A stretch of 59,156 nucleotides of DNA from Melioribacter sp. (GTDB lineage: Bacteria; Bacteroidota; Ignavibacteria; Ignavibacteriales; Melioribacteraceae), in NCBI GenBank assembly GCA_023250955.1, contig JAHEZQ010000018.1:1-59156 (forward strand), written 5' to 3'. Below, piece after piece: positions 1 to 59,156 of this stretch. The position numbers and the translations under genes were made by a program. The stretch's first letter is position 1. Each line of letters opens with the position of its first letter. The notes under the pieces were generated by a model that saw only the letters and a program-made list of their open reading frames with translations, was not told the DNA's origin and did not search any database.

Positions 1-829
1 GTATCGCAAATCTTGAATATAATTTTCTGATTCGTTCGTCTATCCAACCTTTTCTAAATCTTAAATGACTACTTAATATTTTTATATGTTCTTTGGGAAT
101 CAAACCTAACAAACTTTCTTCTAATAGTTCGCGTTCGATAATTTTCTTTTCATTATTGACAGATAATCTAAAAACAAATATGAAAAAGAGAATCAAAAAA
201 ATCATAAATAAAAAACCATAGAAATAAGTATCTGAAAAACTAACGGCAGTATTCCACATAAAATGTATGAAGATTGCAGTTAGTAATCCTGCTACAGGCA
301 AAATATTCTTCCCTAAATTTGATGAAAACTTAGCAAGTGCAAGAAAAGCTCCTAATGTTCCTGTAGAAATACAATGCATAAGGGCCGAGAATAATGATCG
401 AATAACTACAAGATAGATCCAGTTTAATGGTGTATCACCATAAGTTAAAAAGTACAGAAAATTTTCTGTCATGCCGAAACCCAGACCAATTACACCTCCA
501 TAGAGTAAACCGTCGGTAATATTATCAAACTTTTTTGAGTTAACTGTGTAAAGTAAGAACGCACCCTTTGCAATTTCCTCGCTTAGTGGTGCGAAAATTA
601 TCGTCTGAATTAATTTAGATATTTCTGAAGTGGAACCTATAATTCCTGTTAGATAACCCAGAAGCAAACTTCCTGTAATTCCAAATATAATTGCACCGAA
701 AGCCCCCCATAGAAAATGAACCAATACAAAAAGTAAAGGTTCTCTATCATACTTATCCATCCTCCAAAGTATGATAAGATAGAAGAGCATTGGCAAGATT
801 GCGGCTATAAATGATGAAACTAACGGCAT
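1..829 (-). CDS. prsW: PrsW-family intramembrane protease (3' end beyond window)
   Basis: This is an open reading frame of 276 codons running off the window edge. It was read directly by reverse translation. It starts at ATG 829, directly after an in-frame TAA. The protein is strongly hydrophobic with several membrane spans. It carries the PrsW-type motifs: SEEIAK (E84, E85, K88), FGMTE (F118, E122), and histidines at 152 (LMHC) and 189 (HFMWN). The third classical motif HxxxD reads HxxxN here. In Bacillus, PrsW cleaves an anti-sigma factor at the membrane. No anti-sigma gene is visible nearby, so the substrate is unknown. After about residue 225 a charged cytoplasmic tail begins and continues past position 1. 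It is transcribed divergently from yceD. The family call is firm; the function is inferred. Confidence 0.85.
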   Translation of the reverse strand, partial: MPLVSSFIAAILPMLFYLIILWRMDKYDREPLLFVLVHFLWGAFGAIIFGITGSLLLGYLTGIIGSTSEISKLIQTIIFAPLSEEIAKGAFLLYTVNSKKFDNITDGLLYGGVIGLGFGMTENFLYFLTYGDTPLNWIYLVVIRSLFSALMHCISTGTLGAFLALAKFSSNLGKNILPVAGLLTAIFIHFMWNTAVSFSDTYFYGFLFMIFLILFFIFVFRLSVNNEKKIIERELLEESLLGLIPKEHIKILSSHLRFRKGWIDERIRKLYSRFAI

Positions 830-926
830 TTATTCACACTCTGCATTTTTTATACAAAATAAAGGAATTCTTGATTATAAAGGATCGGCTGTATATATTT
901 TGACCCAATTTTTCCATGTTCTTCAA

Positions 927-1430
927 ATGATAATAAAATATACTAATTTTTCGGACGGTATTCACAGTTTCCATCTTTCCGAATCCGTTAAAAATTTGGG
1001 TTTGGAAGAATTGTTCTTTGGAAATGCTGATGTTGAATGCAAAATGGACAAATCACCACATCAAATCGTTCTATACTGTGATTTGACAGTGCATTCAAAA
1101 ATGATTTGTGATAGATGTGCAAAAGATTTAGAAACTAAACTCACTAATCATTTCCAAATTAGTTACCTTTTCAGTAGTGATTTACACGAAACTGATGAAT
1201 ACAACGTAAAATACCTTTCACCGGAAGACGATAAGATTAATATCCGGAACGATGTTTATGAATACGCTGAACTTGCTTTACCAATGAAACGTTTATGTAG
1301 GGATGATTGTAAAGGATTGTGCCCTCATTGCGGCAAAAATTTAAATGAAGAAAAATGTAATTGTAAAATTGAAATAACCCATGATGTATGGGAACCCTTA
1401 AAACAACTTAAAGGTAAATTTAACAACTAA
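927..1430 (+). CDS. yceD: YceD/DUF177 family protein
   Basis: A small soluble protein of 167 residues, belonging to the DUF177 family linked to 23S rRNA accumulation. It has the family's C-terminal Cys cluster: CRDDCKGLCPHCG, then a CNC pair near the end, plus an internal CDRCAKDL. These probably bind a metal. ATG 927 is preferred because MIIKYTNFSDGIHSF matches the usual N-terminus. A TTG at 900 would add nine residues but lies in an AT-rich, promoter-like tract (TATATATTTTG). No clear Shine-Dalgarno precedes either start. It is followed after 16 nt by rpmF, and the yceD-rpmF-plsX-fab order is widely conserved in bacteria, which supports the call. Confidence 0.9.
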   Translation: MIIKYTNFSDGIHSFHLSESVKNLGLEELFFGNADVECKMDKSPHQIVLYCDLTVHSKMICDRCAKDLETKLTNHFQISYLFSSDLHETDEYNVKYLSPEDDKINIRNDVYEYAELALPMKRLCRDDCKGLCPHCGKNLNEEKCNCKIEITHDVWEPLKQLKGKFNN

Positions 1431-1446
1431 ATAAACAGGTTATACG

Positions 1447-1626
1447 ATGCCAAATCCGAAACGTAAGATGTCTAAGAGCAGAAGAGATAAACGCAGAACG
1501 CATTACAAAGCTACTGTTCCTTCCTTAAGCCGCTGCTCAAATTGTGGTGAAATTAAATTGAACCATAGAGCATGCCCAAACTGCGGTTATTATGCCGGCA
1601 GATCTATGTTTGTACCAGAATCGTAA
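1447..1626 (+). CDS. rpmF: 50S ribosomal protein L32
   Basis: A 59-residue ribosomal protein. The N-terminus [17 protein letters not shown] is the basic L32 signature. It is followed by two CxxC pairs (CSNCG and CPNCG) that form the zinc ribbon of the Cys4 type, so this is the zinc-binding paralogue type. L32 sits near the peptidyl-transferase centre of the 50S subunit. The gene lies between yceD and plsX, 15 nt before plsX, in the usual order. The Cys4 form implies zinc dependence; no zinc-independent second copy is seen in this window. Confidence 0.97.
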
Positions 1627-1641
1627 CAATCAATCTCTTAG

Positions 1642-2676
1642 ATGACAGAACTTAAATTAGAAAAATGTAAGATTGCACTTGATGCTATGGGGGGCGACTA
1701 TGCCCCTAAGCATGAAATCCTTGGTGCTATTGCTGCAATGAAGGAAGATAATAATTTCGATTTGATACTTGTCGGCGATAAAGAGAAAATATTGAAAGTT
1801 GCCCACGAAGAAAATATTGTACTTGATGAAAAATTAATTTATCACGCATCACAAATTATTGAGATGGTTGATAAACCTGTTGATGCAATAAAATCAAAAC
1901 CCAATTCATCGTTGGTATTAGGTGCGAAATTAGTTAAAGAGAAAAAAGCACACGCATTTGTAAGTGCAGGAAATACCGGCGCTATGATGGCTGCATCAAC
2001 TTTAATTATGGGAAGGATTGAAGGTGTTGCGCGGCCAACTATTGGAGCTTCATTTCCCACAACATCCGGTGAAAAAAAATGTATCGTGTTCGACGCCGGT
2101 GCAAGTGTGGACAGCAAACCGCAGCATTTATTTGAATACGCTGTTCTCGGTACAATCTTCTCAAAGGAAATGTACGGTATTCAAAATCCGGCAATTGGTT
2201 TATTAAATGTTGGAGAAGAAGAATCGAAAGGAAATGAACTTACATTTGCTACTCAAAAATTATTAAAAGATTCAAAATTAAATTTTCACGGTAATGTTGA
2301 AGGAAGAGATATCCTCAAAGGAACTGTTGATGTAGTTGTTTGTGATGGATTTGTTGGAAATATAATTTTGAAATTCGGCGAAAGTGTTTTGAATCTCCTG
2401 CGAACAAGAGTTAGAAACTATGCCGAGAAGGGACTAATCTATAAGATAAAAGCTTTAGTTGTAAAATCTGTTTTGAAAGCATCATTAAGCGATATGGATT
2501 ATCAAACCCACGGCGGAGTTCCTCTATTAGGTGTAAATGGTATAAGTATTATTGGTCACGGTTCAAGTTCTCCGTTAGCAATTAAAAATATGATTCTCCG
2601 CGCAAAAGAAATGTACGATAAAAATTTAATCAAGAAATTCGAGGAAGCGTTAAAGACTTATGCAATCACAAAATAA
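1642..2676 (+). CDS. plsX: Phosphate acyltransferase PlsX
   Basis: PlsX makes acyl-phosphate from acyl-ACP and phosphate, the first step of phosphatidic acid synthesis through PlsY. The protein has 344 residues, normal for the family. It shows the N-terminal ALDAMGGDYAP signature (DAMGGD at residues 14-19), SAGNTGA and the GFVGN segment. It starts at ATG 1642, 15 nt after rpmF, and its last 17 nt overlap fabH. This implies translational coupling between membrane lipid and fatty acid synthesis. It is a peripheral membrane enzyme in other bacteria. Nothing is missing. Confidence 0.97.
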   Translation: MTELKLEKCKIALDAMGGDYAPKHEILGAIAAMKEDNNFDLILVGDKEKILKVAHEENIVLDEKLIYHASQIIEMVDKPVDAIKSKPNSSLVLGAKLVKEKKAHAFVSAGNTGAMMAASTLIMGRIEGVARPTIGASFPTTSGEKKCIVFDAGASVDSKPQHLFEYAVLGTIFSKEMYGIQNPAIGLLNVGEEESKGNELTFATQKLLKDSKLNFHGNVEGRDILKGTVDVVVCDGFVGNIILKFGESVLNLLRTRVRNYAEKGLIYKIKALVVKSVLKASLSDMDYQTHGGVPLLGVNGISIIGHGSSSPLAIKNMILRAKEMYDKNLIKKFEEALKTYAITK

Positions 2677-3667
2677 AAAAATAAATGCAGCTATTACCGG
2701 CGTTGGTATGTATGTGCCGGAGAAAATTTTAGATAACAAATACTTTGAAAGTATTGTTGAAACAAACGACGAGTGGATAGTATCGCGAACCGGCATCCGT
2801 GAAAGAAGGGTTATGGAAAACGGTGCAACGAGCGATATGGCAATTAAAGCTTGCGAAGACCTTTTAAAAACTACAAAAGTTAAACCTGAAGAGATTGATA
2901 TAATTATTGTTGCAACCGTTACACCTGATATGTTCTTCCCTGCAACAGCATGTTTGGTCCAAGAAAAAATTGGTGCAACAAAAGCCTGGGGATTTGATTT
3001 ATCTGCTGCTTGTTCTGGATTTTTGTTCGCATTACAAACCGGTGCAAGTTTTATTGAAAGCGGGACTTATAAAAAAGTTATTGTGGTTGGATCGGATAAA
3101 ATGACATCCATTACAGATTACACCGATAGAAACAATTGCATTCTTTTCGGTGATGCTGCATCTGCTGTTTTATTAGAACCAACTGAAGACTTGAATTATG
3201 GAATTAAAGATTCTTTATTGTATGTGGATGGATCAGGTAAAGAAAGTTTATACATGAAAGGTGGCGGAAGTTTGAATCCTTCTTCACATGAAACCGTTGA
3301 TAAGAAGATGCATTACATTTATCAAGATGGGAAAGCAGTATTCAAAGTTGCCGTAAAAGGTATGGCTGATATTTCTTATGAGATAATGCAGAAGAATGGA
3401 TTGAAGGGAGAAGACGTTGCATATCTGGTTCCACATCAAGCCAACTTAAGAATTATTGATGCAACAGCTCAGCGAATGGGTATATCTAAAGATAAAGTAA
3501 TGATCAATATTGATAGATACGGTAATACAACAGCAGCAACAATACCATCATGCCTTACGGAATATTACCGTGATGGAAAAATTAAAAAAGGAGATAACTT
3601 AATTCTTTCAGCATTTGGTGCGGGTTATACATGGGGAGCTATGTATTTGACCTGGAGTATGGATTAA
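2660..3667 (+). CDS. fabH: 3-oxoacyl-ACP synthase III (FabH)
   Basis: FabH starts fatty acid elongation by condensing acyl-CoA with malonyl-ACP. The protein has 335 residues. The catalytic triad is visible: Cys118 in SAACSGF, His259 in PHQANLRI and Asn289 in YGNTTAA. The N-terminal TNDEWI..RTGI signature is also present. The start overlaps the plsX end by 17 nt, and the stop codon is immediately followed by fabD. Whether it prefers acetyl-CoA or branched primers cannot be judged from sequence by eye. Confidence 0.97.
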   Translation: MQSQNKKINAAITGVGMYVPEKILDNKYFESIVETNDEWIVSRTGIRERRVMENGATSDMAIKACEDLLKTTKVKPEEIDIIIVATVTPDMFFPATACLVQEKIGATKAWGFDLSAACSGFLFALQTGASFIESGTYKKVIVVGSDKMTSITDYTDRNNCILFGDAASAVLLEPTEDLNYGIKDSLLYVDGSGKESLYMKGGGSLNPSSHETVDKKMHYIYQDGKAVFKVAVKGMADISYEIMQKNGLKGEDVAYLVPHQANLRIIDATAQRMGISKDKVMINIDRYGNTTAATIPSCLTEYYRDGKIKKGDNLILSAFGAGYTWGAMYLTWSMD

Positions 3668-4582
3668 TTGAGCAAGAAAGCTTTCATATTTCCAGGACAA
3701 GGTTCTCAATATGTTGGAATGGCTCAAGATCTATATGAAAATTCTGTTGAAGCCAAGGAAATGATAAAAGTTGCAGAAGATTCAGCCGGAGTTTCTCTTT
3801 CACATTTAATGTTTAATGGTCCTGAAGAAGCTCTGAAACAAACTGATATTACACAGCCGGCAATTTTTGTTCATAGCGTTATTCTTGCAAGTATTATGAG
3901 AACAATAGAGCCTGATATGGTTGCCGGGCATTCTTTAGGTGAATACTCTGCATTAGTAGCAGCTCAAGCAATTCAATATTATGATGCTGTTGCTCTTGTT
4001 CGATTGCGTGGAAGTTCAATGTTACAAGCAGGAGTTGAAAAACCGGGCACTATGGCAGCAGTTGTTGGTTTAGATGCAAAAGTTTTAGAGGAAATTTGTA
4101 AGAAAGCATCTGAGAAGGGAATTGTTCAGTGCGCAAACTTTAATTCACCGGGACAAATTGTTATCTCTGGTTCTGTTGAAGGTGTTCATGCTGCGATGGA
4201 ATTGGCAAAAACAAAAGGTGCTAAACTTGTAAAGGAATTAGTTGTAAGCGGTGCTTTCCATTCGCCGTTAATGAATAGCGCTAAAGAAAGTTTAAAATTA
4301 AAATTGGATGTAACTCCTATTTATGATGCTAAAATTCCAGTTTATGCAAATGTAACTGCTCAACCGGTAACAAAGAGCGATGAAATCAAAAATTTACTTT
4401 ATCAGCAATTAGATCATCCTGTTAGATGGGAAGAGACAATTACAAATATGATAAAAGATGGTGCAGATGAGTTTTATGAAATAGGTCCGGGTAAAGTATT
4501 ACAAGGACTGGTTAAGCGAATTAATCCTGATGTTAAAATATTCGGCATAGATAAATATTCCGATGTTGAAAGGTATCTTTAA
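3668..4582 (+). CDS. fabD: Malonyl-CoA:ACP transacylase (FabD)
   Basis: FabD loads malonate from CoA onto ACP. The protein has 304 residues. The nucleophile Ser89 lies in GHSLGEYSAL, the partner His198 in GAFHSPLM, and the oxyanion GQGSQ motif is at residues 10-14. The start is a TTG that directly abuts the fabH stop codon. No ATG lies near enough to keep the conserved KKAFIFPGQGSQ N-terminus. Its stop overlaps the next start as TAATG, so translation of the following Cys-cluster protein is coupled. Confidence 0.96.
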   Translation: MSKKAFIFPGQGSQYVGMAQDLYENSVEAKEMIKVAEDSAGVSLSHLMFNGPEEALKQTDITQPAIFVHSVILASIMRTIEPDMVAGHSLGEYSALVAAQAIQYYDAVALVRLRGSSMLQAGVEKPGTMAAVVGLDAKVLEEICKKASEKGIVQCANFNSPGQIVISGSVEGVHAAMELAKTKGAKLVKELVVSGAFHSPLMNSAKESLKLKLDVTPIYDAKIPVYANVTAQPVTKSDEIKNLLYQQLDHPVRWEETITNMIKDGADEFYEIGPGKVLQGLVKRINPDVKIFGIDKYSDVERYL

Positions 4583-5196
4583 TGCAGATAGAATTTGAAA
4601 AAATTATTAACGGAATGTATATAGATCCTCTGATCTTTACACAAAAATTTGTTAAGGGATGTGATGTTTGTATTTGTTCCGGCGAGTGCTGTTACTATGG
4701 AGTATATATTGATAAAAAAGAATATGAAAATATTATATCTGAAAAGGATAAGATAGTTAAATATATGGATGACTCCCAAACAAAGAATATTGAAAAGTGG
4801 TTCGAAGAACCTCAAGCTGATAATGATTTCCCATCAGGTATAGCAGTTGGTACGGAAGTTCATAACGAAAAATGTGTTTTTCTTGATAAACAAGGTTTCT
4901 GTACACTTCAAAAAATGGCTATGGCGGAGGGAGAATTCAAGTGGAAATATAAACCGCTATATTGTATATTATTTCCATTAGTAATCTCGGAAGGCGTCTT
5001 AACTGTTGATGATGAGCATTTAAACGATATGCATTACTGCAGTAAACTCGTTAACCAAATTTCAACAGTTTATGATTGCTGTAAGAATGAACTTAAATAC
5101 TTGCTTGGTGAAAAGGGATTTGAGGAATTAGAGATATATCGTAAAGAATATTTTGAAAAAATAGATATTGACGGATCAAAGATTGAAGCTGCTTAA
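4582..5196 (+). CDS. DUF3109/YkgJ-like cysteine-cluster protein
   Basis: A 204-residue soluble protein with two Cys clusters. The N-terminal cluster CDVCICSGECCYYG resembles the CxxCxxCC/DUF3109 signature. A second block, CVFLDKQGFCTLQKMA followed by KPLYCILFPL, and a late HYC also fit DUF3109. Such proteins are presumed to bind zinc or an Fe-S cluster, but the function is unknown. It lies inside the fab operon, coupled to fabD by TAATG, and overlaps fabG by 29 nt (14 nt if fabG starts at 5183). That placement suggests co-expression with lipid synthesis, though it is not a known fatty-acid enzyme. Family assignment is by motif only. Confidence 0.75.
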   Translation: MQIEFEKIINGMYIDPLIFTQKFVKGCDVCICSGECCYYGVYIDKKEYENIISEKDKIVKYMDDSQTKNIEKWFEEPQADNDFPSGIAVGTEVHNEKCVFLDKQGFCTLQKMAMAEGEFKWKYKPLYCILFPLVISEGVLTVDDEHLNDMHYCSKLVNQISTVYDCCKNELKYLLGEKGFEELEIYRKEYFEKIDIDGSKIEAA

Positions 5197-5926
5197 TAAG
5201 AAAGCGATAGTTACGGGCGGAACCCGAGGCATAGGAAAAGGAATAGTTGAAGAATTAGTGCAAAACGGCTGCAGCGTTGTATTTACATATTTTAGTTCAG
5301 ATGAATCTGCACGTACTATTGAAAAGGAGTTGTCTTCAGATTCTGTAAAAGTATTTGGATTTAAGGCCGACGCTTCTTCTTTTTCTTGTGCTGAAGATAC
5401 TGTTAAGTTTGCTATTGAGAAGTTAGGTGGCATTGATATTCTAGTGAATAATGCCGGAAGGACAAAAGATACTTTAATGCTTAGAATGACTGAACAAGAT
5501 TTTGATTCAATAATTAATGCTAATCTAAAAAGTGTTTTTAATTATACAAAAGCTGTTTTGAAACCTATGATTGGACAGCGTTACGGAAAAATAATTAATA
5601 TTAGTTCGGTTGTTGGTTTAGTTGGAAATCCCGGGCAGGCTAACTATGTTGCTTCCAAAGCCGGAGTGATTGGTTTAACTAAATCAAATGCCAAGGAATT
5701 AGCGTCTAGAAATATAAATGTTAATGCAGTAGCACCAGGTTTTATTGAAACTGATATGACTGATAAATTAAACGATCAACAAAGAGAAGCGATTTTAACA
5801 AATATCCCTATTAAGAGACTTGGTAAGCCGGAGGATGTTGCTAAAGCTGTTGTCTTTCTAGCAAGCAGCGAATCAGATTATATCACCGGGCAAGTCTTAA
5901 CCGTTGACGGTGGAATGGTAATGTAA
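5168..5926 (+). CDS. fabG: 3-oxoacyl-ACP reductase (FabG)
   Basis: NADPH-dependent reductase of the fatty acid elongation cycle, of the short-chain dehydrogenase fold. It shows TGGTRGIG (residues 16-23), NNAG (94-97) and the catalytic triad Ser147, Tyr160, Lys164. The reading begins at TTG 5168 (252 residues). TTG 5183 is in frame and would give MKLLNKKAIVTGG, closer to typical FabG N-termini. Either start overlaps the preceding gene and both are non-ATG. Location just before acpP supports FabG rather than another SDR. Confidence 0.95.
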   Translation: MTDQRLKLLNKKAIVTGGTRGIGKGIVEELVQNGCSVVFTYFSSDESARTIEKELSSDSVKVFGFKADASSFSCAEDTVKFAIEKLGGIDILVNNAGRTKDTLMLRMTEQDFDSIINANLKSVFNYTKAVLKPMIGQRYGKIINISSVVGLVGNPGQANYVASKAGVIGLTKSNAKELASRNINVNAVAPGFIETDMTDKLNDQQREAILTNIPIKRLGKPEDVAKAVVFLASSESDYITGQVLTVDGGMVM

Positions 5927-5969
5927 TTTTTTTAAATAATTATTAATTCAACAATAAAAAGGAGCTAAG

Positions 5970-6206
5970 ATGGACGTTGAAGTAAAAGTAAAAGAAATCA
6001 TTATGGATAAACTCGGTGTTGAAGAATCACAAGTAGTTCCGGGTGCTTCATTCACAAACGATTTAGGTGCAGATTCTCTAGATATAGTAGAACTTGTTAT
6101 GGGTTTCGAATCTGCTTTTGATATTTCTATTCCTGATGAAGATGCTGAAAAAATTTCTACTGTTGGCGATGCAACAAAGTATTTGAAAGAAAAATTAGGT
6201 AAATAA
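5970..6206 (+). CDS. acpP: Acyl carrier protein
   Basis: A 78-residue acidic carrier protein. The phosphopantetheine attachment site is Ser36 in [12 protein letters not shown]. It carries growing acyl chains between the Fab enzymes. A strong Shine-Dalgarno, AAGGAG at 5959-5964, lies upstream of ATG 5970, the best one in this operon. This fits the high expression of ACP. A hairpin terminator follows (6217-6246), so acpP may be made in excess over fabF. Confidence 0.98.
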
Positions 6207-6216
6207 ATTTAGTTAA

Positions 6217-6246
6217 GGCCACGGAGTTGATCCGTGGTCTTTCTTT
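6217..6246 (+). terminator. Hairpin terminator between acpP and fabF
   Basis: A 9-bp stem, GGCCACGGA (6217-6225) pairing with TCCGTGGTC (6231-6239), has one G-U pair and a 5-nt loop. It is followed by TTTCTTT. It lies 10 nt after the acpP stop. As fabF continues on the same strand, it may act as a partial terminator that raises acpP mRNA relative to fabF. Confidence 0.75.
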
Positions 6247-6282
6247 AATCCATCCTTTAAATCCTAAAAATAGGAATCGTAT

Positions 6283-7527
6283 ATGAGCGTGAAAAGAGTT
6301 GTTGTAACCGGTATTGGTGCTTTAACCCCGATTGGCAATAACACTCAAGAATTTTGGGAAGGACTGACCTCAGGAAGAAATGGAGCTGGTCCTATAACAA
6401 GATTTGATCCGGCAGCTTTCACAACAAAATTTGCTTGTGAAGTGAAAAATTTTGATGCTCTAAAATATATTGATAAAAAAGAACTCAGAAGGATGGACCC
6501 ATTTACGCATTACTCTTTAGCTACTGCAGCAATGGCTATGGAAGATTCAAAATTAAATCTCTCTAAAATTAATTTGGAAAGAGCCGGTGTAATTTACGGT
6601 AGTGGTATTGGTGGTATGGTAACCTGGGAAGAAGAACACACAGCATATATGAACGGCGGGGCTAAAAGAGTTAGTCCTTTCTTCGTTCCTAAAATGATTG
6701 CCGATATTGCAGCCGGACAAATTTCAATCAAATATGGTTTGAAGGGACCTAACTACGCAACAACATCTGCATGTGCAACTTCCTCGCACGCTATTGCAGA
6801 TGCATTTGTTTTGATTCAACGCGGTTCTGCAGAAATTATGGTAACCGGCGGAGCTGAAGCAGCAATAACCCCAATGGCAATTGCCGGATTTAATGCTGCC
6901 CGTGCACTTTCAACTTGGAATGACCGTATGATGGAAGCTTCACGTCCGTTCGATAAAGACCGAAACGGATTTGTTATGGGCGATGGCTCAGGTACTATTG
7001 TATTAGAGGAGCTTGAACACGCACTTAAACGCGGTGCAACAATCTATGGAGAAGTTGTAGGTATAGGTTTAACCGGAGATGCTTACCATGTAACTGCACC
7101 ACCACCGGGCGGAGAAGGTGCCGTACGTTCTATGAGAGAATGTTTAAGGGATGCCGGCGTTGAACCATCAGTTGTTGATTATATAAATGCGCACGGTACA
7201 TCAACTGAACTCAACGATCTTAATGAAACTCTGGCAATAAAAACTGTTTTTGGTGATCACGCTAAAAAACTTGCTGTCAGTTCCACTAAATCTATGACCG
7301 GACATTTATTAGGTGCGGCCGGTGCTATTGAAGCTATTGCAACCTTGCTTGCAATTAAGAACGGCATAATTCCACCTACCATTAATCATGACGCAGCTAC
7401 ACCGGATATGGATTTAAATTATACTCCGAAAAAAGCTGTTAAGAAAGATATCAATTACGCCATTAGCAATACATTTGGTTTTGGCGGACATAATGCATCT
7501 TTACTATTCAAAAAGTTTGTAGGATGA
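6283..7527 (+). CDS. fabF: 3-oxoacyl-ACP synthase II (FabF)
   Basis: Elongating condensing enzyme of fatty acid synthesis. It has 414 residues. The Cys-His-His triad is Cys164 (TSACATSSHA), His304 (NAHGTSTELND) and His341 (MTGHLLGAAGA). The C-terminal NTFGFGGHNAS segment is intact. It starts at ATG 6283, after the terminator hairpin, and ends 3 nt before the rnc start. The acpP-fabF-rnc order is a classic bacterial arrangement. Confidence 0.97.
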   Translation: MSVKRVVVTGIGALTPIGNNTQEFWEGLTSGRNGAGPITRFDPAAFTTKFACEVKNFDALKYIDKKELRRMDPFTHYSLATAAMAMEDSKLNLSKINLERAGVIYGSGIGGMVTWEEEHTAYMNGGAKRVSPFFVPKMIADIAAGQISIKYGLKGPNYATTSACATSSHAIADAFVLIQRGSAEIMVTGGAEAAITPMAIAGFNAARALSTWNDRMMEASRPFDKDRNGFVMGDGSGTIVLEELEHALKRGATIYGEVVGIGLTGDAYHVTAPPPGGEGAVRSMRECLRDAGVEPSVVDYINAHGTSTELNDLNETLAIKTVFGDHAKKLAVSSTKSMTGHLLGAAGAIEAIATLLAIKNGIIPPTINHDAATPDMDLNYTPKKAVKKDINYAISNTFGFGGHNASLLFKKFVG

Positions 7528-7530
7528 TCT

Positions 7531-8307
7531 TTGTTTGGAAAATTGTTAGATAGGTTTTTCTTTTTTCGAAGAAAAAAATATTTTATTGATCCGGAACTAA
7601 GAACTAGATTTCAGAAGAACTATACACTCCTAAAAAAAATACTCGGTTTTACTCCTCGTAATAAATCCTATTTCATAAAAGCTCTAACACATAGTTCTTA
7701 TCTTGAGCTATATCCCGAACTTTCTAAAAATAATGAACGCTTGGAATTTTTAGGTGATTCTGTTTTAAGTATGATCGTTGCTAATCATCTCTTCGAAAAT
7801 TTCAAGAACGAAGAAGAAGGATTTCTTACAAAATCGCGTGCGGCTCTAGTTAACCGTGAACACTTATATATAACAGCGCAAGAAATTGGTCTAAATAAAA
7901 TTATTCTTTACAATGAAAAATACTTACGGGATTCTATGGAAGGAATGCAGACAATCTACGCAGACGGACTTGAAGCGTTGATTGGTGCAATCTATTTAGA
8001 TCAAGGATTAGAAAAGACTAAAGAATTTGTTATTGAAAGAATTGTAAAACCATACGAAGTGGATGAAAATTTTTTGGTTGATACAAACTACAAAGGACAA
8101 TTGCTGGAATATGCTCACCACAAGAAACTTGGACAGCCACGATATATTATACGATCCGAAGAAGGTCCTCCTCACAGAAAAGAATTTATTATTGATGTCT
8201 TTTTAGGCGAGGAATTATTTGGAACCGGACACGGTAAAAATAAAAAAACTGCCGAGCAGGAAGCTTCAAAATTCGCTCTCCAAAAAATTAAAGCAGAAGT
8301 TGAATAG
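7531..8307 (+). CDS. rnc: Ribonuclease III
   Basis: Double-stranded RNA endonuclease for rRNA and mRNA processing, 258 residues. The RNase III signature NERLEFLGDSVL is at 68-79, and catalytic Asp145 and Glu148 lie in YADGLEALIGAIYLDQG. A C-terminal double-stranded RNA-binding domain (about 187-256) ends with GKNKKTAEQEASKFAL. The start is TTG 7531. About 25 residues at the N-terminus are basic and aromatic, longer than in E. coli. It is the last gene of the fab block; repeat A begins right after its stop. Confidence 0.96.
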   Translation: MFGKLLDRFFFFRRKKYFIDPELRTRFQKNYTLLKKILGFTPRNKSYFIKALTHSSYLELYPELSKNNERLEFLGDSVLSMIVANHLFENFKNEEEGFLTKSRAALVNREHLYITAQEIGLNKIILYNEKYLRDSMEGMQTIYADGLEALIGAIYLDQGLEKTKEFVIERIVKPYEVDENFLVDTNYKGQLLEYAHHKKLGQPRYIIRSEEGPPHRKEFIIDVFLGEELFGTGHGKNKKTAEQEASKFALQKIKAEVE

Positions 8308-8425
8308 CTATTAGCAATTAACTTTAGCTTAGAGTTTATTACTGAGCGCCGAAAGCTGATTACTGATCGCTATAAAATTTCTTTATAATAACTTCAGTTT
8401 TTTATAAGTTTTGAATAGAATAACC
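8308..8425. repeat. Dispersed intergenic repeat, copy A
   Basis: Fills the gap between rnc and the cysteine-synthase-like gene. It aligns over about 110 nt with copy B: AGCTATTAGC / AGCTGTTAGC at the start, then GAGCGCCGAAAGCTGAT / GAACGCTGATAGCTGAT, then TTTTTTATAAGTT followed by a GAATA or AGAATA end. GCAATTAACTTT is shared exactly with copy C. No protein is encoded. Confidence 0.7.
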
Positions 8426-8435
8426 AAATGAAAGA

Positions 8436-9368
8436 ATGAATATTGATCTAAATATTATACAAGCTATTGGAAATACATCTTTAGTACAACTGCGTAATGT
8501 TGTTCCTCCGGGTTGTGCGCAAATTTTTGTAAAACTTGAATGGGAAAATCCAACCGGCAGTATGAAGGACCGTACGGCACTGGCTATGATTTCAAAAGCA
8601 GAAGAATTCCGCAGATTGAAACCTGGTGATACTATTATTGAGTACACGGGCGGCAGTACGGGAATATCACTAGCGTTGATTTGTGTTGCGAAAGGTTACC
8701 GCATTCATATAATTACTTCCGACGCTTTTAGTAAAGACAAACTTAATCAGATGGCGGCTTATGGTGCCGAACTTACTTTGATACCGAGTGAAGGCGGACT
8801 TACTACAAAGAAATTGATTTTAGATATGATTGAAGCCGCAAGAGAATTTAGTAAGCAGCCTCACACATACTGGACAAATCAACTTAGCAATCTTGATAGT
8901 ATTGCTGGTTACTATCCACTGGCTGAAGAAATCTTGAACCAAATGAACGGAGCGGTTGATGTTTTTATTCAAAGTGTTGGTACTGCAGCTTCGTTAAGAG
9001 GTGTTGCAACTGTCTTGAAGAGCTGCAATCCAAAAATTAAAGTGATAGCTGTTGAACCGGGTGAATCACCGGTATTATCCGGCGGACAGCCGGGACCTCA
9101 TAAAATTGAGGGAGTTGGAATTGGTTATACTCCGCCGCTTTGGGAACCAAGTCTTGTTGATGAAATTATTGCTGTTAAAACAGAAGACGCAAAAGAAATG
9201 GCAAGACGTTTAGCACGCGAGGAAGGACTTTTTGCGGGCACATCGTCAGGTGCAAATGTAGTTGCGGCAATTAAAGTAGCAGAGCGGTTTGGTCCGGATG
9301 CAAAAATTGTTACGTTGATGGTGGATTCCGGTCTAAAATATCTTAGTACCGATGTCTACAAAAAATAG
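8436..9368 (+). CDS. PLP-dependent cysteine synthase family protein
   Basis: A fold-type II PLP enzyme of 310 residues. The PLP lysine is Lys44 in NPTGSMKDR. The TGGSTGIS loop (residues 71-78) binds the amino-acid substrate, and GTSSGAN near the C-terminus binds the PLP phosphate. Cysteine synthases make cysteine from O-acetylserine and sulfide, but this family also includes cystathionine beta-synthases and related enzymes, so the substrate is not certain. It stands in the accessory segment, bracketed by repeat copies A and B. The next gene follows 19 nt after its stop. Confidence 0.85.
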   Translation: MNIDLNIIQAIGNTSLVQLRNVVPPGCAQIFVKLEWENPTGSMKDRTALAMISKAEEFRRLKPGDTIIEYTGGSTGISLALICVAKGYRIHIITSDAFSKDKLNQMAAYGAELTLIPSEGGLTTKKLILDMIEAAREFSKQPHTYWTNQLSNLDSIAGYYPLAEEILNQMNGAVDVFIQSVGTAASLRGVATVLKSCNPKIKVIAVEPGESPVLSGGQPGPHKIEGVGIGYTPPLWEPSLVDEIIAVKTEDAKEMARRLAREEGLFAGTSSGANVVAAIKVAERFGPDAKIVTLMVDSGLKYLSTDVYKK

Positions 9369-9387
9369 AATGTACTGCGGAGGATTT

Positions 9388-10026
9388 ATGAAAAAAACTA
9401 TATTAATTTATTTTCTTACTTCATTATTAATATTAGCACAACAAGAAGCAGTAACTAAAGATGGGAAAAAGGTATTACTATATAATAATGGAACTTGGCA
9501 ATATGCTGCTGAAATCGTAACAAATAAGAATTCGAATATCAGTATTCCGGAAAAGCGTAATTTTAATCACCCGATTTTTTCTGAAGTTTCTAATTCACCA
9601 TTTCAATTTGTAACCAAATACGATAATCTAAAAGATAATACAACAGTTTCACTCAATTTAAAATTGAGTCAAATGGGTGAAGATTTAACCATTGGCTCTT
9701 TCTTTTCTTATAGCGGGAAGAATTTAATCACTCCGACAAATGTATCTCTACGATTTGTTGCAAGATCAGATGATTGGAAATATTTACGCAACGCTGAACT
9801 TGTTTTTTTTGTGGATGGTAGAAGAATTGAGCTTGGAGAAATGAAACGCAGTTTTAGCATCGGAATTGGGTATGTGCTTGAGTCCTTATCATTAACTATA
9901 CCGCTAAATACTTTTTTGGAAATTTTTAATGGGAAAGCAATAGAAGTAAAATTGTTTACAACTACATTTAAATTAACTGAAGAACAGTTGGAAGCATTCC
10001 GCGATTATGCGAGTAGAATGCAATAA
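9388..10026 (+). CDS. Secreted protein of unknown function (DUF3157-like N-terminus)
   Basis: A 212-residue exported protein. ATG 9388 is chosen because GGAGG (9379-9383) stands 4 nt upstream and the N-terminus MKKTILIYFLTSLLILAQQ is a signal peptide. An earlier ATG (9352) overlaps the preceding gene and would bury that signal. After cleavage comes TKDGKKVLLYNNGTWQYA, a short motif common in secreted Bacteroidota proteins. The remaining about 150 residues look beta-rich. It has no catalytic motif I recognise. Confidence 0.75.
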   Translation: MKKTILIYFLTSLLILAQQEAVTKDGKKVLLYNNGTWQYAAEIVTNKNSNISIPEKRNFNHPIFSEVSNSPFQFVTKYDNLKDNTTVSLNLKLSQMGEDLTIGSFFSYSGKNLITPTNVSLRFVARSDDWKYLRNAELVFFVDGRRIELGEMKRSFSIGIGYVLESLSLTIPLNTFLEIFNGKAIEVKLFTTTFKLTEEQLEAFRDYASRMQ

Positions 10027-10030
10027 CACT

Positions 10031-10205
10031 CTGAGCTGTTAGCCATCAACTTTTTAGCTAAGAACTTGTTGCTGAACGCTGATAGCTGATTGCCGAAGCC
10101 ATAAATTTTCCTTTTGTATAATTCTTGTTTTTTATAAGTTGTAAACAGAATACGGGGTACGGAAATTGGGGACCAAACAATTACTTCTTTTCTTCCAAGC
10201 ACTCA
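10031..10205. repeat. Dispersed intergenic repeat, copy B
   Basis: This is the longest copy together with D. The first part aligns with copy A. The second part aligns with D through ATAAATTTTCCTTTTG, TATAAGTTGTAAACAGAATA and GGGG, then AATTGGGGACCAAACA against AATGGGGAATCAAGCA, and on to TACTTCTTTTCTTC. It occupies most of the 280 nt between the secreted protein and the toxin gene. The rest of that gap (10206-10306) holds nothing recognisable. Confidence 0.72.
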
Positions 10206-10306
10206 CTCAATTTGTATTTCACAGATTTATTCAGCTGTCATGGTTACGCTTTCTCCGAAAGAGGAAAATGTTTTTGTATGTGGTTAACTAATTAGTTATC
10301 TTAATT

Positions 10307-10657
10307 ATGAAAAGAAAAATAATATTCTACAGTAATTACTTTTTAGATTTCTACTCTAAGCAAGATTCTAAAACAAAAGAAAAAATTGATTTTGTCCTTG
10401 ATCTTATTAGAAATGTTGAGAGAGTTCCAATTAAATTCTTAAAGTATTTAGAAGGAACAGATGGTTTATATGAAGTAAGAGTTTTAACTAATAAAAAAAG
10501 TATTAGGATATTCAGTTTTTTTGACGAAGGAAATTTGATAATTCTAATTAATTGTTTTACTAAAAAGAAATATAAAACACCAAAGAATGAGTTAGAAATA
10601 GGGATAAGATTAAAAGAAGAATATTTTTCAGAAAAACTGGAAAGGAAAAGTAAATGA
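10307..10657 (+). CDS. RelE/HigB-type (Gp49-like) toxin
   Basis: A basic 116-residue protein resembling the phage-derived Gp49-like/HigB branch of the RelE superfamily. The core LEGTDGLYEVRVLTNKKSIR, then an FFDEGNLIILINCFTKKK strand, followed by a TP...E helix, is typical. Such toxins are ribosome-dependent mRNA interferases. The toxin precedes the antitoxin, as in HigBA systems, and the two genes overlap by ATGA. It lies between repeat copies B and C, in a setting typical of mobile accessory genes. Confidence 0.85.
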   Translation: MKRKIIFYSNYFLDFYSKQDSKTKEKIDFVLDLIRNVERVPIKFLKYLEGTDGLYEVRVLTNKKSIRIFSFFDEGNLIILINCFTKKKYKTPKNELEIGIRLKEEYFSEKLERKSK

Positions 10658-10944
10658 AGAAAATAACCACTTTTGAAAAACACTTGAATAAACAATACGG
10701 TGAAAAAGGAACTAATCGCAGAGATAAATTTGAGGCTGATTCAATTGCTTTTCGTTTGGGAGAAATGTTAAAAGAAGAAAGAACGAAAGCAAAGTTAACT
10801 CAAGAACAACTAGCAGACAAAACCGGAACCAAGAAAAGCTACATTTCTAGAATAGAAGCCGGCAAAAGCGATATACAAATCTCTACTTTTTATAGAATTA
10901 TAAAACTTGGACTAAGTAAAAGATTAAAAATTTCTATAACCTAA
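10654..10944 (+). CDS. Xre-family HTH antitoxin
   Basis: A 96-residue DNA-binding antitoxin. The helix-turn-helix spans about residues 43-90, with LTQEQLADKTGTKKSYISRI as the recognition unit. It overlaps the toxin by 4 nt (ATGA), which couples their translation. Antitoxins of this type bind and neutralise the toxin and repress their own promoter. No clear palindrome is seen in 10206-10306. Confidence 0.88.
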   Translation: MKKITTFEKHLNKQYGEKGTNRRDKFEADSIAFRLGEMLKEERTKAKLTQEQLADKTGTKKSYISRIEAGKSDIQISTFYRIIKLGLSKRLKISIT

Positions 10945-11039
10945 TTCTTCCTTTTCAGTCATTGTGCGACCGTTACAGCAAATGAAATAAATTTCTTCTT
11001 CTCTTCGCCAATTTAATTACTATTAAAAAAGGTGAGATT

Positions 11040-11429
11040 ATGAAAAATTTAATTTTGTCGTCAGTATTTATTTTTATCTGTTCTTTGTTATTCATTAATT
11101 GTAATAATTCGAATTCAATTGAAGGCAAATCAAATCAATGGCTTAAGGGCAAGACAATCTCCGCAAAGGTTACTTATGAGAAATATGGTTTTGTCGTTCT
11201 ATTACATAACGAAACTGTGAAAGACTTTAATCTTGAAAATGTTCATTTTACTTTTATTGACAAAAGTAATAATAAAAAATCTATACATCCTTTTGCTTCG
11301 AGTGGTGCTTGGTTACAACCAGATAAATACTTTGAATTTCCGCGTTACGGAAATGGCCAAGAGACTTTAGTTAACGTTTCTATTTTGCAAAATGACAAAA
11401 CTATAGAAACATTTTCGGTTACATTTTAG
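11040..11429 (+). CDS. Putative lipoprotein, unknown function
   Basis: A 129-residue protein starting with a hydrophobic signal (MKNLILSSVFIFICSLLFINC), in which Cys21 may be lipidated. The -1 residue is Asn, unusual for the classical lipobox. An AGGTGAG ribosome site precedes ATG 11040. The mature part is likely an all-beta domain of immunoglobulin-like type, judging by alternating hydrophobic strands. I recognise no family. It lies between the toxin-antitoxin pair and repeat copy C. Confidence 0.65.
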   Translation: MKNLILSSVFIFICSLLFINCNNSNSIEGKSNQWLKGKTISAKVTYEKYGFVVLLHNETVKDFNLENVHFTFIDKSNNKKSIHPFASSGAWLQPDKYFEFPRYGNGQETLVNVSILQNDKTIETFSVTF

Positions 11430-11495
11430 CTTTCTAAATTATTCTTGGAATAAATTATTTCTTCTACTGTTTCAGTACGATAGTGACAACGGGTA

Positions 11496-11600
11496 ATTGT
11501 TGCAATTAACTTTAAATTAAAATCTTTTAGCTGAGTGCCGATCGCTATAAATTTTTCTTTTGAATAGTTGTTTTTTTAGTGATAGGTAATAATAAATTTT
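11496..11600. repeat. Dispersed intergenic repeat, copy C
   Basis: The shortest copy. TTGCAATTAACTTTAAATTA matches copy A over GCAATTAACTTT. GCTGAGTGCCGATCGCTATA is a compact version of the A segment, and TTTTTCTTTTGAATAGTTG matches D. It lies just upstream of the HabA-like gene. Confidence 0.62.
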
Positions 11601-11625
11601 CATAACACAGAAAGGAAACAATAAG

Positions 11626-12072
11626 ATGAGCATAGATTCTCAATTACAACATAGTCGTAAACTAATACGATATGGAATTTGGTTGTTTTTATTAGGATTG
11701 ATTACCGGCTTTTTAATCCCAGCAATGCAAAATCCACGGATGGGATTATCGAGCCATCTCGAAGGTACAATGAACGGAATGCTATTAATTATTTTCGGGA
11801 TAATATGGCCAAAATTAAATCTATCAAATAAACTGCTCAGTTTAGGATATGCACTTTCACTATTTGGTACATTTACAAACTGGGGGACAACACTTTTAGC
11901 GGGGATATGGGGAGCTGGAGCAGAAATGATGCCTTTTGCAGGAGGAAATTTTAAGGGCGCAGTTTGGCAAGAAGTTATTATCAAATTTGGATTAATTTCT
12001 TTGTCATTATCAATGCTTGTTGTTTGTGGATTATTACTTTGGGGTTTGAGAGGAAAAGCTACTGATAGCTGA
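11626..12072 (+). CDS. HabA-like hydroxylaminobenzene mutase family membrane protein
   Basis: A 148-residue protein with about four membrane spans. The segment NPRMGLSSHLEGTMNGM (residues 36-52) is the hallmark I associate with hydroxylaminobenzene mutase HabA, which converts hydroxylaminobenzene to aminophenol. Homologues in environmental genomes are often annotated as membrane proteins or hydrogenases, so the substrate here is uncertain. AAAGGAAA upstream of ATG 11626 is the ribosome site. The last three codons and the stop appear to be supplied by repeat copy D (GATAGCTGACAG), suggesting the repeat sets the gene's end. Confidence 0.72.
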   Translation: MSIDSQLQHSRKLIRYGIWLFLLGLITGFLIPAMQNPRMGLSSHLEGTMNGMLLIIFGIIWPKLNLSNKLLSLGYALSLFGTFTNWGTTLLAGIWGAGAEMMPFAGGNFKGAVWQEVIIKFGLISLSLSMLVVCGLLLWGLRGKATDS

Positions 12073-12228
12073 CAGTTCGCCTCGCATTCGCGAGAGCTAA
12101 GCGGGCCGATTGCTGACAGCAATAGATTTTCCTTTTTGAATAGCTTATGTTTTTTTATATGTTGTAAACAGAATAAGGGGATTTCCATAATGGGGAATCA
12201 AGCAGTAACTTCTTTTCTTCTAAACACA
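12060..12228. repeat. Dispersed intergenic repeat, copy D
   Basis: Begins inside the last codons of the HabA-like gene and extends about 170 nt. It aligns with copy B from TTTTCCTTTT through TTGTAAACAGAATA and on to TTCTTTTCTTC. Unlike the other copies it contains a GC-rich hairpin, CTCGC-ATTC-GCGAG at 12081-12094. The remainder of the gap up to 12365 is AT-rich with nothing recognisable. Confidence 0.7.
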
Positions 12229-12365
12229 AATTATACTTCGCAAGAATTAATATAGATTAGATTTTATTTGCTTAAACATATTAGTTCAAAATTTATTTAC
12301 ACTCGTTATAGTATTGAAATGCTTTTTTAACAAAATAATCATGTGAAATAAATTGAGGCTACAAA

Positions 12366-13163
12366 GTGATATCAAAATCAATATTTGACTATATCTTTCT
12401 TGGGACTATTATACGTTTTCTGCAAGATGCAACAATTGAGAGTCCAGTTATTACTGAGGGCGGTATATTAGTTAATCTTAGATGGTTTTTTGCTAGTCTA
12501 GATTCTCTTAATCTACATGTAACAAAGAGAGCCGCTATGGAATTAGAGACATTTAAGAATGAGCTTGAAAAAAAATCTGATATATATTTAAAAAATGGTG
12601 GTGTCGCATCTATATTTAAACTTACTCAAGATGAAGCAAAACAAATTTCAAAATTAGTAACAGATCTCAGAAATACATTTGAAGCTGAGACACAAGGAAT
12701 ATTTGCTTATGTAACAACAGATAAAAGATATGACGTTAAAAAACTTTCAGAAAATATCTCTTCACTTTTAGCTCCCTCAACTTTTAATTCATTACCCGAG
12801 ATATCACAATATGATTTTGCGGAGGCTGGTAAATGCATTGTATATGAACGTCCGACAGCAGCATCTTTTCATATTCTAAGAGCTACTGAAGCAGTATTGA
12901 AATTGTATTATAAAAATTTTTTTAGGGTTAGTATCATTAATAAAACTTGGGGTCAATTAACGAATGATTTAACAAACAAGAATCATGGGAAGATACCAAA
13001 CAAGATAATTGTCAATCATCTCGATAATATTAGATCATCTTTCAGAAATCCAACACAGCATCCAGAAAAAATCTATGATATAAATGAGTGTCAAGATTTA
13101 TTGGGAGTATGTATTGATGTAGTGAATAGAATGATTAAAGAAATAAATAAGAAAACAACATAA
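12366..13163 (+). CDS. Unknown protein with HEPN-like C-terminus
   Basis: A 265-residue soluble protein of no family I can name. It starts at GTG 12366 with GAGG at 12355-12358. The C-terminal third is helical and contains RNPTQH (Arg227 to His232), an Rx4H pattern as in HEPN RNases. A long helix follows, holding the segment NECQDLL. HEPN domains are common in toxins and defence proteins, and the neighbourhood (toxin-antitoxin pair, repeats) agrees, but there is no partner nucleotidyltransferase. Presence of the gene is firm; the HEPN reading is tentative. Confidence 0.65.
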   Translation: MISKSIFDYIFLGTIIRFLQDATIESPVITEGGILVNLRWFFASLDSLNLHVTKRAAMELETFKNELEKKSDIYLKNGGVASIFKLTQDEAKQISKLVTDLRNTFEAETQGIFAYVTTDKRYDVKKLSENISSLLAPSTFNSLPEISQYDFAEAGKCIVYERPTAASFHILRATEAVLKLYYKNFFRVSIINKTWGQLTNDLTNKNHGKIPNKIIVNHLDNIRSSFRNPTQHPEKIYDINECQDLLGVCIDVVNRMIKEINKKTT

Positions 13164-13314
13164 ATCTCATTTCAGTACGTCCGTTTCTTCGATGCTTATT
13201 AAAAAAGTAAATATTTCTTAACTTTAATTTTCCACCTCCCAATTTTCATCTTTTACTTATATTTGAAAACAAAAATTTTACTTTTTACTAATCAAATTAA
13301 TAAGAGAATCATTT

Positions 13315-16194
13315 ATGAATAATTTTGAGTTTTATGATAAGTTCGTTGACCGCCACGTTGGTCCAAATGAAGAAGAAATTTCTAAAATGTTATCCACAAT
13401 TGGTGTCTCATCACTTGATGAGTTAATTGATAAAACCGTTCCATCATCAATAAGACTAAAAGAAAAATTACAACTCGATCCTCCGCAATCCGAATTTGAA
13501 TTTATGAATCATCTAAAACAAATTGCCGGCAAGAACAAAGTATTTAAGAATTACATCGGACTAGGATATTATCCAACCATTACCCCCGGAGTTATAAAAA
13601 GAAATATTTTAGAAAACCCGGGTTGGTACACACAATACACTCCATACCAGGCAGAAATTTCTCAAGGCAGACTTGAAGCACTGTTAAATTTTCAAACGAT
13701 GATAGTTGATTTGACTGCAATGCCGATTGCAAACGCTTCTTTGCTTGATGAAGCAACCGCCGCAGCTGAAGCAATGACGATGTTCTACTCGCTCCGCAAA
13801 ACTGCAAAGAAGAACGCAAATGTATTCTGGGTATCGGAAGAAGTTTTTCCTCAAACTATTGATGTTCTTAAAACACGATGCGAACCGTTAGGAATTAAAT
13901 TGAGAATTGGTAATCATAAAAACTTAGAACTCACTGAAGATATTTATGGAATCCTTGTTCAATATCCGTCTGCAGACGGCGAAGTTTATGATTACTCGGA
14001 TTTATTCAAACAAGCAGAAGCAAAATCAATTCTGAAAGCAGTTGCAGCAGACATTTTATCACTTGCATTGTTAACTCCGCCTGGAGAATTCGGCGCTGAT
14101 GTTGTGTTAGGATCAACACAACGTTTCGGTGTACCGATGGGATTCGGCGGACCGCACGCCGCATATTTTGCAACTAAAGATGAATTCAAAAGGCAAATTC
14201 CCGGAAGAATAATCGGCGTTTCAGTAGATGTAAAAGGAAGACGCGCATTAAGAATGGCTCTTCAAACGCGCGAACAGCACATCAAACGTGAAAACGCTAC
14301 AAGCAACATTTGCACTGCGCAGGTTCTTCTTGCAATCATGGCGGGAATGTATGCGGTTTATCATGGACCGAAAGGAATAAAAGCAATTGCAGAGCGGATT
14401 AATAATTTGACTTCACTTTTGGAACAGTCTTTTAAAAATATTGGAATCAAACAAACGAATAAAAATTATTTTGATACTTTAAAAATTGAATTGAGTTCAT
14501 CAAATGAGGTAGAAAAAGTAAAATCAGAAGCGTTAAAGAATGAAATCAATTTGAGATACATTTCTGAAAAAGAGATTGGCATTTCTCTTTCCGAACAGAC
14601 TACTGTTAATGATGTGAATCAGATTGTAAAAATATTTTCTACTGCACTTAACATAAAAATAAATATTGTTGTTACTCAAATCATAAATCATAATTCACTT
14701 AATCGTAAATCTAATTACTTAACTCATCCGGTTTTCAATTCATACTATTCCGAAACAGAAATGCTTCGCTACATAAAAGGATTGGAGAAGAAAGATCTTT
14801 CACTTACTACTTCAATGATTCCTCTCGGTTCATGTACTATGAAATTAAATGCATCAACTGAAATGTTTGGAATCGGTTGGTCTGAATTTGCAGATCTTCA
14901 TCCGTTTGCTCCATTAAATCAAGCGGAAGGATATTTGCAGATATTCAAAGAATTAGAAAATGATTTAGCTAAGATGACGGGATTCAATTCTGTTTCTCTT
15001 CAGCCGAATTCCGGTGCGGCGGGCGAGTATGCCGGATTAATGGTAATACGCGCTTATCATAAATCTCGCGGAGATAATCAACGTAATGTTGTGCTGATCC
15101 CTTCTTCTGCACATGGAACGAATCCCGCAAGTGCAGTTATGGCGGGAAGTAAAGTTGTAGTTGTTAAATGCGATGATCATGGAAATATCGATATGCCGGA
15201 TTTAAAAGCAAAAGCAGAGCAATTCAAAGAAAATCTTTCTGCTTTGATGGTAACATATCCGTCAACTCACGGAGTATTTGAAGAAGCAATAGTTGAAGCG
15301 TGCAAAATTATTCATCAAAACGGCGGATTGGTTTACATGGACGGCGCAAACTTAAATGCACAGCTCGGTTTAACAAGTCCGGGATTTATCGGCGCTGATG
15401 TCTGCCATCTTAATCTTCATAAAACATTTTCAATTCCTCATGGCGGAGGCGGTCCGGGAGTTGGACCAATTGCAGTTGCAAAACATTTATCGCCATTTCT
15501 TCCGGGACATCATTTTGCAAAAGTTGGCGGAGAGAAATCTATAACTGCAGTTGCTGCAGCGCCATGGGGAAGTGCAAGTATTCTTGTTATCTCTTATGCA
15601 TACATAAAAATGATGGGTGCGGAAGGATTAACTCACGCAACTAAAGCAGCAATTCTTAATGCAAATTATATTTCAGCAAGATTGAACAAATATTATCCGG
15701 TGCTCTATACAGGTAGTAATGGATTTGTTGCTCATGAACTGATTTTAGATTGTCATCAATTTAAGACATCATCTGGTGTTGAAGTTGAAGATATTTCAAA
15801 AAGATTAATGGATTACGGATTTCACGCACCAACTGTTTCGTTTCCTGTACATGGAACGCTTATGATCGAACCAACGGAAAGTGAATCTTTGTATGAACTT
15901 AATCGTTTCTGTGATGTAATGATTTCTATTAGAAAAGAAATTGAAGATGTTGAGAAAGGAATTATGGGTAAAGAAGATAATCCGTTGAAGAATTCTCCGC
16001 ATACAGTTGAGGATGTAGTAAACGATGTTTGGAAACATTCTTATGCGCGAGAGCAAGCAGCATTTCCAAATGACCAGGTTAAACTAAATAAATTCTGGCC
16101 GACTGTCGGAAGAGTGAATAATGCATACGGAGATAGAAATTTAGTTTGCAGTTGCATTCCAATTAGTGAATATGCAGAGGAAAAAGTAAAATGA
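13315..16194 (+). CDS. gcvP: Glycine dehydrogenase (decarboxylating), P-protein
   Basis: The P-protein of the glycine cleavage system decarboxylates glycine with PLP and passes the aminomethyl group to lipoyl GcvH. At 959 residues it is the fused single-chain form, with both halves (GcvPA-like 1-450, GcvPB-like 465-959). The PLP lysine is Lys703 in [28 protein letters not shown] (residues 506-517) and the [10 protein letters not shown] loop are also intact. No gcvT or gcvH lies adjacent and no glycine riboswitch is seen upstream. The next gene overlaps by ATGA. Confidence 0.97.
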
Positions 16195-16616
16195 ACGATG
16201 AACAAGAGCTGAAAGAGATTTGCAAAATACTTTCGGAAGCAAAAACTATTGCTGTAGTTGGTCTATCTGATAATCCGGATAGAACGAGCAGACAGATTGC
16301 AGAATATCTTGTTGATAAAGGTTACAAAGTTGTTGGCGTTAATCCATTAATTAAAAAGAGCGGGGAGATTGATGTCTATCCCAATCTCTCCGATGTTCCC
16401 TTTAAGATTGATATTGTTGATGTGTTTAGAAGATCTGAAACTATACCCGAAATCATTCCTGATGTACTTAAAGTGAATCCTAAAACACTTTGGTTACAGG
16501 AAGGTGTTAGGAATGATCTTGCAGTAAAACCGGTTATTGAAAAAGGTATCCACACAATTCAAGATAAATGTATTGCAGTTTATTACAGCTTGTGTAAACC
16601 ATTTCGAAATAATTAA
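16191..16616 (+). CDS. CoA-binding domain protein (YccU-like)
   Basis: A 141-residue Rossmann-type protein of the CoA_binding_2 family. It shows [29 protein letters not shown] and the WLQEGVRND segment. Homologues bind CoA or a related nucleotide, but their physiological role is unknown. The start overlaps the gcvP stop (ATGA), so it is probably co-translated. Confidence 0.9.
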
Positions 16617-16625
16617 TTCCACTAA

Positions 16626-17972
16626 ATGAAATTTCATTTCCAACCTAAATATATTTATGCCATAATTTATTTTGCATTTTCAATTCCGAATTATTTGTCA
16701 GCAGTTGAAACGGATTCGCTCTCAATCAAAAATGATGAAATTGTAAAAATTGATTCCATCAGAATAGAAGGGAACGAGACAACAAAAGATTTTATTATTC
16801 TGCGTGAATTAACATTTCAAATCGGAGATAGTGTTTCAGGTAAAACATTACGTTTCAACCGCGAACGAGTTTTTAGTCTTCGTCTTTTCAACCAAGTCGA
16901 GTTTAAAATAGAAAAAGCTTCGGATAAAAATGTACTTGTAATACAGTTAACCGAGAGCTGGTATTTATATCCGCTTCCTATGTTTAGGGTACAAGATGGT
17001 GATTTTAAGAAATTAACTTACGGCGTAAATCTGTCCTACAGAAATTTCCGCGGAAGGAACGAATCCTTACACGCAGCAATTGGATTCGGGTATAATCCCT
17101 TTTACTCGCTTAGTTATGAAAATCCGACTATAAGTTATGAAAATGGAATTGGTCTATCGTTTGCCTTTTCGTATGTAAAGAGTTCTAACAAAAGCGAGAA
17201 TGCAAAATCAATTGTTGGAGAAGATTACACAAATAAAATGTATCTCCAAAGTATTTCGCTGAGTAAAATATTTAATCAATTTAATATCGGTTTCTTAACA
17301 GTTGGATTTAATTACATCGAAACTCCATATTCTATACCGGGCATTACAGCATCGGGGAAAAATATAGATAGAGTCCCTTTCGCCGGATTAACTTACATTT
17401 ACGATTCACGCGATCTAAAACAGTTTTCAGAAAATGGTTTATATACTTTCGTATCATTCTATCATAATGGATTTTCGACAAATGATATTAGTTATAATCT
17501 ATTCAGTATTGATTTTAGAGAGTATAGAAAAATAGTTGATGATATTTCCGCTAAGTGGCGTGTAAAGTATAAAACGGCTTTCGGTAATGTTGTACCGTTT
17601 TATGATTATTCTTATTTAGGTTATTCAGATTATATACGCGGCCATCTACATGAAGTTCGTGAAGGAAAAAGTTTTATTTTAACTTCACTTGAGGTGAGCC
17701 ATCCTATTGTAAAGGAGTGGAATCTTCATGTTAAGATTCCTTTCTTACCAGAGAAATTTACCTCAGCAAGAATTGGTATATATTTAACAAGTTTCTTTGA
17801 TACCGGCGATGCTTTTGATAGGAATGATCAATTAGCAATTAAGAATTTTTATTATGGTTATGGCTTTGGAATTACCTTTTTGATATTACCATATAACGCT
17901 GTTAGATTTGAATATGCAATTAATGAGAACGGGAAAGGAGAATTTGTAATTGGGACAGGATTTTCTTTCTGA
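16626..17972 (+). CDS. Omp85/BamA-like outer membrane protein with one POTRA
   Basis: A 448-residue outer-membrane protein. A signal peptide (residues 1-25) is followed by one POTRA domain (about 40-118: VKIDSIRIEGNETTKDFIIL, then FSLRLFNQVEFKI). The rest is an aromatic-rich beta-barrel with alternating strands, ending in phenylalanine (GTGFSF) as outer-membrane proteins do. BamA usually has five POTRAs, so this is a short Omp85 relative of unknown substrate. It overlaps rsmE by 23 nt. Confidence 0.85.
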   Translation: MKFHFQPKYIYAIIYFAFSIPNYLSAVETDSLSIKNDEIVKIDSIRIEGNETTKDFIILRELTFQIGDSVSGKTLRFNRERVFSLRLFNQVEFKIEKASDKNVLVIQLTESWYLYPLPMFRVQDGDFKKLTYGVNLSYRNFRGRNESLHAAIGFGYNPFYSLSYENPTISYENGIGLSFAFSYVKSSNKSENAKSIVGEDYTNKMYLQSISLSKIFNQFNIGFLTVGFNYIETPYSIPGITASGKNIDRVPFAGLTYIYDSRDLKQFSENGLYTFVSFYHNGFSTNDISYNLFSIDFREYRKIVDDISAKWRVKYKTAFGNVVPFYDYSYLGYSDYIRGHLHEVREGKSFILTSLEVSHPIVKEWNLHVKIPFLPEKFTSARIGIYLTSFFDTGDAFDRNDQLAIKNFYYGYGFGITFLILPYNAVRFEYAINENGKGEFVIGTGFSF

Positions 17973-18669
17973 TGTAGAACTATTCTGCACTTCACATTCA
18001 ATTATTGATGATGTTATTCTGATTGACGGAGAGGAGGCACATCATATTACTCACGTAATGCGTCACTATAAAGGCGATGCTATTTATATTACCGATGGTA
18101 ACGGTTCAATTTATAAATCTGTTATTTCTGAAGTTGGTAAAAGAAATGTTTTGGCTAAGGCAGTTGAAAGTATTCAATATGAAAATAAATTCAGTAATGT
18201 CACATTCTGTATTCCTAGATTAAGAAATACCGACCGCCTAGAATTTGCTTTGGAAAAATGTATTGAATTAGGAATTACAAATTTTATTGTCTTTGACTCT
18301 GTACGAACAGTTGCAAAAGGTGAGAAGATTGAACGCTGGCAAAAAATTATACTCTCAGCAATGAAACAATCACTCCGAGCCTGGTTGCCGAAAATATCTT
18401 ATATAAAAAGTATCTCAGAAGTTTCCAAGCAAGATGGGACGAAAATACTCTTCGATCAAAATTCCACACAAACATTTCAACAATTTCTTTCGGTTAATCA
18501 CCAATCACTAACAACCAATCACTTTTTCTTATTCGGTCCCGAAGGCGGATTTACTGAAGAAGAGAGCAAAGCTATAAACGTAGAGTGTAGAGTGAAATTG
18601 ACTGATAATCGTTTGAGAAGTGAAACAGCAATAATAACTGCAGCATCTATACTTACAACAACTCTATAG
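17950..18669 (+). CDS. rsmE: 16S rRNA (uracil1498-N3)-methyltransferase
   Basis: SPOUT-family methyltransferase that modifies U1498 in helix 44 of 16S rRNA. The protein is 239 residues. The N-terminal PUA-like part contains GEEAHHITHVMRHYKGD. The knot motif GPEGGFTEEE and the C-terminal LTDNRLRSETA are the diagnostic RsmE signatures. It starts at TTG 17950 inside the end of the Omp85-like gene. Its stop overlaps the convergent punA stop by 17 nt. Confidence 0.93.
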   Translation: MGQDFLSDVELFCTSHSIIDDVILIDGEEAHHITHVMRHYKGDAIYITDGNGSIYKSVISEVGKRNVLAKAVESIQYENKFSNVTFCIPRLRNTDRLEFALEKCIELGITNFIVFDSVRTVAKGEKIERWQKIILSAMKQSLRAWLPKISYIKSISEVSKQDGTKILFDQNSTQTFQQFLSVNHQSLTTNHFFLFGPEGGFTEEESKAINVECRVKLTDNRLRSETAIITAASILTTTL

Positions 18670-19474
18670 TTTTTTTGATAAGCCGTTCAAAATCTTTTTT
18701 AACCATCTCCGCTGTTTCCATAACTTCTTGATGTGTTAGTTTATTCGGAGATAAACCCGCTGCAAAATTTGTAACGCAAGAAACCGAAGCTACTTTTAGT
18801 CCGACTGAAGAGGCATAATACGCTTCGTGAACAGTTGACATACCAACTGCATCACCTCCAAATTTCTGAATCATCTTTATCTCAGCCGGAGTTTCATAAC
18901 TTGGTCCTTTGGTTAGCCAATAGACACCTTGCCGCAAAGATATTTTTTCTTCAAGTGCCGCACTTAAAATTTTATTATTCATTACGGAAGAAGGAAAATC
19001 TAGAAAAGAATTTTTCTGTTCAAGACTAGCTAAACCGGTTAATTCAGTTAATTCGGTTTTGATATTGATTCCGTTAAAAGAAGTTGCAAGCATAAGATCG
19101 CCGGGTTTAAAATTTGGATTAACTCCTCCGGCGGCATTCGTTAAAATTATTTTTTTACAATTCAATTTTGATGCAATATGAACCGGCAGAACACATTGTG
19201 ATAAAGTGTATCCTTCATAAAAATGAATTCTTCCTTGTACAATTAATAATTTCTTACCGTGGTAATTTGAAAAATGAAGATAACCTTGATGACCTTGAAC
19301 GGTTGACCTAGGATAATTCGGAAGGGAAATAGTAGATATTGATTTAACAGTTTCAACTTTATTGGCAAAATCACCAAGTCCGCTTCCGAGAACAACGCAT
19401 ATCTCCGGTTCGAATGGAATTTGCTTTGCTACTGCTTCAACCGTTTCGCGATATTTTGCGTTCATGTTTATCAT
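18653..19474 (-). CDS. punA: Purine nucleoside phosphorylase (trimeric type)
   Basis: Phosphorolysis of inosine and guanosine to base and ribose-1-phosphate. ATG 19474 gives 273 residues and overlaps the nupC stop by ATGA. A longer reading to 19636 lies inside nupC and is not family-like; ATG 19465 is an alternative. Motifs: GSGLG near residue 30, VQGRIHFYEGY, LTNAAGGVN, GPSYETPAEI, and TNFAAGL. The last contains the Asn typical of the trimeric PunA/PNP family. Part of the cdd-tdk-nupC-punA salvage operon. Confidence 0.94.
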   Translation of the reverse strand: MINMNAKYRETVEAVAKQIPFEPEICVVLGSGLGDFANKVETVKSISTISLPNYPRSTVQGHQGYLHFSNYHGKKLLIVQGRIHFYEGYTLSQCVLPVHIASKLNCKKIILTNAAGGVNPNFKPGDLMLATSFNGINIKTELTELTGLASLEQKNSFLDFPSSVMNNKILSAALEEKISLRQGVYWLTKGPSYETPAEIKMIQKFGGDAVGMSTVHEAYYASSVGLKVASVSCVTNFAAGLSPNKLTHQEVMETAEMVKKDFERLIKKTIELL

Positions 19475-20823
19475 TGAACAAGGATACCAGCAAGTGTTGC
19501 CGTCATTAATGTAGCAAGGGTTCCGCCTAATACTGCTCTTAATCCTAACGCAGCAATATCCTTTTTTCTTGTTGGTGCAAGCGGGCCGATTCCGCCGATC
19601 TGAATTGCAATTGAAGAAAAGTTTGCAAATCCGCATAACGCATAAGTTGCCATCATCATTCCTTTTGCGCTCATGCCACCGGCTTTTATTATTGTTGTTA
19701 GATCTAAGTATGCTACAAATTCATTTAGTACAACTTTGGTCCCGATTAGACTACCAAAATGAAAAGCATCATTCCATGGAACGCCAATTCCAACTGCAAG
19801 ATATCTTAATACTACACCAAAAATTAGTTGCAATGAAAGGGGTGCGCCAAAAGTAGCTTTCAAATAATTGTTAATACCTACCAGATCACCAAAGCTTGTA
19901 AATAAATAATTCACTAATGCAATTAATGCGATAAACGCAAGAAGCATTCCAGCAACATTTAATGCTAATTGCAAGCCATCACCGGCACCTGTTGCTACTG
20001 CCTCAATAGCATTTGACGCATTCTTTTCGACTTTTAATTTTACAGTCCCACGTGTAACAGGTTCTTCCAATTCTGGATAAAGTATTTTTGCAATTACAAG
20101 TGAAGCCGGAGCTGCCATACAACTTGCCGCAAGTAACTGAATAGCAAATTTTATCTGTGCATCTTGGATTGAGATTTTATAAACTTCTGCAAATGCCTGC
20201 CCAAGTATTTGTATGTAACTTGCCATTACACCGCCGGCTATAGTTGCCATTCCTCCAATCATGATTGTAAGTATTTCGGAGTTTGTCATTTTTTCAATAT
20301 ATGGTCTTATCAATAATGGGGCTTCGGTTTGTCCGACAAATATATTTGCTGTGTTGGATAATGATTCAGCGCCGCTGGTTCCCATTAATTTTGCCATTAC
20401 CCATGCCATTCCCTTTACAACAAGTTGAAGAATTCCAAGGTAGTATAGCAGTGAAGTAAGTGCAGATACAAAAATTATTGTAGGTAAAACTTGAAATGCG
20501 AAAAAGAATCCGAGACTATCCGGTCCATAACTAATAGCGAGTTTACCAAATACAAATTTAGATCCTTCCATAGTGAAGCCTAGTAGACTTACAATTGCAG
20601 TTCCTAACCAATTGATCGCATCTTTAGGCCAGCCGAGAGGAAAGAACCAGCCGCGCAGTGTTTCACTATGAATAATAAAAATTGCAAAGAGAACTTGTAT
20701 TCCTATTCCGGTTACTACAAGTTTCCAATCAATTCTTTTTTTATTATTTGAAAAGAGAAAAGCTATTCCAAGTAGTATTATTATTCCGCCAATACCTCTT
20801 AGTAGAGAAATAAAAAAATCCAT
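19471..20823 (-). CDS. nupC: Concentrative nucleoside transporter (NupC/CNT family)
   Basis: A 450-residue inner-membrane Na+- or H+-coupled nucleoside importer. It has multiple membrane spans. The conserved GQTEAPLLIRPY helical hairpin and the later ALCGFANFSSIAIQIGG segment are diagnostic of CNT transporters. It starts 14 nt after tdk and ends coupled to punA. It would feed the salvage enzymes encoded beside it. Confidence 0.95.
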   Translation of the reverse strand: MDFFISLLRGIGGIIILLGIAFLFSNNKKRIDWKLVVTGIGIQVLFAIFIIHSETLRGWFFPLGWPKDAINWLGTAIVSLLGFTMEGSKFVFGKLAISYGPDSLGFFFAFQVLPTIIFVSALTSLLYYLGILQLVVKGMAWVMAKLMGTSGAESLSNTANIFVGQTEAPLLIRPYIEKMTNSEILTIMIGGMATIAGGVMASYIQILGQAFAEVYKISIQDAQIKFAIQLLAASCMAAPASLVIAKILYPELEEPVTRGTVKLKVEKNASNAIEAVATGAGDGLQLALNVAGMLLAFIALIALVNYLFTSFGDLVGINNYLKATFGAPLSLQLIFGVVLRYLAVGIGVPWNDAFHFGSLIGTKVVLNEFVAYLDLTTIIKAGGMSAKGMMMATYALCGFANFSSIAIQIGGIGPLAPTRKKDIAALGLRAVLGGTLATLMTATLAGILVQ

Positions 20824-20837
20824 TTAAGTCCTCAGAT

Positions 20838-21410
20838 TTATTCGGGAATGTAATGACATTTTCTGCATCGAGCTTCATAACTATCTGAGGCACCGACGAG
20901 AACTCTTTCTGTTGAAACTATTTTACGCTGTGTCTTATCGGCGGGATTTCCGCACACAACACAAATTGCTAAAGTTTTGGTAATATATTCTGCAATGGCA
21001 AGTAATTGCGGCATAGGTTCAAATGGTATTCCCCGGTAATCTTGGTCGAGTCCCGCAATAATAACTCGTCTACCTTGATTTGCTAATGTGTTGCAAACAT
21101 CCACAAGTTCGTTATTAAAAAACTGAGCTTCATCAATACCAATTACTTGCGCATCTTCAGAAAAAAGTAAAATCTCTTGCGGGCTATCTACTAATATTGA
21201 AGGAAGTGATTGTTCGCTGTGAGATACTATATCGTTGGAGGAATATCTGTTATCAATTTTTGGTTTGAAAATTTTTGTATTGAGCCGTGCTATTTTTGCT
21301 CTTCGTAATCTTCTAATTAATTCTTCTGTTTTTCCGCTGAACATACATCCGGCAATAACTTCAATCCAGCCGGTATTTTTTGGAGTCGAATGCGGTGTAA
21401 ATTCTATCAT
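20838..21410 (-). CDS. tdk: Thymidine kinase
   Basis: Type II thymidine kinase, 190 residues. The Walker A GCMFSGKT is at residues 21-28, and the catalytic Glu94 lies in GIDEAQFF. A zinc site is formed by Cys150, Cys153, Cys182 and Cys185. It phosphorylates thymidine to dTMP. The start overlaps the cdd stop as TAATG. Complete. Confidence 0.97.
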
Positions 21411-21808
21411 TAAGTTAAAAACTCCTTGTTAAATGAATAGGGAAGTAATTCGTCGAGAGTTGTTTGTTTGTATTCTCCATTTTGATTGATCATATATACG
21501 TGAAGATTTTTACCGCAGAGTTCCATCAATACCTGTCTGCATGCACCGCAAGGAGAAATATAATCTTCTGAATCACCGGCGATTGCAATTGCTTCAAATT
21601 CTCTTTCACCTTCTATGATTGCGCTGAACACTGCGGTTCTCTCTGCACAAATAGTCAATCCGTAAGATGAGTTTTCAATATTTGCACCAAGAAATATTTT
21701 ACCGTTTTTTGAAATTAATGCAGCACCAACGTGGAAATTTGAGTAAGTGGGTAAAGCTTTAGTTTTTGCTTCAATTGCTTTTCTGACTAATTCTTTAGCG
21801 TCGAACAT
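21410..21808 (-). CDS. cdd: Cytidine deaminase
   Basis: Homotetrameric-type cytidine deaminase of 132 residues. The zinc site is Cys54, Cys87 and Cys90, with catalytic Glu56, in the motifs [11 protein letters not shown] and PCGACRQVL. It deaminates (deoxy)cytidine to (deoxy)uridine. It heads the salvage operon. The 137-nt gap upstream (21809-21945) contains only A-rich near-tandem words (AGAAATCAGAA, AAGAAATAAGAA, TCATAACTCATAAT). Confidence 0.97.
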
Positions 21809-21945
21809 TTTTTTCTTCTTTTTCTTTATTGCAAGATAATTGATAGAATATTGAAATGGAATTTATTTTTCATAAAAAAGAAATCAGAAGTAAGAAATAA
21901 GAAATCAGAATTATTTACTTAAAATTCATAACTCATAATTAATAA

Positions 21946-23940
21946 CTATTCCTCTAAAAGCCATTGATCCGCAGTATCTTCATTGATGCCATCTATAAAT
22001 CGTGAAGGTTTAGCAAATGTAATTCCTTTCGAGCGATCGAAAATGTGCATCGGATAGCAAACATATAAATTTTGTTTCGCGCGTGTTGAGGCAACATACA
22101 TCAAGCGTCTTTCTTCTTCGAGTGTTTCTAATTTATCGAATGATTGAGAAGACGGAAAGAAACCATCAAGTGCATGAATAATAAATACAGAATGCCATTC
22201 TAAACCTTTTGCAGAGTGAATAGTTGAAAGTGTAAGAAATTCTTTTTCTTTATCAGGTGCTTCAACTTCTGCAACGCTATCTTGCGGCGGATCAAGAGCC
22301 ATATCGGCAAGTAAACTGTTAAGACTTCTATAATTCTGTGATATGTTCATAAAAATATCTAAATCTTTTTTCCGTTTATTGAAGTCATCATACTTTTCAA
22401 CAAAGAGCGGCTCGTAATATTTATAGACAAGCTCCGCTTTATCAGCCGGTAATTGATTCTTAGTTGATATATCATAAATCAATTTGAAAAGATTAAAAAT
22501 CTTATCGTTATATTTTTTTGAAACAGATTTCTCCGGTTCAGACTTGAGTGATATTTGAGACGATGATAATTCATCCATAATTTGTTGCGCTTTCCTGGGG
22601 CCGATACCTTCGTGCAAAAGAAGAACACGGTACCAGCTCACAAAATCATTCGGATTGACTGCAATTCTAAGAAACGCCAACATATCTTTAACGTGAGCAG
22701 TTTCAATAAATTTCATTCCGCCAAATTTTATATAGGGCACATTTGCTTTGTTCAGTTCAATTTCAAGATCGAATGAGTGATATGATGAGCGGAATAGAAT
22801 TGCAATATCATTTAAGGGAACTCCTTCCTCACGAAGTTCTAAAACTCTTTCAACTATAAAACGCGATTGCATATTTTCATTTGCAGAAGAAACAATACCG
22901 GGTAATTCTCCGCCAACCTTGCGGGTGAATAAATGTTTCGGATATTTTTCAATGGCATGTTCAATTATGTGATTTGAAAAATTTAATATTTCTTGAGTGC
23001 TTCTGTAATTTTCTTCTAACGTGATGAGTTTTACATTCTTGAACAGTTTTGGAAATTCCATAATGTTTCTAAAATTGGCACCACGGAAAGAATAAATTGA
23101 CTGCGAATCATCACCAACTACCATGATGTTGTGATTTAATTGAGTAAGTCCTTGAATCAGTTCCGCTTGAATTTTATTTGTATCCTGGTATTCATCAACC
23201 ATTACAAATTTAATTGTTGAAAGGAGAGATTTTGCTGCCGGACTAAGCTCAAATAAAAAATTACGCAAATAGATCAATAAGTCGTCGTAATCAAGAAGGG
23301 TATTTTTCTTTTTATAAGTTTGATATATTTTTTGAATATCTAAGAACTTATCAAGATAATCTGTAAAGTGAGGATATTCTTCATTGAGAATATCTTCAAT
23401 CGTTCTTTCTGTGTTGGCACTTAAACTAAGTACTTTAAAGATTGTAACCTTATTGGGAAATCTCTTTTTGTGTTGTGAAAGATTTAATTGTCCGCGGATT
23501 AAATTAATAACGTCTTCACTGTCACTTTGATCTAGTATTGTAAAGCCATTATCTAATCCAACAGCTTTTGCATATTTACGGAGTGTAAGATTAGCAAAAG
23601 AATGAAACGTTCCGCCGTTAATTTTAGAACAGCGGTTATCTAAAAGAATCGCGGCACGGTCTAACATCTCTTTAGCAGCTTTTCGTGTAAATGTAAGAAG
23701 TAGAATTGATGCGGGATCGTAACCTAATTCTGTCAAGCGGGCAACACGATAAACAAGCGTCCTTGTTTTCCCGCTTCCGGCACCAGCTATTACTAAATAA
23801 GCTCCATCTAACGCACTTACGGCTTCGTACTGAGCGGCATTAAGCTGTTCACGGTAGTTAATATGAAATTTAGATTCATCAATTATTGAAGTGCGGGCGG
23901 GGATTTCTCCAACTTTCTTTAGAACATATTTCTTGGTCAT
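21946..23940 (-). CDS. pcrA: UvrD/PcrA-family ATP-dependent DNA helicase
   Basis: Superfamily I 3'-5' helicase, 664 residues. Motif I AGAGSGKT is at residues 52-59. VDEYQDTN (motif II), QSIYSFRGA (III), LEENYRST (IV), and STIHSAKGLEW with YVASTRAKQNLYV (V/VI) follow in order. UvrD/PcrA is used in repair and to clear RNA polymerase and RecA. At 664 residues it is a bit shorter than PcrA (about 720), so other UvrD-like branches are possible. It begins coupled (TAATG) to the small membrane protein upstream. Confidence 0.93.
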   Translation of the reverse strand: MTKKYVLKKVGEIPARTSIIDESKFHINYREQLNAAQYEAVSALDGAYLVIAGAGSGKTRTLVYRVARLTELGYDPASILLLTFTRKAAKEMLDRAAILLDNRCSKINGGTFHSFANLTLRKYAKAVGLDNGFTILDQSDSEDVINLIRGQLNLSQHKKRFPNKVTIFKVLSLSANTERTIEDILNEEYPHFTDYLDKFLDIQKIYQTYKKKNTLLDYDDLLIYLRNFLFELSPAAKSLLSTIKFVMVDEYQDTNKIQAELIQGLTQLNHNIMVVGDDSQSIYSFRGANFRNIMEFPKLFKNVKLITLEENYRSTQEILNFSNHIIEHAIEKYPKHLFTRKVGGELPGIVSSANENMQSRFIVERVLELREEGVPLNDIAILFRSSYHSFDLEIELNKANVPYIKFGGMKFIETAHVKDMLAFLRIAVNPNDFVSWYRVLLLHEGIGPRKAQQIMDELSSSQISLKSEPEKSVSKKYNDKIFNLFKLIYDISTKNQLPADKAELVYKYYEPLFVEKYDDFNKRKKDLDIFMNISQNYRSLNSLLADMALDPPQDSVAEVEAPDKEKEFLTLSTIHSAKGLEWHSVFIIHALDGFFPSSQSFDKLETLEEERRLMYVASTRAKQNLYVCYPMHIFDRSKGITFAKPSRFIDGINEDTADQWLLEE

Positions 23941-24458
23941 TATCTGCGGAGTGCTTTGGGCTTATTAATTATTTCAGAGATCAAATATAATTCTCTCAGC
24001 GAAACCGGATTTTTTATTTTTTGTTTTAGTTCGTTTGTTCTGCGATTAAAACCTAATCCAATTTCATAAGCAATGTGCGGCTCATCAGTAATAATTGTAT
24101 TCTGTTGTAATTCAAGAGGGGGAAGTTTATCATAATTCACGTCTTGAATATTTATTTTCTCAGGTTCGGTTCTATTCTCCATATCAGGAAGATCGGTTTC
24201 AAGATCGGTTGGATAATTTCTTCGCGGTAGATTTTCATACTCATCACCGGATTTTGGGATTTTAAAACCGAAAAGGTCTTGAAGAATATCCGTTGATGAA
24301 GAATATTGAGGTTGGGGAGAAGTTTTAGTTTCAGCTTCTCCCGTTTCATTCCTCGGAAAATTATTCTGCGGTTTTTGTGGTTTCTTTTTGCCAAAGAGAG
24401 AATTAAAAATTGTGTAGATGACAAAAAGAAAAATTAGTAACTGAAATATATTATCCAT
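23940..24458 (-). CDS. Small membrane-anchored protein of unknown function
   Basis: ATG 24458 gives 172 residues and overlaps the floA stop by 8 nt. An extended frame to 24500 would lie inside floA. One N-terminal membrane span ([20 protein letters not shown]) is followed by a Lys/Pro-rich linker, a low-complexity acidic middle, and a conserved-looking C-terminal helix [21 protein letters not shown] believe similar C-terminal segments (SEI-x2-PKALR) occur in other Bacteroidota-group proteins, but no function is known. Sits between floA and the helicase and is translationally coupled to both. Confidence 0.75.
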
Positions 24459-25446
24459 TTGTGTCTTTGTTCTTTTTGTCTTCAGGTTTGGCAATCGCAT
24501 TTCTCATTTCAGTATCGGATTGAATATTTCTAAGATTGTAATAATCCATTACTCCAAGATTTCCTTTGTGAAAAGCATCAGCAATGGCTCTTGGTATTTC
24601 TGCTTCAGCTTCAACAACTTTTGCTCGCATACGTGCAACTTCAGCACTCATTTCTTGTTCTAAAGCAACTGCGGCAGCGCGTCTTTCTTCTGCTTTTGCA
24701 CGTGCAACTTTTAAATCGGCTTCTGCTTGATTGGTTTGTAAAATAGCTCCAATGTTTGAACCAACATCAACATCCGCAATATCAATCGAAAGAATTTCAT
24801 AAGCAGTTCCGGCATCTAATCCTTTTGCTAAAACAACTTTTGAAATTTTATCCGGATTTTCCAAAACTTCTTTGTGAGAATTACTTGAACCGATTGTTGA
24901 TACAATACCTTCACCAACACGTGCAAGGATCGTAGCTTCTCCGGCACCTCCGACTAATCTTTCAAGATTTGTACGGACAGTAACTCTTGCCATTGCTTTT
25001 AATTGGATACCATCTTTTGCAACTCCGGATACGAGCGGGGTTTCAATTACTTTTGGATTAACAGACATTTTTACTGCTTCCAAAACATCACGTCCTGCAA
25101 GATCAATTGCAGCGGCTTTAGCAAATTCCAAATCTAAATTTGCTTTGTTTGCTGAGATCAAAGCATTTACAACTTTTGTTACATTACCGCCAGCAAGAAA
25201 GTGAGCTTCCAATAATGATGTGTTTAGTTGAATTCCGGCCTTTGTAGCTGCAATTAAATTTCGAACGATAACTTGAGGTGAAACTTTTCTTAACCGCATT
25301 CCAATAAGGTCTTTAAATATCTTTAGTTTTACCCCGGAAAAGTATGCTGTGATAAATAATCCGATCGGCACGAAATATAAAACCATAATAAGTACAAAGA
25401 AGGCAACAATAATCACTAATATTGATACACCTGTTAAAGCTTCCAT
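24451..25446 (-). CDS. floA: Flotillin-like protein FloA
   Basis: A 331-residue membrane-associated SPFH/flotillin-like scaffold (YqfA/UPF0365 family). The N-terminal hydrophobic hairpin covers about residues 5-35. An SPFH-like region follows ([34 protein letters not shown]). The C-terminal helical part is rich in Ala and Glu ([20 protein letters not shown]-like) and would mediate oligomerisation. In Bacillus FloA organises membrane microdomains and is usually next to an NfeD gene. No NfeD is present here. Confidence 0.94.
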
Positions 25447-25596
25447 TTTATCTCCCTAATGTTCTTTCATTAACTGAATGCAAAATATCAATTCAATATG
25501 ACTATTACAATTTATGCAGTTATTTGAGCATTTAATATGATTTTTATGTTCCTTGATATGAGGACAATCAATCTATATATTTAAGAAACGATTTTG

Positions 25597-25609
25597 ACAG
25601 TTTTACTGT
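25597..25609. promoter_or_regulatory. Inverted repeat upstream of clpC
   Basis: ACAGT-TTT-ACTGT, a perfect 5-bp palindrome, sits 30 nt before the clpC start in the 192-nt floA/clpC divergent gap. It overlaps a TTGACA (25594-25599). It could be an operator, but the short arms in AT-rich DNA make chance possible. It does not resemble CtsR or CIRCE boxes. Confidence 0.35.
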
Positions 25610-25638
25610 TTAGATAATAGAATAATAAAGGAAAAACG

Positions 25639-28140
25639 ATGGATGGCAATTTTTCAGAACGAGTACAGGAAGTAATTAGACTTAGCCGCGAAGAAGCCTT
25701 AAGGTTAGGGCATGATTATATAGGTACAGAACATTTGCTTCTCGGAATCATCCGTGAAGGTCAGGGTGTAGCAGTTAAAATCTTACGGAATCTTGATGTT
25801 GATTTAGTGAAATTAAAAAAAGCTATTGAAGATACAGTTAGAACTTCTGGAGGAACACTCACTATTGGAAATATTCCGTTAACCAAACAAGCTGAGAAAG
25901 TTCTAAAAATTACACAGATCGAATCTAAAATTTATAAATCAGATGTTATTGGTACAGAACATATTCTTCTTTCACTTTTAAGAGATGAAGATAATATTGC
26001 GACACAAATTTTACACCAGTTTAATGTTACTTATGATAATTCCCGTGCGGAATTGAATAACATTCTTAGTAGTAAAGATCCAGCTAAAATGGCATCTCAA
26101 CAAGTTTTTACTGCAACCTCAAAAAAATTAGAAAAAACTAAAACTCCTGTGCTTGATAATTTTGGCCGTGATTTAACAAAACTTGGAATGGAAGATAAAC
26201 TAGACCCGGTAATCGGTCGTGAAAAAGAAATTGAAAGAGTAGCCCAAGTTCTTAGTCGTAGGAAAAAAAATAATCCTGTACTTATTGGTGAACCTGGTGT
26301 TGGCAAAACTGCAATCGCAGAAGGTTTAGCGTTAAGAATAATCCAAAAGAAAGTTCCGAGAATACTTCAAGACAAACGGGTTGTTACTTTAGATCTGGCC
26401 GGATTAGTTGCAGGCACAAAATACCGTGGACAGTTTGAAGAAAGAATGAAAGCATTAATGAACGAACTTGAAAAAGCTGATGATGTAATTTTATTTATTG
26501 ATGAACTTCATACTATTGTAGGTGCTGGCGGAGCTTCTGGTTCTCTCGATGCTTCAAATATGTTCAAACCTGCATTAGCAAGAGGTGATATACAATGTAT
26601 TGGAGCTACTACATTAGACGAGTACCGTAAATACATTGAAACAGACGGCGCACTTGACCGTAGATTTCAAAAAGTTATGATAGATCCGCCATCAGTTGAT
26701 GAAACTATTCAGATACTTGAGCATATCAAATTCAAATATGAAGAGCATCATCATGTACAATATTCAACTGAAGCGATTAACACTGCTGTGCGATTAAGTG
26801 AAAGATACATAACCGATCGCCATTTACCGGATAAGGCAATTGATGTTCTTGATGAAGCCGGTTCCAGAGTTCATATGGGCAACTTTACTGTCTCGGAAGA
26901 AATACTAAAGCTTGAAGAAGAAGTTGAGAAAATAAAACATCAAAAGATTCAAGTTGTTAAACAGCAAGATTATGAAGAAGCAGCTCGTTTAAGAGATAAA
27001 GAAAGAACTTTGCAATCAGATCTTGAAATTGCTAAACGTGAATGGGATACTAAAACAAAAGATATAATCTATGATGTCAGCGAAGACGATATAGCAACTG
27101 TAGTTTCCATGATGACCGGAATTCCGGTAACTCGTGTTGTTCAGGCTGAATCTGAAAAATTGATGAAAATGGAAACTGCGTTGAAGGGCAGGATTGTTGG
27201 TCAAGATGATGCAGTCTTGAAATTAACGAAAGCTATTAGAAGAACTCGAGCAGGTTTGAAAAGGCCATCAAAACCTATTGGAACATTTATCTTTCTAGGT
27301 CCAACTGGAGTCGGAAAGACAGAATTAGCAAAAGAATTGGCTAGGTACTTATTCGATTCTGAAGATGCTCTTATTAGAATTGATATGAGTGAGTATATGG
27401 AAAAATTTGCCGTCTCTCGTCTAGTTGGAGCGCCTCCTGGATACGTTGGTTACGAAGAGGGTGGGCAACTTACGGAACGTGTTAGAAGAAAACCGTATTC
27501 TGTTGTTCTTTTTGATGAAATAGAAAAAGCTCATCCGGATGTTTTCAATATTCTTTTGCAAGTTTTAGATGATGGTGTGCTAACAGATAGTCTTGGCCGT
27601 AAAGTTGATTTTAAGAATACAATCATTATCATGACTTCAAATATTGGTACAAAAGAAATAAAATCTACTGGAGGTTATGGATTTAGCGGTGAATCGGAAG
27701 CTGATCAGTATTCTTACTTAAAGAATACTGTTGAAGATGCTATGAAAAAACTCTTTAATCCGGAATTTGTAAATAGAATTGATGAAACAATTGTATTTAG
27801 GAATTTGGATAAAGAGGATATTAAGAAAATCATCAGTATTGAAATGAAAGATCTAATCAAAAATATCAGCGATAATAAGATGACTATTGAACTTCATAAA
27901 TCCGCTACTGAATTCTTAGCTGATAAAGGATTTGATCAAAAGTTTGGAGCAAGACCGCTAAAACGCGCAATACAAAAATATGTTGAAGACCCATTAGCTG
28001 AAGAATTACTTCTTTCTCATTTTAAGGAAGGTGATAGGATTTTAATCAAACATAGAAAAAATACTGAAGAACTTTATTTTGTTGCTGATAAAATAGTTGA
28101 GAAGGAAGAACAAGATAATTTAGGTCAGAAAACAATTTAG
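25639..28140 (+). CDS. clpC: ATP-dependent Clp protease ATP-binding subunit ClpC
   Basis: Two-ring AAA+ unfoldase of 833 residues that feeds ClpP and controls protein quality. Order: Clp N-domain repeats (1-145), D1 Walker A GEPGVGKT (217-224) and Walker B ILFIDELH, a UVR-containing middle region (about 437-455, [14 protein letters not shown]), and D2 Walker A GPTGVGKT (554-561). The UVR motif makes this ClpC rather than ClpA or ClpB. Shine-Dalgarno AAAGGA is upstream of ATG 25639. Starts the long forward gene run to 33475. Confidence 0.97.
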
Positions 28141-28161
28141 TAAATTTTAGAAACGATTTGA

Positions 28162-28446
28162 ATGCAACCACTTAACGAGAATGAGGTCAAAAATAGTTTA
28201 GATAATCTAGATGGCTGGTTTTATCTAAATAATTCAATTGAAAAGGAATATACATTAAAGACATTTGCTGATGCCGTTGCACTTATTGTTAAGATTGGTA
28301 TAGAAGCAGAAAAAATGGATCACCATCCGGATTTGCTCCTTCATTCATGGAATAAAGTAAAAGTAATCCTTTCGACTCATTCGGAAGGTAGCGTTACTGC
28401 AAATGATTTCAAATTAGCTCAAACAATTGATGAAATTAGAAAATGA
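28162..28446 (+). CDS. Pterin-4a-carbinolamine dehydratase
   Basis: A 94-residue PCD/DCoH-family protein. The signature [19 protein letters not shown] followed by LSTHSEG contains the catalytic His pair. It dehydrates 4a-hydroxytetrahydropterin in pterin recycling. No aromatic amino-acid hydroxylase is in this window, so the pterin partner is unknown. It starts 21 nt after clpC and overlaps pyrE by ATGA. Confidence 0.93.
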
Positions 28447-29021
28447 ATAATCAAGAAATTCTTCAAATTTTTCAAAAAAGTAATGCCCTTTTAAACGGGC
28501 ATTTTTTATTAACCTCAGGAAGGCACAGCAATCAATATTTTCAGTGTGCTTTAGTTTTACAGTACGCTGAGTATAATGAAATCATCTGTGCTATGATTGC
28601 AAACCATTTTAAGAATACTGAAATTGATGTTGTTATCTCTCCTGCTATAGGTGGAATTGTTGTTGGTCAAGAAGTTGCCAGACAATTAGGTAAGAAATCA
28701 ATATTTGCAGAAAGAGAAGACAAAACATTAACTCTTAGAAGAGGATTCCAAATTGAAGAGGGTAAAAAATATTTAGTTTGTGAAGATGTGGTAACAACCG
28801 GAGGTTCTGTATTTGAAGTAATTGATATTGTTAAAAATAATGGTGGAATTGTTGCGGGAGTTGGATTTATTGTAGATCGAAGTAATAACAAAGTTAAGTT
28901 TGATGTTCCTCAATTCAGTACTCTACAATTAGAGGTAGTCTCTTTTTCGCCGGAAGATTGTCCTTTATGTAAACAGAACATTCCGGTTATAAAACCGGGG
29001 TCTCGAAAAGTAAAATCATAA
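28443..29021 (+). CDS. pyrE: Orotate phosphoribosyltransferase
   Basis: Converts orotate and PRPP to OMP in pyrimidine synthesis. The 192-residue protein has the PRPP motif [15 protein letters not shown] and the N-terminal [12 protein letters not shown]. The C-terminal [15 protein letters not shown] is typical of the longer bacterial form. It is coupled to the pterin dehydratase by ATGA. Codons 14-22 include a terminator-like hairpin (see 28482-28507), which could regulate expression. Confidence 0.96.
28482..28507 (+). promoter_or_regulatory. Terminator-like hairpin inside the 5' coding part of pyrE
   Basis: AATGCCC (28482-28488) pairs perfectly with GGGCATT (28497-28503) around an 8-nt loop. 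Six consecutive T follow (28502-28507). It begins 39 nt after the pyrE start codon. It has all features of an intrinsic terminator, so it might attenuate transcription when translation lags. It could also be a by-product of the conserved NGHF coding sequence. Confidence 0.55.
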
Positions 29022-29040
29022 TTTGTTCAGGATAAATAAA

Positions 29041-30309
29041 ATGAAAAAAATATTAATTGTTTTTTTAACGCTATTGATTACAACAAATGCTCAAGTAAAA
29101 TATGAAGATTACTTTACTGATAATACTCTTCGTCTCGATTTTTTCCAGACAGGCAACAAGACTACAGAAACAATTTCATTCGAAAAGCTTGTAGAAGAAG
29201 GCGAATGGAGTGGTCAGAAGAATAACTTGATAGACAAATTCGGATATGGAAATTATTTTTTGAAAGTTTTTGATGCATCATCCAAAACAATAATCTATTC
29301 AAAAGGGTTTTCATCTTTATATCAAGAATGGCAAACAACAGAAGAAGCAAAAAGTACTTTGCGTTCTTTTTCGGGTTCTGTATTGATGCCTTATCCTAAA
29401 GAAAAGATTATTGTAGAAATTTATAAGAGAGACAGACGTAATAATTTTGAAAAGAAATTTGAAAAAGAAGTTGACCCAAAAGATTATTTTATTGTTGAAG
29501 AAAAAATAAAACCGTTTAATAATTTCAAAGTTCATTATTCTGGTGATCCTTCAACCAAACTCGATATCGTTTTTATACCTGAAGGATACACAAAAGATGA
29601 GATGGAAAAATTTCATAATGACTGTAAACGGTTTTCCGGATATTTATTTGATTATGCTCCATTTAAGGAAAACAAGGATAAAATTAATATTTGGGGTATT
29701 GAGGCTCCTTCGAGTGAATCAGGTACGGATGTTCCAGGTAAGAATATTTGGAAAAACACTCTCCTGAATTCACATTTTTACACATTTGATAGTGAACGAT
29801 ATTTAATGACTACAGATTATTTTACTGTTCGTGATGTTGCAGCAAACGCACCATATGATCAAATATTCTTGATGGTGAATACTTCAACTTACGGCGGTGG
29901 AGGTGTTTACAATCTTTATTCAATGACATGTGTTGATAATAAAGTTGCTAACAAAGTTTTTGTACATGAATTTGCTCACGGATTAGCAGGGCTTGCTGAT
30001 GAATACGGAAATGATCCAACTTATCAAAGTATGTATCCGCCCGATGTAGAGCCGTGGGAACCAAATCTTACAACTATGGTAAATTTCGAAAGCAAATGGA
30101 AAAATTTAGTTGAAGCAGGTACCCCAATTCCAACTCCTAATGAAGCAAAGTATAAAAATAAAGTGGGAGTATTTGAAGGTGGTGGTTATGTTGCAAAAGG
30201 TGTCTACAGGCCAACTTTTAACAGTATTATGAATACGTTTGAATCAAATGAATTCAATCAAGTTTGTAAAGATGTTTTACAAAAAATTATAAACTATTAT
30301 ACAGAATAA
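29041..30309 (+). CDS. Secreted M64-family (IgA peptidase-like) metallopeptidase
   Basis: A 422-residue exported zinc protease. ATG 29041 is chosen over 29023 because it begins the signal peptide MKKILIVFLTLLITTNAQ. The zinc site is HEFAH (His309, Glu310, His313) in HEFAHGLAGLADEY, the M64 family pattern. An N-terminal region of about 160 residues precedes the peptidase domain, which starts near KLDIVFIPEGYT. The family is named for IgA-cleaving enzymes, but in free-living bacteria the substrate is unknown. It follows pyrE by 19 nt. Confidence 0.88.
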   Translation: MKKILIVFLTLLITTNAQVKYEDYFTDNTLRLDFFQTGNKTTETISFEKLVEEGEWSGQKNNLIDKFGYGNYFLKVFDASSKTIIYSKGFSSLYQEWQTTEEAKSTLRSFSGSVLMPYPKEKIIVEIYKRDRRNNFEKKFEKEVDPKDYFIVEEKIKPFNNFKVHYSGDPSTKLDIVFIPEGYTKDEMEKFHNDCKRFSGYLFDYAPFKENKDKINIWGIEAPSSESGTDVPGKNIWKNTLLNSHFYTFDSERYLMTTDYFTVRDVAANAPYDQIFLMVNTSTYGGGGVYNLYSMTCVDNKVANKVFVHEFAHGLAGLADEYGNDPTYQSMYPPDVEPWEPNLTTMVNFESKWKNLVEAGTPIPTPNEAKYKNKVGVFEGGGYVAKGVYRPTFNSIMNTFESNEFNQVCKDVLQKIINYYTE

Positions 30310-30316
30310 TTCCAAT

Positions 30317-31552
30317 ATGGATCAAATAAAATTATATAGAACAATAGAAAGTGTTGCATCAAAATATTTTACTAAAGATAGCGATTTACTTGCCGACGTT
30401 GTTCAGCAAATTGTCAAAACTGAAGAAATTCAACTTACTGGTGGCAGAATTTGGAAATTAGATCCGAGAAGAAAAGCCTATCGCATTTTATACCAAACCG
30501 GAAAGGTTAAAAAAATTCAAGAAGACTTTTTACTGCATATTAAAGATTATCCAGTATTTGATAAAATTACTGTTGAACGTACAATCTTAGATGATGAAAC
30601 AAATAAAATCTTACTGAGTAAAGGAATTTTCAAATACTCTGCAGCCGGAGTAGGTAGAAAAGTTAAACTGGGAGAAAAGAAGTATTACGAATACTTGTTG
30701 GCTGTAAACAGTAATATGATTGGTGATGACCTCAGATATACCTTAAATGTTGTTGCTACAGTTTTAACTTCAAAATTAAATGAAAGATATTTAAGTCAAT
30801 CTAGGAAGAATTTAATTGCTGACATTGATAAAGCAAAACAACTCCAACGAAGTATTTTACCTGCACATGAACACAAATTCCATTCGTATGATATCTTCGG
30901 AGTAACAATTCCTGCTGATACTGTTGCTGGTGATTTTTATGATTATCTTAAAATTGGTGATGATGAAGAGCGGTTAGGAATTGTTTTAGGAGATGCGGCT
31001 TCAAAAGGATTGGGTGCTGCGGCTGAGGCTATGTATATCTCAGGCGCATTAAGAATGGCCAGTACATTCCAAATTAAAATATCTCCAATGTTATTTAGAT
31101 TAAACCAGCTTGTTAATAAAATATTCAGTGATGATAAATTTACTACACTTTTTTACGGCGAACTTTCTAATGATAAAAAAGGTCTTTTCCTTTATGCAAA
31201 TGCGGGCCATAATCCACCAATGTTTTATAACAAAAAAAATAATAATATAACATATTTACAACCGACTGGTCCGTTACTTGGCCCAGCACCGAATTCCAAG
31301 TTTGAAACCGACAGTATAAATTTTCATCAAGGTGATATACTTGTAATTTACTCAGATGGAATAGTTGAATCTGCAAATGAGAAATACGATTTTTACGGTG
31401 AAGCGAGTTTGCAAAAAATTATCTTATCAAATATAAATAGATCACCAAAAGAAATCGCGACATATATTCTGGATGATGTTTTGAAATTCAGTACAACTGA
31501 TAGTCAATATCAAGATGATAAAACTATTGTAGTTATAAAACATAACGGTTGA
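30317..31552 (+). CDS. SpoIIE/RsbU-type PP2C phosphatase
   Basis: A 411-residue serine/threonine phosphatase. The PP2C SpoIIE domain occupies about 170-408. Metal ligands Asp206 and Asp226 lie in VAGDFYDYL and LGDAASKGLGAA, with ANAGHNPP and YSDGIVESAN following. The N-terminal 160 residues form an alpha/beta domain that may be sensory (GAF-like), but I cannot assign it. Such phosphatases regulate anti-anti-sigma proteins in partner switching; no anti-sigma partner is adjacent. It sits 1 nt before the PduS-like gene, implying co-expression. Confidence 0.88.
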   Translation: MDQIKLYRTIESVASKYFTKDSDLLADVVQQIVKTEEIQLTGGRIWKLDPRRKAYRILYQTGKVKKIQEDFLLHIKDYPVFDKITVERTILDDETNKILLSKGIFKYSAAGVGRKVKLGEKKYYEYLLAVNSNMIGDDLRYTLNVVATVLTSKLNERYLSQSRKNLIADIDKAKQLQRSILPAHEHKFHSYDIFGVTIPADTVAGDFYDYLKIGDDEERLGIVLGDAASKGLGAAAEAMYISGALRMASTFQIKISPMLFRLNQLVNKIFSDDKFTTLFYGELSNDKKGLFLYANAGHNPPMFYNKKNNNITYLQPTGPLLGPAPNSKFETDSINFHQGDILVIYSDGIVESANEKYDFYGEASLQKIILSNINRSPKEIATYILDDVLKFSTTDSQYQDDKTIVVIKHNG

Positions 31553-31553
31553 G

Positions 31554-32867
31554 ATGGATCTTGTAAAAAAAATATTTGATGCGGGAGTTGTTGGAGCGGG
31601 TGGAGCGGGATTTCCAACTCATGTTAAAGCCAAATCAAAGGTCGAATTTGTTTTAGTAAACGGTGCCGAATGTGAACCGTTGATACATAAGGATTTTGAA
31701 TTGATGAAAAATTTTGCACCGGATATTGTAAACGGTGTTGACTTGATGATAAAGCAAACTTCTGCTAAGAAATCCTATTTTGGGATTAAAGCAAAAAACA
31801 CAGCAGCTATTGAAGTTGTTGAGAAGAATTATACGAATGGAAAAATTGAAACTTGTTTACTAGGTGATTTTTATCCAAGTGGTGATGAATATGAATTAGT
31901 TTATTCTGCAACAAAAAGATTGATCCCTCCTTATGGATTGCCTCTTGATGTCGGTTGTGTTGTAAATAATGTTGAAACTTTTTACAATATTTCACGTGCT
32001 ATTGAAGATAAACCTGTAACACAAAAATTTGTATGCATTGCAGGATGTGTTAAAAATCCTTCATCATTTTTTGTCCCTATCGGTACAACATTAAAAGAAC
32101 TTATAGAACATGTTGGAGGAACAACTGTTCCTGATTATGGAGTTTTTGTAAGTGGAATATTGATGGGCAAACTTACATTCGATCTTTCTGAAGTAGTTAC
32201 GAAGACTACAGCTGGTATAATTGTTCTGCCTTCTGATCATTACCTGGTTGATCGAACAAATAGATCTACTGAATCTAAAAATAGAATTGGTAAATCAGCT
32301 TGCGATCAATGTAGCTATTGTACTGAATTTTGTCCTCGCTATCTTCTTGGCTACGATGTGCAGCCTCACAAAGTAATGCGTTCACTTGGTTTTTCTACTA
32401 CTGGACAAGCTGTATGGAATCAATATGCAGATCTTTGCTGTTCTTGTGGTTTATGTTCTTTATATGCATGTCCGGAAGATTTATATCCGCGAGAAGCATG
32501 CGATCAAGGAAAAGTTGAAAATAAAAAGAATGGTACAAGATACGAGCAGCAGAAACCTGTTAAAGTTCATCCAATCAAAGAGGGGAGACGGGTTCCACTA
32601 AAACAATTAATGAAGAGAATTGATGTATTGAAATATGATGCGCATACCCCCTTCACAAAAAATTCTCCTAATCCATCACAAGTAAAAATATTATTGAAAC
32701 AGCATGTAGGAATTTCAGCTGAACCTGTAGTTCGACTTGGAGACGTTGTTCATGAAGGAACATTGATTGGTGACATCGAAGAAGGTAAACTCGGCGCAAA
32801 GGTTCATGCTTCAATTTCTGGAAGAGTAACGCATGTCTCGGATGAGTTTGTAAGAATTGTGAAATAA
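31554..32867 (+). CDS. pduS: PduS/RnfC-like flavo-iron-sulfur protein
   Basis: A 437-residue redox protein. The N-terminal GAGGAGFPTHVK and NGAECEP motifs belong to the Complex1_51K/RnfC fold that binds FMN/NADH. An SLBB-like segment follows, then two [4Fe-4S] clusters: Cys250/253/256/260 and Cys295/298/301/306. The C-terminal lipoyl-like RnfC half completes it. PduS is a cobalamin reductase and electron-transfer protein of microcompartments. Pairing with a PduT-like shell protein immediately downstream supports PduS over RnfC. No other rnf genes are present. Confidence 0.85.
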   Translation: MDLVKKIFDAGVVGAGGAGFPTHVKAKSKVEFVLVNGAECEPLIHKDFELMKNFAPDIVNGVDLMIKQTSAKKSYFGIKAKNTAAIEVVEKNYTNGKIETCLLGDFYPSGDEYELVYSATKRLIPPYGLPLDVGCVVNNVETFYNISRAIEDKPVTQKFVCIAGCVKNPSSFFVPIGTTLKELIEHVGGTTVPDYGVFVSGILMGKLTFDLSEVVTKTTAGIIVLPSDHYLVDRTNRSTESKNRIGKSACDQCSYCTEFCPRYLLGYDVQPHKVMRSLGFSTTGQAVWNQYADLCCSCGLCSLYACPEDLYPREACDQGKVENKKNGTRYEQQKPVKVHPIKEGRRVPLKQLMKRIDVLKYDAHTPFTKNSPNPSQVKILLKQHVGISAEPVVRLGDVVHEGTLIGDIEEGKLGAKVHASISGRVTHVSDEFVRIVK

Positions 32868-32870
32868 ATA

Positions 32871-32900
32871 ACTCATAGATTATCATTTAAATCTGTGAGT
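32871..32900 (+). promoter_or_regulatory. Stem-loop between the PduS- and PduT-like genes
   Basis: ACTCATAGATT (32871-32881) pairs with AATCTGTGAGT (32890-32900) with one T-G wobble and an 8-nt loop. No T-run follows, so it is not a classical terminator. It may be an mRNA processing or stability element that sets the shell protein to electron-carrier ratio. Confidence 0.55.
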
Positions 32901-32923
32901 AATAAATTAAAAAGGAATAACAA

Positions 32924-33475
32924 ATGGAAATGAATTCACTTGGTCTTATAGAAATGACAAGCATTGCTGCCGGAATGCAAGCGGCAGATATTATGCTTAA
33001 AACTTCACAAGTTGAATTGATCTTATCACGCACAATTTGTTCTGGCAAATATATTGTTCTAATCGGTGGGGAAGTAGCAGCTGTTCAGTCTGCAGTTGAT
33101 GCTGCTGCAAACCAAATTGATTTTGCAGTGATTGATACATTCGTTATCCCAAATGTTCATAAAGATATTTTCCCAGCTCTATCTGGACATTCTGATGTTA
33201 CGCTACTCGAAGCTTTAGGTATTATCGAATCATTCTCTGTTGCTTCACTAATAGAAGGAGCCGACGCCGCTGTTAAAGCTGCTAACGTAAGAATAATTGA
33301 GATCCGTCTTGCTATGGCACTTGGCGGAAAAGCATTTTGCACATTAACAGGAGAAGTTGCCGCCGTAACAAGCGCTGTTGAATCCGGTGCAAAAGTTATT
33401 GCCGATAAAGGATTACTTGTAAATAAAATTGTAATCCCTCAACCGCGACCGGAATTATTGAGTGAGATGATTTAA
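32924..33475 (+). CDS. pduT: PduT-like tandem-BMC shell protein
   Basis: A 183-residue protein made of two BMC domains (about 4-85 and 92-175). The sequence follows PduT closely: SLGLIEMTSIAAGMQAADIM at the start and EALGIIESFSVASLIEGADA at the second domain. Cys39 in RTICSGK matches the pore cysteine that holds a [4Fe-4S] cluster in PduT trimers. It should form a pseudohexameric tile that conducts electrons across a microcompartment shell. An AAAGGA site precedes ATG 32924. No hexameric or pentameric shell gene is in this window. Confidence 0.9.
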   Translation: MEMNSLGLIEMTSIAAGMQAADIMLKTSQVELILSRTICSGKYIVLIGGEVAAVQSAVDAAANQIDFAVIDTFVIPNVHKDIFPALSGHSDVTLLEALGIIESFSVASLIEGADAAVKAANVRIIEIRLAMALGGKAFCTLTGEVAAVTSAVESGAKVIADKGLLVNKIVIPQPRPELLSEMI

Positions 33476-33482
33476 TTAAATC

Positions 33483-34295
33483 TCATTTCAGAATTTCAAA
33501 GTATAGAATTCCGTGATCGGAATAGCGTTTAATCCATTCATCTTTCTTTTCTACCGTTGATTCCTTTGGCCATCCAAGAACAGTTACTTCAGCACCGGAG
33601 TATTTTCTAAATTTCAAATTATTTGAAACAACAACTTGATCTAAATTGGAAGGAGACATTTTTGATTTGCTTCCGTTCCACCAACTAGCCGGTTCATCTT
33701 TCTTAAGAATTCTCATCTTAACTTTCCGAGCTTCTTTCTCGGCAAGTTTTTTTATCTCAGTTTTAGCACTAATTGATTTCCCATATGGATATTCCATACC
33801 CATCGTATTCAGATCGCCAAGAAAGAGATATTTAGTATCCCACTTTTTTGTAGTACCCTCTAAAACATTTCTAAAAGTGCATGCTCTAATAAACATATCA
33901 TCACGAATTCCAAGACCTAACGGATTTGTACCGCTTTTCGTATGAAGAAATAAAAGAGAATAGATTTGATTATCAATTGTTACAGTTAACAACAAACCGG
34001 GTCGTAAAAATTGATTACCCGATTTGAATTCCAATTTTTGCGTGAAGAAAGACGAAAAATTATTTTTGGCACCTACCAATATTTCTTGTGTCTGCGGACC
34101 TTCTGTTATATGAAAATTATAATCTGGCATTATTGAAGTAAATGCACTGAATACCTCTTTACCTTCTACTTCATATAAAGCAAAAACATCAGGATTAAGA
34201 TTTTTAATCTGTGCTGTAACATCATCAACACGTTTCTTTACTTCACCTTTGAAATGTTCAACATTCCACGATAAGACAGAAAATAATTTTGCCAT
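33483..34295 (-). CDS. Endonuclease/exonuclease/phosphatase family protein
   Basis: A 270-residue EEP-fold protein. Motifs in order: SWNVEHFKGE, ALYEVEG (metal-binding Glu), LFLGDLNTMG, SNLDQVVVS and YSDHGILYFE. Members hydrolyse phosphodiesters of DNA, RNA or lipids, and the substrate is not predictable. ATG 34295 is chosen with AAGGGG just upstream; a GTG at 34301 adds two residues. It is the last gene of the minus-strand accessory block. Confidence 0.85.
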   Translation of the reverse strand: MAKLFSVLSWNVEHFKGEVKKRVDDVTAQIKNLNPDVFALYEVEGKEVFSAFTSIMPDYNFHITEGPQTQEILVGAKNNFSSFFTQKLEFKSGNQFLRPGLLLTVTIDNQIYSLLFLHTKSGTNPLGLGIRDDMFIRACTFRNVLEGTTKKWDTKYLFLGDLNTMGMEYPYGKSISAKTEIKKLAEKEARKVKMRILKKDEPASWWNGSKSKMSPSNLDQVVVSNNLKFRKYSGAEVTVLGWPKESTVEKKDEWIKRYSDHGILYFEILK

Positions 34296-34315
34296 TTCCA
34301 CCCCTTATAACTTGT

Positions 34316-34699
34316 TTATGAAATTAATTTATAGAACAAATATGGAGCAATGCCAACCCAAATAGGAACTAGAATCCATACACGACCTTTAAATATATTA
34401 TAGTCGTTAAATATTTTTTCCCAAGAGTTCTTAAATATGTAATGACCGGCAAGAAACTCAAATGCTTCGGTTAGAATAAACCACATTAAACCAATAAGAA
34501 GAGCTTGATTTGACGATTCAACTTTCCAGCTATTAAAAATAACCCAGAAATAAATTCCGAAAATAATTAGACCGGTGAATGTTGATATTTGATGTGCTAA
34601 AAGATCTCCTAAAGATTTTTTGTAAACACTTTCACGTACAGAACCATTTATGATAGCAATTAATACAAGCGGAAACCAGAGGAAGAAATAGGTTAGCAT
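34316..34699 (-). CDS. Small membrane protein, unknown
   Basis: A 127-residue protein with about four membrane spans (about 3-18, 39-57, 66-85, 105-123). No family is recognised. The ribosome site reads TTAGGAGAATTAT before ATG 34699. It lies 20 nt upstream of the exonuclease/phosphatase-like gene. A conserved-looking NGSVRESVYKK loop follows the first span. Confidence 0.65.
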   Translation of the reverse strand: MLTYFFLWFPLVLIAIINGSVRESVYKKSLGDLLAHQISTFTGLIIFGIYFWVIFNSWKVESSNQALLIGLMWFILTEAFEFLAGHYIFKNSWEKIFNDYNIFKGRVWILVPIWVGIAPYLFYKLIS

Positions 34700-34741
34700 T
34701 TTATAATTCTCCTAAGATATGGCAATACATTTATTCTTCTA

Positions 34742-35161
34742 TTAGTTATTTATTTTGAAGCCTACCAGTTTAATAATATTTTTTACATCGCTTCGTTTTT
34801 TTACTTCAATCCTAAGTCCTCTTCCTTCAACATATTTCTTTGCACTCTTTAATTCTTCAATTATACTTTTCGGCAGATCACTTTTCTCAATAGCAGATAC
34901 AGCTTTATCCCCAAAGGTAAAACCTATTCGAAAATACTCCTCGTAAACTGTGAAGAAGAATAAATTTCTCTTTTTGTAAAATAACTTTAATGACCAACCA
35001 TATTTTTGTCCGTAATATTTCCATTCTTCTACTAGTTGACCGTATTCATCGCTTAAAGAATTTTTAATTTCTTCCCAAAGCTTATAAGAAGAACCAAGTT
35101 TTTCTGAAAGATTTTGTTCAGTTGGCTTATGCGACTTATTAATAAAAATATTAGTTGACAT
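34742..35161 (-). CDS. DUF3788 family protein
   Basis: A 139-residue soluble protein that fits DUF3788. It has the segment EWKYYGQKYGWSLKLFYKKR, followed by FFFTVYEEYFRIGFTFGDKA and GRGLRIEVK. The family is common in Bacteroidota and Firmicutes and has no assigned function. It is followed downstream by the membrane protein at 34316. Confidence 0.85.
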   Translation of the reverse strand: MSTNIFINKSHKPTEQNLSEKLGSSYKLWEEIKNSLSDEYGQLVEEWKYYGQKYGWSLKLFYKKRNLFFFTVYEEYFRIGFTFGDKAVSAIEKSDLPKSIIEELKSAKKYVEGRGLRIEVKKRSDVKNIIKLVGFKINN

Positions 35162-35174
35162 TTTATATCTTGAT

Positions 35175-35753
35175 TTACTTCTGATTTCTTCTCAGTGGTA
35201 CAATCTTTTGTCCATTAGATGAATCAATGATCAAAATATTTAATCTTCTTAACCTAGTTTCTTCCTGCTTAGCGCTCATTACCCAATGTATAGCCGGCTT
35301 TTGATAAGAGGGGATTTGTTCTGAAAAAAATACCCATGCTTTTTTATTATGTTTAAAAATTGTTTCATATTTATTATTGAACTTTACAGATCTCTGTTCA
35401 AATGAATAAATTTTAGATTTGTCCGGATCGAGCTTATTGAATGCTGCTATTCCGGCGGGCTTCATTAATCCAAGCTTAGAAAGATTTTCTACTTTCTTAA
35501 TATTTATCGCACTCCAAATACTTCTTGGATTACGCGGTGTAAAGCGAATTAAATAACTGACTTCATCAATTGATCTTCTAATACCGTCAATCCAACCAAA
35601 ACATAAAGCTTCATCTACAGATTGAGGCCAAGTTATACTTTCTATACCAGAATCTTTTTTATAAAAGCCGACTAAGAGTTCTTTCTCAGTCTTATGATTA
35701 TTGTCAAACCATTTTCTAAGATCAGTTTGCTTTGAAAAAAAGATCGGTTTCAT
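35175..35753 (-). CDS. YdeI/OmpD-associated family protein
   Basis: A 192-residue soluble protein. It has the YdeI hallmark SVDEALCFGWIDGIRRSID, with FTPRNPRSIWSAINIKKVE and the WVMSAKQEETRLRRL segment. YdeI has been linked to polymyxin resistance and bacteriocin protection in enterobacteria, but the biochemical role is unclear. It lies 13 nt before the DUF3788 gene, so the two may be co-transcribed. Confidence 0.87.
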   Translation of the reverse strand: MKPIFFSKQTDLRKWFDNNHKTEKELLVGFYKKDSGIESITWPQSVDEALCFGWIDGIRRSIDEVSYLIRFTPRNPRSIWSAINIKKVENLSKLGLMKPAGIAAFNKLDPDKSKIYSFEQRSVKFNNKYETIFKHNKKAWVFFSEQIPSYQKPAIHWVMSAKQEETRLRRLNILIIDSSNGQKIVPLRRNQK

Positions 35754-35781
35754 TTTGTTTTAGATAATTAAAAATGGTTAG

Positions 35782-36096
35782 TTAAACTTCCTTAAAAAAT
35801 AATTTATGAAAAAGTGACCCAACATAAGATCCGATGAATGCAAAGATCAGGGCTAGTATAGATGTATAGTTCATATAAAATAAAATACTGTTTAATGGTA
35901 TCCAGATACCAACAGATAACGCCCAAAGCCAAGGGCGATCTTTCATTAAAAATCCAAAGAAAGCACTAACACAAAAAATCATGGCAGCAGTTATTCCGGA
36001 ATCGTCCCAATTTGGCCGTGAATCAATCCATGCAATTAATAAACCGAGTAATGAAGAAATAATGAGAGATATCCAAAATTTATAATTTAATTTCAT
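35782..36096 (-). CDS. Small membrane protein, unknown
   Basis: A 104-residue hydrophobic protein with four predicted spans. A DSRPNWDDSG loop lies between the first two spans and a short cytoplasmic KLFFKEV tail ends the protein. No family is recognised. The gene is flanked by single-gene gaps of about 25 nt. Confidence 0.6.
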   Translation of the reverse strand: MKLNYKFWISLIISSLLGLLIAWIDSRPNWDDSGITAAMIFCVSAFFGFLMKDRPWLWALSVGIWIPLNSILFYMNYTSILALIFAFIGSYVGSLFHKLFFKEV

Positions 36097-36120
36097 AAAA
36101 TTACTTTCATGAGTTTATAT

Positions 36121-36585
36121 TTATTTAAAAGTCATTATCATCAATATAGTTTTATTACTTCTTTGTGCAAAGGTTATAGCTGATCCTCCAGTACCATACC
36201 AAGAATAAACTGTAACACCAAAAAGACTTTTTTGAGAAACGCTATTTCCATACTTTTGAATAAGTGCTGCATTGAGGATATCAAATAATTTCTTGGCTTC
36301 ATCTTCAGATTCTTTAGCATTTGATATTGATTTACTTACTTGGTTACCATTCTTTTTAAACATAAGATTTATATTAATCGAAACCGGCTCCAACCAATCG
36401 TAATAGGTTATCATATCAAATGTTCCGTCTAAATTAACTTCAAACTTTTTATCAGATAGTTTTTCCTTAATTGAAGTTATTGATTGATCAATCGGCTCAT
36501 TTAAGAATGTTTCAATAGAAAACTGAGCTGATGTTTTTATGCTGCAGTATAATAAAATGATTATTGCAGGTTTTATTAATCTCAT
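36121..36585 (-). CDS. Secreted protein of unknown function, paralogue of 45192-45620
   Basis: A 154-residue exported protein (signal residues 1-20, cleavage likely after SAQ or near it). The mature start AQFSIETFLNEP, the middle KKLFDILNAALIQKYG and the end TILMIMTFK parallel the second secreted gene of this block (SQFSLEKYLDEK, KKLFDILFAEVTKKFG, TMLTMMKMQ). The two are therefore likely members of one local family. No function is known. The leader AAATATGGGGG-like ribosome site (CCCCC on the plus strand) is close to ATG 36585. Confidence 0.68.
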   Translation of the reverse strand: MRLIKPAIIILLYCSIKTSAQFSIETFLNEPIDQSITSIKEKLSDKKFEVNLDGTFDMITYYDWLEPVSININLMFKKNGNQVSKSISNAKESEDEAKKLFDILNAALIQKYGNSVSQKSLFGVTVYSWYGTGGSAITFAQRSNKTILMIMTFK

Positions 36586-36610
36586 AAATATCCCCCATAA
36601 TTAATTGCAA

Positions 36611-36955
36611 TTACCAATCTTTAATTGCTAATCGTAAAATAAAACAATAAAAATAAAATAATGCTAAAGGAATCAGTTCAACAGCAAATTTGTAAGACGA
36701 ATCAATATTAAAAAACAATATTCCGACAAATGGAAGTATTACCATTAAAAAGAAAAATACTATCCAACCGAATCGTCTTTCTTCAAACATTACTTTTAAC
36801 ATAAACGGAGTAAATATTATCGAGGCAATTATCGCCAGAAGCAAAGTAATATTCCAAAACCAGCTTAAGAGCATTAACAATGATGTTGATAGCTCATAAT
36901 CCAGCCATTGCTGAAGTTTGCGGACATTATAATTTTTTGTTATTTCGATATCCAT
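36611..36955 (-). CDS. Small membrane protein, unknown
   Basis: A 114-residue protein with about four spans and an N-terminal charged segment (MDIEITKNYNVRKLQQW). No family is recognised. It starts 5 nt downstream of the beta-barrel-like gene, so the two are probably co-transcribed. Confidence 0.62.
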   Translation of the reverse strand: MDIEITKNYNVRKLQQWLDYELSTSLLMLLSWFWNITLLLAIIASIIFTPFMLKVMFEERRFGWIVFFFLMVILPFVGILFFNIDSSYKFAVELIPLALFYFYCFILRLAIKDW

Positions 36956-36960
36956 AAAAA

Positions 36961-37695
36961 CTAAAAGTGAATTGAAATACCCATATAGAACATACTTTCA
37001 GAATTCCCTTCTTTTTCATCAAGATCTTTAATGTAATACCAATCAACACCATCTCTTGTGTAAGCATAATCTCCCAACGTATAAGATTGAGTTACTGAGT
37101 ATGCCGCCATTGGTCGATATTCAAGTTCAATAGACAAAAATTTAAATGGAATTATTTTACAACCTAGTATATATCCATATCTAAAAATGTTCATTTTTTT
37201 ACTGCCGTTTACATTTAACGCTAAAGATTTATCACCAGAGACAGTATATGATTGAAATGAACCATCTAATGTGAAGCCAAGAGTTAAAGCGACTGGTATA
37301 TTTTCTATTGGGAGGAAATAGAAATTGCAATCAAAAAATAAAAAAGAGTAGTTCAAATCTTTATAAGCAAGTATATCTGTTGTTACCATATCATTATATG
37401 AAAAAGAATTTAATTTTGTATTACAAAAACTTACGCTACTGCCAAAGCCAAACCATGAATCTTTTTCAATATAATCATAACCTACTCCAAATGTGATTGC
37501 ACTTTTGCTTTGATTTGTCCAAATCTCGCTGCTTTCATCTGAGTGCATTATTAATGCTTTGTTAAAAGATATTTGACCACCTCTCAAAAATATACCGTTC
37601 AAAAGATATTCCGAAGGTATTTCCTGTGAATACGCAGTATATGATGAAATAATTAATAACATAGCCATTATACTTAGAATCTTTTTGATATACAT
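36961..37695 (-). CDS. Putative outer-membrane beta-barrel protein
   Basis: A 244-residue exported protein. A signal peptide (MYIKKILSIMAMLLIISSYTAYS) is followed by alternating aromatic and hydrophobic strands. The C-terminus ends GISIHF, with a terminal Phe like an outer-membrane barrel. The region IELEYRPMAAYSVTQSY is typical of small PorT/OmpW-like barrels, but no family is assigned. GGAGG (AGGAGGATTATC on the minus strand) precedes ATG 37695. Confidence 0.68.
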   Translation of the reverse strand: MYIKKILSIMAMLLIISSYTAYSQEIPSEYLLNGIFLRGGQISFNKALIMHSDESSEIWTNQSKSAITFGVGYDYIEKDSWFGFGSSVSFCNTKLNSFSYNDMVTTDILAYKDLNYSFLFFDCNFYFLPIENIPVALTLGFTLDGSFQSYTVSGDKSLALNVNGSKKMNIFRYGYILGCKIIPFKFLSIELEYRPMAAYSVTQSYTLGDYAYTRDGVDWYYIKDLDEKEGNSESMFYMGISIHF

Positions 37696-37770
37696 GATAA
37701 TCCTCCTAAAAATTATAGGGATATATTTTAGTCAAACAGATAATCTATAATCAATTTGTTATGCAATAAA

Positions 37771-38640
37771 TTACGATAATGCTTCTATCAACCAAGGATT
37801 AAAAACGAATATATAAAACCAAATAATACATAAACCAAATACTAAGGGAAGAACAACAGATTTTACAACAACATGATTTTCTTCTGACTCTGCATCTTTA
37901 GCTTTTGGCAAATTATCTCTGCGAACCAATCCAATAATTCCACCCAATGCCATACCAGGCAGACATCCGATAATTGCACCTACAAGTGCACCGGCTAAAG
38001 CCATAAAGAAAAAGTTTACTTTACTAAGTCTGGAAAGTATCAATGAAACAACAATCATTAAACCCATTCCAATACGGGGTATAAAACAAACACCAATTGC
38101 AATTAAAAATAAAAAAGCCATTCCTTCTTCAACTTGCAGTAACATTATAAAAGTATCGAACAATTTTATTGCTACACCAATTAACGCACCCCACTTCAGT
38201 CCGGAAACAGCATGACTCCATACAGGGCGATAAAGTACTCCTAACTTAAAATAACCTCTTGTGAATTGTGTTATAGTTGAACTTACTTTTGTCCATTCAC
38301 CTTTATCGTTTTTGGTGTATGTATCAATCGGGTTATTGGCAGAATGAATTCCCTCGATGATATTCTTTTCCATTTCATTCTGGAATGTTTCTAACTGGTA
38401 AACAATTTTTTCACCGTTGTTATTTTGAGCAATAGCAAACCACTTCTTAGTATTCTTAAGAGTTTCAATTTGTTCTTCATCGGGATTTAATATTTTCTCA
38501 GAAACTGTACCCACTGTAGGAATAGCATTAGAAACTAATGCCGTTTTAATTACATCCATCTTTGTCTTCACTCTTTGACCCGAAACAGAATCAATAAAAT
38601 AGACATCTCCTTCCGGAGTGGTTATTCTTTTTAATGACAT
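37771..38640 (-). CDS. Multi-span membrane protein with soluble N-terminus, unknown
   Basis: A 289-residue protein. The N-terminal about 130 residues are soluble (EGDVYFIDSVSGQRVKTK, KKWFAIAQNNNGEKIVYQ). They are followed by about five membrane spans, including a glycine-rich pair (GALVGAIIGCLPGMALGGII) that resembles a glycine zipper. Not a family I recognise. It is flanked by an upstream gap of 165 nt (38641-38805) with no visible feature. Confidence 0.65.
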   Translation of the reverse strand: MSLKRITTPEGDVYFIDSVSGQRVKTKMDVIKTALVSNAIPTVGTVSEKILNPDEEQIETLKNTKKWFAIAQNNNGEKIVYQLETFQNEMEKNIIEGIHSANNPIDTYTKNDKGEWTKVSSTITQFTRGYFKLGVLYRPVWSHAVSGLKWGALIGVAIKLFDTFIMLLQVEEGMAFLFLIAIGVCFIPRIGMGLMIVVSLILSRLSKVNFFFMALAGALVGAIIGCLPGMALGGIIGLVRRDNLPKAKDAESEENHVVVKSVVLPLVFGLCIIWFYIFVFNPWLIEALS

Positions 38641-38805
38641 AGCATACCTCTAATAATTTTGATAGAGCTAAAAATTATTTATCAGTAAAAAGAGTCTGCA
38701 AATGAAATCTATTCTAAATCCCATTAAATTATATTATTTACATCCACTCAAGAGAGGATTAATCCACAAGTAAAATAAACTACTCAATAATTGATTATCA
38801 TATAT

Positions 38806-39318
38806 TTATTTTAGTGCAATACTAAAATCTCCAAAAAATAATTGAATCTTCCTTTTCGAAGATTTTGGAAGCTCAAAGAACAGAAAAGCTGTAGAAATCT
38901 TATTATGAAATTTAATTTCCATTGCTTCGTTTTCATTATCTCTTCCAATTGTATAAGAGCCGCCTTTTTCTATCTGCATAACCCTTCCTGATCTAAGCAA
39001 CGAGATTAAAAATGATGAAGTATATTTTCCTAATGATATAGCTTTTAGATTGTATCGTTTATTATTTTGAATATCCTTAATAAAAATATCTTCAGCAGTT
39101 ACTGCAGAATCAGCATCTTTTTTATTCGTTATTTGTGTTTCTACAATCAAGAATTCATTCTTCTCATCGGCTGTGCGGGTTCCTTTGCTCATCCCTGCTT
39201 CATAAGTTATTTCATTTACAAGCTTTTGTTGTAATAGTTTTAGCTCCCAACTTTTAGATTGAGCATTACAAATAATAAATGTGGAAAGAATAATTAATAT
39301 TGACATTAGCTGTTTCAT
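38806..39318 (-). CDS. Secreted protein of unknown function
   Basis: ATG 39318 gives a 170-residue exported protein with signal peptide MKQLMSILIILSTFIICNAQ. The ORF could begin at TTG 39330. The mature part looks like a beta-sandwich: LIVETQITNKKDADSAV..DIFIKD resembles DUF4352-like extracytoplasmic domains, but the match is weak. The -Q start after NAQ and the single-gene setting resemble its neighbours. Confidence 0.62.
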   Translation of the reverse strand: MKQLMSILIILSTFIICNAQSKSWELKLLQQKLVNEITYEAGMSKGTRTADEKNEFLIVETQITNKKDADSAVTAEDIFIKDIQNNKRYNLKAISLGKYTSSFLISLLRSGRVMQIEKGGSYTIGRDNENEAMEIKFHNKISTAFLFFELPKSSKRKIQLFFGDFSIALK

Positions 39319-39347
39319 TTTATCCACCAATCCATTTCAAAAAATAT

Positions 39348-40499
39348 TTATCTGGCTTTATTAACCGAAACTCCTTTCTGTTTCAAGAAGAAGTAAATAC
39401 TGAAATAAAATATCAATCCTTCAACCATTCCTTGAATAATACCTATGGGTAAAAATGAAAAAGAAAAATGATTACCAGAATATTGAAGGATACTTAATAT
39501 TTCACCGATTAATCCATCAACCACATTGCCAATTGGCAACCAAAGAAAAAAGGACCACCATTTGAATCCCAGGGTTCTGATAGCTAGACACATCGAAAGA
39601 ATTAGTATGAATGACCACTTAAAATTGAATAATAAAATAATTAGTGAAATTATTTGAGATGAATCACTGAAAATTAATCTGAATATTAATGAAATAATTG
39701 CCGTTCCAAATCCCATAGAAACAGCAATTATCCAATCATCGTTAACAGAATGCAATAAAAATATTAGTAAAACAGAATAAAGAATAGCTATTGGTATTCT
39801 GTAAGCAAAGAAAAACGATGCTGCCCCTAGTTGAATGGTACTGCCATACCAAATAGCATCATATATCGCATACAAAAACCAAGAAATTACCAAAGTTAAA
39901 AAAAGTCCGCCACCAACATAATAATTAATACCAAGTTTCTGTTTGTTGAATAGGGAAGTAAGTGTTTTGCCGATTTCAAATGAGGAATCAACTTGAACCT
40001 CAGCTATTTTAGGATAAGTTGCTTGTACTCTTTTGGATTTGAAGAAATAGGTCTGCCAAATTGAATTGAGTAATATTGCAGAAAAAATTCCTCTGATTAT
40101 TTCGCCTTCTTCATTAATAACATAATATCCGCTTGGTGCTTCGAAACCGGTTATTGCAACAATAATACTTCCGATCAAATACATAATCATATAGCCGCGT
40201 GCAACCCAGACAGCATAAATGTTGCGGACAGTTATTAACATTATTCCTGTTACTAGAGCAAGCAGACCGAGTAAGGACGCAACATACGGATTAGATACCA
40301 GCATATTTCCGCCGCTCAAAAAAGAAGAAGAGCCGGTTTGTGCAACTGTAACAAAATTTATCGCGGAGCTAACAAAAGTTCCGATAATGAATAGAAGAAG
40401 CCATCCTCCGATTCCTTTCAAAGGTTGAACTGGTGGAATTGGTGGAATGGGTGGGATTGTACTTTTTTCGTTTTCTAAATTTTCGTTGATGTCGGTCAT
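39348..40499 (-). CDS. DUF2569-containing membrane protein
   Basis: A 383-residue membrane protein. A proline-rich N-terminal tail (IPPIPPIPPVQPL) precedes the DUF2569 start GIGGWLLLFIIGTF, and about 9-10 spans follow. DUF2569 has no known function. The second half (GINYYVGGGLFLTLVISW onward) is a second membrane block. The ribosome site AGGAGAAAT is upstream of ATG 40499. Confidence 0.75.
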   Translation of the reverse strand: MTDINENLENEKSTIPPIPPIPPVQPLKGIGGWLLLFIIGTFVSSAINFVTVAQTGSSSFLSGGNMLVSNPYVASLLGLLALVTGIMLITVRNIYAVWVARGYMIMYLIGSIIVAITGFEAPSGYYVINEEGEIIRGIFSAILLNSIWQTYFFKSKRVQATYPKIAEVQVDSSFEIGKTLTSLFNKQKLGINYYVGGGLFLTLVISWFLYAIYDAIWYGSTIQLGAASFFFAYRIPIAILYSVLLIFLLHSVNDDWIIAVSMGFGTAIISLIFRLIFSDSSQIISLIILLFNFKWSFILILSMCLAIRTLGFKWWSFFLWLPIGNVVDGLIGEILSILQYSGNHFSFSFLPIGIIQGMVEGLIFYFSIYFFLKQKGVSVNKAR

Positions 40500-40620
40500 C
40501 TCTATTTCTCCTAAATAATTTGAAAATTAGTTATTCAAATTTTAAGACTGTGAAGATCTACACTTAGAAAAATTTATATTACTCTCATTAAGGAGTACTC
40601 TTTGACAACCGACTAACGCA

Positions 40621-41016
40621 TCACTTATTTGGGTAAACGAATCCGGTATTTTCTTCTTTCATTTTTATAGGACGAATTTCGATTCTTGCTGTTGTCCCAT
40701 ATTCAAATTCGGGGTTCTCTTTTGCAATGGAAATAGCTTCTTCCATGTTCTTAGCAAGTATGTGGTAATATCCCACAATAACTTCTTTAGATTCATTAAA
40801 TGGAATTTCTTCCCATGTATTATTTGAACAGGAAATAATTTTTCCTTCACGCACAAGCGGTTGAGCTGAAATTAAATTTCCATTTTTCGTTAGGTTAGAA
40901 ATATAAACCTTACATTTATTTAGAAACTGCTGATGTTGTTCCGGCGGCCATGCAGCTTGATGATCTATTCCGTTGCGGATTAGCAGCATAAATTCTTTCA
41001 TGATGTTATCTTTCAT
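40621..41016 (-). CDS. YCII-related domain protein
   Basis: A 131-residue soluble protein of the YCII/DGPF-like family. It includes KEFMLLIRNG, a GNLISAQPLVREGK loop, and GYYHILAKNMEEAISIAKENPE. The start could be ATG 41016 or ATG 41001 (MKEFMLL, as in most homologues). The function of these dimeric proteins is generally unknown. It follows the lipoprotein gene by 13 nt. Confidence 0.82.
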   Translation of the reverse strand: MKDNIMKEFMLLIRNGIDHQAAWPPEQHQQFLNKCKVYISNLTKNGNLISAQPLVREGKIISCSNNTWEEIPFNESKEVIVGYYHILAKNMEEAISIAKENPEFEYGTTARIEIRPIKMKEENTGFVYPNK

Positions 41017-41029
41017 TGAATAAAAAAAA

Positions 41030-41455
41030 TTACTTAATAAGATAACTGCATTTTTTAGAAGCAGTTACTTTAGCAAATGGATCTGTTTTTAAATCACTTG
41101 TTTCAACTTTGAGAGTATCATTAACATAGATTTTTAAATTTATAGCTGCTGATGACTTAAAATTTGGTGGGCCGTAAGCACCCTCACAACTTGCTTCCAA
41201 AGTCGCAGTTAGCCCGACTTTAATTTGCTGAATAATATCGAGGTTCATGACTTGTACTTGTGACGTATCTGCATTCTGATTTAAATATTTAATTATAGGA
41301 TTTGCTAAAGTTGATGAACTTATCATGCTAACTACATAATGAACATTTTTATAATTTATCTGTGTATCGGGTGTTTTACTATCAATTAAATTGCATGAGA
41401 GACATGCTTGTGTAAGGGCAATAATGATAAAGATATTGACTATATTTTTTCGCAT
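41030..41455 (-). CDS. Putative lipoprotein, unknown function
   Basis: ATG 41455 has GGAGAA just upstream and gives 141 residues; TTG 41467 would only lengthen the N-terminus. A signal peptide ends in ACLSC, with Cys21 a probable lipidation site. The mature part is a small domain of alternating strands containing a SCEGAYGPPNFKSS segment and a second conserved Cys near the C-terminus (KKCSYLIK). No family is recognised. Confidence 0.65.
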   Translation of the reverse strand: MRKNIVNIFIIIALTQACLSCNLIDSKTPDTQINYKNVHYVVSMISSSTLANPIIKYLNQNADTSQVQVMNLDIIQQIKVGLTATLEASCEGAYGPPNFKSSAAINLKIYVNDTLKVETSDLKTDPFAKVTASKKCSYLIK

Positions 41456-41559
41456 GAATTTCTCCAAACTATATTTTGTTAAGTGGTTCAGTTCCTAACT
41501 TAAACTTAATTATCACTACTCTCGACAAGGAGTTTTCCTTGACGACCAACGAGAATATA

Positions 41560-41898
41560 CTAATATTTTTTTGCTTTCTTCATAATCCAAATTGAAAGTG
41601 CTAACAACGAACCAAATACAAAAAAATTAGAAATTAATTGTTTGAACTCCATTGGCTTAACATTGTTAGAAACCGCAAGTTCAATTCGGAAAATGTAAAG
41701 TAAAAAAGAAGTAATCAGCACTAGACTAAATAATATTGTCAGTATCCATCCAATGAAGAAGCTAAATCTAATTCTTGATTTGTATTTAATTTTTTCTGGT
41801 TCGTAGGTAAGAAGCACATAGCAGTGCGGACATCTACTTCTCTGTTCAGTCAAAATAAATCCGCAATGACTACATCTGTAAGTAGTATGATTACTCAT
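41560..41898 (-). CDS. Zinc-ribbon membrane protein
   Basis: A 112-residue protein with an N-terminal zinc ribbon (CSHCG...CPHC, two CxxC pairs 12 residues apart) and two membrane spans (about 45-68 and 88-105). Such architectures are common in small uncharacterised membrane proteins. Its role is unknown. Confidence 0.72.
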   Translation of the reverse strand: MSNHTTYRCSHCGFILTEQRSRCPHCYVLLTYEPEKIKYKSRIRFSFFIGWILTILFSLVLITSFLLYIFRIELAVSNNVKPMEFKQLISNFFVFGSLLALSIWIMKKAKKY

Positions 41899-41930
41899 TC
41901 ATCAATCTCAAATAATTATTCGACACCATC

Positions 41931-42356
41931 TTAACTTTTAACTTCAGGATCAAATAGTTTTTTCTCCAGCAAATTCTTTTTTAACAATATTAGAATTGAT
42001 AAGATAAGAGCTAATAAACTTGCAATAGAGAATAACCACAACCCGGTTCCGGCTACATAATTAGGTTCTTTACCCAAAAAATTATACAGTAGAAGGGAAT
42101 GGATACTAGTAAAAGCGCAAATCAATGAAAAGATAAGTGTGAGTATTCTCCATGTTATATGTTTATTGGCAAGTGAAATACTAACTATAAAAAGGAGCGT
42201 ACATAAAATTGACAAAGAATCGAATGCGTAATTTTTAATCCCAAGAAAATAACTTATGCGAGTCAAGAATAAATTTTCTTGTCCGGTGTAGATTTCCCAC
42301 GGTATGAAAACTGAAACAATCATAATAATTCCGAATAGAATACCAATCGCTTTCAT
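41931..42356 (-). CDS. Small membrane protein, unknown
   Basis: A 141-residue protein with four predicted spans. The first extracytoplasmic segment reads PWEIYTGQENLFLTRISYFLG. No family is recognised. The ribosome site is TGGAGGA, read upstream of ATG 42356. Confidence 0.65.
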   Translation of the reverse strand: MKAIGILFGIIMIVSVFIPWEIYTGQENLFLTRISYFLGIKNYAFDSLSILCTLLFIVSISLANKHITWRILTLIFSLICAFTSIHSLLLYNFLGKEPNYVAGTGLWLFSIASLLALILSILILLKKNLLEKKLFDPEVKS

Positions 42357-42396
42357 AAAATCCTCCAGCTTTATTGATTATTCTTTTTCATAATTG

Positions 42397-42918
42397 TCAA
42401 AACAAAGTTTTTATTTTGTAATCTTTATAATCAAGAAATCTTTTTTCTAATTCGATCTCTTCCAAATGTCTCCAGAATAAAATGTTCGAGATAAAGATGA
42501 ACGAAAGAAAGAATGAAAAAATTGAACCGAAATAAATTGGAAAGCCAAGCGACCAACATATAAAACCCAAATACATCGGGTGCCTTATTTTTGAATAGAT
42601 CCCTTTTGTAATAAGATCTCCTGAATAATCTTCCAAAGCTTTAATAGTAAACAAAGCAGTAATAAAAAGTATTACTCCAATTAAACATAGCAGAAGACCA
42701 AAATAATTTATGATAACGGGAAGATTAATCTTATAGACATCATAACTGCACAGAATAAACCATGAAACCCATAATAGAGCCATATTAGGAAAAATAATTG
42801 CAAAGGTTATTTTGCTTGGTCTCAATAGTTTTTTGTGTTTCAATATTTCGTAAGTAGATCTAATGATATGAGTAACTACACACAAAGAGACTAGAATGAG
42901 AAATGTTTGGTCGTTCAT
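42397..42918 (-). CDS. ICMT/PEMT-like membrane methyltransferase
   Basis: A 173-residue integral membrane protein. The C-terminal IRHPMYLGFICWSLG, followed by EEIELEKRFLDYKDYK, is the signature of isoprenylcysteine carboxyl or phospholipid N-methyltransferase-like proteins; the RHP, EE and YxxY elements bind SAM. The substrate is unknown. A second, different member of the family follows at 42968, 49 nt upstream on the same strand. Confidence 0.8.
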   Translation of the reverse strand: MNDQTFLILVSLCVVTHIIRSTYEILKHKKLLRPSKITFAIIFPNMALLWVSWFILCSYDVYKINLPVIINYFGLLLCLIGVILFITALFTIKALEDYSGDLITKGIYSKIRHPMYLGFICWSLGFPIYFGSIFSFFLSFIFISNILFWRHLEEIELEKRFLDYKDYKIKTLF

Positions 42919-42967
42919 AATTCAAGCCCTCATTACAATTAACCATTATAATTCGATAAAGATCAAA

Positions 42968-43567
42968 CTACTTTTTTGTAAATGGAAATAACATCGGCAC
43001 TTCTTTTTGATACTCCACATAAGTATCACCGAATTCTAAAACAAGTTTCTTTTCTTCAAGAATTGTTCCGATGATAACGTATATTGTTAAAAGTGCGTTT
43101 ATTACTATATCCACTAATTTGAAAGTATTACACCACAAATAAATTATGAGCGCTAAATACATTGGATGTCTCATAATTCCCAGCAGACCGTTCTTTTTAA
43201 TTTCTCCGGAAGGATTTATTTCTTTTACCTTTCCAAAGTTTAGTATTTGCCGGATTCCAAAAAACGAAAGGGAATCATAGTTGAAGAAAAAAGCCCAGAA
43301 GAACATTAGTAATGCGCTGTACATTAGTACAATACGTATAATAGACCAGGGCGGGGAGTATGTTATTATAATTTCATTATCTAATTGGTTTGTGAAATTG
43401 ATTAACCAAATTAGTAAGACTAAAGAGATAAGCACATAAAATAGTCTGTAAAAAGCGTAATATTTTTTTAATAAGCGTTCGAGAAAAATTGTAAATCTTA
43501 TGCTGATTAAAAAGCTGTGAAGAAAACAATACGCAGCCCAAACTACTGAAAGAAATAAATATTTCAT
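42968..43567 (-). CDS. ICMT/NnrU-like membrane methyltransferase
   Basis: A 199-residue integral membrane protein. The segment MRHPMYLALIIYLW, then EEKKLVLEFGDTYVEYQKEVP, gives the methyltransferase C-terminus. The N-terminal LHSFLIS..RLFYVLIS region resembles NnrU-like members. It is distinct from the 42397 protein (the two align mainly in the C-terminal motif), so the block carries two related enzymes side by side. Confidence 0.78.
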   Translation of the reverse strand: MKYLFLSVVWAAYCFLHSFLISIRFTIFLERLLKKYYAFYRLFYVLISLVLLIWLINFTNQLDNEIIITYSPPWSIIRIVLMYSALLMFFWAFFFNYDSLSFFGIRQILNFGKVKEINPSGEIKKNGLLGIMRHPMYLALIIYLWCNTFKLVDIVINALLTIYVIIGTILEEKKLVLEFGDTYVEYQKEVPMLFPFTKK

Positions 43568-43648
43568 TTATATATCCAATAATGATTCAACACCTTCTTA
43601 ATCAAACCGCATCTTTACCGCACCGCAGTTGGGACTTGGATATTTCTA

Positions 43649-44311
43649 TTATTTAGTTTGAGTAGTATTTCCAATTCCAAACAAGTCATATGGTTTTTTA
43701 CTAAAATTATCATTAAAGAAATAGACTGCAAGAAAAATATACGCAATAAGTCCAAAGACAATAAGTATCTGAGCCATGGATGTTTTTTGAATATCTTGTT
43801 TTGATTTTTTATCACAAACTTCACCGGGGCAGTGTTGAGCTTTTTCTTTATAAATCATAGTATAAAATTTACATCCTAAACAAATACCGAACACCGATTC
43901 AAAGAATAAAAAAATTAAGCAGATTAAACAGGTAATACCCGTTATTGGACTAAATGCATTTACTATCACTAAAAAAATGAACATTATAGTTCCTAAAACA
44001 ACACCAATCATCCATGCAAACCTTTTTTGTTTAGCTCCAACATATTCCGGAACTTGATTCCTAACAATCAAACGCCCAATTATTAATGAAGGTGAAAATT
44101 TAGGATTAACAAAGACACGTATTATAAAATCTGTAAGGAATATGGTTATCATATACTTTATCATTAAAAAATCCCCTTTAAATAGAATCATCATTAAAGA
44201 GATTAACATAAATAGAAATAGTATTCCTGCCGATGCTCTTATCTCTCTTTCATTTAACACGGGGATGTTATATCCTTCAACATCTTCTCCAAATTTTATT
44301 ATTTGATTCAC
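43649..44311 (-). CDS. DUF4395 membrane protein
   Basis: A 220-residue membrane protein of the DUF4395 family. Hallmarks: EREIRASAGILF, FVNPKFSPSLIIGRLIV, a QKRFAWMIG segment, and the CICLGCKFYTMI motif with HCPGEVC after the last conserved span. An additional hydrophobic segment and tail follow (about 190-210). It starts at GTG 44311 after AAGGAG. DUF4395 has no established function; its Cys pairs suggest redox or metal interaction. Confidence 0.85.
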   Translation of the reverse strand: MNQIIKFGEDVEGYNIPVLNEREIRASAGILFLFMLISLMMILFKGDFLMIKYMITIFLTDFIIRVFVNPKFSPSLIIGRLIVRNQVPEYVGAKQKRFAWMIGVVLGTIMFIFLVIVNAFSPITGITCLICLIFLFFESVFGICLGCKFYTMIYKEKAQHCPGEVCDKKSKQDIQKTSMAQILIVFGLIAYIFLAVYFFNDNFSKKPYDLFGIGNTTQTK

Positions 44312-44384
44312 TTCACACTCCTTATTTTGTTTTTATGTATTGAGCTTAGACCGTATCGAAGAAGCGGTTGTGCTGAGACGCGGG

Positions 44385-45110
44385 TTAGCCAATAAATCCA
44401 TTTTTTTTATTAACTATTTTTTTGAGATCTTCAATTGTTAAATCACGGTTATGATATCTATGCAACATACTATGGCAATTTGAGCATACTGGAGCTAAAT
44501 CAGAAATTTTGACCACAGTATCAGTTCTCAATAAGGAAATGGGAACTTTATGATGTGCTTCTATAAATCCAATTCCAAGTTCACCATATTTGTTCTTAAA
44601 AGAGAAATTACAAACATCGCAAGATAACTCACTATTTGAAGATACTATCCAATTCTCTTTTGCTTGACGTACTAAATTGGGATTTCTTTCTTTATCACGA
44701 TGTAGCCGAAATTTTTCTTTCCCTTCTTTGAAGGATTTATCATTTGGATCAATTCCAAATTGATGTGCTAATACTACATCTTGTTCTGATGCAACAAAAA
44801 ATGCATTCAAAATCTTTTTTCGATCAGATTCTGTAGTGGCGTGCTTTAATAGTATATTCTTGAGTTCAGGTAAATTATTAAATAGCCATTGTTCAAGGAG
44901 GCGATCAAATCCAGAGGTAGAATTAATATCTGGTCGAAGACCTCTGATAAACTTATCGGGGATAGTAGTCTTATGCCTAATTATGCGAGCAGTGATCGCT
45001 GCGGTAGCTTGAAGACGCAAAGATGAAATATCTCTTGTGTTAGGATTTAACTTAAATTCCTCTTTTATTTCTTCAATTACTTCTATTAACTGGTCAATCT
45101 TTACACTCAT
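44385..45110 (-). CDS. HNH endonuclease domain protein
   Basis: A 241-residue protein. The C-terminal HNH domain holds SCDVCNFSF, FIEAHHKVPISLL (catalytic His pair) and DLAPVCSNCHSMLHR, with two CxxC zinc pairs. The N-terminal helical part (about 1-145) is unassigned and could recognise DNA. Such single-gene HNH nucleases are often stand-alone restriction enzymes (McrA-like) or mobile-element proteins. GGAGCAT lies before ATG 45110. No methyltransferase partner is adjacent. Confidence 0.85.
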   Translation of the reverse strand: MSVKIDQLIEVIEEIKEEFKLNPNTRDISSLRLQATAAITARIIRHKTTIPDKFIRGLRPDINSTSGFDRLLEQWLFNNLPELKNILLKHATTESDRKKILNAFFVASEQDVVLAHQFGIDPNDKSFKEGKEKFRLHRDKERNPNLVRQAKENWIVSSNSELSCDVCNFSFKNKYGELGIGFIEAHHKVPISLLRTDTVVKISDLAPVCSNCHSMLHRYHNRDLTIEDLKKIVNKKNGFIG

Positions 45111-45191
45111 AATTATGCTCCAACTCTAAACTTACTGGTTACTATTAATTACCACGACAACGATAGACTAGTGCGGAATGTTATCTGTAAC

Positions 45192-45620
45192 TTATTGCAT
45201 CTTCATCATAGTCAACATGGTAGAAGATTTTGTATTTGCTAAAGTAAGAATGGTACCATCCTTAGCTCTCCAAAAGCAATTTCTTACACCTTGATATTCT
45301 TCATCATTCTGCGTTTTACCAAATTTCTTGGTTACCTCGGCAAAGAGAATATCAAAAAGCTTTTTAATTTGTTTAACACCCTTATTTTCTAATACTTGCT
45401 TCATTAGTTTGCCTTCGGTAGTAACAAATAGCGTAATCTTAACCGGAATACTATCTAACTTTACTTCAACAATTTTTTTAGTCAGGTCGGTCATAGCAGT
45501 AAATCTTTTGTTATCATAGTTTACAAACTTCTCATCAAGGTATTTTTCTAACGAAAATTGTGAAAATACTTTTACGGTAGAGAACAGAATAAAGACAATA
45601 ATTAAAGTCTGCTTTTTCAT
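45192..45620 (-). CDS. Secreted protein of unknown function, paralogue of 36121-36585
   Basis: A 142-residue exported protein (signal residues 1-20, then FSQFSLEKYLDEKF). It shares the mature start, the KKLFDIL helix, the KKFG turn and the final methionine-rich strand with the other secreted paralogue. Predicted mature fold is small and alpha/beta. Its AAAGGAG ribosome site is 7 nt from ATG 45620. No function is known. Confidence 0.68.
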   Translation of the reverse strand: MKKQTLIIVFILFSTVKVFSQFSLEKYLDEKFVNYDNKRFTAMTDLTKKIVEVKLDSIPVKITLFVTTEGKLMKQVLENKGVKQIKKLFDILFAEVTKKFGKTQNDEEYQGVRNCFWRAKDGTILTLANTKSSTMLTMMKMQ

Positions 45621-45720
45621 ATCATACTCCTTTTAGCTCATGAAAGAGATTTTACTGATAACCGACAACTAATAACCGATCACCCGCTTCCCTAAACTTC
45701 GTTCAGCGAATCGAGGCAAG

Positions 45721-46197
45721 TTATTTCACTGCAATGCACTCTATTTCAATCAACACATCTTTAGGAAGACGCGCAACTTGCACAGTAGAGCGTGCAGGTT
45801 TGTTAGTTCCGAACTCCTCTGCATATAGAGTGTTCATCTTTGCAAAGTCGTTAAGGTCTTTCATAAAGACAGTACACTTAACAATGTTGCTGAGAGTTAG
45901 GTTTTCAGCTTTCAACACAGCACGTATGTTCTTAAAAACTTGTTTAGTCTGTGTTTCTATATCTTCACCAACTATTTGCATTGTAACAGGATCGAGAGCA
46001 ATTTGTCCCGAGCAGAAAACTAAGTTGCCTACAGATATTGCTTGAGAGTAAGGACCGATAGCGGCGGGTGCATCCGGTGTTGTAACAACTTTTATTTCTG
46101 TTTCCGGTTTTGTCTGAGAGGAGGTTGATGATAAAGTGAAGAAGAATACAAGGAATAAAGGGATGATGTAAAGATGAGGGAAGGAAGCTTTTTTCAT
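45721..46197 (-). CDS. ridA: RidA (YjgF/Tdcf) family protein with signal peptide
   Basis: A 158-residue protein. Residues 1-28 are a hydrophobic export signal (PHLYIIPLFLVFFFTL), followed by a complete RidA domain: APAAIGPYSQAISVGNLVFC, IETQTKQVFKNIRAVL, and KPARSTVQVARLPKDVLIEI with the substrate-binding Arg. Cytosolic RidA hydrolyses reactive enamines and imines. A secreted version would act in the periplasm, which is unusual. The gene is divergent from the SDR at 46324. Confidence 0.88.
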   Translation of the reverse strand: MKKASFPHLYIIPLFLVFFFTLSSTSSQTKPETEIKVVTTPDAPAAIGPYSQAISVGNLVFCSGQIALDPVTMQIVGEDIETQTKQVFKNIRAVLKAENLTLSNIVKCTVFMKDLNDFAKMNTLYAEEFGTNKPARSTVQVARLPKDVLIEIECIAVK

Positions 46198-46323
46198 AAC
46201 CTTTCTAAAATTTCTAATTCAATATGCCGAGGATTTGTTAATTTATCAATAAGAATCAAGAAATTAATGACACGCAGATGACTCTGATCTAACAGATTAA
46301 CACAGATAAAAAGGAAATTAATT

Positions 46324-47124
46324 ATGACACTTAAAGAAAAATATGGAAGCTGGGCATTAGTTACAGGTGCATCATCAGGGATCGGAGAAGAGTTTGCAAG
46401 ACGGCTTGCAGCGGAAGATCTAAATTTAATTTTAGTAGCACGTAGAATAGAAAGATTGGAAAAACTTGCCACTGAACTGAATGAAAAACATAATATCAAG
46501 GTTGTAGTAGCTCCGGTTGATCTTTCAAAAAAGAAATTTATGAATGAACTGAAAGAGTATGTAGGTAAAAGGGAAGTCGGGCTTCTTGTAAACAATGCCG
46601 GCTTCGGTTACAACGGAGAATTTGTTGAGGCTGATTCGGAAATATTTAGGAAGATGATAAAAGTAAACTGCATCGCATCAACAGAGATAGCACACTATTT
46701 CGGTGCGCAAATGGCTAACAGAAATAAAGGAGCCATAATATTTCTCGGTAGTCTCGTCGGTTATAATCCGGTACCGTTAACCACAGTTTACTCTGCTACT
46801 AAAGCATTCAATCTTTTTATGGGTGAAGCTCTCTGGTATGAATTGAAAAAAAATAATGTTGATGTACTTGCTCTTAATCCGGGCGGAACGGCTACTGAAT
46901 TTCAGCAAGTTGCCGGTACTTCATCAGGTCCAGTTGCAAGAAGTGTTGAAGAAGTTGTGAATACAGCGATGAAGAAGCTTGGTAAACGGCCGAGCGTTGT
47001 GGACGGATTAGCTAATAAAGTTCTTTCAGTGTTGCCAAGATTTATTACAAGAAGATCGGCATTGATGTTAGCGGGTTATATGAGAAAGAAATTATATACA
47101 GCACCATCAATTTCTTCAAAATAA
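46324..47124 (+). CDS. Short-chain dehydrogenase/reductase (DltE/YqjQ-like)
   Basis: A 266-residue NAD(P)-dependent oxidoreductase. TGASSGIG is at 14-21, NNAGFGYNGEF is present, and the active site is formed by IIFLGSLVGYNP and YSATKAF. The C-terminal extension (after residue 240, LPRFITRRSALMLAGYMRKK) is basic and may touch the membrane. The substrate is unknown. AAAGGAAA precedes ATG 46324. The upstream gap (46198-46323) contains the near-repeat AACAGATTAACACAGATAAA. Confidence 0.88.
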   Translation: MTLKEKYGSWALVTGASSGIGEEFARRLAAEDLNLILVARRIERLEKLATELNEKHNIKVVVAPVDLSKKKFMNELKEYVGKREVGLLVNNAGFGYNGEFVEADSEIFRKMIKVNCIASTEIAHYFGAQMANRNKGAIIFLGSLVGYNPVPLTTVYSATKAFNLFMGEALWYELKKNNVDVLALNPGGTATEFQQVAGTSSGPVARSVEEVVNTAMKKLGKRPSVVDGLANKVLSVLPRFITRRSALMLAGYMRKKLYTAPSISSK

Positions 47125-47127
47125 TCA

Positions 47128-48816
47128 TTAAAAATCTTGTTGAAGTGAGCGGTAAGCAATTTTTAGATATGTATAAATAATAATTGTAGAAATTATTATG
47201 ATAGGGATTAATGCTTGAAGAAAAACGGTAAGATCAAAATATTTTTTGATCATTATGGAAAGGAATAACTCACTAACCGGTTTGAAAAGCATAACGATAA
47301 GAAATAGCATGTAAACAATATTTGATAAGAACGAAAGCGTTGCACCTTGCGAAGAAGAAAGTCTGATTGCATTTTTCTCTTTATAGTTTGAAAATATTCC
47401 GCCCATTCCAAAGTTGATCGAAATTATTGCCGCTGCCGCAAATAAAGTAACAGTTAACGAAAATATCGTAAGAAGAAATCCAAACTTATAGTTTGAGAAG
47501 AAACTTAATCCCACGCTGATAATCAAAATGATCGAGCTAATGACAATCAGTTTATGTTTGATAAAACTGTTAACTTTTACGGGCGCCGATTTTAATTTCC
47601 AGAATGCCAGACCTTCTAAACTTATTAGTGGAAAAATAAATCTTAATGATAAAGTAGAAATGAAAAATAGATTAAAAAGAAAAACAGAGAGATAAATAAT
47701 CGTCTGCAGATAAAAATTACCAAATCCAACAAACTTCATTCCTGAAACACTTAAAACAAAAATCACAATTAAGAATAAAAGTACAAGCGAATGAATAACC
47801 TGGCTAGATTCACGGAGGAAGAGAAGAAGATCCCGTTTGATAACGGCTTCAGTTTGACTTTTTAGAATTGAAACCTTCTCAAACGAGAAAAACGGTTTTG
47901 TCTTTTTACGGTTTGCATTTTGATCAGATGTAATTTTTGAATTAAGAAGCCAAGTTTTAAAATACCATTTATGCCCAAAATAGAGCGCGATTGAGAAAAG
48001 TAAAATCGAAAGAGCAATCTGCATGTAAGTAAATCCTATTAGTCCGGAGATATCATTTTTCACGATCCGGTATGCAGATTGAGAAAGCCAATTGTTAGGC
48101 AGCCATTTTACAATTGGAGGCAGAAATTCTCCAAGATATGTATTGCGGTCGTAGTAAGGAAACTGTTTCAGTATAGAATTAACTAACGAGAGAGGAGAAT
48201 TAATTTCGAAAAAAAGAAGAATTATTAAAAAGTAGGAAACACCAAGTGTTGCAAATACTTTTCGCATACCAAATCTATTTGCGAAGCGAATTATTATCAG
48301 CAGTATTATAACACCTAACGAGCCGGCGCTAAACATGAAAGGGAAAAAATTTAATAAGAGCAGTAAAAATCCAATTACATTTATCTTAAAATAAAAAATG
48401 TACCCGGCAAGCATGGAAAGTAAAACCATTACCATTGTTGACGAACTGTAGAAATAATTATCTAAAAATTTTAAGAAAAATATTTTAGAAGGAGAAATCG
48501 GTTTGGTCAGAAGAAAATTTACTTCATCCGATTTATAAAGAGTAGAGTAAGAGACAATAATGTTGCCAAGATTCACAGACATAAAGAATATGAAAAATAT
48601 CATCGAAATAAATTCGTGTAGGAGAAATAGCCCAATATTAATATCAACAAGAAGGAATCGAATTAGATTTTGTGAAAAGAAAAAAGCACCGACCGCAAAA
48701 GCAAAATAGATTAGACCGCTTCCAATATTCTTAACGAAATAACCGAACGTAAATTGTGATTCAAGACGGATATAAGAAATGAGTTTGAATTTAAGTATGT
48801 GAATGATCTGTTTCAT
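47128..48816 (-). CDS. ABC-2-type exporter permease
   Basis: A 562-residue membrane protein with roughly twelve hydrophobic segments. The N-terminal half holds SVNLGNIIVSYSTLYKSDEVNFLLTKPI (shortened here as NIIVSYSTLYKSDEVNF), a pattern of bacterial ABC exporter permeases. It is coupled to the ATPase gene by ATGA overlap and is tail-to-tail with the SDR gene, 3 nt away. Substrate unknown. Confidence 0.8.
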   Translation of the reverse strand: MKQIIHILKFKLISYIRLESQFTFGYFVKNIGSGLIYFAFAVGAFFFSQNLIRFLLVDINIGLFLLHEFISMIFFIFFMSVNLGNIIVSYSTLYKSDEVNFLLTKPISPSKIFFLKFLDNYFYSSSTMVMVLLSMLAGYIFYFKINVIGFLLLLLNFFPFMFSAGSLGVIILLIIIRFANRFGMRKVFATLGVSYFLIILLFFEINSPLSLVNSILKQFPYYDRNTYLGEFLPPIVKWLPNNWLSQSAYRIVKNDISGLIGFTYMQIALSILLFSIALYFGHKWYFKTWLLNSKITSDQNANRKKTKPFFSFEKVSILKSQTEAVIKRDLLLFLRESSQVIHSLVLLFLIVIFVLSVSGMKFVGFGNFYLQTIIYLSVFLFNLFFISTLSLRFIFPLISLEGLAFWKLKSAPVKVNSFIKHKLIVISSIILIISVGLSFFSNYKFGFLLTIFSLTVTLFAAAAIISINFGMGGIFSNYKEKNAIRLSSSQGATLSFLSNIVYMLFLIVMLFKPVSELFLSIMIKKYFDLTVFLQALIPIIIISTIIIYTYLKIAYRSLQQDF

Positions 48817-49538
48817 TCTTCATTTGTTAACTGTATAAAAAGTTCTTCGAGATTATTCTTCTTCTCTTTTTTTAGATCATGAAGTTTATCTATCGTATCA
48901 ATAAAAATTATATTCCCTTTATTGATGATACTAACATTTGTACAAATCTCCTCAACAACATTTAAGCTGTGAGTGGACATAAAAATTGTTATACCGTTTC
49001 TTGATTTGTCTTCAAATAATCTTTTAACAAGAAATGCGCTTTGCGGGTCTAACCCTATCATCGGTTCATCAACAATTATAAAATCTGGATCATGTAGAAA
49101 AGCAGAAGCGATAACGATTCTCTGCCGCATTCCTTGCGAGTATTCTTCTGTTCTTTTGTCAATCCAACTACCGATTTTAAGTGATTCTATTTGTTCATCA
49201 ATCTTAATTTTTAGAATATCTTTAGCAATGTTATATAAACCGCCGCTGAAGTAGAGGTACTCGCGTCCGGTAAGTTTATCATATACAAACGGTTGATCCG
49301 GTATATATCCGATTTTCATTTTTGTTTCGAGCGGTTTTTGCCAGACATCTATATTATCTAAAAATATTTTTCCGGAAGTAGGGGAGAGTAATCCTACGAT
49401 CATTTTAATTGTAGTTGTTTTGCCGGCACCATTGGGTCCAAGAAACCCGAACAATTCACTTTTGTTTATTTTTAAGTTGATCTTATTAACGGCTACAAAA
49501 TTGCCGAATTTCTTTTCAAGATTTTTTAACTCTAACAT
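48813..49538 (-). CDS. ABC transporter ATP-binding protein
   Basis: A 241-residue ATPase. Walker A GPNGAGKT at 34-41, signature YSQGMRQRI, Walker B FIIVDEPMIGLD, and the H-loop STHSLNVVEEI are all present. It overlaps the permease gene by ATGA, and together they form an exporter. It starts 26 nt after the AAA+ protein gene on the same strand, suggesting possible linkage to that protein. Confidence 0.93.
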   Translation of the reverse strand: MLELKNLEKKFGNFVAVNKINLKINKSELFGFLGPNGAGKTTTIKMIVGLLSPTSGKIFLDNIDVWQKPLETKMKIGYIPDQPFVYDKLTGREYLYFSGGLYNIAKDILKIKIDEQIESLKIGSWIDKRTEEYSQGMRQRIVIASAFLHDPDFIIVDEPMIGLDPQSAFLVKRLFEDKSRNGITIFMSTHSLNVVEEICTNVSIINKGNIIFIDTIDKLHDLKKEKKNNLEELFIQLTNEE

Positions 49539-49564
49539 AAATCCTTTGTGAAGTAAGTGAGGAA

Positions 49565-52500
49565 TTAAATTTTAATTTTCTGTACGTCTTCCAAAGTTAT
49601 AGTAATAAGATCAACATCTTTCTGATCGTAAATGTTGAAAATCCTTTCTTCTTGATTTGTAATTGCCGAGTAAAGAATATTTCTTGCAGTTATACCGTTT
49701 TGGAATCCGTTATCTTCTTTCTCTGTAAGTGTTGAGAAGATATCAATTAATTCTTGTAGAGCACCCTCATCAAGAATATATCCGTTTTTCTCTGTTAACG
49801 AAGAACAGATTGCAAGAAGCTGGCGAGGAGAATAATTTTCAAAATAAAATATGTTAGGGAATAGCTTGGCTAAATCTTTATTTGTTTTCAGCAATAAGTT
49901 TATTTTGTTTTTCATTCCGGAAAGAATAACAACTAGTTTACCTTTGTATTCATCAGCACGCTTAAAAATTGTTTCAATAGCTTCAAGTCCGTATAAATCA
50001 TCGTCAGTAAAAAAAGTATGAACATCTTTGATGTAAAGAATTCCGCCGATTGCTTGTGAGATTATCTTTTCTGTGTTAACAGCGGTCTGTCCTTGATAAC
50101 TAGCAACAAGGTCAGAACGATCAATTTCAATTATGTGATCTTTGGTAAGTATTCCAAGTTCTATATAAATCTTACTTAATATTTTCACTACAGAAGATTT
50201 TCCTGTGCCCGGATTACCGGCAAATATTGAATGCAGATTCCGGTCAACAGATTGAAGTCCGCGTTCTTTTTTCAATTGAGATAACTTGGAAAAACTGATC
50301 AGTTTATAAATATCCTGTTTAACATTTTCCAACCCTATAAGTTGATTCAGCTCATCAATATATTCTTGAAGTCTTAGAGGATCGCCTTTGACTTCGAACT
50401 GCTTTGCTTCTATATCTCTGTTAAGAACTTCATTGATATCGCTCAGTTCGCATGTGTTAATCACTTCATCTGTTCTTTTATCAATTGGAAGTCCTGAAAT
50501 TCGCAAAAGCATTTTCTGTTTTACAGACTCTAATATATTTCTAACTATTCTTGCGTTACCGAATTTCTTATCGCGGTTTTTATATATCTCTTCAAAATAT
50601 TTTTGAAGTTTATCTTCTGCGTCTTTAGTTATTTTTTTCTTATCCCGATCTAAACTTCTGTGGACAATTTCCATTAATTCGGCGGGGGAGTAATCCTCGA
50701 AAGTAAATGATTTGCTGAAACGTGATTTAATACCCGGATTGCTTGCAATGAAAGAATTCATTTCATCTGTATAACCTGCTGCAATTACAGCAAACTTACC
50801 ACGATCGTCTTCCATCCGTTTAAGTAAAATATCAATAGCTTCTTTTCCAAAATCATTTCCGCTATCATTCTTTTTAGCAAGAGCATAAGCTTCATCTATA
50901 AACAACATTCCGCCAAGCGCTTTATCAATTAGACTTGTTGTTTTGTCTGCTGTCTGACCAACATAACCGGCTACTAATCCTTGGCGGTCGGTTTCTACCA
51001 AGTGTCCCTTTGTTAAAATGCCAAGTGCGGAATAGATGCGGCCGAAAATTCTTGCCACAGTTGTTTTACCAGTGCCTGGATTTCCTAAGAATAGTAAATG
51101 TTCATTCAATGTCTTTCGAATATCTTCGCCCTGTTCACTGAAATAACGGGCAAGTTTTACCATATCTTCAACTTCTTTTTTAAGAGAGGTTAAACCAACC
51201 AAGTTTTCTAATTCTTTTAGCGCTTCACTTAGCGATTCTTCATTGATCGGAATCTTAACTTCCTTTGATGGAGATTTTTTTAACGTAGAATTAATTATTT
51301 CTCCGGTTATAGTAGTTAAAATTTCTTTAGTTCGTTTTTCTTCAGGAAGCTGTAAATAAAATTTACTTAAGTTGAGCTTAGACTCATCAAATAATTTTTT
51401 TACTAGTCTTACATTGCCGAAAGTTTTATCCCTCTTGCGGTAGAGTACAATAAATTCTTTTTTAAGAAGATCTTCAGCTTCGCTATTTATTATATAATCT
51501 TCTTTATGAAGAAGTTGTTTTAAGATTGTGATTAGTTCATCGGGTGAGTAGTCTTCAAAAACAAAAGTTTGTGAAAAACGTGATTTGAGTCCAGGGTTTG
51601 AATTCAAAAAAGATTCCATCTCATCGGGATATCCGGCAGCAATAACAACAAATTCACCTTTTCGATCTTCCATACGTTTGAGAAGTATATCAATGGCTTC
51701 TTGACCAAAATCCTGAGCACCGCCTTTTTTTACTAGAGTATAAGCTTCATCTATAAATAATACTCCGCCCATTGCGTCATTAATTATTTTTTCCGTCTTC
51801 TGTGCTGTTTCACCTATGTACTGCCCAACAAGTGCTGAACGGTCAACTTCAATTATGTGTCCGCTTGGCAAAATACCCATTGCATAAAAGATGTCACCTA
51901 ATAAACGGGCGATAGTAGTTTTGCCGGTTCCGGGATTACCAAGAAACACTGCATTGATTGCGATCTTATCTTCGGCTTTAAGTCCTAATCGTTTTCGTTC
52001 TTTCAGAAATTCTAGATATGAGATAAAACTTTTAACGGATTCTTTGATTGCTAAAAGTCCGGTGAATGAATCGAGGTTTGAAATCAACTCATTTAGAGGT
52101 TTAACTGAACGTTGTTCTCTTGTCGGAGGAATATGTACTTCGTCTTTTTCCTTTTCTTGTTTTGATGTTTGTGTGATAATTTTTTCATCTTCTACTACAG
52201 TTTCACCAGATAGATAAAAATTCTTAACGCATACCTTAAAATTATTAAGGTAGATCTCTACTCTTGCTTGTCCGTCTTTCCAAATAGCTGAGCCAGAGAC
52301 CTGGACAAAGATTGCAGAATCCCATTCCTTAATAACATTAAGTTGAAAATTATTTCTACATACTTCGAAATCATTTAAATACCAAACAGCAGAGCAGTTG
52401 AATAATTTATCTACATCATTATGGAATGGGTTATTAAAAATAACTTCTGCTGCTACTTTCCTTATTGAACGGAAAAAACTCTTGCAATAAATTCTGCGAC

Positions 52501-53449
52501 CGTGATTTTTTTCTTCATCAACATCGAAGACTTTTATGGAAATAATTTCGATGTTATCACTCGGGTAAAGTACTGAATCAGTCTTGTAGTATGAAGCTGT
52601 TGAAGAAGTTGTAGTTTTTTTTATTTCATTTCTGTTATGTTCAATTGTTTTTCTTTTTTCAGCAACTCTATTGACTTCATTCTGAATTTCCATCTGCTCA
52701 TATTTCTTAAGTGCATTATAGATAATCAAAAACCGATCATTCTTTTTAAATTTACTTTCTAACTGATGAGCTTTTTTTAATGCAGGCTTAATCTGAAAAA
52801 GATAGAGCATGGATTCTAATTCAATTAATTCTGCCACATCATTTTTATTTTTATCAAGGATTTTTCTCGATACGATTAATGAGAACCAGTATTCTTTTTC
52901 TTTTAAGGCTTTATTGGTATCGCGAAGTATTTTATCTAAATCTTTTGAATTTAGTTGAGTCTTTGATCTAATAATATCTTGTGCTTTCAAAATCCAATGA
53001 TTTAATTCCTTCCACCCGGGATTTTTACCATTATCAATTATTAGTGCGAAATCGAGTGCTTGTTTTGCTTCCTCAAATTTGTATAATCCGGCAAATGATT
53101 TAGCTCTATTAAGATACGTCCAAGCCAATATTTCTTTTTGTTCTTTAATCGAATGATCAATATCAGCTATAGCACCTTCAAAAATGCTCATTCTATAAAG
53201 AAGGTAAGCTCTATAGACCCTTGTTTTAACTGAATCGTTTTTTAATTCTACTGCAAGATTTGCATAGTCCAGTGCTTTAGTCGGATTTCCATTTTCCAGA
53301 AGAGCCCATGCATAACAAATAGTTGCTTCGCTGTCGTCTGGGCGGGCAAGATATACTTTCTCTGCAGTTGTTAATGCAAGGCGAAATCTGCCATTCCATA
53401 AGTGATCGTAAGCTACAGCTTGTAGCGTATTTAATTCATCATCGAACAA
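49565..53449 (-). CDS. TPR plus triple CbbX/SpoVK-type AAA+ protein, third domain degenerate
   Basis: A 1294-residue protein starting at TTG 53449. Residues 1-250 form TPR-like repeats (EEAKQALDFAL, GNPTKALDYANLAVEL). Residues 300-415 form a beta-rich domain. Three CbbX/SpoVK-type AAA+ domains follow. Walker A: GNPGTGKTT (504-512), GNPGTGKTT (789-797), GNPGTGKSS (1078-1086). Walker B: GGVLFIDEAY (561-570), GGMLFIDEAY (846-855), but GGILYIKDVH (1135-1144) in the third. Arg finger NPG-x-KSRF is present in the first two (618-625, 904-911) and is NKDLAKLF (1190-1197) in the third. Domain three may bind but not hydrolyse ATP. Partners unknown. Confidence 0.88.
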   Translation of the reverse strand: MFDDELNTLQAVAYDHLWNGRFRLALTTAEKVYLARPDDSEATICYAWALLENGNPTKALDYANLAVELKNDSVKTRVYRAYLLYRMSIFEGAIADIDHSIKEQKEILAWTYLNRAKSFAGLYKFEEAKQALDFALIIDNGKNPGWKELNHWILKAQDIIRSKTQLNSKDLDKILRDTNKALKEKEYWFSLIVSRKILDKNKNDVAELIELESMLYLFQIKPALKKAHQLESKFKKNDRFLIIYNALKKYEQMEIQNEVNRVAEKRKTIEHNRNEIKKTTTSSTASYYKTDSVLYPSDNIEIISIKVFDVDEEKNHGRRIYCKSFFRSIRKVAAEVIFNNPFHNDVDKLFNCSAVWYLNDFEVCRNNFQLNVIKEWDSAIFVQVSGSAIWKDGQARVEIYLNNFKVCVKNFYLSGETVVEDEKIITQTSKQEKEKDEVHIPPTREQRSVKPLNELISNLDSFTGLLAIKESVKSFISYLEFLKERKRLGLKAEDKIAINAVFLGNPGTGKTTIARLLGDIFYAMGILPSGHIIEVDRSALVGQYIGETAQKTEKIINDAMGGVLFIDEAYTLVKKGGAQDFGQEAIDILLKRMEDRKGEFVVIAAGYPDEMESFLNSNPGLKSRFSQTFVFEDYSPDELITILKQLLHKEDYIINSEAEDLLKKEFIVLYRKRDKTFGNVRLVKKLFDESKLNLSKFYLQLPEEKRTKEILTTITGEIINSTLKKSPSKEVKIPINEESLSEALKELENLVGLTSLKKEVEDMVKLARYFSEQGEDIRKTLNEHLLFLGNPGTGKTTVARIFGRIYSALGILTKGHLVETDRQGLVAGYVGQTADKTTSLIDKALGGMLFIDEAYALAKKNDSGNDFGKEAIDILLKRMEDDRGKFAVIAAGYTDEMNSFIASNPGIKSRFSKSFTFEDYSPAELMEIVHRSLDRDKKKITKDAEDKLQKYFEEIYKNRDKKFGNARIVRNILESVKQKMLLRISGLPIDKRTDEVINTCELSDINEVLNRDIEAKQFEVKGDPLRLQEYIDELNQLIGLENVKQDIYKLISFSKLSQLKKERGLQSVDRNLHSIFAGNPGTGKSSVVKILSKIYIELGILTKDHIIEIDRSDLVASYQGQTAVNTEKIISQAIGGILYIKDVHTFFTDDDLYGLEAIETIFKRADEYKGKLVVILSGMKNKINLLLKTNKDLAKLFPNIFYFENYSPRQLLAICSSLTEKNGYILDEGALQELIDIFSTLTEKEDNGFQNGITARNILYSAITNQEERIFNIYDQKDVDLITITLEDVQKIKI

Positions 53450-53570
53450 AATTATTCTCTAATTTTTATGATGAAATTTATATTTCTAAAATCAATATAA
53501 GAACTTAGATGGATTAACTAAAGAACTATCACATATAGATAAATCGCTTATAAATAAATTTTGAACTATT

Positions 53571-53590
53571 TTTAGACATATACGTCTAAA
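53571..53590. promoter_or_regulatory. Perfect inverted repeat upstream of the DUF2807 lipoprotein gene
   Basis: TTTAGAC-ATATAC-GTCTAAA, with 7-nt arms and a 6-nt spacer, lies 22 nt before ATG 53612. It is within the divergent gap between the AAA+ gene and the lipoprotein gene (53450-53611). Its size and position fit a dimeric repressor or activator site. Confidence 0.5.
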
Positions 53591-53611
53591 GCAACAAAGT
53601 TTGGAGATAAT

Positions 53612-54259
53612 ATGAGAACAAAAATAACACTGATAATCTCATTGGTAGCATTTATTGTGAGCGGCTGTGGTTTTTGGGGAGTTAGAGGAAATGGGCGAGT
53701 AAAAGATCAGTCACGTACAATTATGGAATTTGATAAAATTGATGCAGGTGGTGCATTTACACTAAAAGTTAAAGTGGGACCGGCACCATCATTGAGAATT
53801 ACAGCAGAAGAAAATTTAATTAATTATATCCGCACAAATGTAAAAGGAAATACTCTTGTAATTGATACTAAAAAGAATATTTCTCCACGAAAAGAAATTT
53901 ATATCGAAATTACCACTCCATTTTTAAGAGCTGTTGATGCATCCGGCGCAAATAATATTACTGTTTATGGAATTAACGGTTCTGATTTTGAAGTTGACGT
54001 AAGCGGGGCGGGAAGTGTAAATTTAAGCGGGGAAGTGGATCGGTTTAGAGCTGATCTTTCCGGCGCAGGAAGTATTAATGCAAAAGATTTAAAGGCAAAA
54101 GATGTTAGGGTTTCTGTTAGCGGAGCAGCAAGTGCTGATGTCTATGCAAAAGATTATCTTGATGCATCGGTTTCGGGAGTCGGTTCTATTAGTTACTATG
54201 GTGACCCGGCTAAAACCAGAACTGATGTTTCAGGGGTTGGTTCTATCTCGAGGAAATAA
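53612..54259 (+). CDS. DUF2807 (head GIN domain) lipoprotein
   Basis: A 215-residue lipoprotein. The signal ends in IVSGC, giving an N-terminal lipid-modified Cys. The DUF2807 repeats follow: EFDKIDAGGAFTLKVKVG at the start of the beta-helix, and many short VSGAGS/DLSGAGS-like turns (about residues 130-215). Such proteins are surface or periplasmic in Bacteroidota. TGGAGATA precedes ATG 53612. A strong terminator follows. Confidence 0.88.
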   Translation: MRTKITLIISLVAFIVSGCGFWGVRGNGRVKDQSRTIMEFDKIDAGGAFTLKVKVGPAPSLRITAEENLINYIRTNVKGNTLVIDTKKNISPRKEIYIEITTPFLRAVDASGANNITVYGINGSDFEVDVSGAGSVNLSGEVDRFRADLSGAGSINAKDLKAKDVRVSVSGAASADVYAKDYLDASVSGVGSISYYGDPAKTRTDVSGVGSISRK

Positions 54260-54273
54260 AATTAGAATGTCTC

Positions 54274-54311
54274 AAAAAAGCGGAATTAGTTTTATTAATT
54301 CCGCTTTTTTT
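54274..54311 (+). terminator. Intrinsic terminator after the DUF2807 gene
   Basis: GCGGAATTA (54280-54288) pairs with TAATTCCGC (54296-54304). A-run upstream (54274-54279) and T-run downstream (54305-54311) make it bidirectional-like. The 9-bp stem has a 7-nt loop. It separates the lipoprotein gene from purE. Confidence 0.9.
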
Positions 54312-54375
54312 ATTTGTTATTTGTCCATCAGAATCTATCTTTGAATTAGATTTTGAACAGAATAAATATTTTGGA

Positions 54376-54870
54376 ATGAAAATGGATAAAATCCAAGTTG
54401 CAATATTGATGGGAAGTGATTCAGATTACCCTGTTATGCAAAAAACAGAAGAAGTCCTTAAAGAATTTAACATTAGTTATGTAACCAGAGTGTTATCAGC
54501 ACATAGAACACCAAAGCAAACTATTCAATTCATTTCTTCTGCGGAGAAAAAAGGTGTAAAAGTTTTTATTGCAGGTGCAGGAGGAGCGGCTCATTTGGCA
54601 GGAATAGCAGCAGCACATACGGTTAAACCAGTAATAGGTGTTCCGATAATGAGTAAGACAATGAACGGATTAGATTCATTGCTGTCTACTGTTCAAATGC
54701 CTCCTGGTGTTCCCGTTGCAACAGTTGCAATAGATGGAGCTAAGAACGCTGCTTTACTTGCAATTCAAATTCTAGCTGTAACTGATAAAGATATTTCAAA
54801 AAGATTTTCTGTTTATAAAAAGAGACTAGAAAAAGAAGTTCTTAAGAAAGATAAACTACTAAAGAGATGA
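54376..54870 (+). CDS. purE: N5-carboxyaminoimidazole ribonucleotide mutase
   Basis: Class I PurE of 164 residues. It interconverts N5-CAIR and CAIR in purine synthesis. The motif MGSDSDYPVM at the N-terminus binds the substrate phosphate, and SAHRTPKQ plus AGAGGAAHLAG complete the site. No purK is adjacent. It is convergent with the metal exporter at a distance of 1 nt. Confidence 0.96.
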   Translation: MKMDKIQVAILMGSDSDYPVMQKTEEVLKEFNISYVTRVLSAHRTPKQTIQFISSAEKKGVKVFIAGAGGAAHLAGIAAAHTVKPVIGVPIMSKTMNGLDSLLSTVQMPPGVPVATVAIDGAKNAALLAIQILAVTDKDISKRFSVYKKRLEKEVLKKDKLLKR

Positions 54871-54871
54871 T

Positions 54872-55888
54872 TTAAGATTTTGCAAGCATTTTTCCGTGGG
54901 CAATATAAACGGGATCTCCGATCATTAAAGAAGTACTCCAATCATAATCAATAGACTTCTTTTCTTTCCTCTCATCACATTTCTCATAATTGCAAAATTT
55001 ACAAACCTTTTCGTTACAATAATCCATATGTATTCTTACACTACAGTTTGGAATTACTTCCAATAATTTTTTTTCTATATAATTTTCTTCCAAATGAGAT
55101 TCCTTAATTGTAAAGAAATAGGGAAGTAAAAAGTGAAAATCAATAACAACCATGTCACCGGATTTCCAAAACCTTAAATGATGGATGTCAATCCAAAAAT
55201 CTTTACGAATATTTTTTAATGTTTCGCTAATCGTCTCCAGCATTTGTTTATCAGTTTCATTCATTAAACCGCCGATAGATTCTCGAATTAATTTATAACC
55301 TGTAACTAAAATATTGAGTGCTACTAAAATTGCAATCAATGGATCTAACAAAAGAAACCCGGTTAGTAAAACCAATATTAATCCAATAACTACTCCTATA
55401 CTTGTGTAGGAGTCGGTTAGAACATGTTTTCCATCTGCGACCAGTGTTAATGAATTTGTAGATTTTCCTTTTTTGACTAAGTAAAGTCCTAGAAAAAGAT
55501 TAATAGCCCCGGCGAAAGCAATAATTACGGTTCCTACGTCGAGACTTTTTGTGGTTACTCCATGAATCAGATCGCCGATAGCAAAATAGATAATTGTAAT
55601 AGCTGCTATGATAATTAAAAGTCCTTCTATTCCCGCAGAGAAAAACTCAACATTACCATGTCCATAAAGATGTGATTCATCTGCCGGCTTTGAACTTAAA
55701 TAAATGCTATAGAGAGCCATCGAAGTTGCTACGACATGAACCACAGATTCTGCAGCATCAGAAAAAATCGCGCTAGAACCGGTTAAGAAATAAGCAGAAA
55801 TCTTGGCAATAAACATTCCTATTCCTACAGAAAGTGAAATCCAAGCTGCTCTTTTTTTATCGCTTAAATGATGATTTGATATATCCAT
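54872..55888 (-). CDS. CDF-family cation efflux transporter with Cys-rich tail
   Basis: A 338-residue cation diffusion facilitator. ATG 55888 is preferred over TTG 55897. Six spans include SSAIFSDAAES in TM2 and ADGKHVLTDSYTS in TM5, the metal-site pair typical of Zn/Fe CDFs. HLYGHGNVEFF is the conserved H-x-x-G-H loop. The C-terminal domain ends with a Cys cluster C-x4-C-x2-C-x4-C (residues about 291-304), not usual in FieF-type exporters. Metal specificity unknown. Confidence 0.85.
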   Translation of the reverse strand: MDISNHHLSDKKRAAWISLSVGIGMFIAKISAYFLTGSSAIFSDAAESVVHVVATSMALYSIYLSSKPADESHLYGHGNVEFFSAGIEGLLIIIAAITIIYFAIGDLIHGVTTKSLDVGTVIIAFAGAINLFLGLYLVKKGKSTNSLTLVADGKHVLTDSYTSIGVVIGLILVLLTGFLLLDPLIAILVALNILVTGYKLIRESIGGLMNETDKQMLETISETLKNIRKDFWIDIHHLRFWKSGDMVVIDFHFLLPYFFTIKESHLEENYIEKKLLEVIPNCSVRIHMDYCNEKVCKFCNYEKCDERKEKKSIDYDWSTSLMIGDPVYIAHGKMLAKS

Positions 55889-56090
55889 AATCCACAATAA
55901 TTACAATTCGAAAATAAAAATTTATAAGTATGAATAGCTATGATTATTAATAAATATTTTTTTGCGGTATTCTTTAATTCATTATTTGAAATAAGAAGAA
56001 AATCATTCTCATACTTAGGAAATGAGACTGTTCCTCTTGATAAAATAACGATTAATTAAAATGATTTGATGAATCAATAAAACAAATCGA

Positions 56091-56105
56091 TGGCATATTA
56101 TATGC
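56091..56105 (+). promoter_or_regulatory. Candidate sigma-54 promoter for the redox operon
   Basis: TGGCAT-ATTAT-ATGC has the -24 GG and -12 GC exactly ten nt apart. It matches the TGGCAC-N5-TTGC consensus except at two positions. The predicted start of transcription would be near 56117, 27 nt before ATG 56144. It lies in the 255-nt divergent gap with the metal exporter (55889-56143), which is otherwise AT-rich. Confidence 0.5.
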
Positions 56106-56143
56106 GACGCTTGAAAAGTAATTAAACTAATTAAGAGAAAAAG

Positions 56144-56506
56144 ATGAACAATCATTTTATTAATGAAGCAGCAGATATAAATGTAAAAGATAAGTCCGTA
56201 AGAAATATAATAAGAGTTTGTCGCGGTACAATCTGCCATGTAAAGAATTCTGGAAATATTCTAAGAACTCTTGAAAAGGAATTAGATATAAAAGCCGGTG
56301 AGACAACAAATGATAAAATTTTTGCAATCGAAATTGTTCCATGCATAAATGCATGCAGCATCTCACCAGTAATAAGTGTAAATGATGACTATTATGGAAG
56401 GATTGATGTTAATGACATTCCGAATATTTTAAATAAATACAGAATAAAAAGAAAAAATATTAAGTATAAGACTTTTACAATCGAACAGAAAATAAATAAT
56501 AATTAG
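56144..56506 (+). CDS. NuoE C-terminal-like [2Fe-2S] thioredoxin-fold protein (HndB-like)
   Basis: A 120-residue protein equal to the C-terminal half of NuoE. The [2Fe-2S] ligands are Cys26, Cys31 (CRGTIC), Cys67 and Cys71 (CINAC). It parallels residues 80-155 of the full NuoE gene downstream, so it is a duplicated or split ferredoxin-like subunit, like HndB of hydrogenase operons. First gene of the operon. Confidence 0.82.
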   Translation: MNNHFINEAADINVKDKSVRNIIRVCRGTICHVKNSGNILRTLEKELDIKAGETTNDKIFAIEIVPCINACSISPVISVNDDYYGRIDVNDIPNILNKYRIKRKNIKYKTFTIEQKINNN

Positions 56507-56525
56507 CAATGAAGGAGAGAAAGTT

Positions 56526-56909
56526 ATGACACTTATTGTTGTTATTGATGACGATCCGGATATTCTTGATGCAAGCAGTTTAGTTTTGAAATCGAAAGGT
56601 TACAATGTGCTAACAACAACTAATCCCAATGATGGTTACAAACTTATTAAAGAAAAAAAACCAAATTTAATTATTCTAGACGTAATGATGGATGAACCTG
56701 ATGACGGATTTTTCTTAGCTCAAAAACTTAGGAAAGAAAAAATTACAACACCGATTCTAATGTATACTTCGGTCTCTAAAGCTATCGGACTGGATTTCGG
56801 AAAAAATGAAATGGTTCCTGTTGATGACTTTGTAGAAAAACCGATTTCACCTGAAGAACTTGTTGAAAAAGTAACTACATTATTGCAAAAAGCTAAGGAG
56901 AAAAAATAA
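56526..56909 (+). CDS. Receiver-only response regulator (CheY-like)
   Basis: A 127-residue single receiver domain without an output domain. The phospho-acceptor is Asp52 in LILDVMMDE, the acidic pocket is VVIDDDPD near residues 6-12, and Lys in FVEKPIS completes the site. AAGGAGAGAAAG is a strong ribosome site before ATG 56526. It sits between a NuoE-half and NuoE, in the same operon, and ends coupled to nuoE (shared stop/start at 56909). No histidine kinase is in the window. Confidence 0.9.
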   Translation: MTLIVVIDDDPDILDASSLVLKSKGYNVLTTTNPNDGYKLIKEKKPNLIILDVMMDEPDDGFFLAQKLRKEKITTPILMYTSVSKAIGLDFGKNEMVPVDDFVEKPISPEELVEKVTTLLQKAKEKK

Positions 56910-57382
56910 TGTTAGTTCTAGAAAAAAATGCTATGACAGATGAGATCGAAAGCTTTGTTGATAAATTCGGTAATGACCGATCATCTCTTTTACCAATTTT
57001 ACAGGAAATTCAGAAAAAACATAAACACATTCCGGATTATGCTCAACAAGAAATTGCCCGTCTGCTCGATATACACCCAGTTGAAGTTTACAGTGTAATT
57101 TCTTTTTACTCATTCCTAAATACAAAACCAAAAGGAAGGAATATTGTACGGTTGTGTCAAACTATAACTTGCGATTTAGCTGGGAAAAAATCAGTTGCTA
57201 ATGCAATTGAACGTGAACTAGGAATAAAATTCGGAGAAACAACCAAGGACAATAAATTTACGCTAGAGTATGTGAATTGTCTCGGAATGTGTGATCAAGG
57301 TCCGGCATTATTAATTAATGAAAGAGTTTACCCTAAAGTTAATCCGGAAAAGGCTGTTCAAATTCTGAACGAGGTAAAGTAA
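56909..57382 (+). CDS. nuoE: NuoE/HndA-like NADH:acceptor oxidoreductase subunit
   Basis: A 157-residue subunit with an N-terminal helical part (LPILQEIQKKHKHIP, VYSVISFYSFL) and a C-terminal thioredoxin fold. [2Fe-2S] ligands: Cys83, Cys88, Cys124, Cys128. In complex I, HndABCD or HoxE-type complexes it transfers electrons between NuoF and a hydrogenase or membrane arm. It overlaps nuoF by one base. Confidence 0.93.
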   Translation: MLVLEKNAMTDEIESFVDKFGNDRSSLLPILQEIQKKHKHIPDYAQQEIARLLDIHPVEVYSVISFYSFLNTKPKGRNIVRLCQTITCDLAGKKSVANAIERELGIKFGETTKDNKFTLEYVNCLGMCDQGPALLINERVYPKVNPEKAVQILNEVK

Positions 57383-58581
57383 TGGAAAAGAAAAATAGAA
57401 AAGGGGCAGTTTTATTCTCAGAATACAAAAAAGGGGAAGGCATTAAAAAAGCAATCACAGTATCACGTGAAAATATTCTTTTTGAAATACGAGAATCAAA
57501 ACTTAAAGGAAGAGGCGGTGCCGGTTTTCCAACTGCTACAAAATGGACTTTAGTTTCAGCGGCATCATCTGAAGAAAAATATGTTATATGTAATGCAGAT
57601 GAAGGGGAACCAGGAACATTTAAGGACCGTGTACTTCTTCTAGAATATCCGGAATTAGTTTTTGATGGGATGGTAATAGCAGGATATGTACTAGGTGCGA
57701 AGATTGGAATACTTTATTTGCGTGGCGAATATGAATATATGAAAAAACCACTTGAAGATTATTTGGAAAGTATGAGAAAAGATAATTTACTTGGTAAAAA
57801 TATTCTTGGCAAAAAAGGATTCGACTTTGATGTTATTATTAGAATGGGAAGTGGTGCTTACGTTTGTGGAGAAGAAACCGCATTAATTGAATCACTCGAA
57901 GGAAATAGAGGTGAGGCAAGAAACCGTCCTCCATTTCCAGTTACAACAGGTTTCTTAGGAAAACCAACAACAGTAAATAATGTCGAGACGCTTGCATCAG
58001 TTGCACACATTGTCATTAAAGGTGGTGAATGGTTTAGAAAATATGGAACTGATAAATCAACTGGTTCTAAATTACTTTCTGTTTCAGGTGATTGTGAAAA
58101 ACCGGGAGTATATGAATTACCATGGGGAACTAAAATTTCAGAACTGTTGAAATTAGTTGGTGCAAAAGATACAAAAGCTGTACAGATAGGCGGTGCTTCC
58201 GGAGTTTGTATCCCAAAATCTCAATTCGAACGTACCTTAGCTTATGAAGATCTACCAACTGGTGGTTCAATAATTATTTTCAATGAAAAGAGAAATATGC
58301 TACATGTATTAAAAAATTTTATGGAATTTTTTGTTGAAGAATCTTGCGGACAGTGTACGCCATGTAGAATTGGAAATGTAAAATTACTTGAAGGCGTTGA
58401 GATGATCGAAAAATCAAAATATACATTTTCTTATATCAATCAATTAAAAGAACTAGGACGATCAATGCAAGTTGCATCAAAATGCGGATTGGGTCAATCA
58501 AGCCCGAATTCATTTATCTCAATTTTAGAAAATTTTAAGGAAGAAGTATTCAGCAGTAACGGAGGAAATAATGGAAAGTAA
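57382..58581 (+). CDS. nuoF: NuoF/HndC-like NADH-binding flavoprotein subunit
   Basis: A 399-residue FMN- and NADH-binding subunit. Motifs: KGRGGAGFPTATKW, CNADEGEPGTFKDR, MGSGAYVCGEETALIESLEG, and the [4Fe-4S] ligands Cys322, Cys325, Cys328 and Cys368. It lacks the extra N-terminal thioredoxin and C-terminal ferredoxin domains of HydB/HndC and HoxF, so it is the core form. It overlaps the next gene by 11 nt. Confidence 0.94.
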   Translation: MEKKNRKGAVLFSEYKKGEGIKKAITVSRENILFEIRESKLKGRGGAGFPTATKWTLVSAASSEEKYVICNADEGEPGTFKDRVLLLEYPELVFDGMVIAGYVLGAKIGILYLRGEYEYMKKPLEDYLESMRKDNLLGKNILGKKGFDFDVIIRMGSGAYVCGEETALIESLEGNRGEARNRPPFPVTTGFLGKPTTVNNVETLASVAHIVIKGGEWFRKYGTDKSTGSKLLSVSGDCEKPGVYELPWGTKISELLKLVGAKDTKAVQIGGASGVCIPKSQFERTLAYEDLPTGGSIIIFNEKRNMLHVLKNFMEFFVEESCGQCTPCRIGNVKLLEGVEMIEKSKYTFSYINQLKELGRSMQVASKCGLGQSSPNSFISILENFKEEVFSSNGGNNGK

Positions 58582-59156
58582 GGATAACTTAAGGGTACCG
58601 GGTAGTCAGAAATCATTAGTGATTGAGAGACCAACTGATCTAACTACAATTGGCGGTACTGTTACTGTTGAAATCAATGAGAAGAAAATAATTGTTCCGC
58701 TTGGCACAACAATACTTGAAGCATGCAAAATGTCGGGAATCAGTATTCCAACATTATGTCATCATGAAGATTTATGTGTTGCCGGAGTTTGCAGAATATG
58801 TGTAGTTGAAGTTGAAGGTATGAGAACGCTTCAAGCATCTTGCGCTTTCCCGATTACAGCTCCGATGAAAATTAAAACTTCTACTCCGATGGTAAGAAAA
58901 GCACGCCGGCATATAATTGATCTTTTATTAAGCGAACATTTTGGAGAATGCTATTCATGTTTCAGAAATGGGAAATGTGAACTTCAAGCTCTTGCAAAAG
59001 AGTATGGTGTTGATAGTTATACATTCGGGCATCTTGATAAACCAAAATATGAAATTGATAAATCTTCTTATTCTGTAATTCGCGATATGAGTAAATGCAT
59101 TCTTTGTAAACGATGCGTACGAACTTGTATTGATCTACAGGAAGTTGGAGTACTTG
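58571..59156 (+). CDS. NuoG/HydA/HoxU/FdhA-type Fe-S subunit, N-terminal part (cut by window end)
   Basis: An open frame of 195 codons from ATG 58571 to the window end. It holds a [2Fe-2S] set (Cys63, Cys74, Cys77, Cys91), the His-ligated [4Fe-4S] motif H-x3-C-x2-C-x5-C (His123, Cys127, Cys130, Cys136) and the start of a ferredoxin pair (Cys176, 179, 182, 186). About 27 residues precede the 2Fe-2S fold. This N-terminus is shared by [FeFe] hydrogenase HydA, complex I NuoG, HoxU and NAD-formate dehydrogenase. The missing downstream part would decide which. GGAGG lies 6 nt upstream. Confidence 0.88.
   Translation, partial: MESKDNLRVPGSQKSLVIERPTDLTTIGGTVTVEINEKKIIVPLGTTILEACKMSGISIPTLCHHEDLCVAGVCRICVVEVEGMRTLQASCAFPITAPMKIKTSTPMVRKARRHIIDLLLSEHFGECYSCFRNGKCELQALAKEYGVDSYTFGHLDKPKYEIDKSSYSVIRDMSKCILCKRCVRTCIDLQEVGVL

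Follow-up and report, generated by a model that had tools for sequence, protein, structure and literature searches.

A solitary PduS/PduT gene pair in Melioribacter as the probable electron outlet of a dispersed, deoxyribose-phosphate-type microcompartment

A two-gene pair encoding a PduS-like oxidoreductase and a PduT-like shell protein, found in a 59,156-nucleotide stretch of the Melioribacter sp. contig JAHEZQ010000018.1 (the window), is probably a satellite of a dispersed bacterial microcompartment (BMC): a FRAG-type metabolosome, resembling those for sugar phosphate utilization (SPU), that would act on deoxyribose phosphate and from which PduS and PduT would export the electrons of NADH. 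At the level of sequence, the intact and adjacent pair co-occurs with BMC-H and BMC-P shell genes, with a DeoC bearing an N-terminal extension and with a tailed acetylating aldehyde dehydrogenase (AldDH), all encoded elsewhere in the genome. From these features we infer that the enzymes would be encapsulated, and what biochemistry the proposed metabolosome would perform. Organelles of this kind have been described before; what we propose is the substrate, the cargo and the part played by the pair.

Both open reading frames are intact, with the boundaries originally predicted (Table 1). The combination of Complex1_51K, SLBB, two 4Fe-4S sets and a C-terminal RnfC_N domain places the first product among the PduS oxidoreductases; it scored 238.7 against the rnfC model, just under the cut-off of 245.95, and a PduS search of its own genome gave no second copy at E 0.001. 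The two cysteine sets that the original prediction had assigned to this protein are present at the named residues and invariant in the alignment. These cysteines are spaced as in Citrobacter PduS (C264xxC267xxC270xxxC274 and C309xxC312xxC315xxxxC320), an NADH-dependent and PduT-binding enzyme for which a GxGxxG-type motif has likewise been reported (PMC2982820). The second product has the tandem BMC fold of a PduT-type BMC-T protein, by both Pfam and structural modelling. Loss of this fold on modelling had been named as grounds for abandoning the prediction; instead, the AlphaFold2 model (pLDDT 91.4) superimposes on PduT 3pac with a TM-score of 0.92, at 41% sequence identity, and the solved structures of PduT (3pac and 3n79) and 3nwg match the protein across almost its whole length. 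The pore cysteine expected of such a protein is likewise where it had been predicted, at Cys39, and the [4Fe-4S] cluster that it would hold is itself a prediction. Against TIGR02526 (eut_PduT) the protein scored 118.8 bits, below the cut-off of 250.3, and it is therefore named PduT-like rather than PduT in the strict NCBIfam sense. The pair thus resembles PduS-PduT of the Salmonella and Citrobacter Pdu BMC in the cysteine spacing of PduS and in a BMC-T fold with a pore cysteine, but sits outside any pdu operon. A PduT-like shell protein has also been put forward as a redox carrier in the Eut organelle of Listeria (PMC8547011).

Table 1. Features of the pduS/pduT-like pair, in positions of the window. 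Aligned rows are the window and 74 of 80 named loci; six cut or fragmentary loci were left out.
Feature	Position	Strand	Basis
pduS-like gene, 437 aa	31554..32867	+	ORF; Complex1_51K (FMN/NADH-binding), SLBB, dicluster 4Fe-4S (Fer4_17) and C-terminal RnfC_N by Pfam; RnfC structures matched
GAGGAG (GxGxxG) nucleotide/flavin motif, residues 14-19 of PduS-like protein	31593..31610	+	sequence
First 4Fe-4S Cys set of PduS-like protein, Cys250/253/256/260	32301..32333	+	conserved in 75/75 aligned rows
Second 4Fe-4S Cys set of PduS-like protein, Cys295/298/301/306	32436..32471	+	conserved in 75/75 aligned rows
pduT-like gene, 183 aa, tandem-BMC (BMC-T) shell protein	32924..33475	+	two BMC domains by Pfam, 154 bits; matches to 3nwg, 3pac and 3n79; AlphaFold2 model with Foldseek
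Codon of pore Cys39, predicted ligand of the trimer's shared [4Fe-4S] cluster	33038..33040	+	aligns with Cys of 3pac and 3nwg; conserved in 75/75 aligned rows

Upstream of the pair in the window lie genes for a pyrE-like phosphoribosyltransferase, an M64 peptidase and a SpoIIE-type phosphatase (Pfam), as previously described. The claim that no hexamer or pentamer gene flanks the pair in the window also holds for the whole of contig C36 (79,807 bases), which yielded no other BMC-domain or BMC-P match. Gene-neighbourhood comparison, a check put forward with the original prediction, found the pair adjacent throughout and mostly without shell genes nearby. In all 20 relatives fetched, pduT adjoins pduS; the SpoIIE phosphatase gene lies 5' of pduS in the window, in each of the 13 relatives examined from the same family and in a single genome from a second one; six genomes of a third family differ in the surroundings and keep the pair together. 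Among at least 80 named PduT loci from the genome collection, PduS adjoins PduT in 77, and in the remaining three PduT is <300 bases from the end of the sequence. Other shell genes accompany the pair in four of these loci, namely three compact clusters (L234, L236 and L246) and one locus with a second BMC-T (L245). Many of the loci are short; 35 extend ~10 kb to both sides, and 33 of those 35 contain no other shell gene by neighbour profiles which recovered, as a positive control, BMC-P and BMC-H of the Melioribacter genome and E. coli EutN and EutM, all of them proteins used in building the profiles. This isolation, and the start of the pair one base after the phosphatase gene amid housekeeping genes, would suit a soluble NADH:acceptor relay working outside any compartment, with a BMC-T trimer that no longer belongs to a shell, a reading weighed below against the gene content of the genomes.

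In the compact Desulfuromusa loci L234 and L236, relatives of the pair (PduS 56-58% and PduT 70-72% identical) lie embedded: unlike in the window, the pair is clustered with BMC-H, BMC-P, AldDH and a second BMC-T. The gene for this second BMC-T (35-38% identical) is directly 3' of pduT, at about 10000-11150 in both loci. At least 14 of the named loci come, by title, from Acidobacteriota; the available sequence of these loci, which in six of them spans ~10 kb to either side, showed no other shell gene. A quick tree placed the Acidobacteriota rows together with two rows from Ignavibacteria metagenome-assembled genomes, nested in a larger Ignavibacteria set; transfer of the pair is possible. In one single-contig relative (G018; L146:9347-10656), pduS is split into two open reading frames and pduT is intact.

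The remaining shell genes are found elsewhere in the genome, bearing out the satellite option of the original prediction. The assembly (3.26 Mb in 67 contigs, rated 100% complete) has BMC domains on C36, where the pair is, and on C41 (two BMC-H), and six BMC-P on C27 (two), C42 (three) and C54 (one); together with DeoC, the acetylating AldDH and RpiB, these two BMC-H and six BMC-P occupy five contigs other than C36 (C27, C30, C41, C42 and C54). A complete compact BMC locus, which would have made the pair an ordinary satellite, did not emerge from the genome-wide BMC and BMC-P search and was rejected: no locus of this genome was found to hold BMC-H and BMC-P together, and the shell genes and probable enzymes are scattered. 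The scatter is not an effect of assembly, because single-contig relatives show it too. In G048, PduS is at 1.56 Mb, AldDH at 1.91, BMC-H at 2.64, DeoC at 3.06 and BMC-P at 3.39 and 3.52 Mb, and in G047 PduS is at 1.41 Mb, AldDH at 2.08, BMC-P at 2.70, BMC-H at 3.09 and DeoC at 3.75 Mb, with the parts >100 kb apart in both; G018 has 10 kb between BMC-H and DeoC, with the remaining parts scattered. The second BMC-H on C41 (L011:4112-4810) carries a ~150-residue C-terminal extension for which no Pfam family was found, and relatives likewise have long matching frames (about 156-420 aa).

Co-occurrence was tallied by hand from search tables for 57 genomes, Melioribacter sp. included, with 59% identity or more taken to denote the same PduS. 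This PduS is present in 42 genomes, two of them with a fragmentary copy (G009 and G029) and one with a copy broken by a stop (G018). BMC-H accompanies it in 40 (best BMC match at or below E 1.4e-28; the top match of G002 and G011 had only the strength of PduT and does not show BMC-H), and BMC-P in 41, the exception being G009, which is 84% complete. All 42 genomes thus have BMC-H or BMC-P, and 39 have both. On this co-occurrence the outside-compartment relay was rejected; with the BMC fold and Cys39 retained, and with BMC-H, BMC-P, DeoC, AldDH and RpiB on other contigs of the same genome, we regard it as highly improbable. The two options originally offered have accordingly parted ways: the shell is encoded elsewhere, and a pair operating without a compartment is disfavoured.

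The probable cargo of the satellite's compartment begins with DeoC (TIGR00126, above cut-off), encoded on C41 ~7 kb from the BMC-H pair (L011:11684-12547). The model match starts at residue 67 of 287, leaving an N-terminal extension of ~66 residues, for which no Pfam family was found. Residues 20-40 of the extension contain a conserved stretch around FYCxGxTCxGWERNV, whose second cysteine is present in 30/30 sequences (that of the Melioribacter genome included) and the first in 28/30. By hydrophobic moment the N-terminal helix was amphipathic in none of 28 sequences at p<0.05 (in two further sequences of the set of 30, the pattern by which the helix was located was missing), and it is therefore not a canonical encapsulation peptide.

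Extended DeoC was found in 41 of the 42 genomes with this PduS (G039, 98% complete, gave no DeoC match), and AldDH in 40: it is missing from G009 and from G029 (68% complete), where a 40%-identical match to the tail was counted as absence, and is represented by a fragment in G008. Among all 47 genomes with extended DeoC, 45 have AldDH, and the DeoC frame contains a stop in three (G003, G031 and G044). Six genomes (G006, G031, G032, G036, G040 and G054) carry BMC genes, BMC-P, extended DeoC and AldDH, the last as fragments only in G006 and G031, without this PduS; G036, G040 and G054 are 98-100% complete, and the pair therefore looks optional rather than essential. DeoC is unextended in nine of the 57 genomes (in G038 by a divergent match), none of which has this AldDH; six of the nine lack BMC-P, and the other three (G034, G041 and G052) have BMC-P and a divergent PduS located, by coordinates, a few kb from shell genes. 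This divergent PduS (43-45% identity) also occurs near other BMC genes in G055, where it stands beside the dispersed set. Within one genus (g40), G054 and G055 have both extended DeoC and this AldDH, and G052 and G056 have neither.

Whether the DeoC extension follows the shell, as predicted, was examined next across the class, using 245 Ignavibacteria genomes at least 90% complete, a hand-tallied sample that overlaps the 57 genomes and consists of related, not independent, members, for which a Fisher p-value does not give a real probability. DeoC was scored as extended where the match started at query residue 27 or earlier, as unextended at 58 or later and as intermediate at 31-57. BMC-P was present in 85/85 genomes with extended DeoC, 5/55 with unextended DeoC (G034, G052, G085, cut by a contig end, G114 and G196), 1/10 intermediate genomes and 6/95 unclassed genomes, in which the DeoC row was not listed or there was no match. 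A different, unalignable extension would score as none, and G114 and G193 do have long open frames; among the extended genomes, G264 has a single, weak BMC-P match (E 7.3e-9). A hand count put 41 of these 85 extended genomes outside the order.

Two further enzymes carry regions of the kind that could direct them to a shell. AldDH is encoded on C54, ~14 kb from BMC-P; its best model is acetylating acetaldehyde dehydrogenase (612.6 bits, just under the cut-off of 620.1), and its C-terminal helix is amphipathic in 25 of 30 sequences, that of the Melioribacter genome included (24 distinct helices). RpiB, on C30, has ~60 extra N-terminal residues; for the 22 solved isomerases listed, no alignment starts before residue 41. 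Compared with the N-terminal end of E. coli EutQ, the extension gave a match scoring 65, against a shuffled mean of 26.6 and 0/1000 shuffles as high; a match to EutT was weak (7/1000 shuffles as high). In Salmonella, EutQ residues 1-99 carry sfGFP into Eut BMCs, and H1/H2 bind the shell (PMC12487888). Pfam assigned no family to the RpiB extension (best E 0.21), a PDB search with it returned one match at E 0.97, and amphipathicity of its N-terminal helix was unsupported (p=0.53). DeoB, above its cut-off, is encoded on C27 (L012:7445-9741) upstream of the BMC-P pair, with one open reading frame, PIN-like by eye, between them. A motif search for further tails covered the fetched loci. A search for a PduL-type phosphotransacylase, a possible agent of CoA recycling in the lumen, was negative; this result tells against the proposed metabolosome, as do the non-amphipathic DeoC helix, the stops in three extended DeoC frames, the missing DeoC match of G039, the six genomes that have the other parts but not this PduS, and the low TIGR02526 score.

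Taken together with the pair, these enzymes suggest a route in which DeoC would make acetaldehyde inside the shell and AldDH would convert it to acetyl-CoA with formation of NADH. PduS, docked to the inner face of PduT, would oxidise this NADH, and the electrons would pass the shell through the [4Fe-4S] cluster of PduT to a cytosolic acceptor, so that NAD+ would be regenerated inside. An alcohol dehydrogenase may take the place of PduS/PduT as NAD+ recycler. PduS might instead act as a cobalamin reductase, as proposed in the Pdu system, since the Citrobacter enzyme reduces cob(III)- and cob(II)alamin (PMC2982820). The assigned DeoC, acetylating AldDH, RpiB and class II aldolase are, however, not known as B12 enzymes, and we consider this role quite unlikely here.

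Somewhat less unlikely, though still doubtful, is that the pair mainly serves a different module. Contig C42 (L013:3981-10406) bears a BMC-P triplet and, ~5 kb away, a class II aldolase with a C-terminal extension, a combination that occurs in only part of the genus by BMC-P counts and is possibly a second cargo module. Such a module would be PVM-like and would act on deoxyhexose phosphate rather than depend on DeoC; Melioribacter roseus has seven BMC-P over five loci, and a locus of it was classed as PVM-like (Axen et al. 2014, PMC4207490), and a class II aldolase of one relative (G027) bears a tail like that of AldDH (40% over 60 residues). Six or more BMC-P, however, are found in only 8/57 genomes, as against the 42 with this PduS, and the tail of the C42 aldolase shows no significant amphipathicity (p=0.14), nor does that of the class II aldolase on C54 (p=0.57). 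We retain the DeoC-based metabolosome as the probable partner of the pair.

The dispersal of this metabolosome matches what is known of FRAG BMCs, whose shell genes occupy up to six genomic places, which count Ignavibacteriae among their hosts and which, as FRAG1-7, are numbered among the BMC types for which no signature enzyme is obvious (Sutter et al. 2021, PMC8217296). Here, too, shell genes lie in several separate places (C36, C41, C27, C42 and C54, and likewise in G047 and G048), with a BMC-P triplet on C42 in addition to the pair on C27 and the single gene on C54. The present system goes beyond that description in that DeoC, RpiB and AldDH with BMC-type extensions are proposed as cargo and PduS/PduT as the electron outlet; the word PduS is absent from the main text of PMC8217296 (supplements aside), which for the HO type does describe a distal DeoC, in some cases with N-terminal extensions resembling encapsulation peptides. 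In the open-access literature, supplements aside, we found no paper assigning DeoC/RpiB or PduS/PduT to the FRAG type.

The signature of SPU BMCs is DeoC (PF01791) with RpiB (PF02502), accompanied by AldDH, and SPU loci are gene clusters. The Melioribacter genome has all three enzymes, DeoC and RpiB each with an extra N-terminal region, and DeoB near BMC-P, but no single locus unites them: DeoC is on C41, RpiB on C30, AldDH on C54 and BMC-P on C27, C42 and C54, and PduL was not found. As the genes do not share one locus, the system is designated SPU-like only. PduS is mentioned in Atribacterial SPU loci (Axen et al. 2014, PMC4207490), and in the BMC Caller paper one unclassified locus, in which two of the SPU signature enzymes occur, is taken to be probably a new subtype of SPU (PMC9052549).

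What is new here is the ~66-residue DeoC extension that tracks BMC-P, the EutQ-like N-terminal domain of RpiB and the amphipathic tail of AldDH. On balance, we lean towards a more general view, in which the FRAG microcompartments of Ignavibacteria would be exploded deoxyribose-phosphate metabolosomes for catabolism of the DNA sugar, with extended DeoC, EutQ-tethered RpiB and tailed acetylating AldDH, and pduST a separable two-gene module, found as an isolated pair in Acidobacteriota as well, that would link lumen NADH to the cytosol. The function of microcompartments is usually inferred from gene neighbourhoods, an approach that fails with dispersed organelles; cargo extensions combined with co-occurrence supply a BMC type that was catalogued without a substrate with one that can be tested, and the PduS/PduT electron outlet is seen to be a separable unit. 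Ignavibacteria, including Melioribacter, are thereby candidate systems for asking whether electrons really cross a BMC shell.
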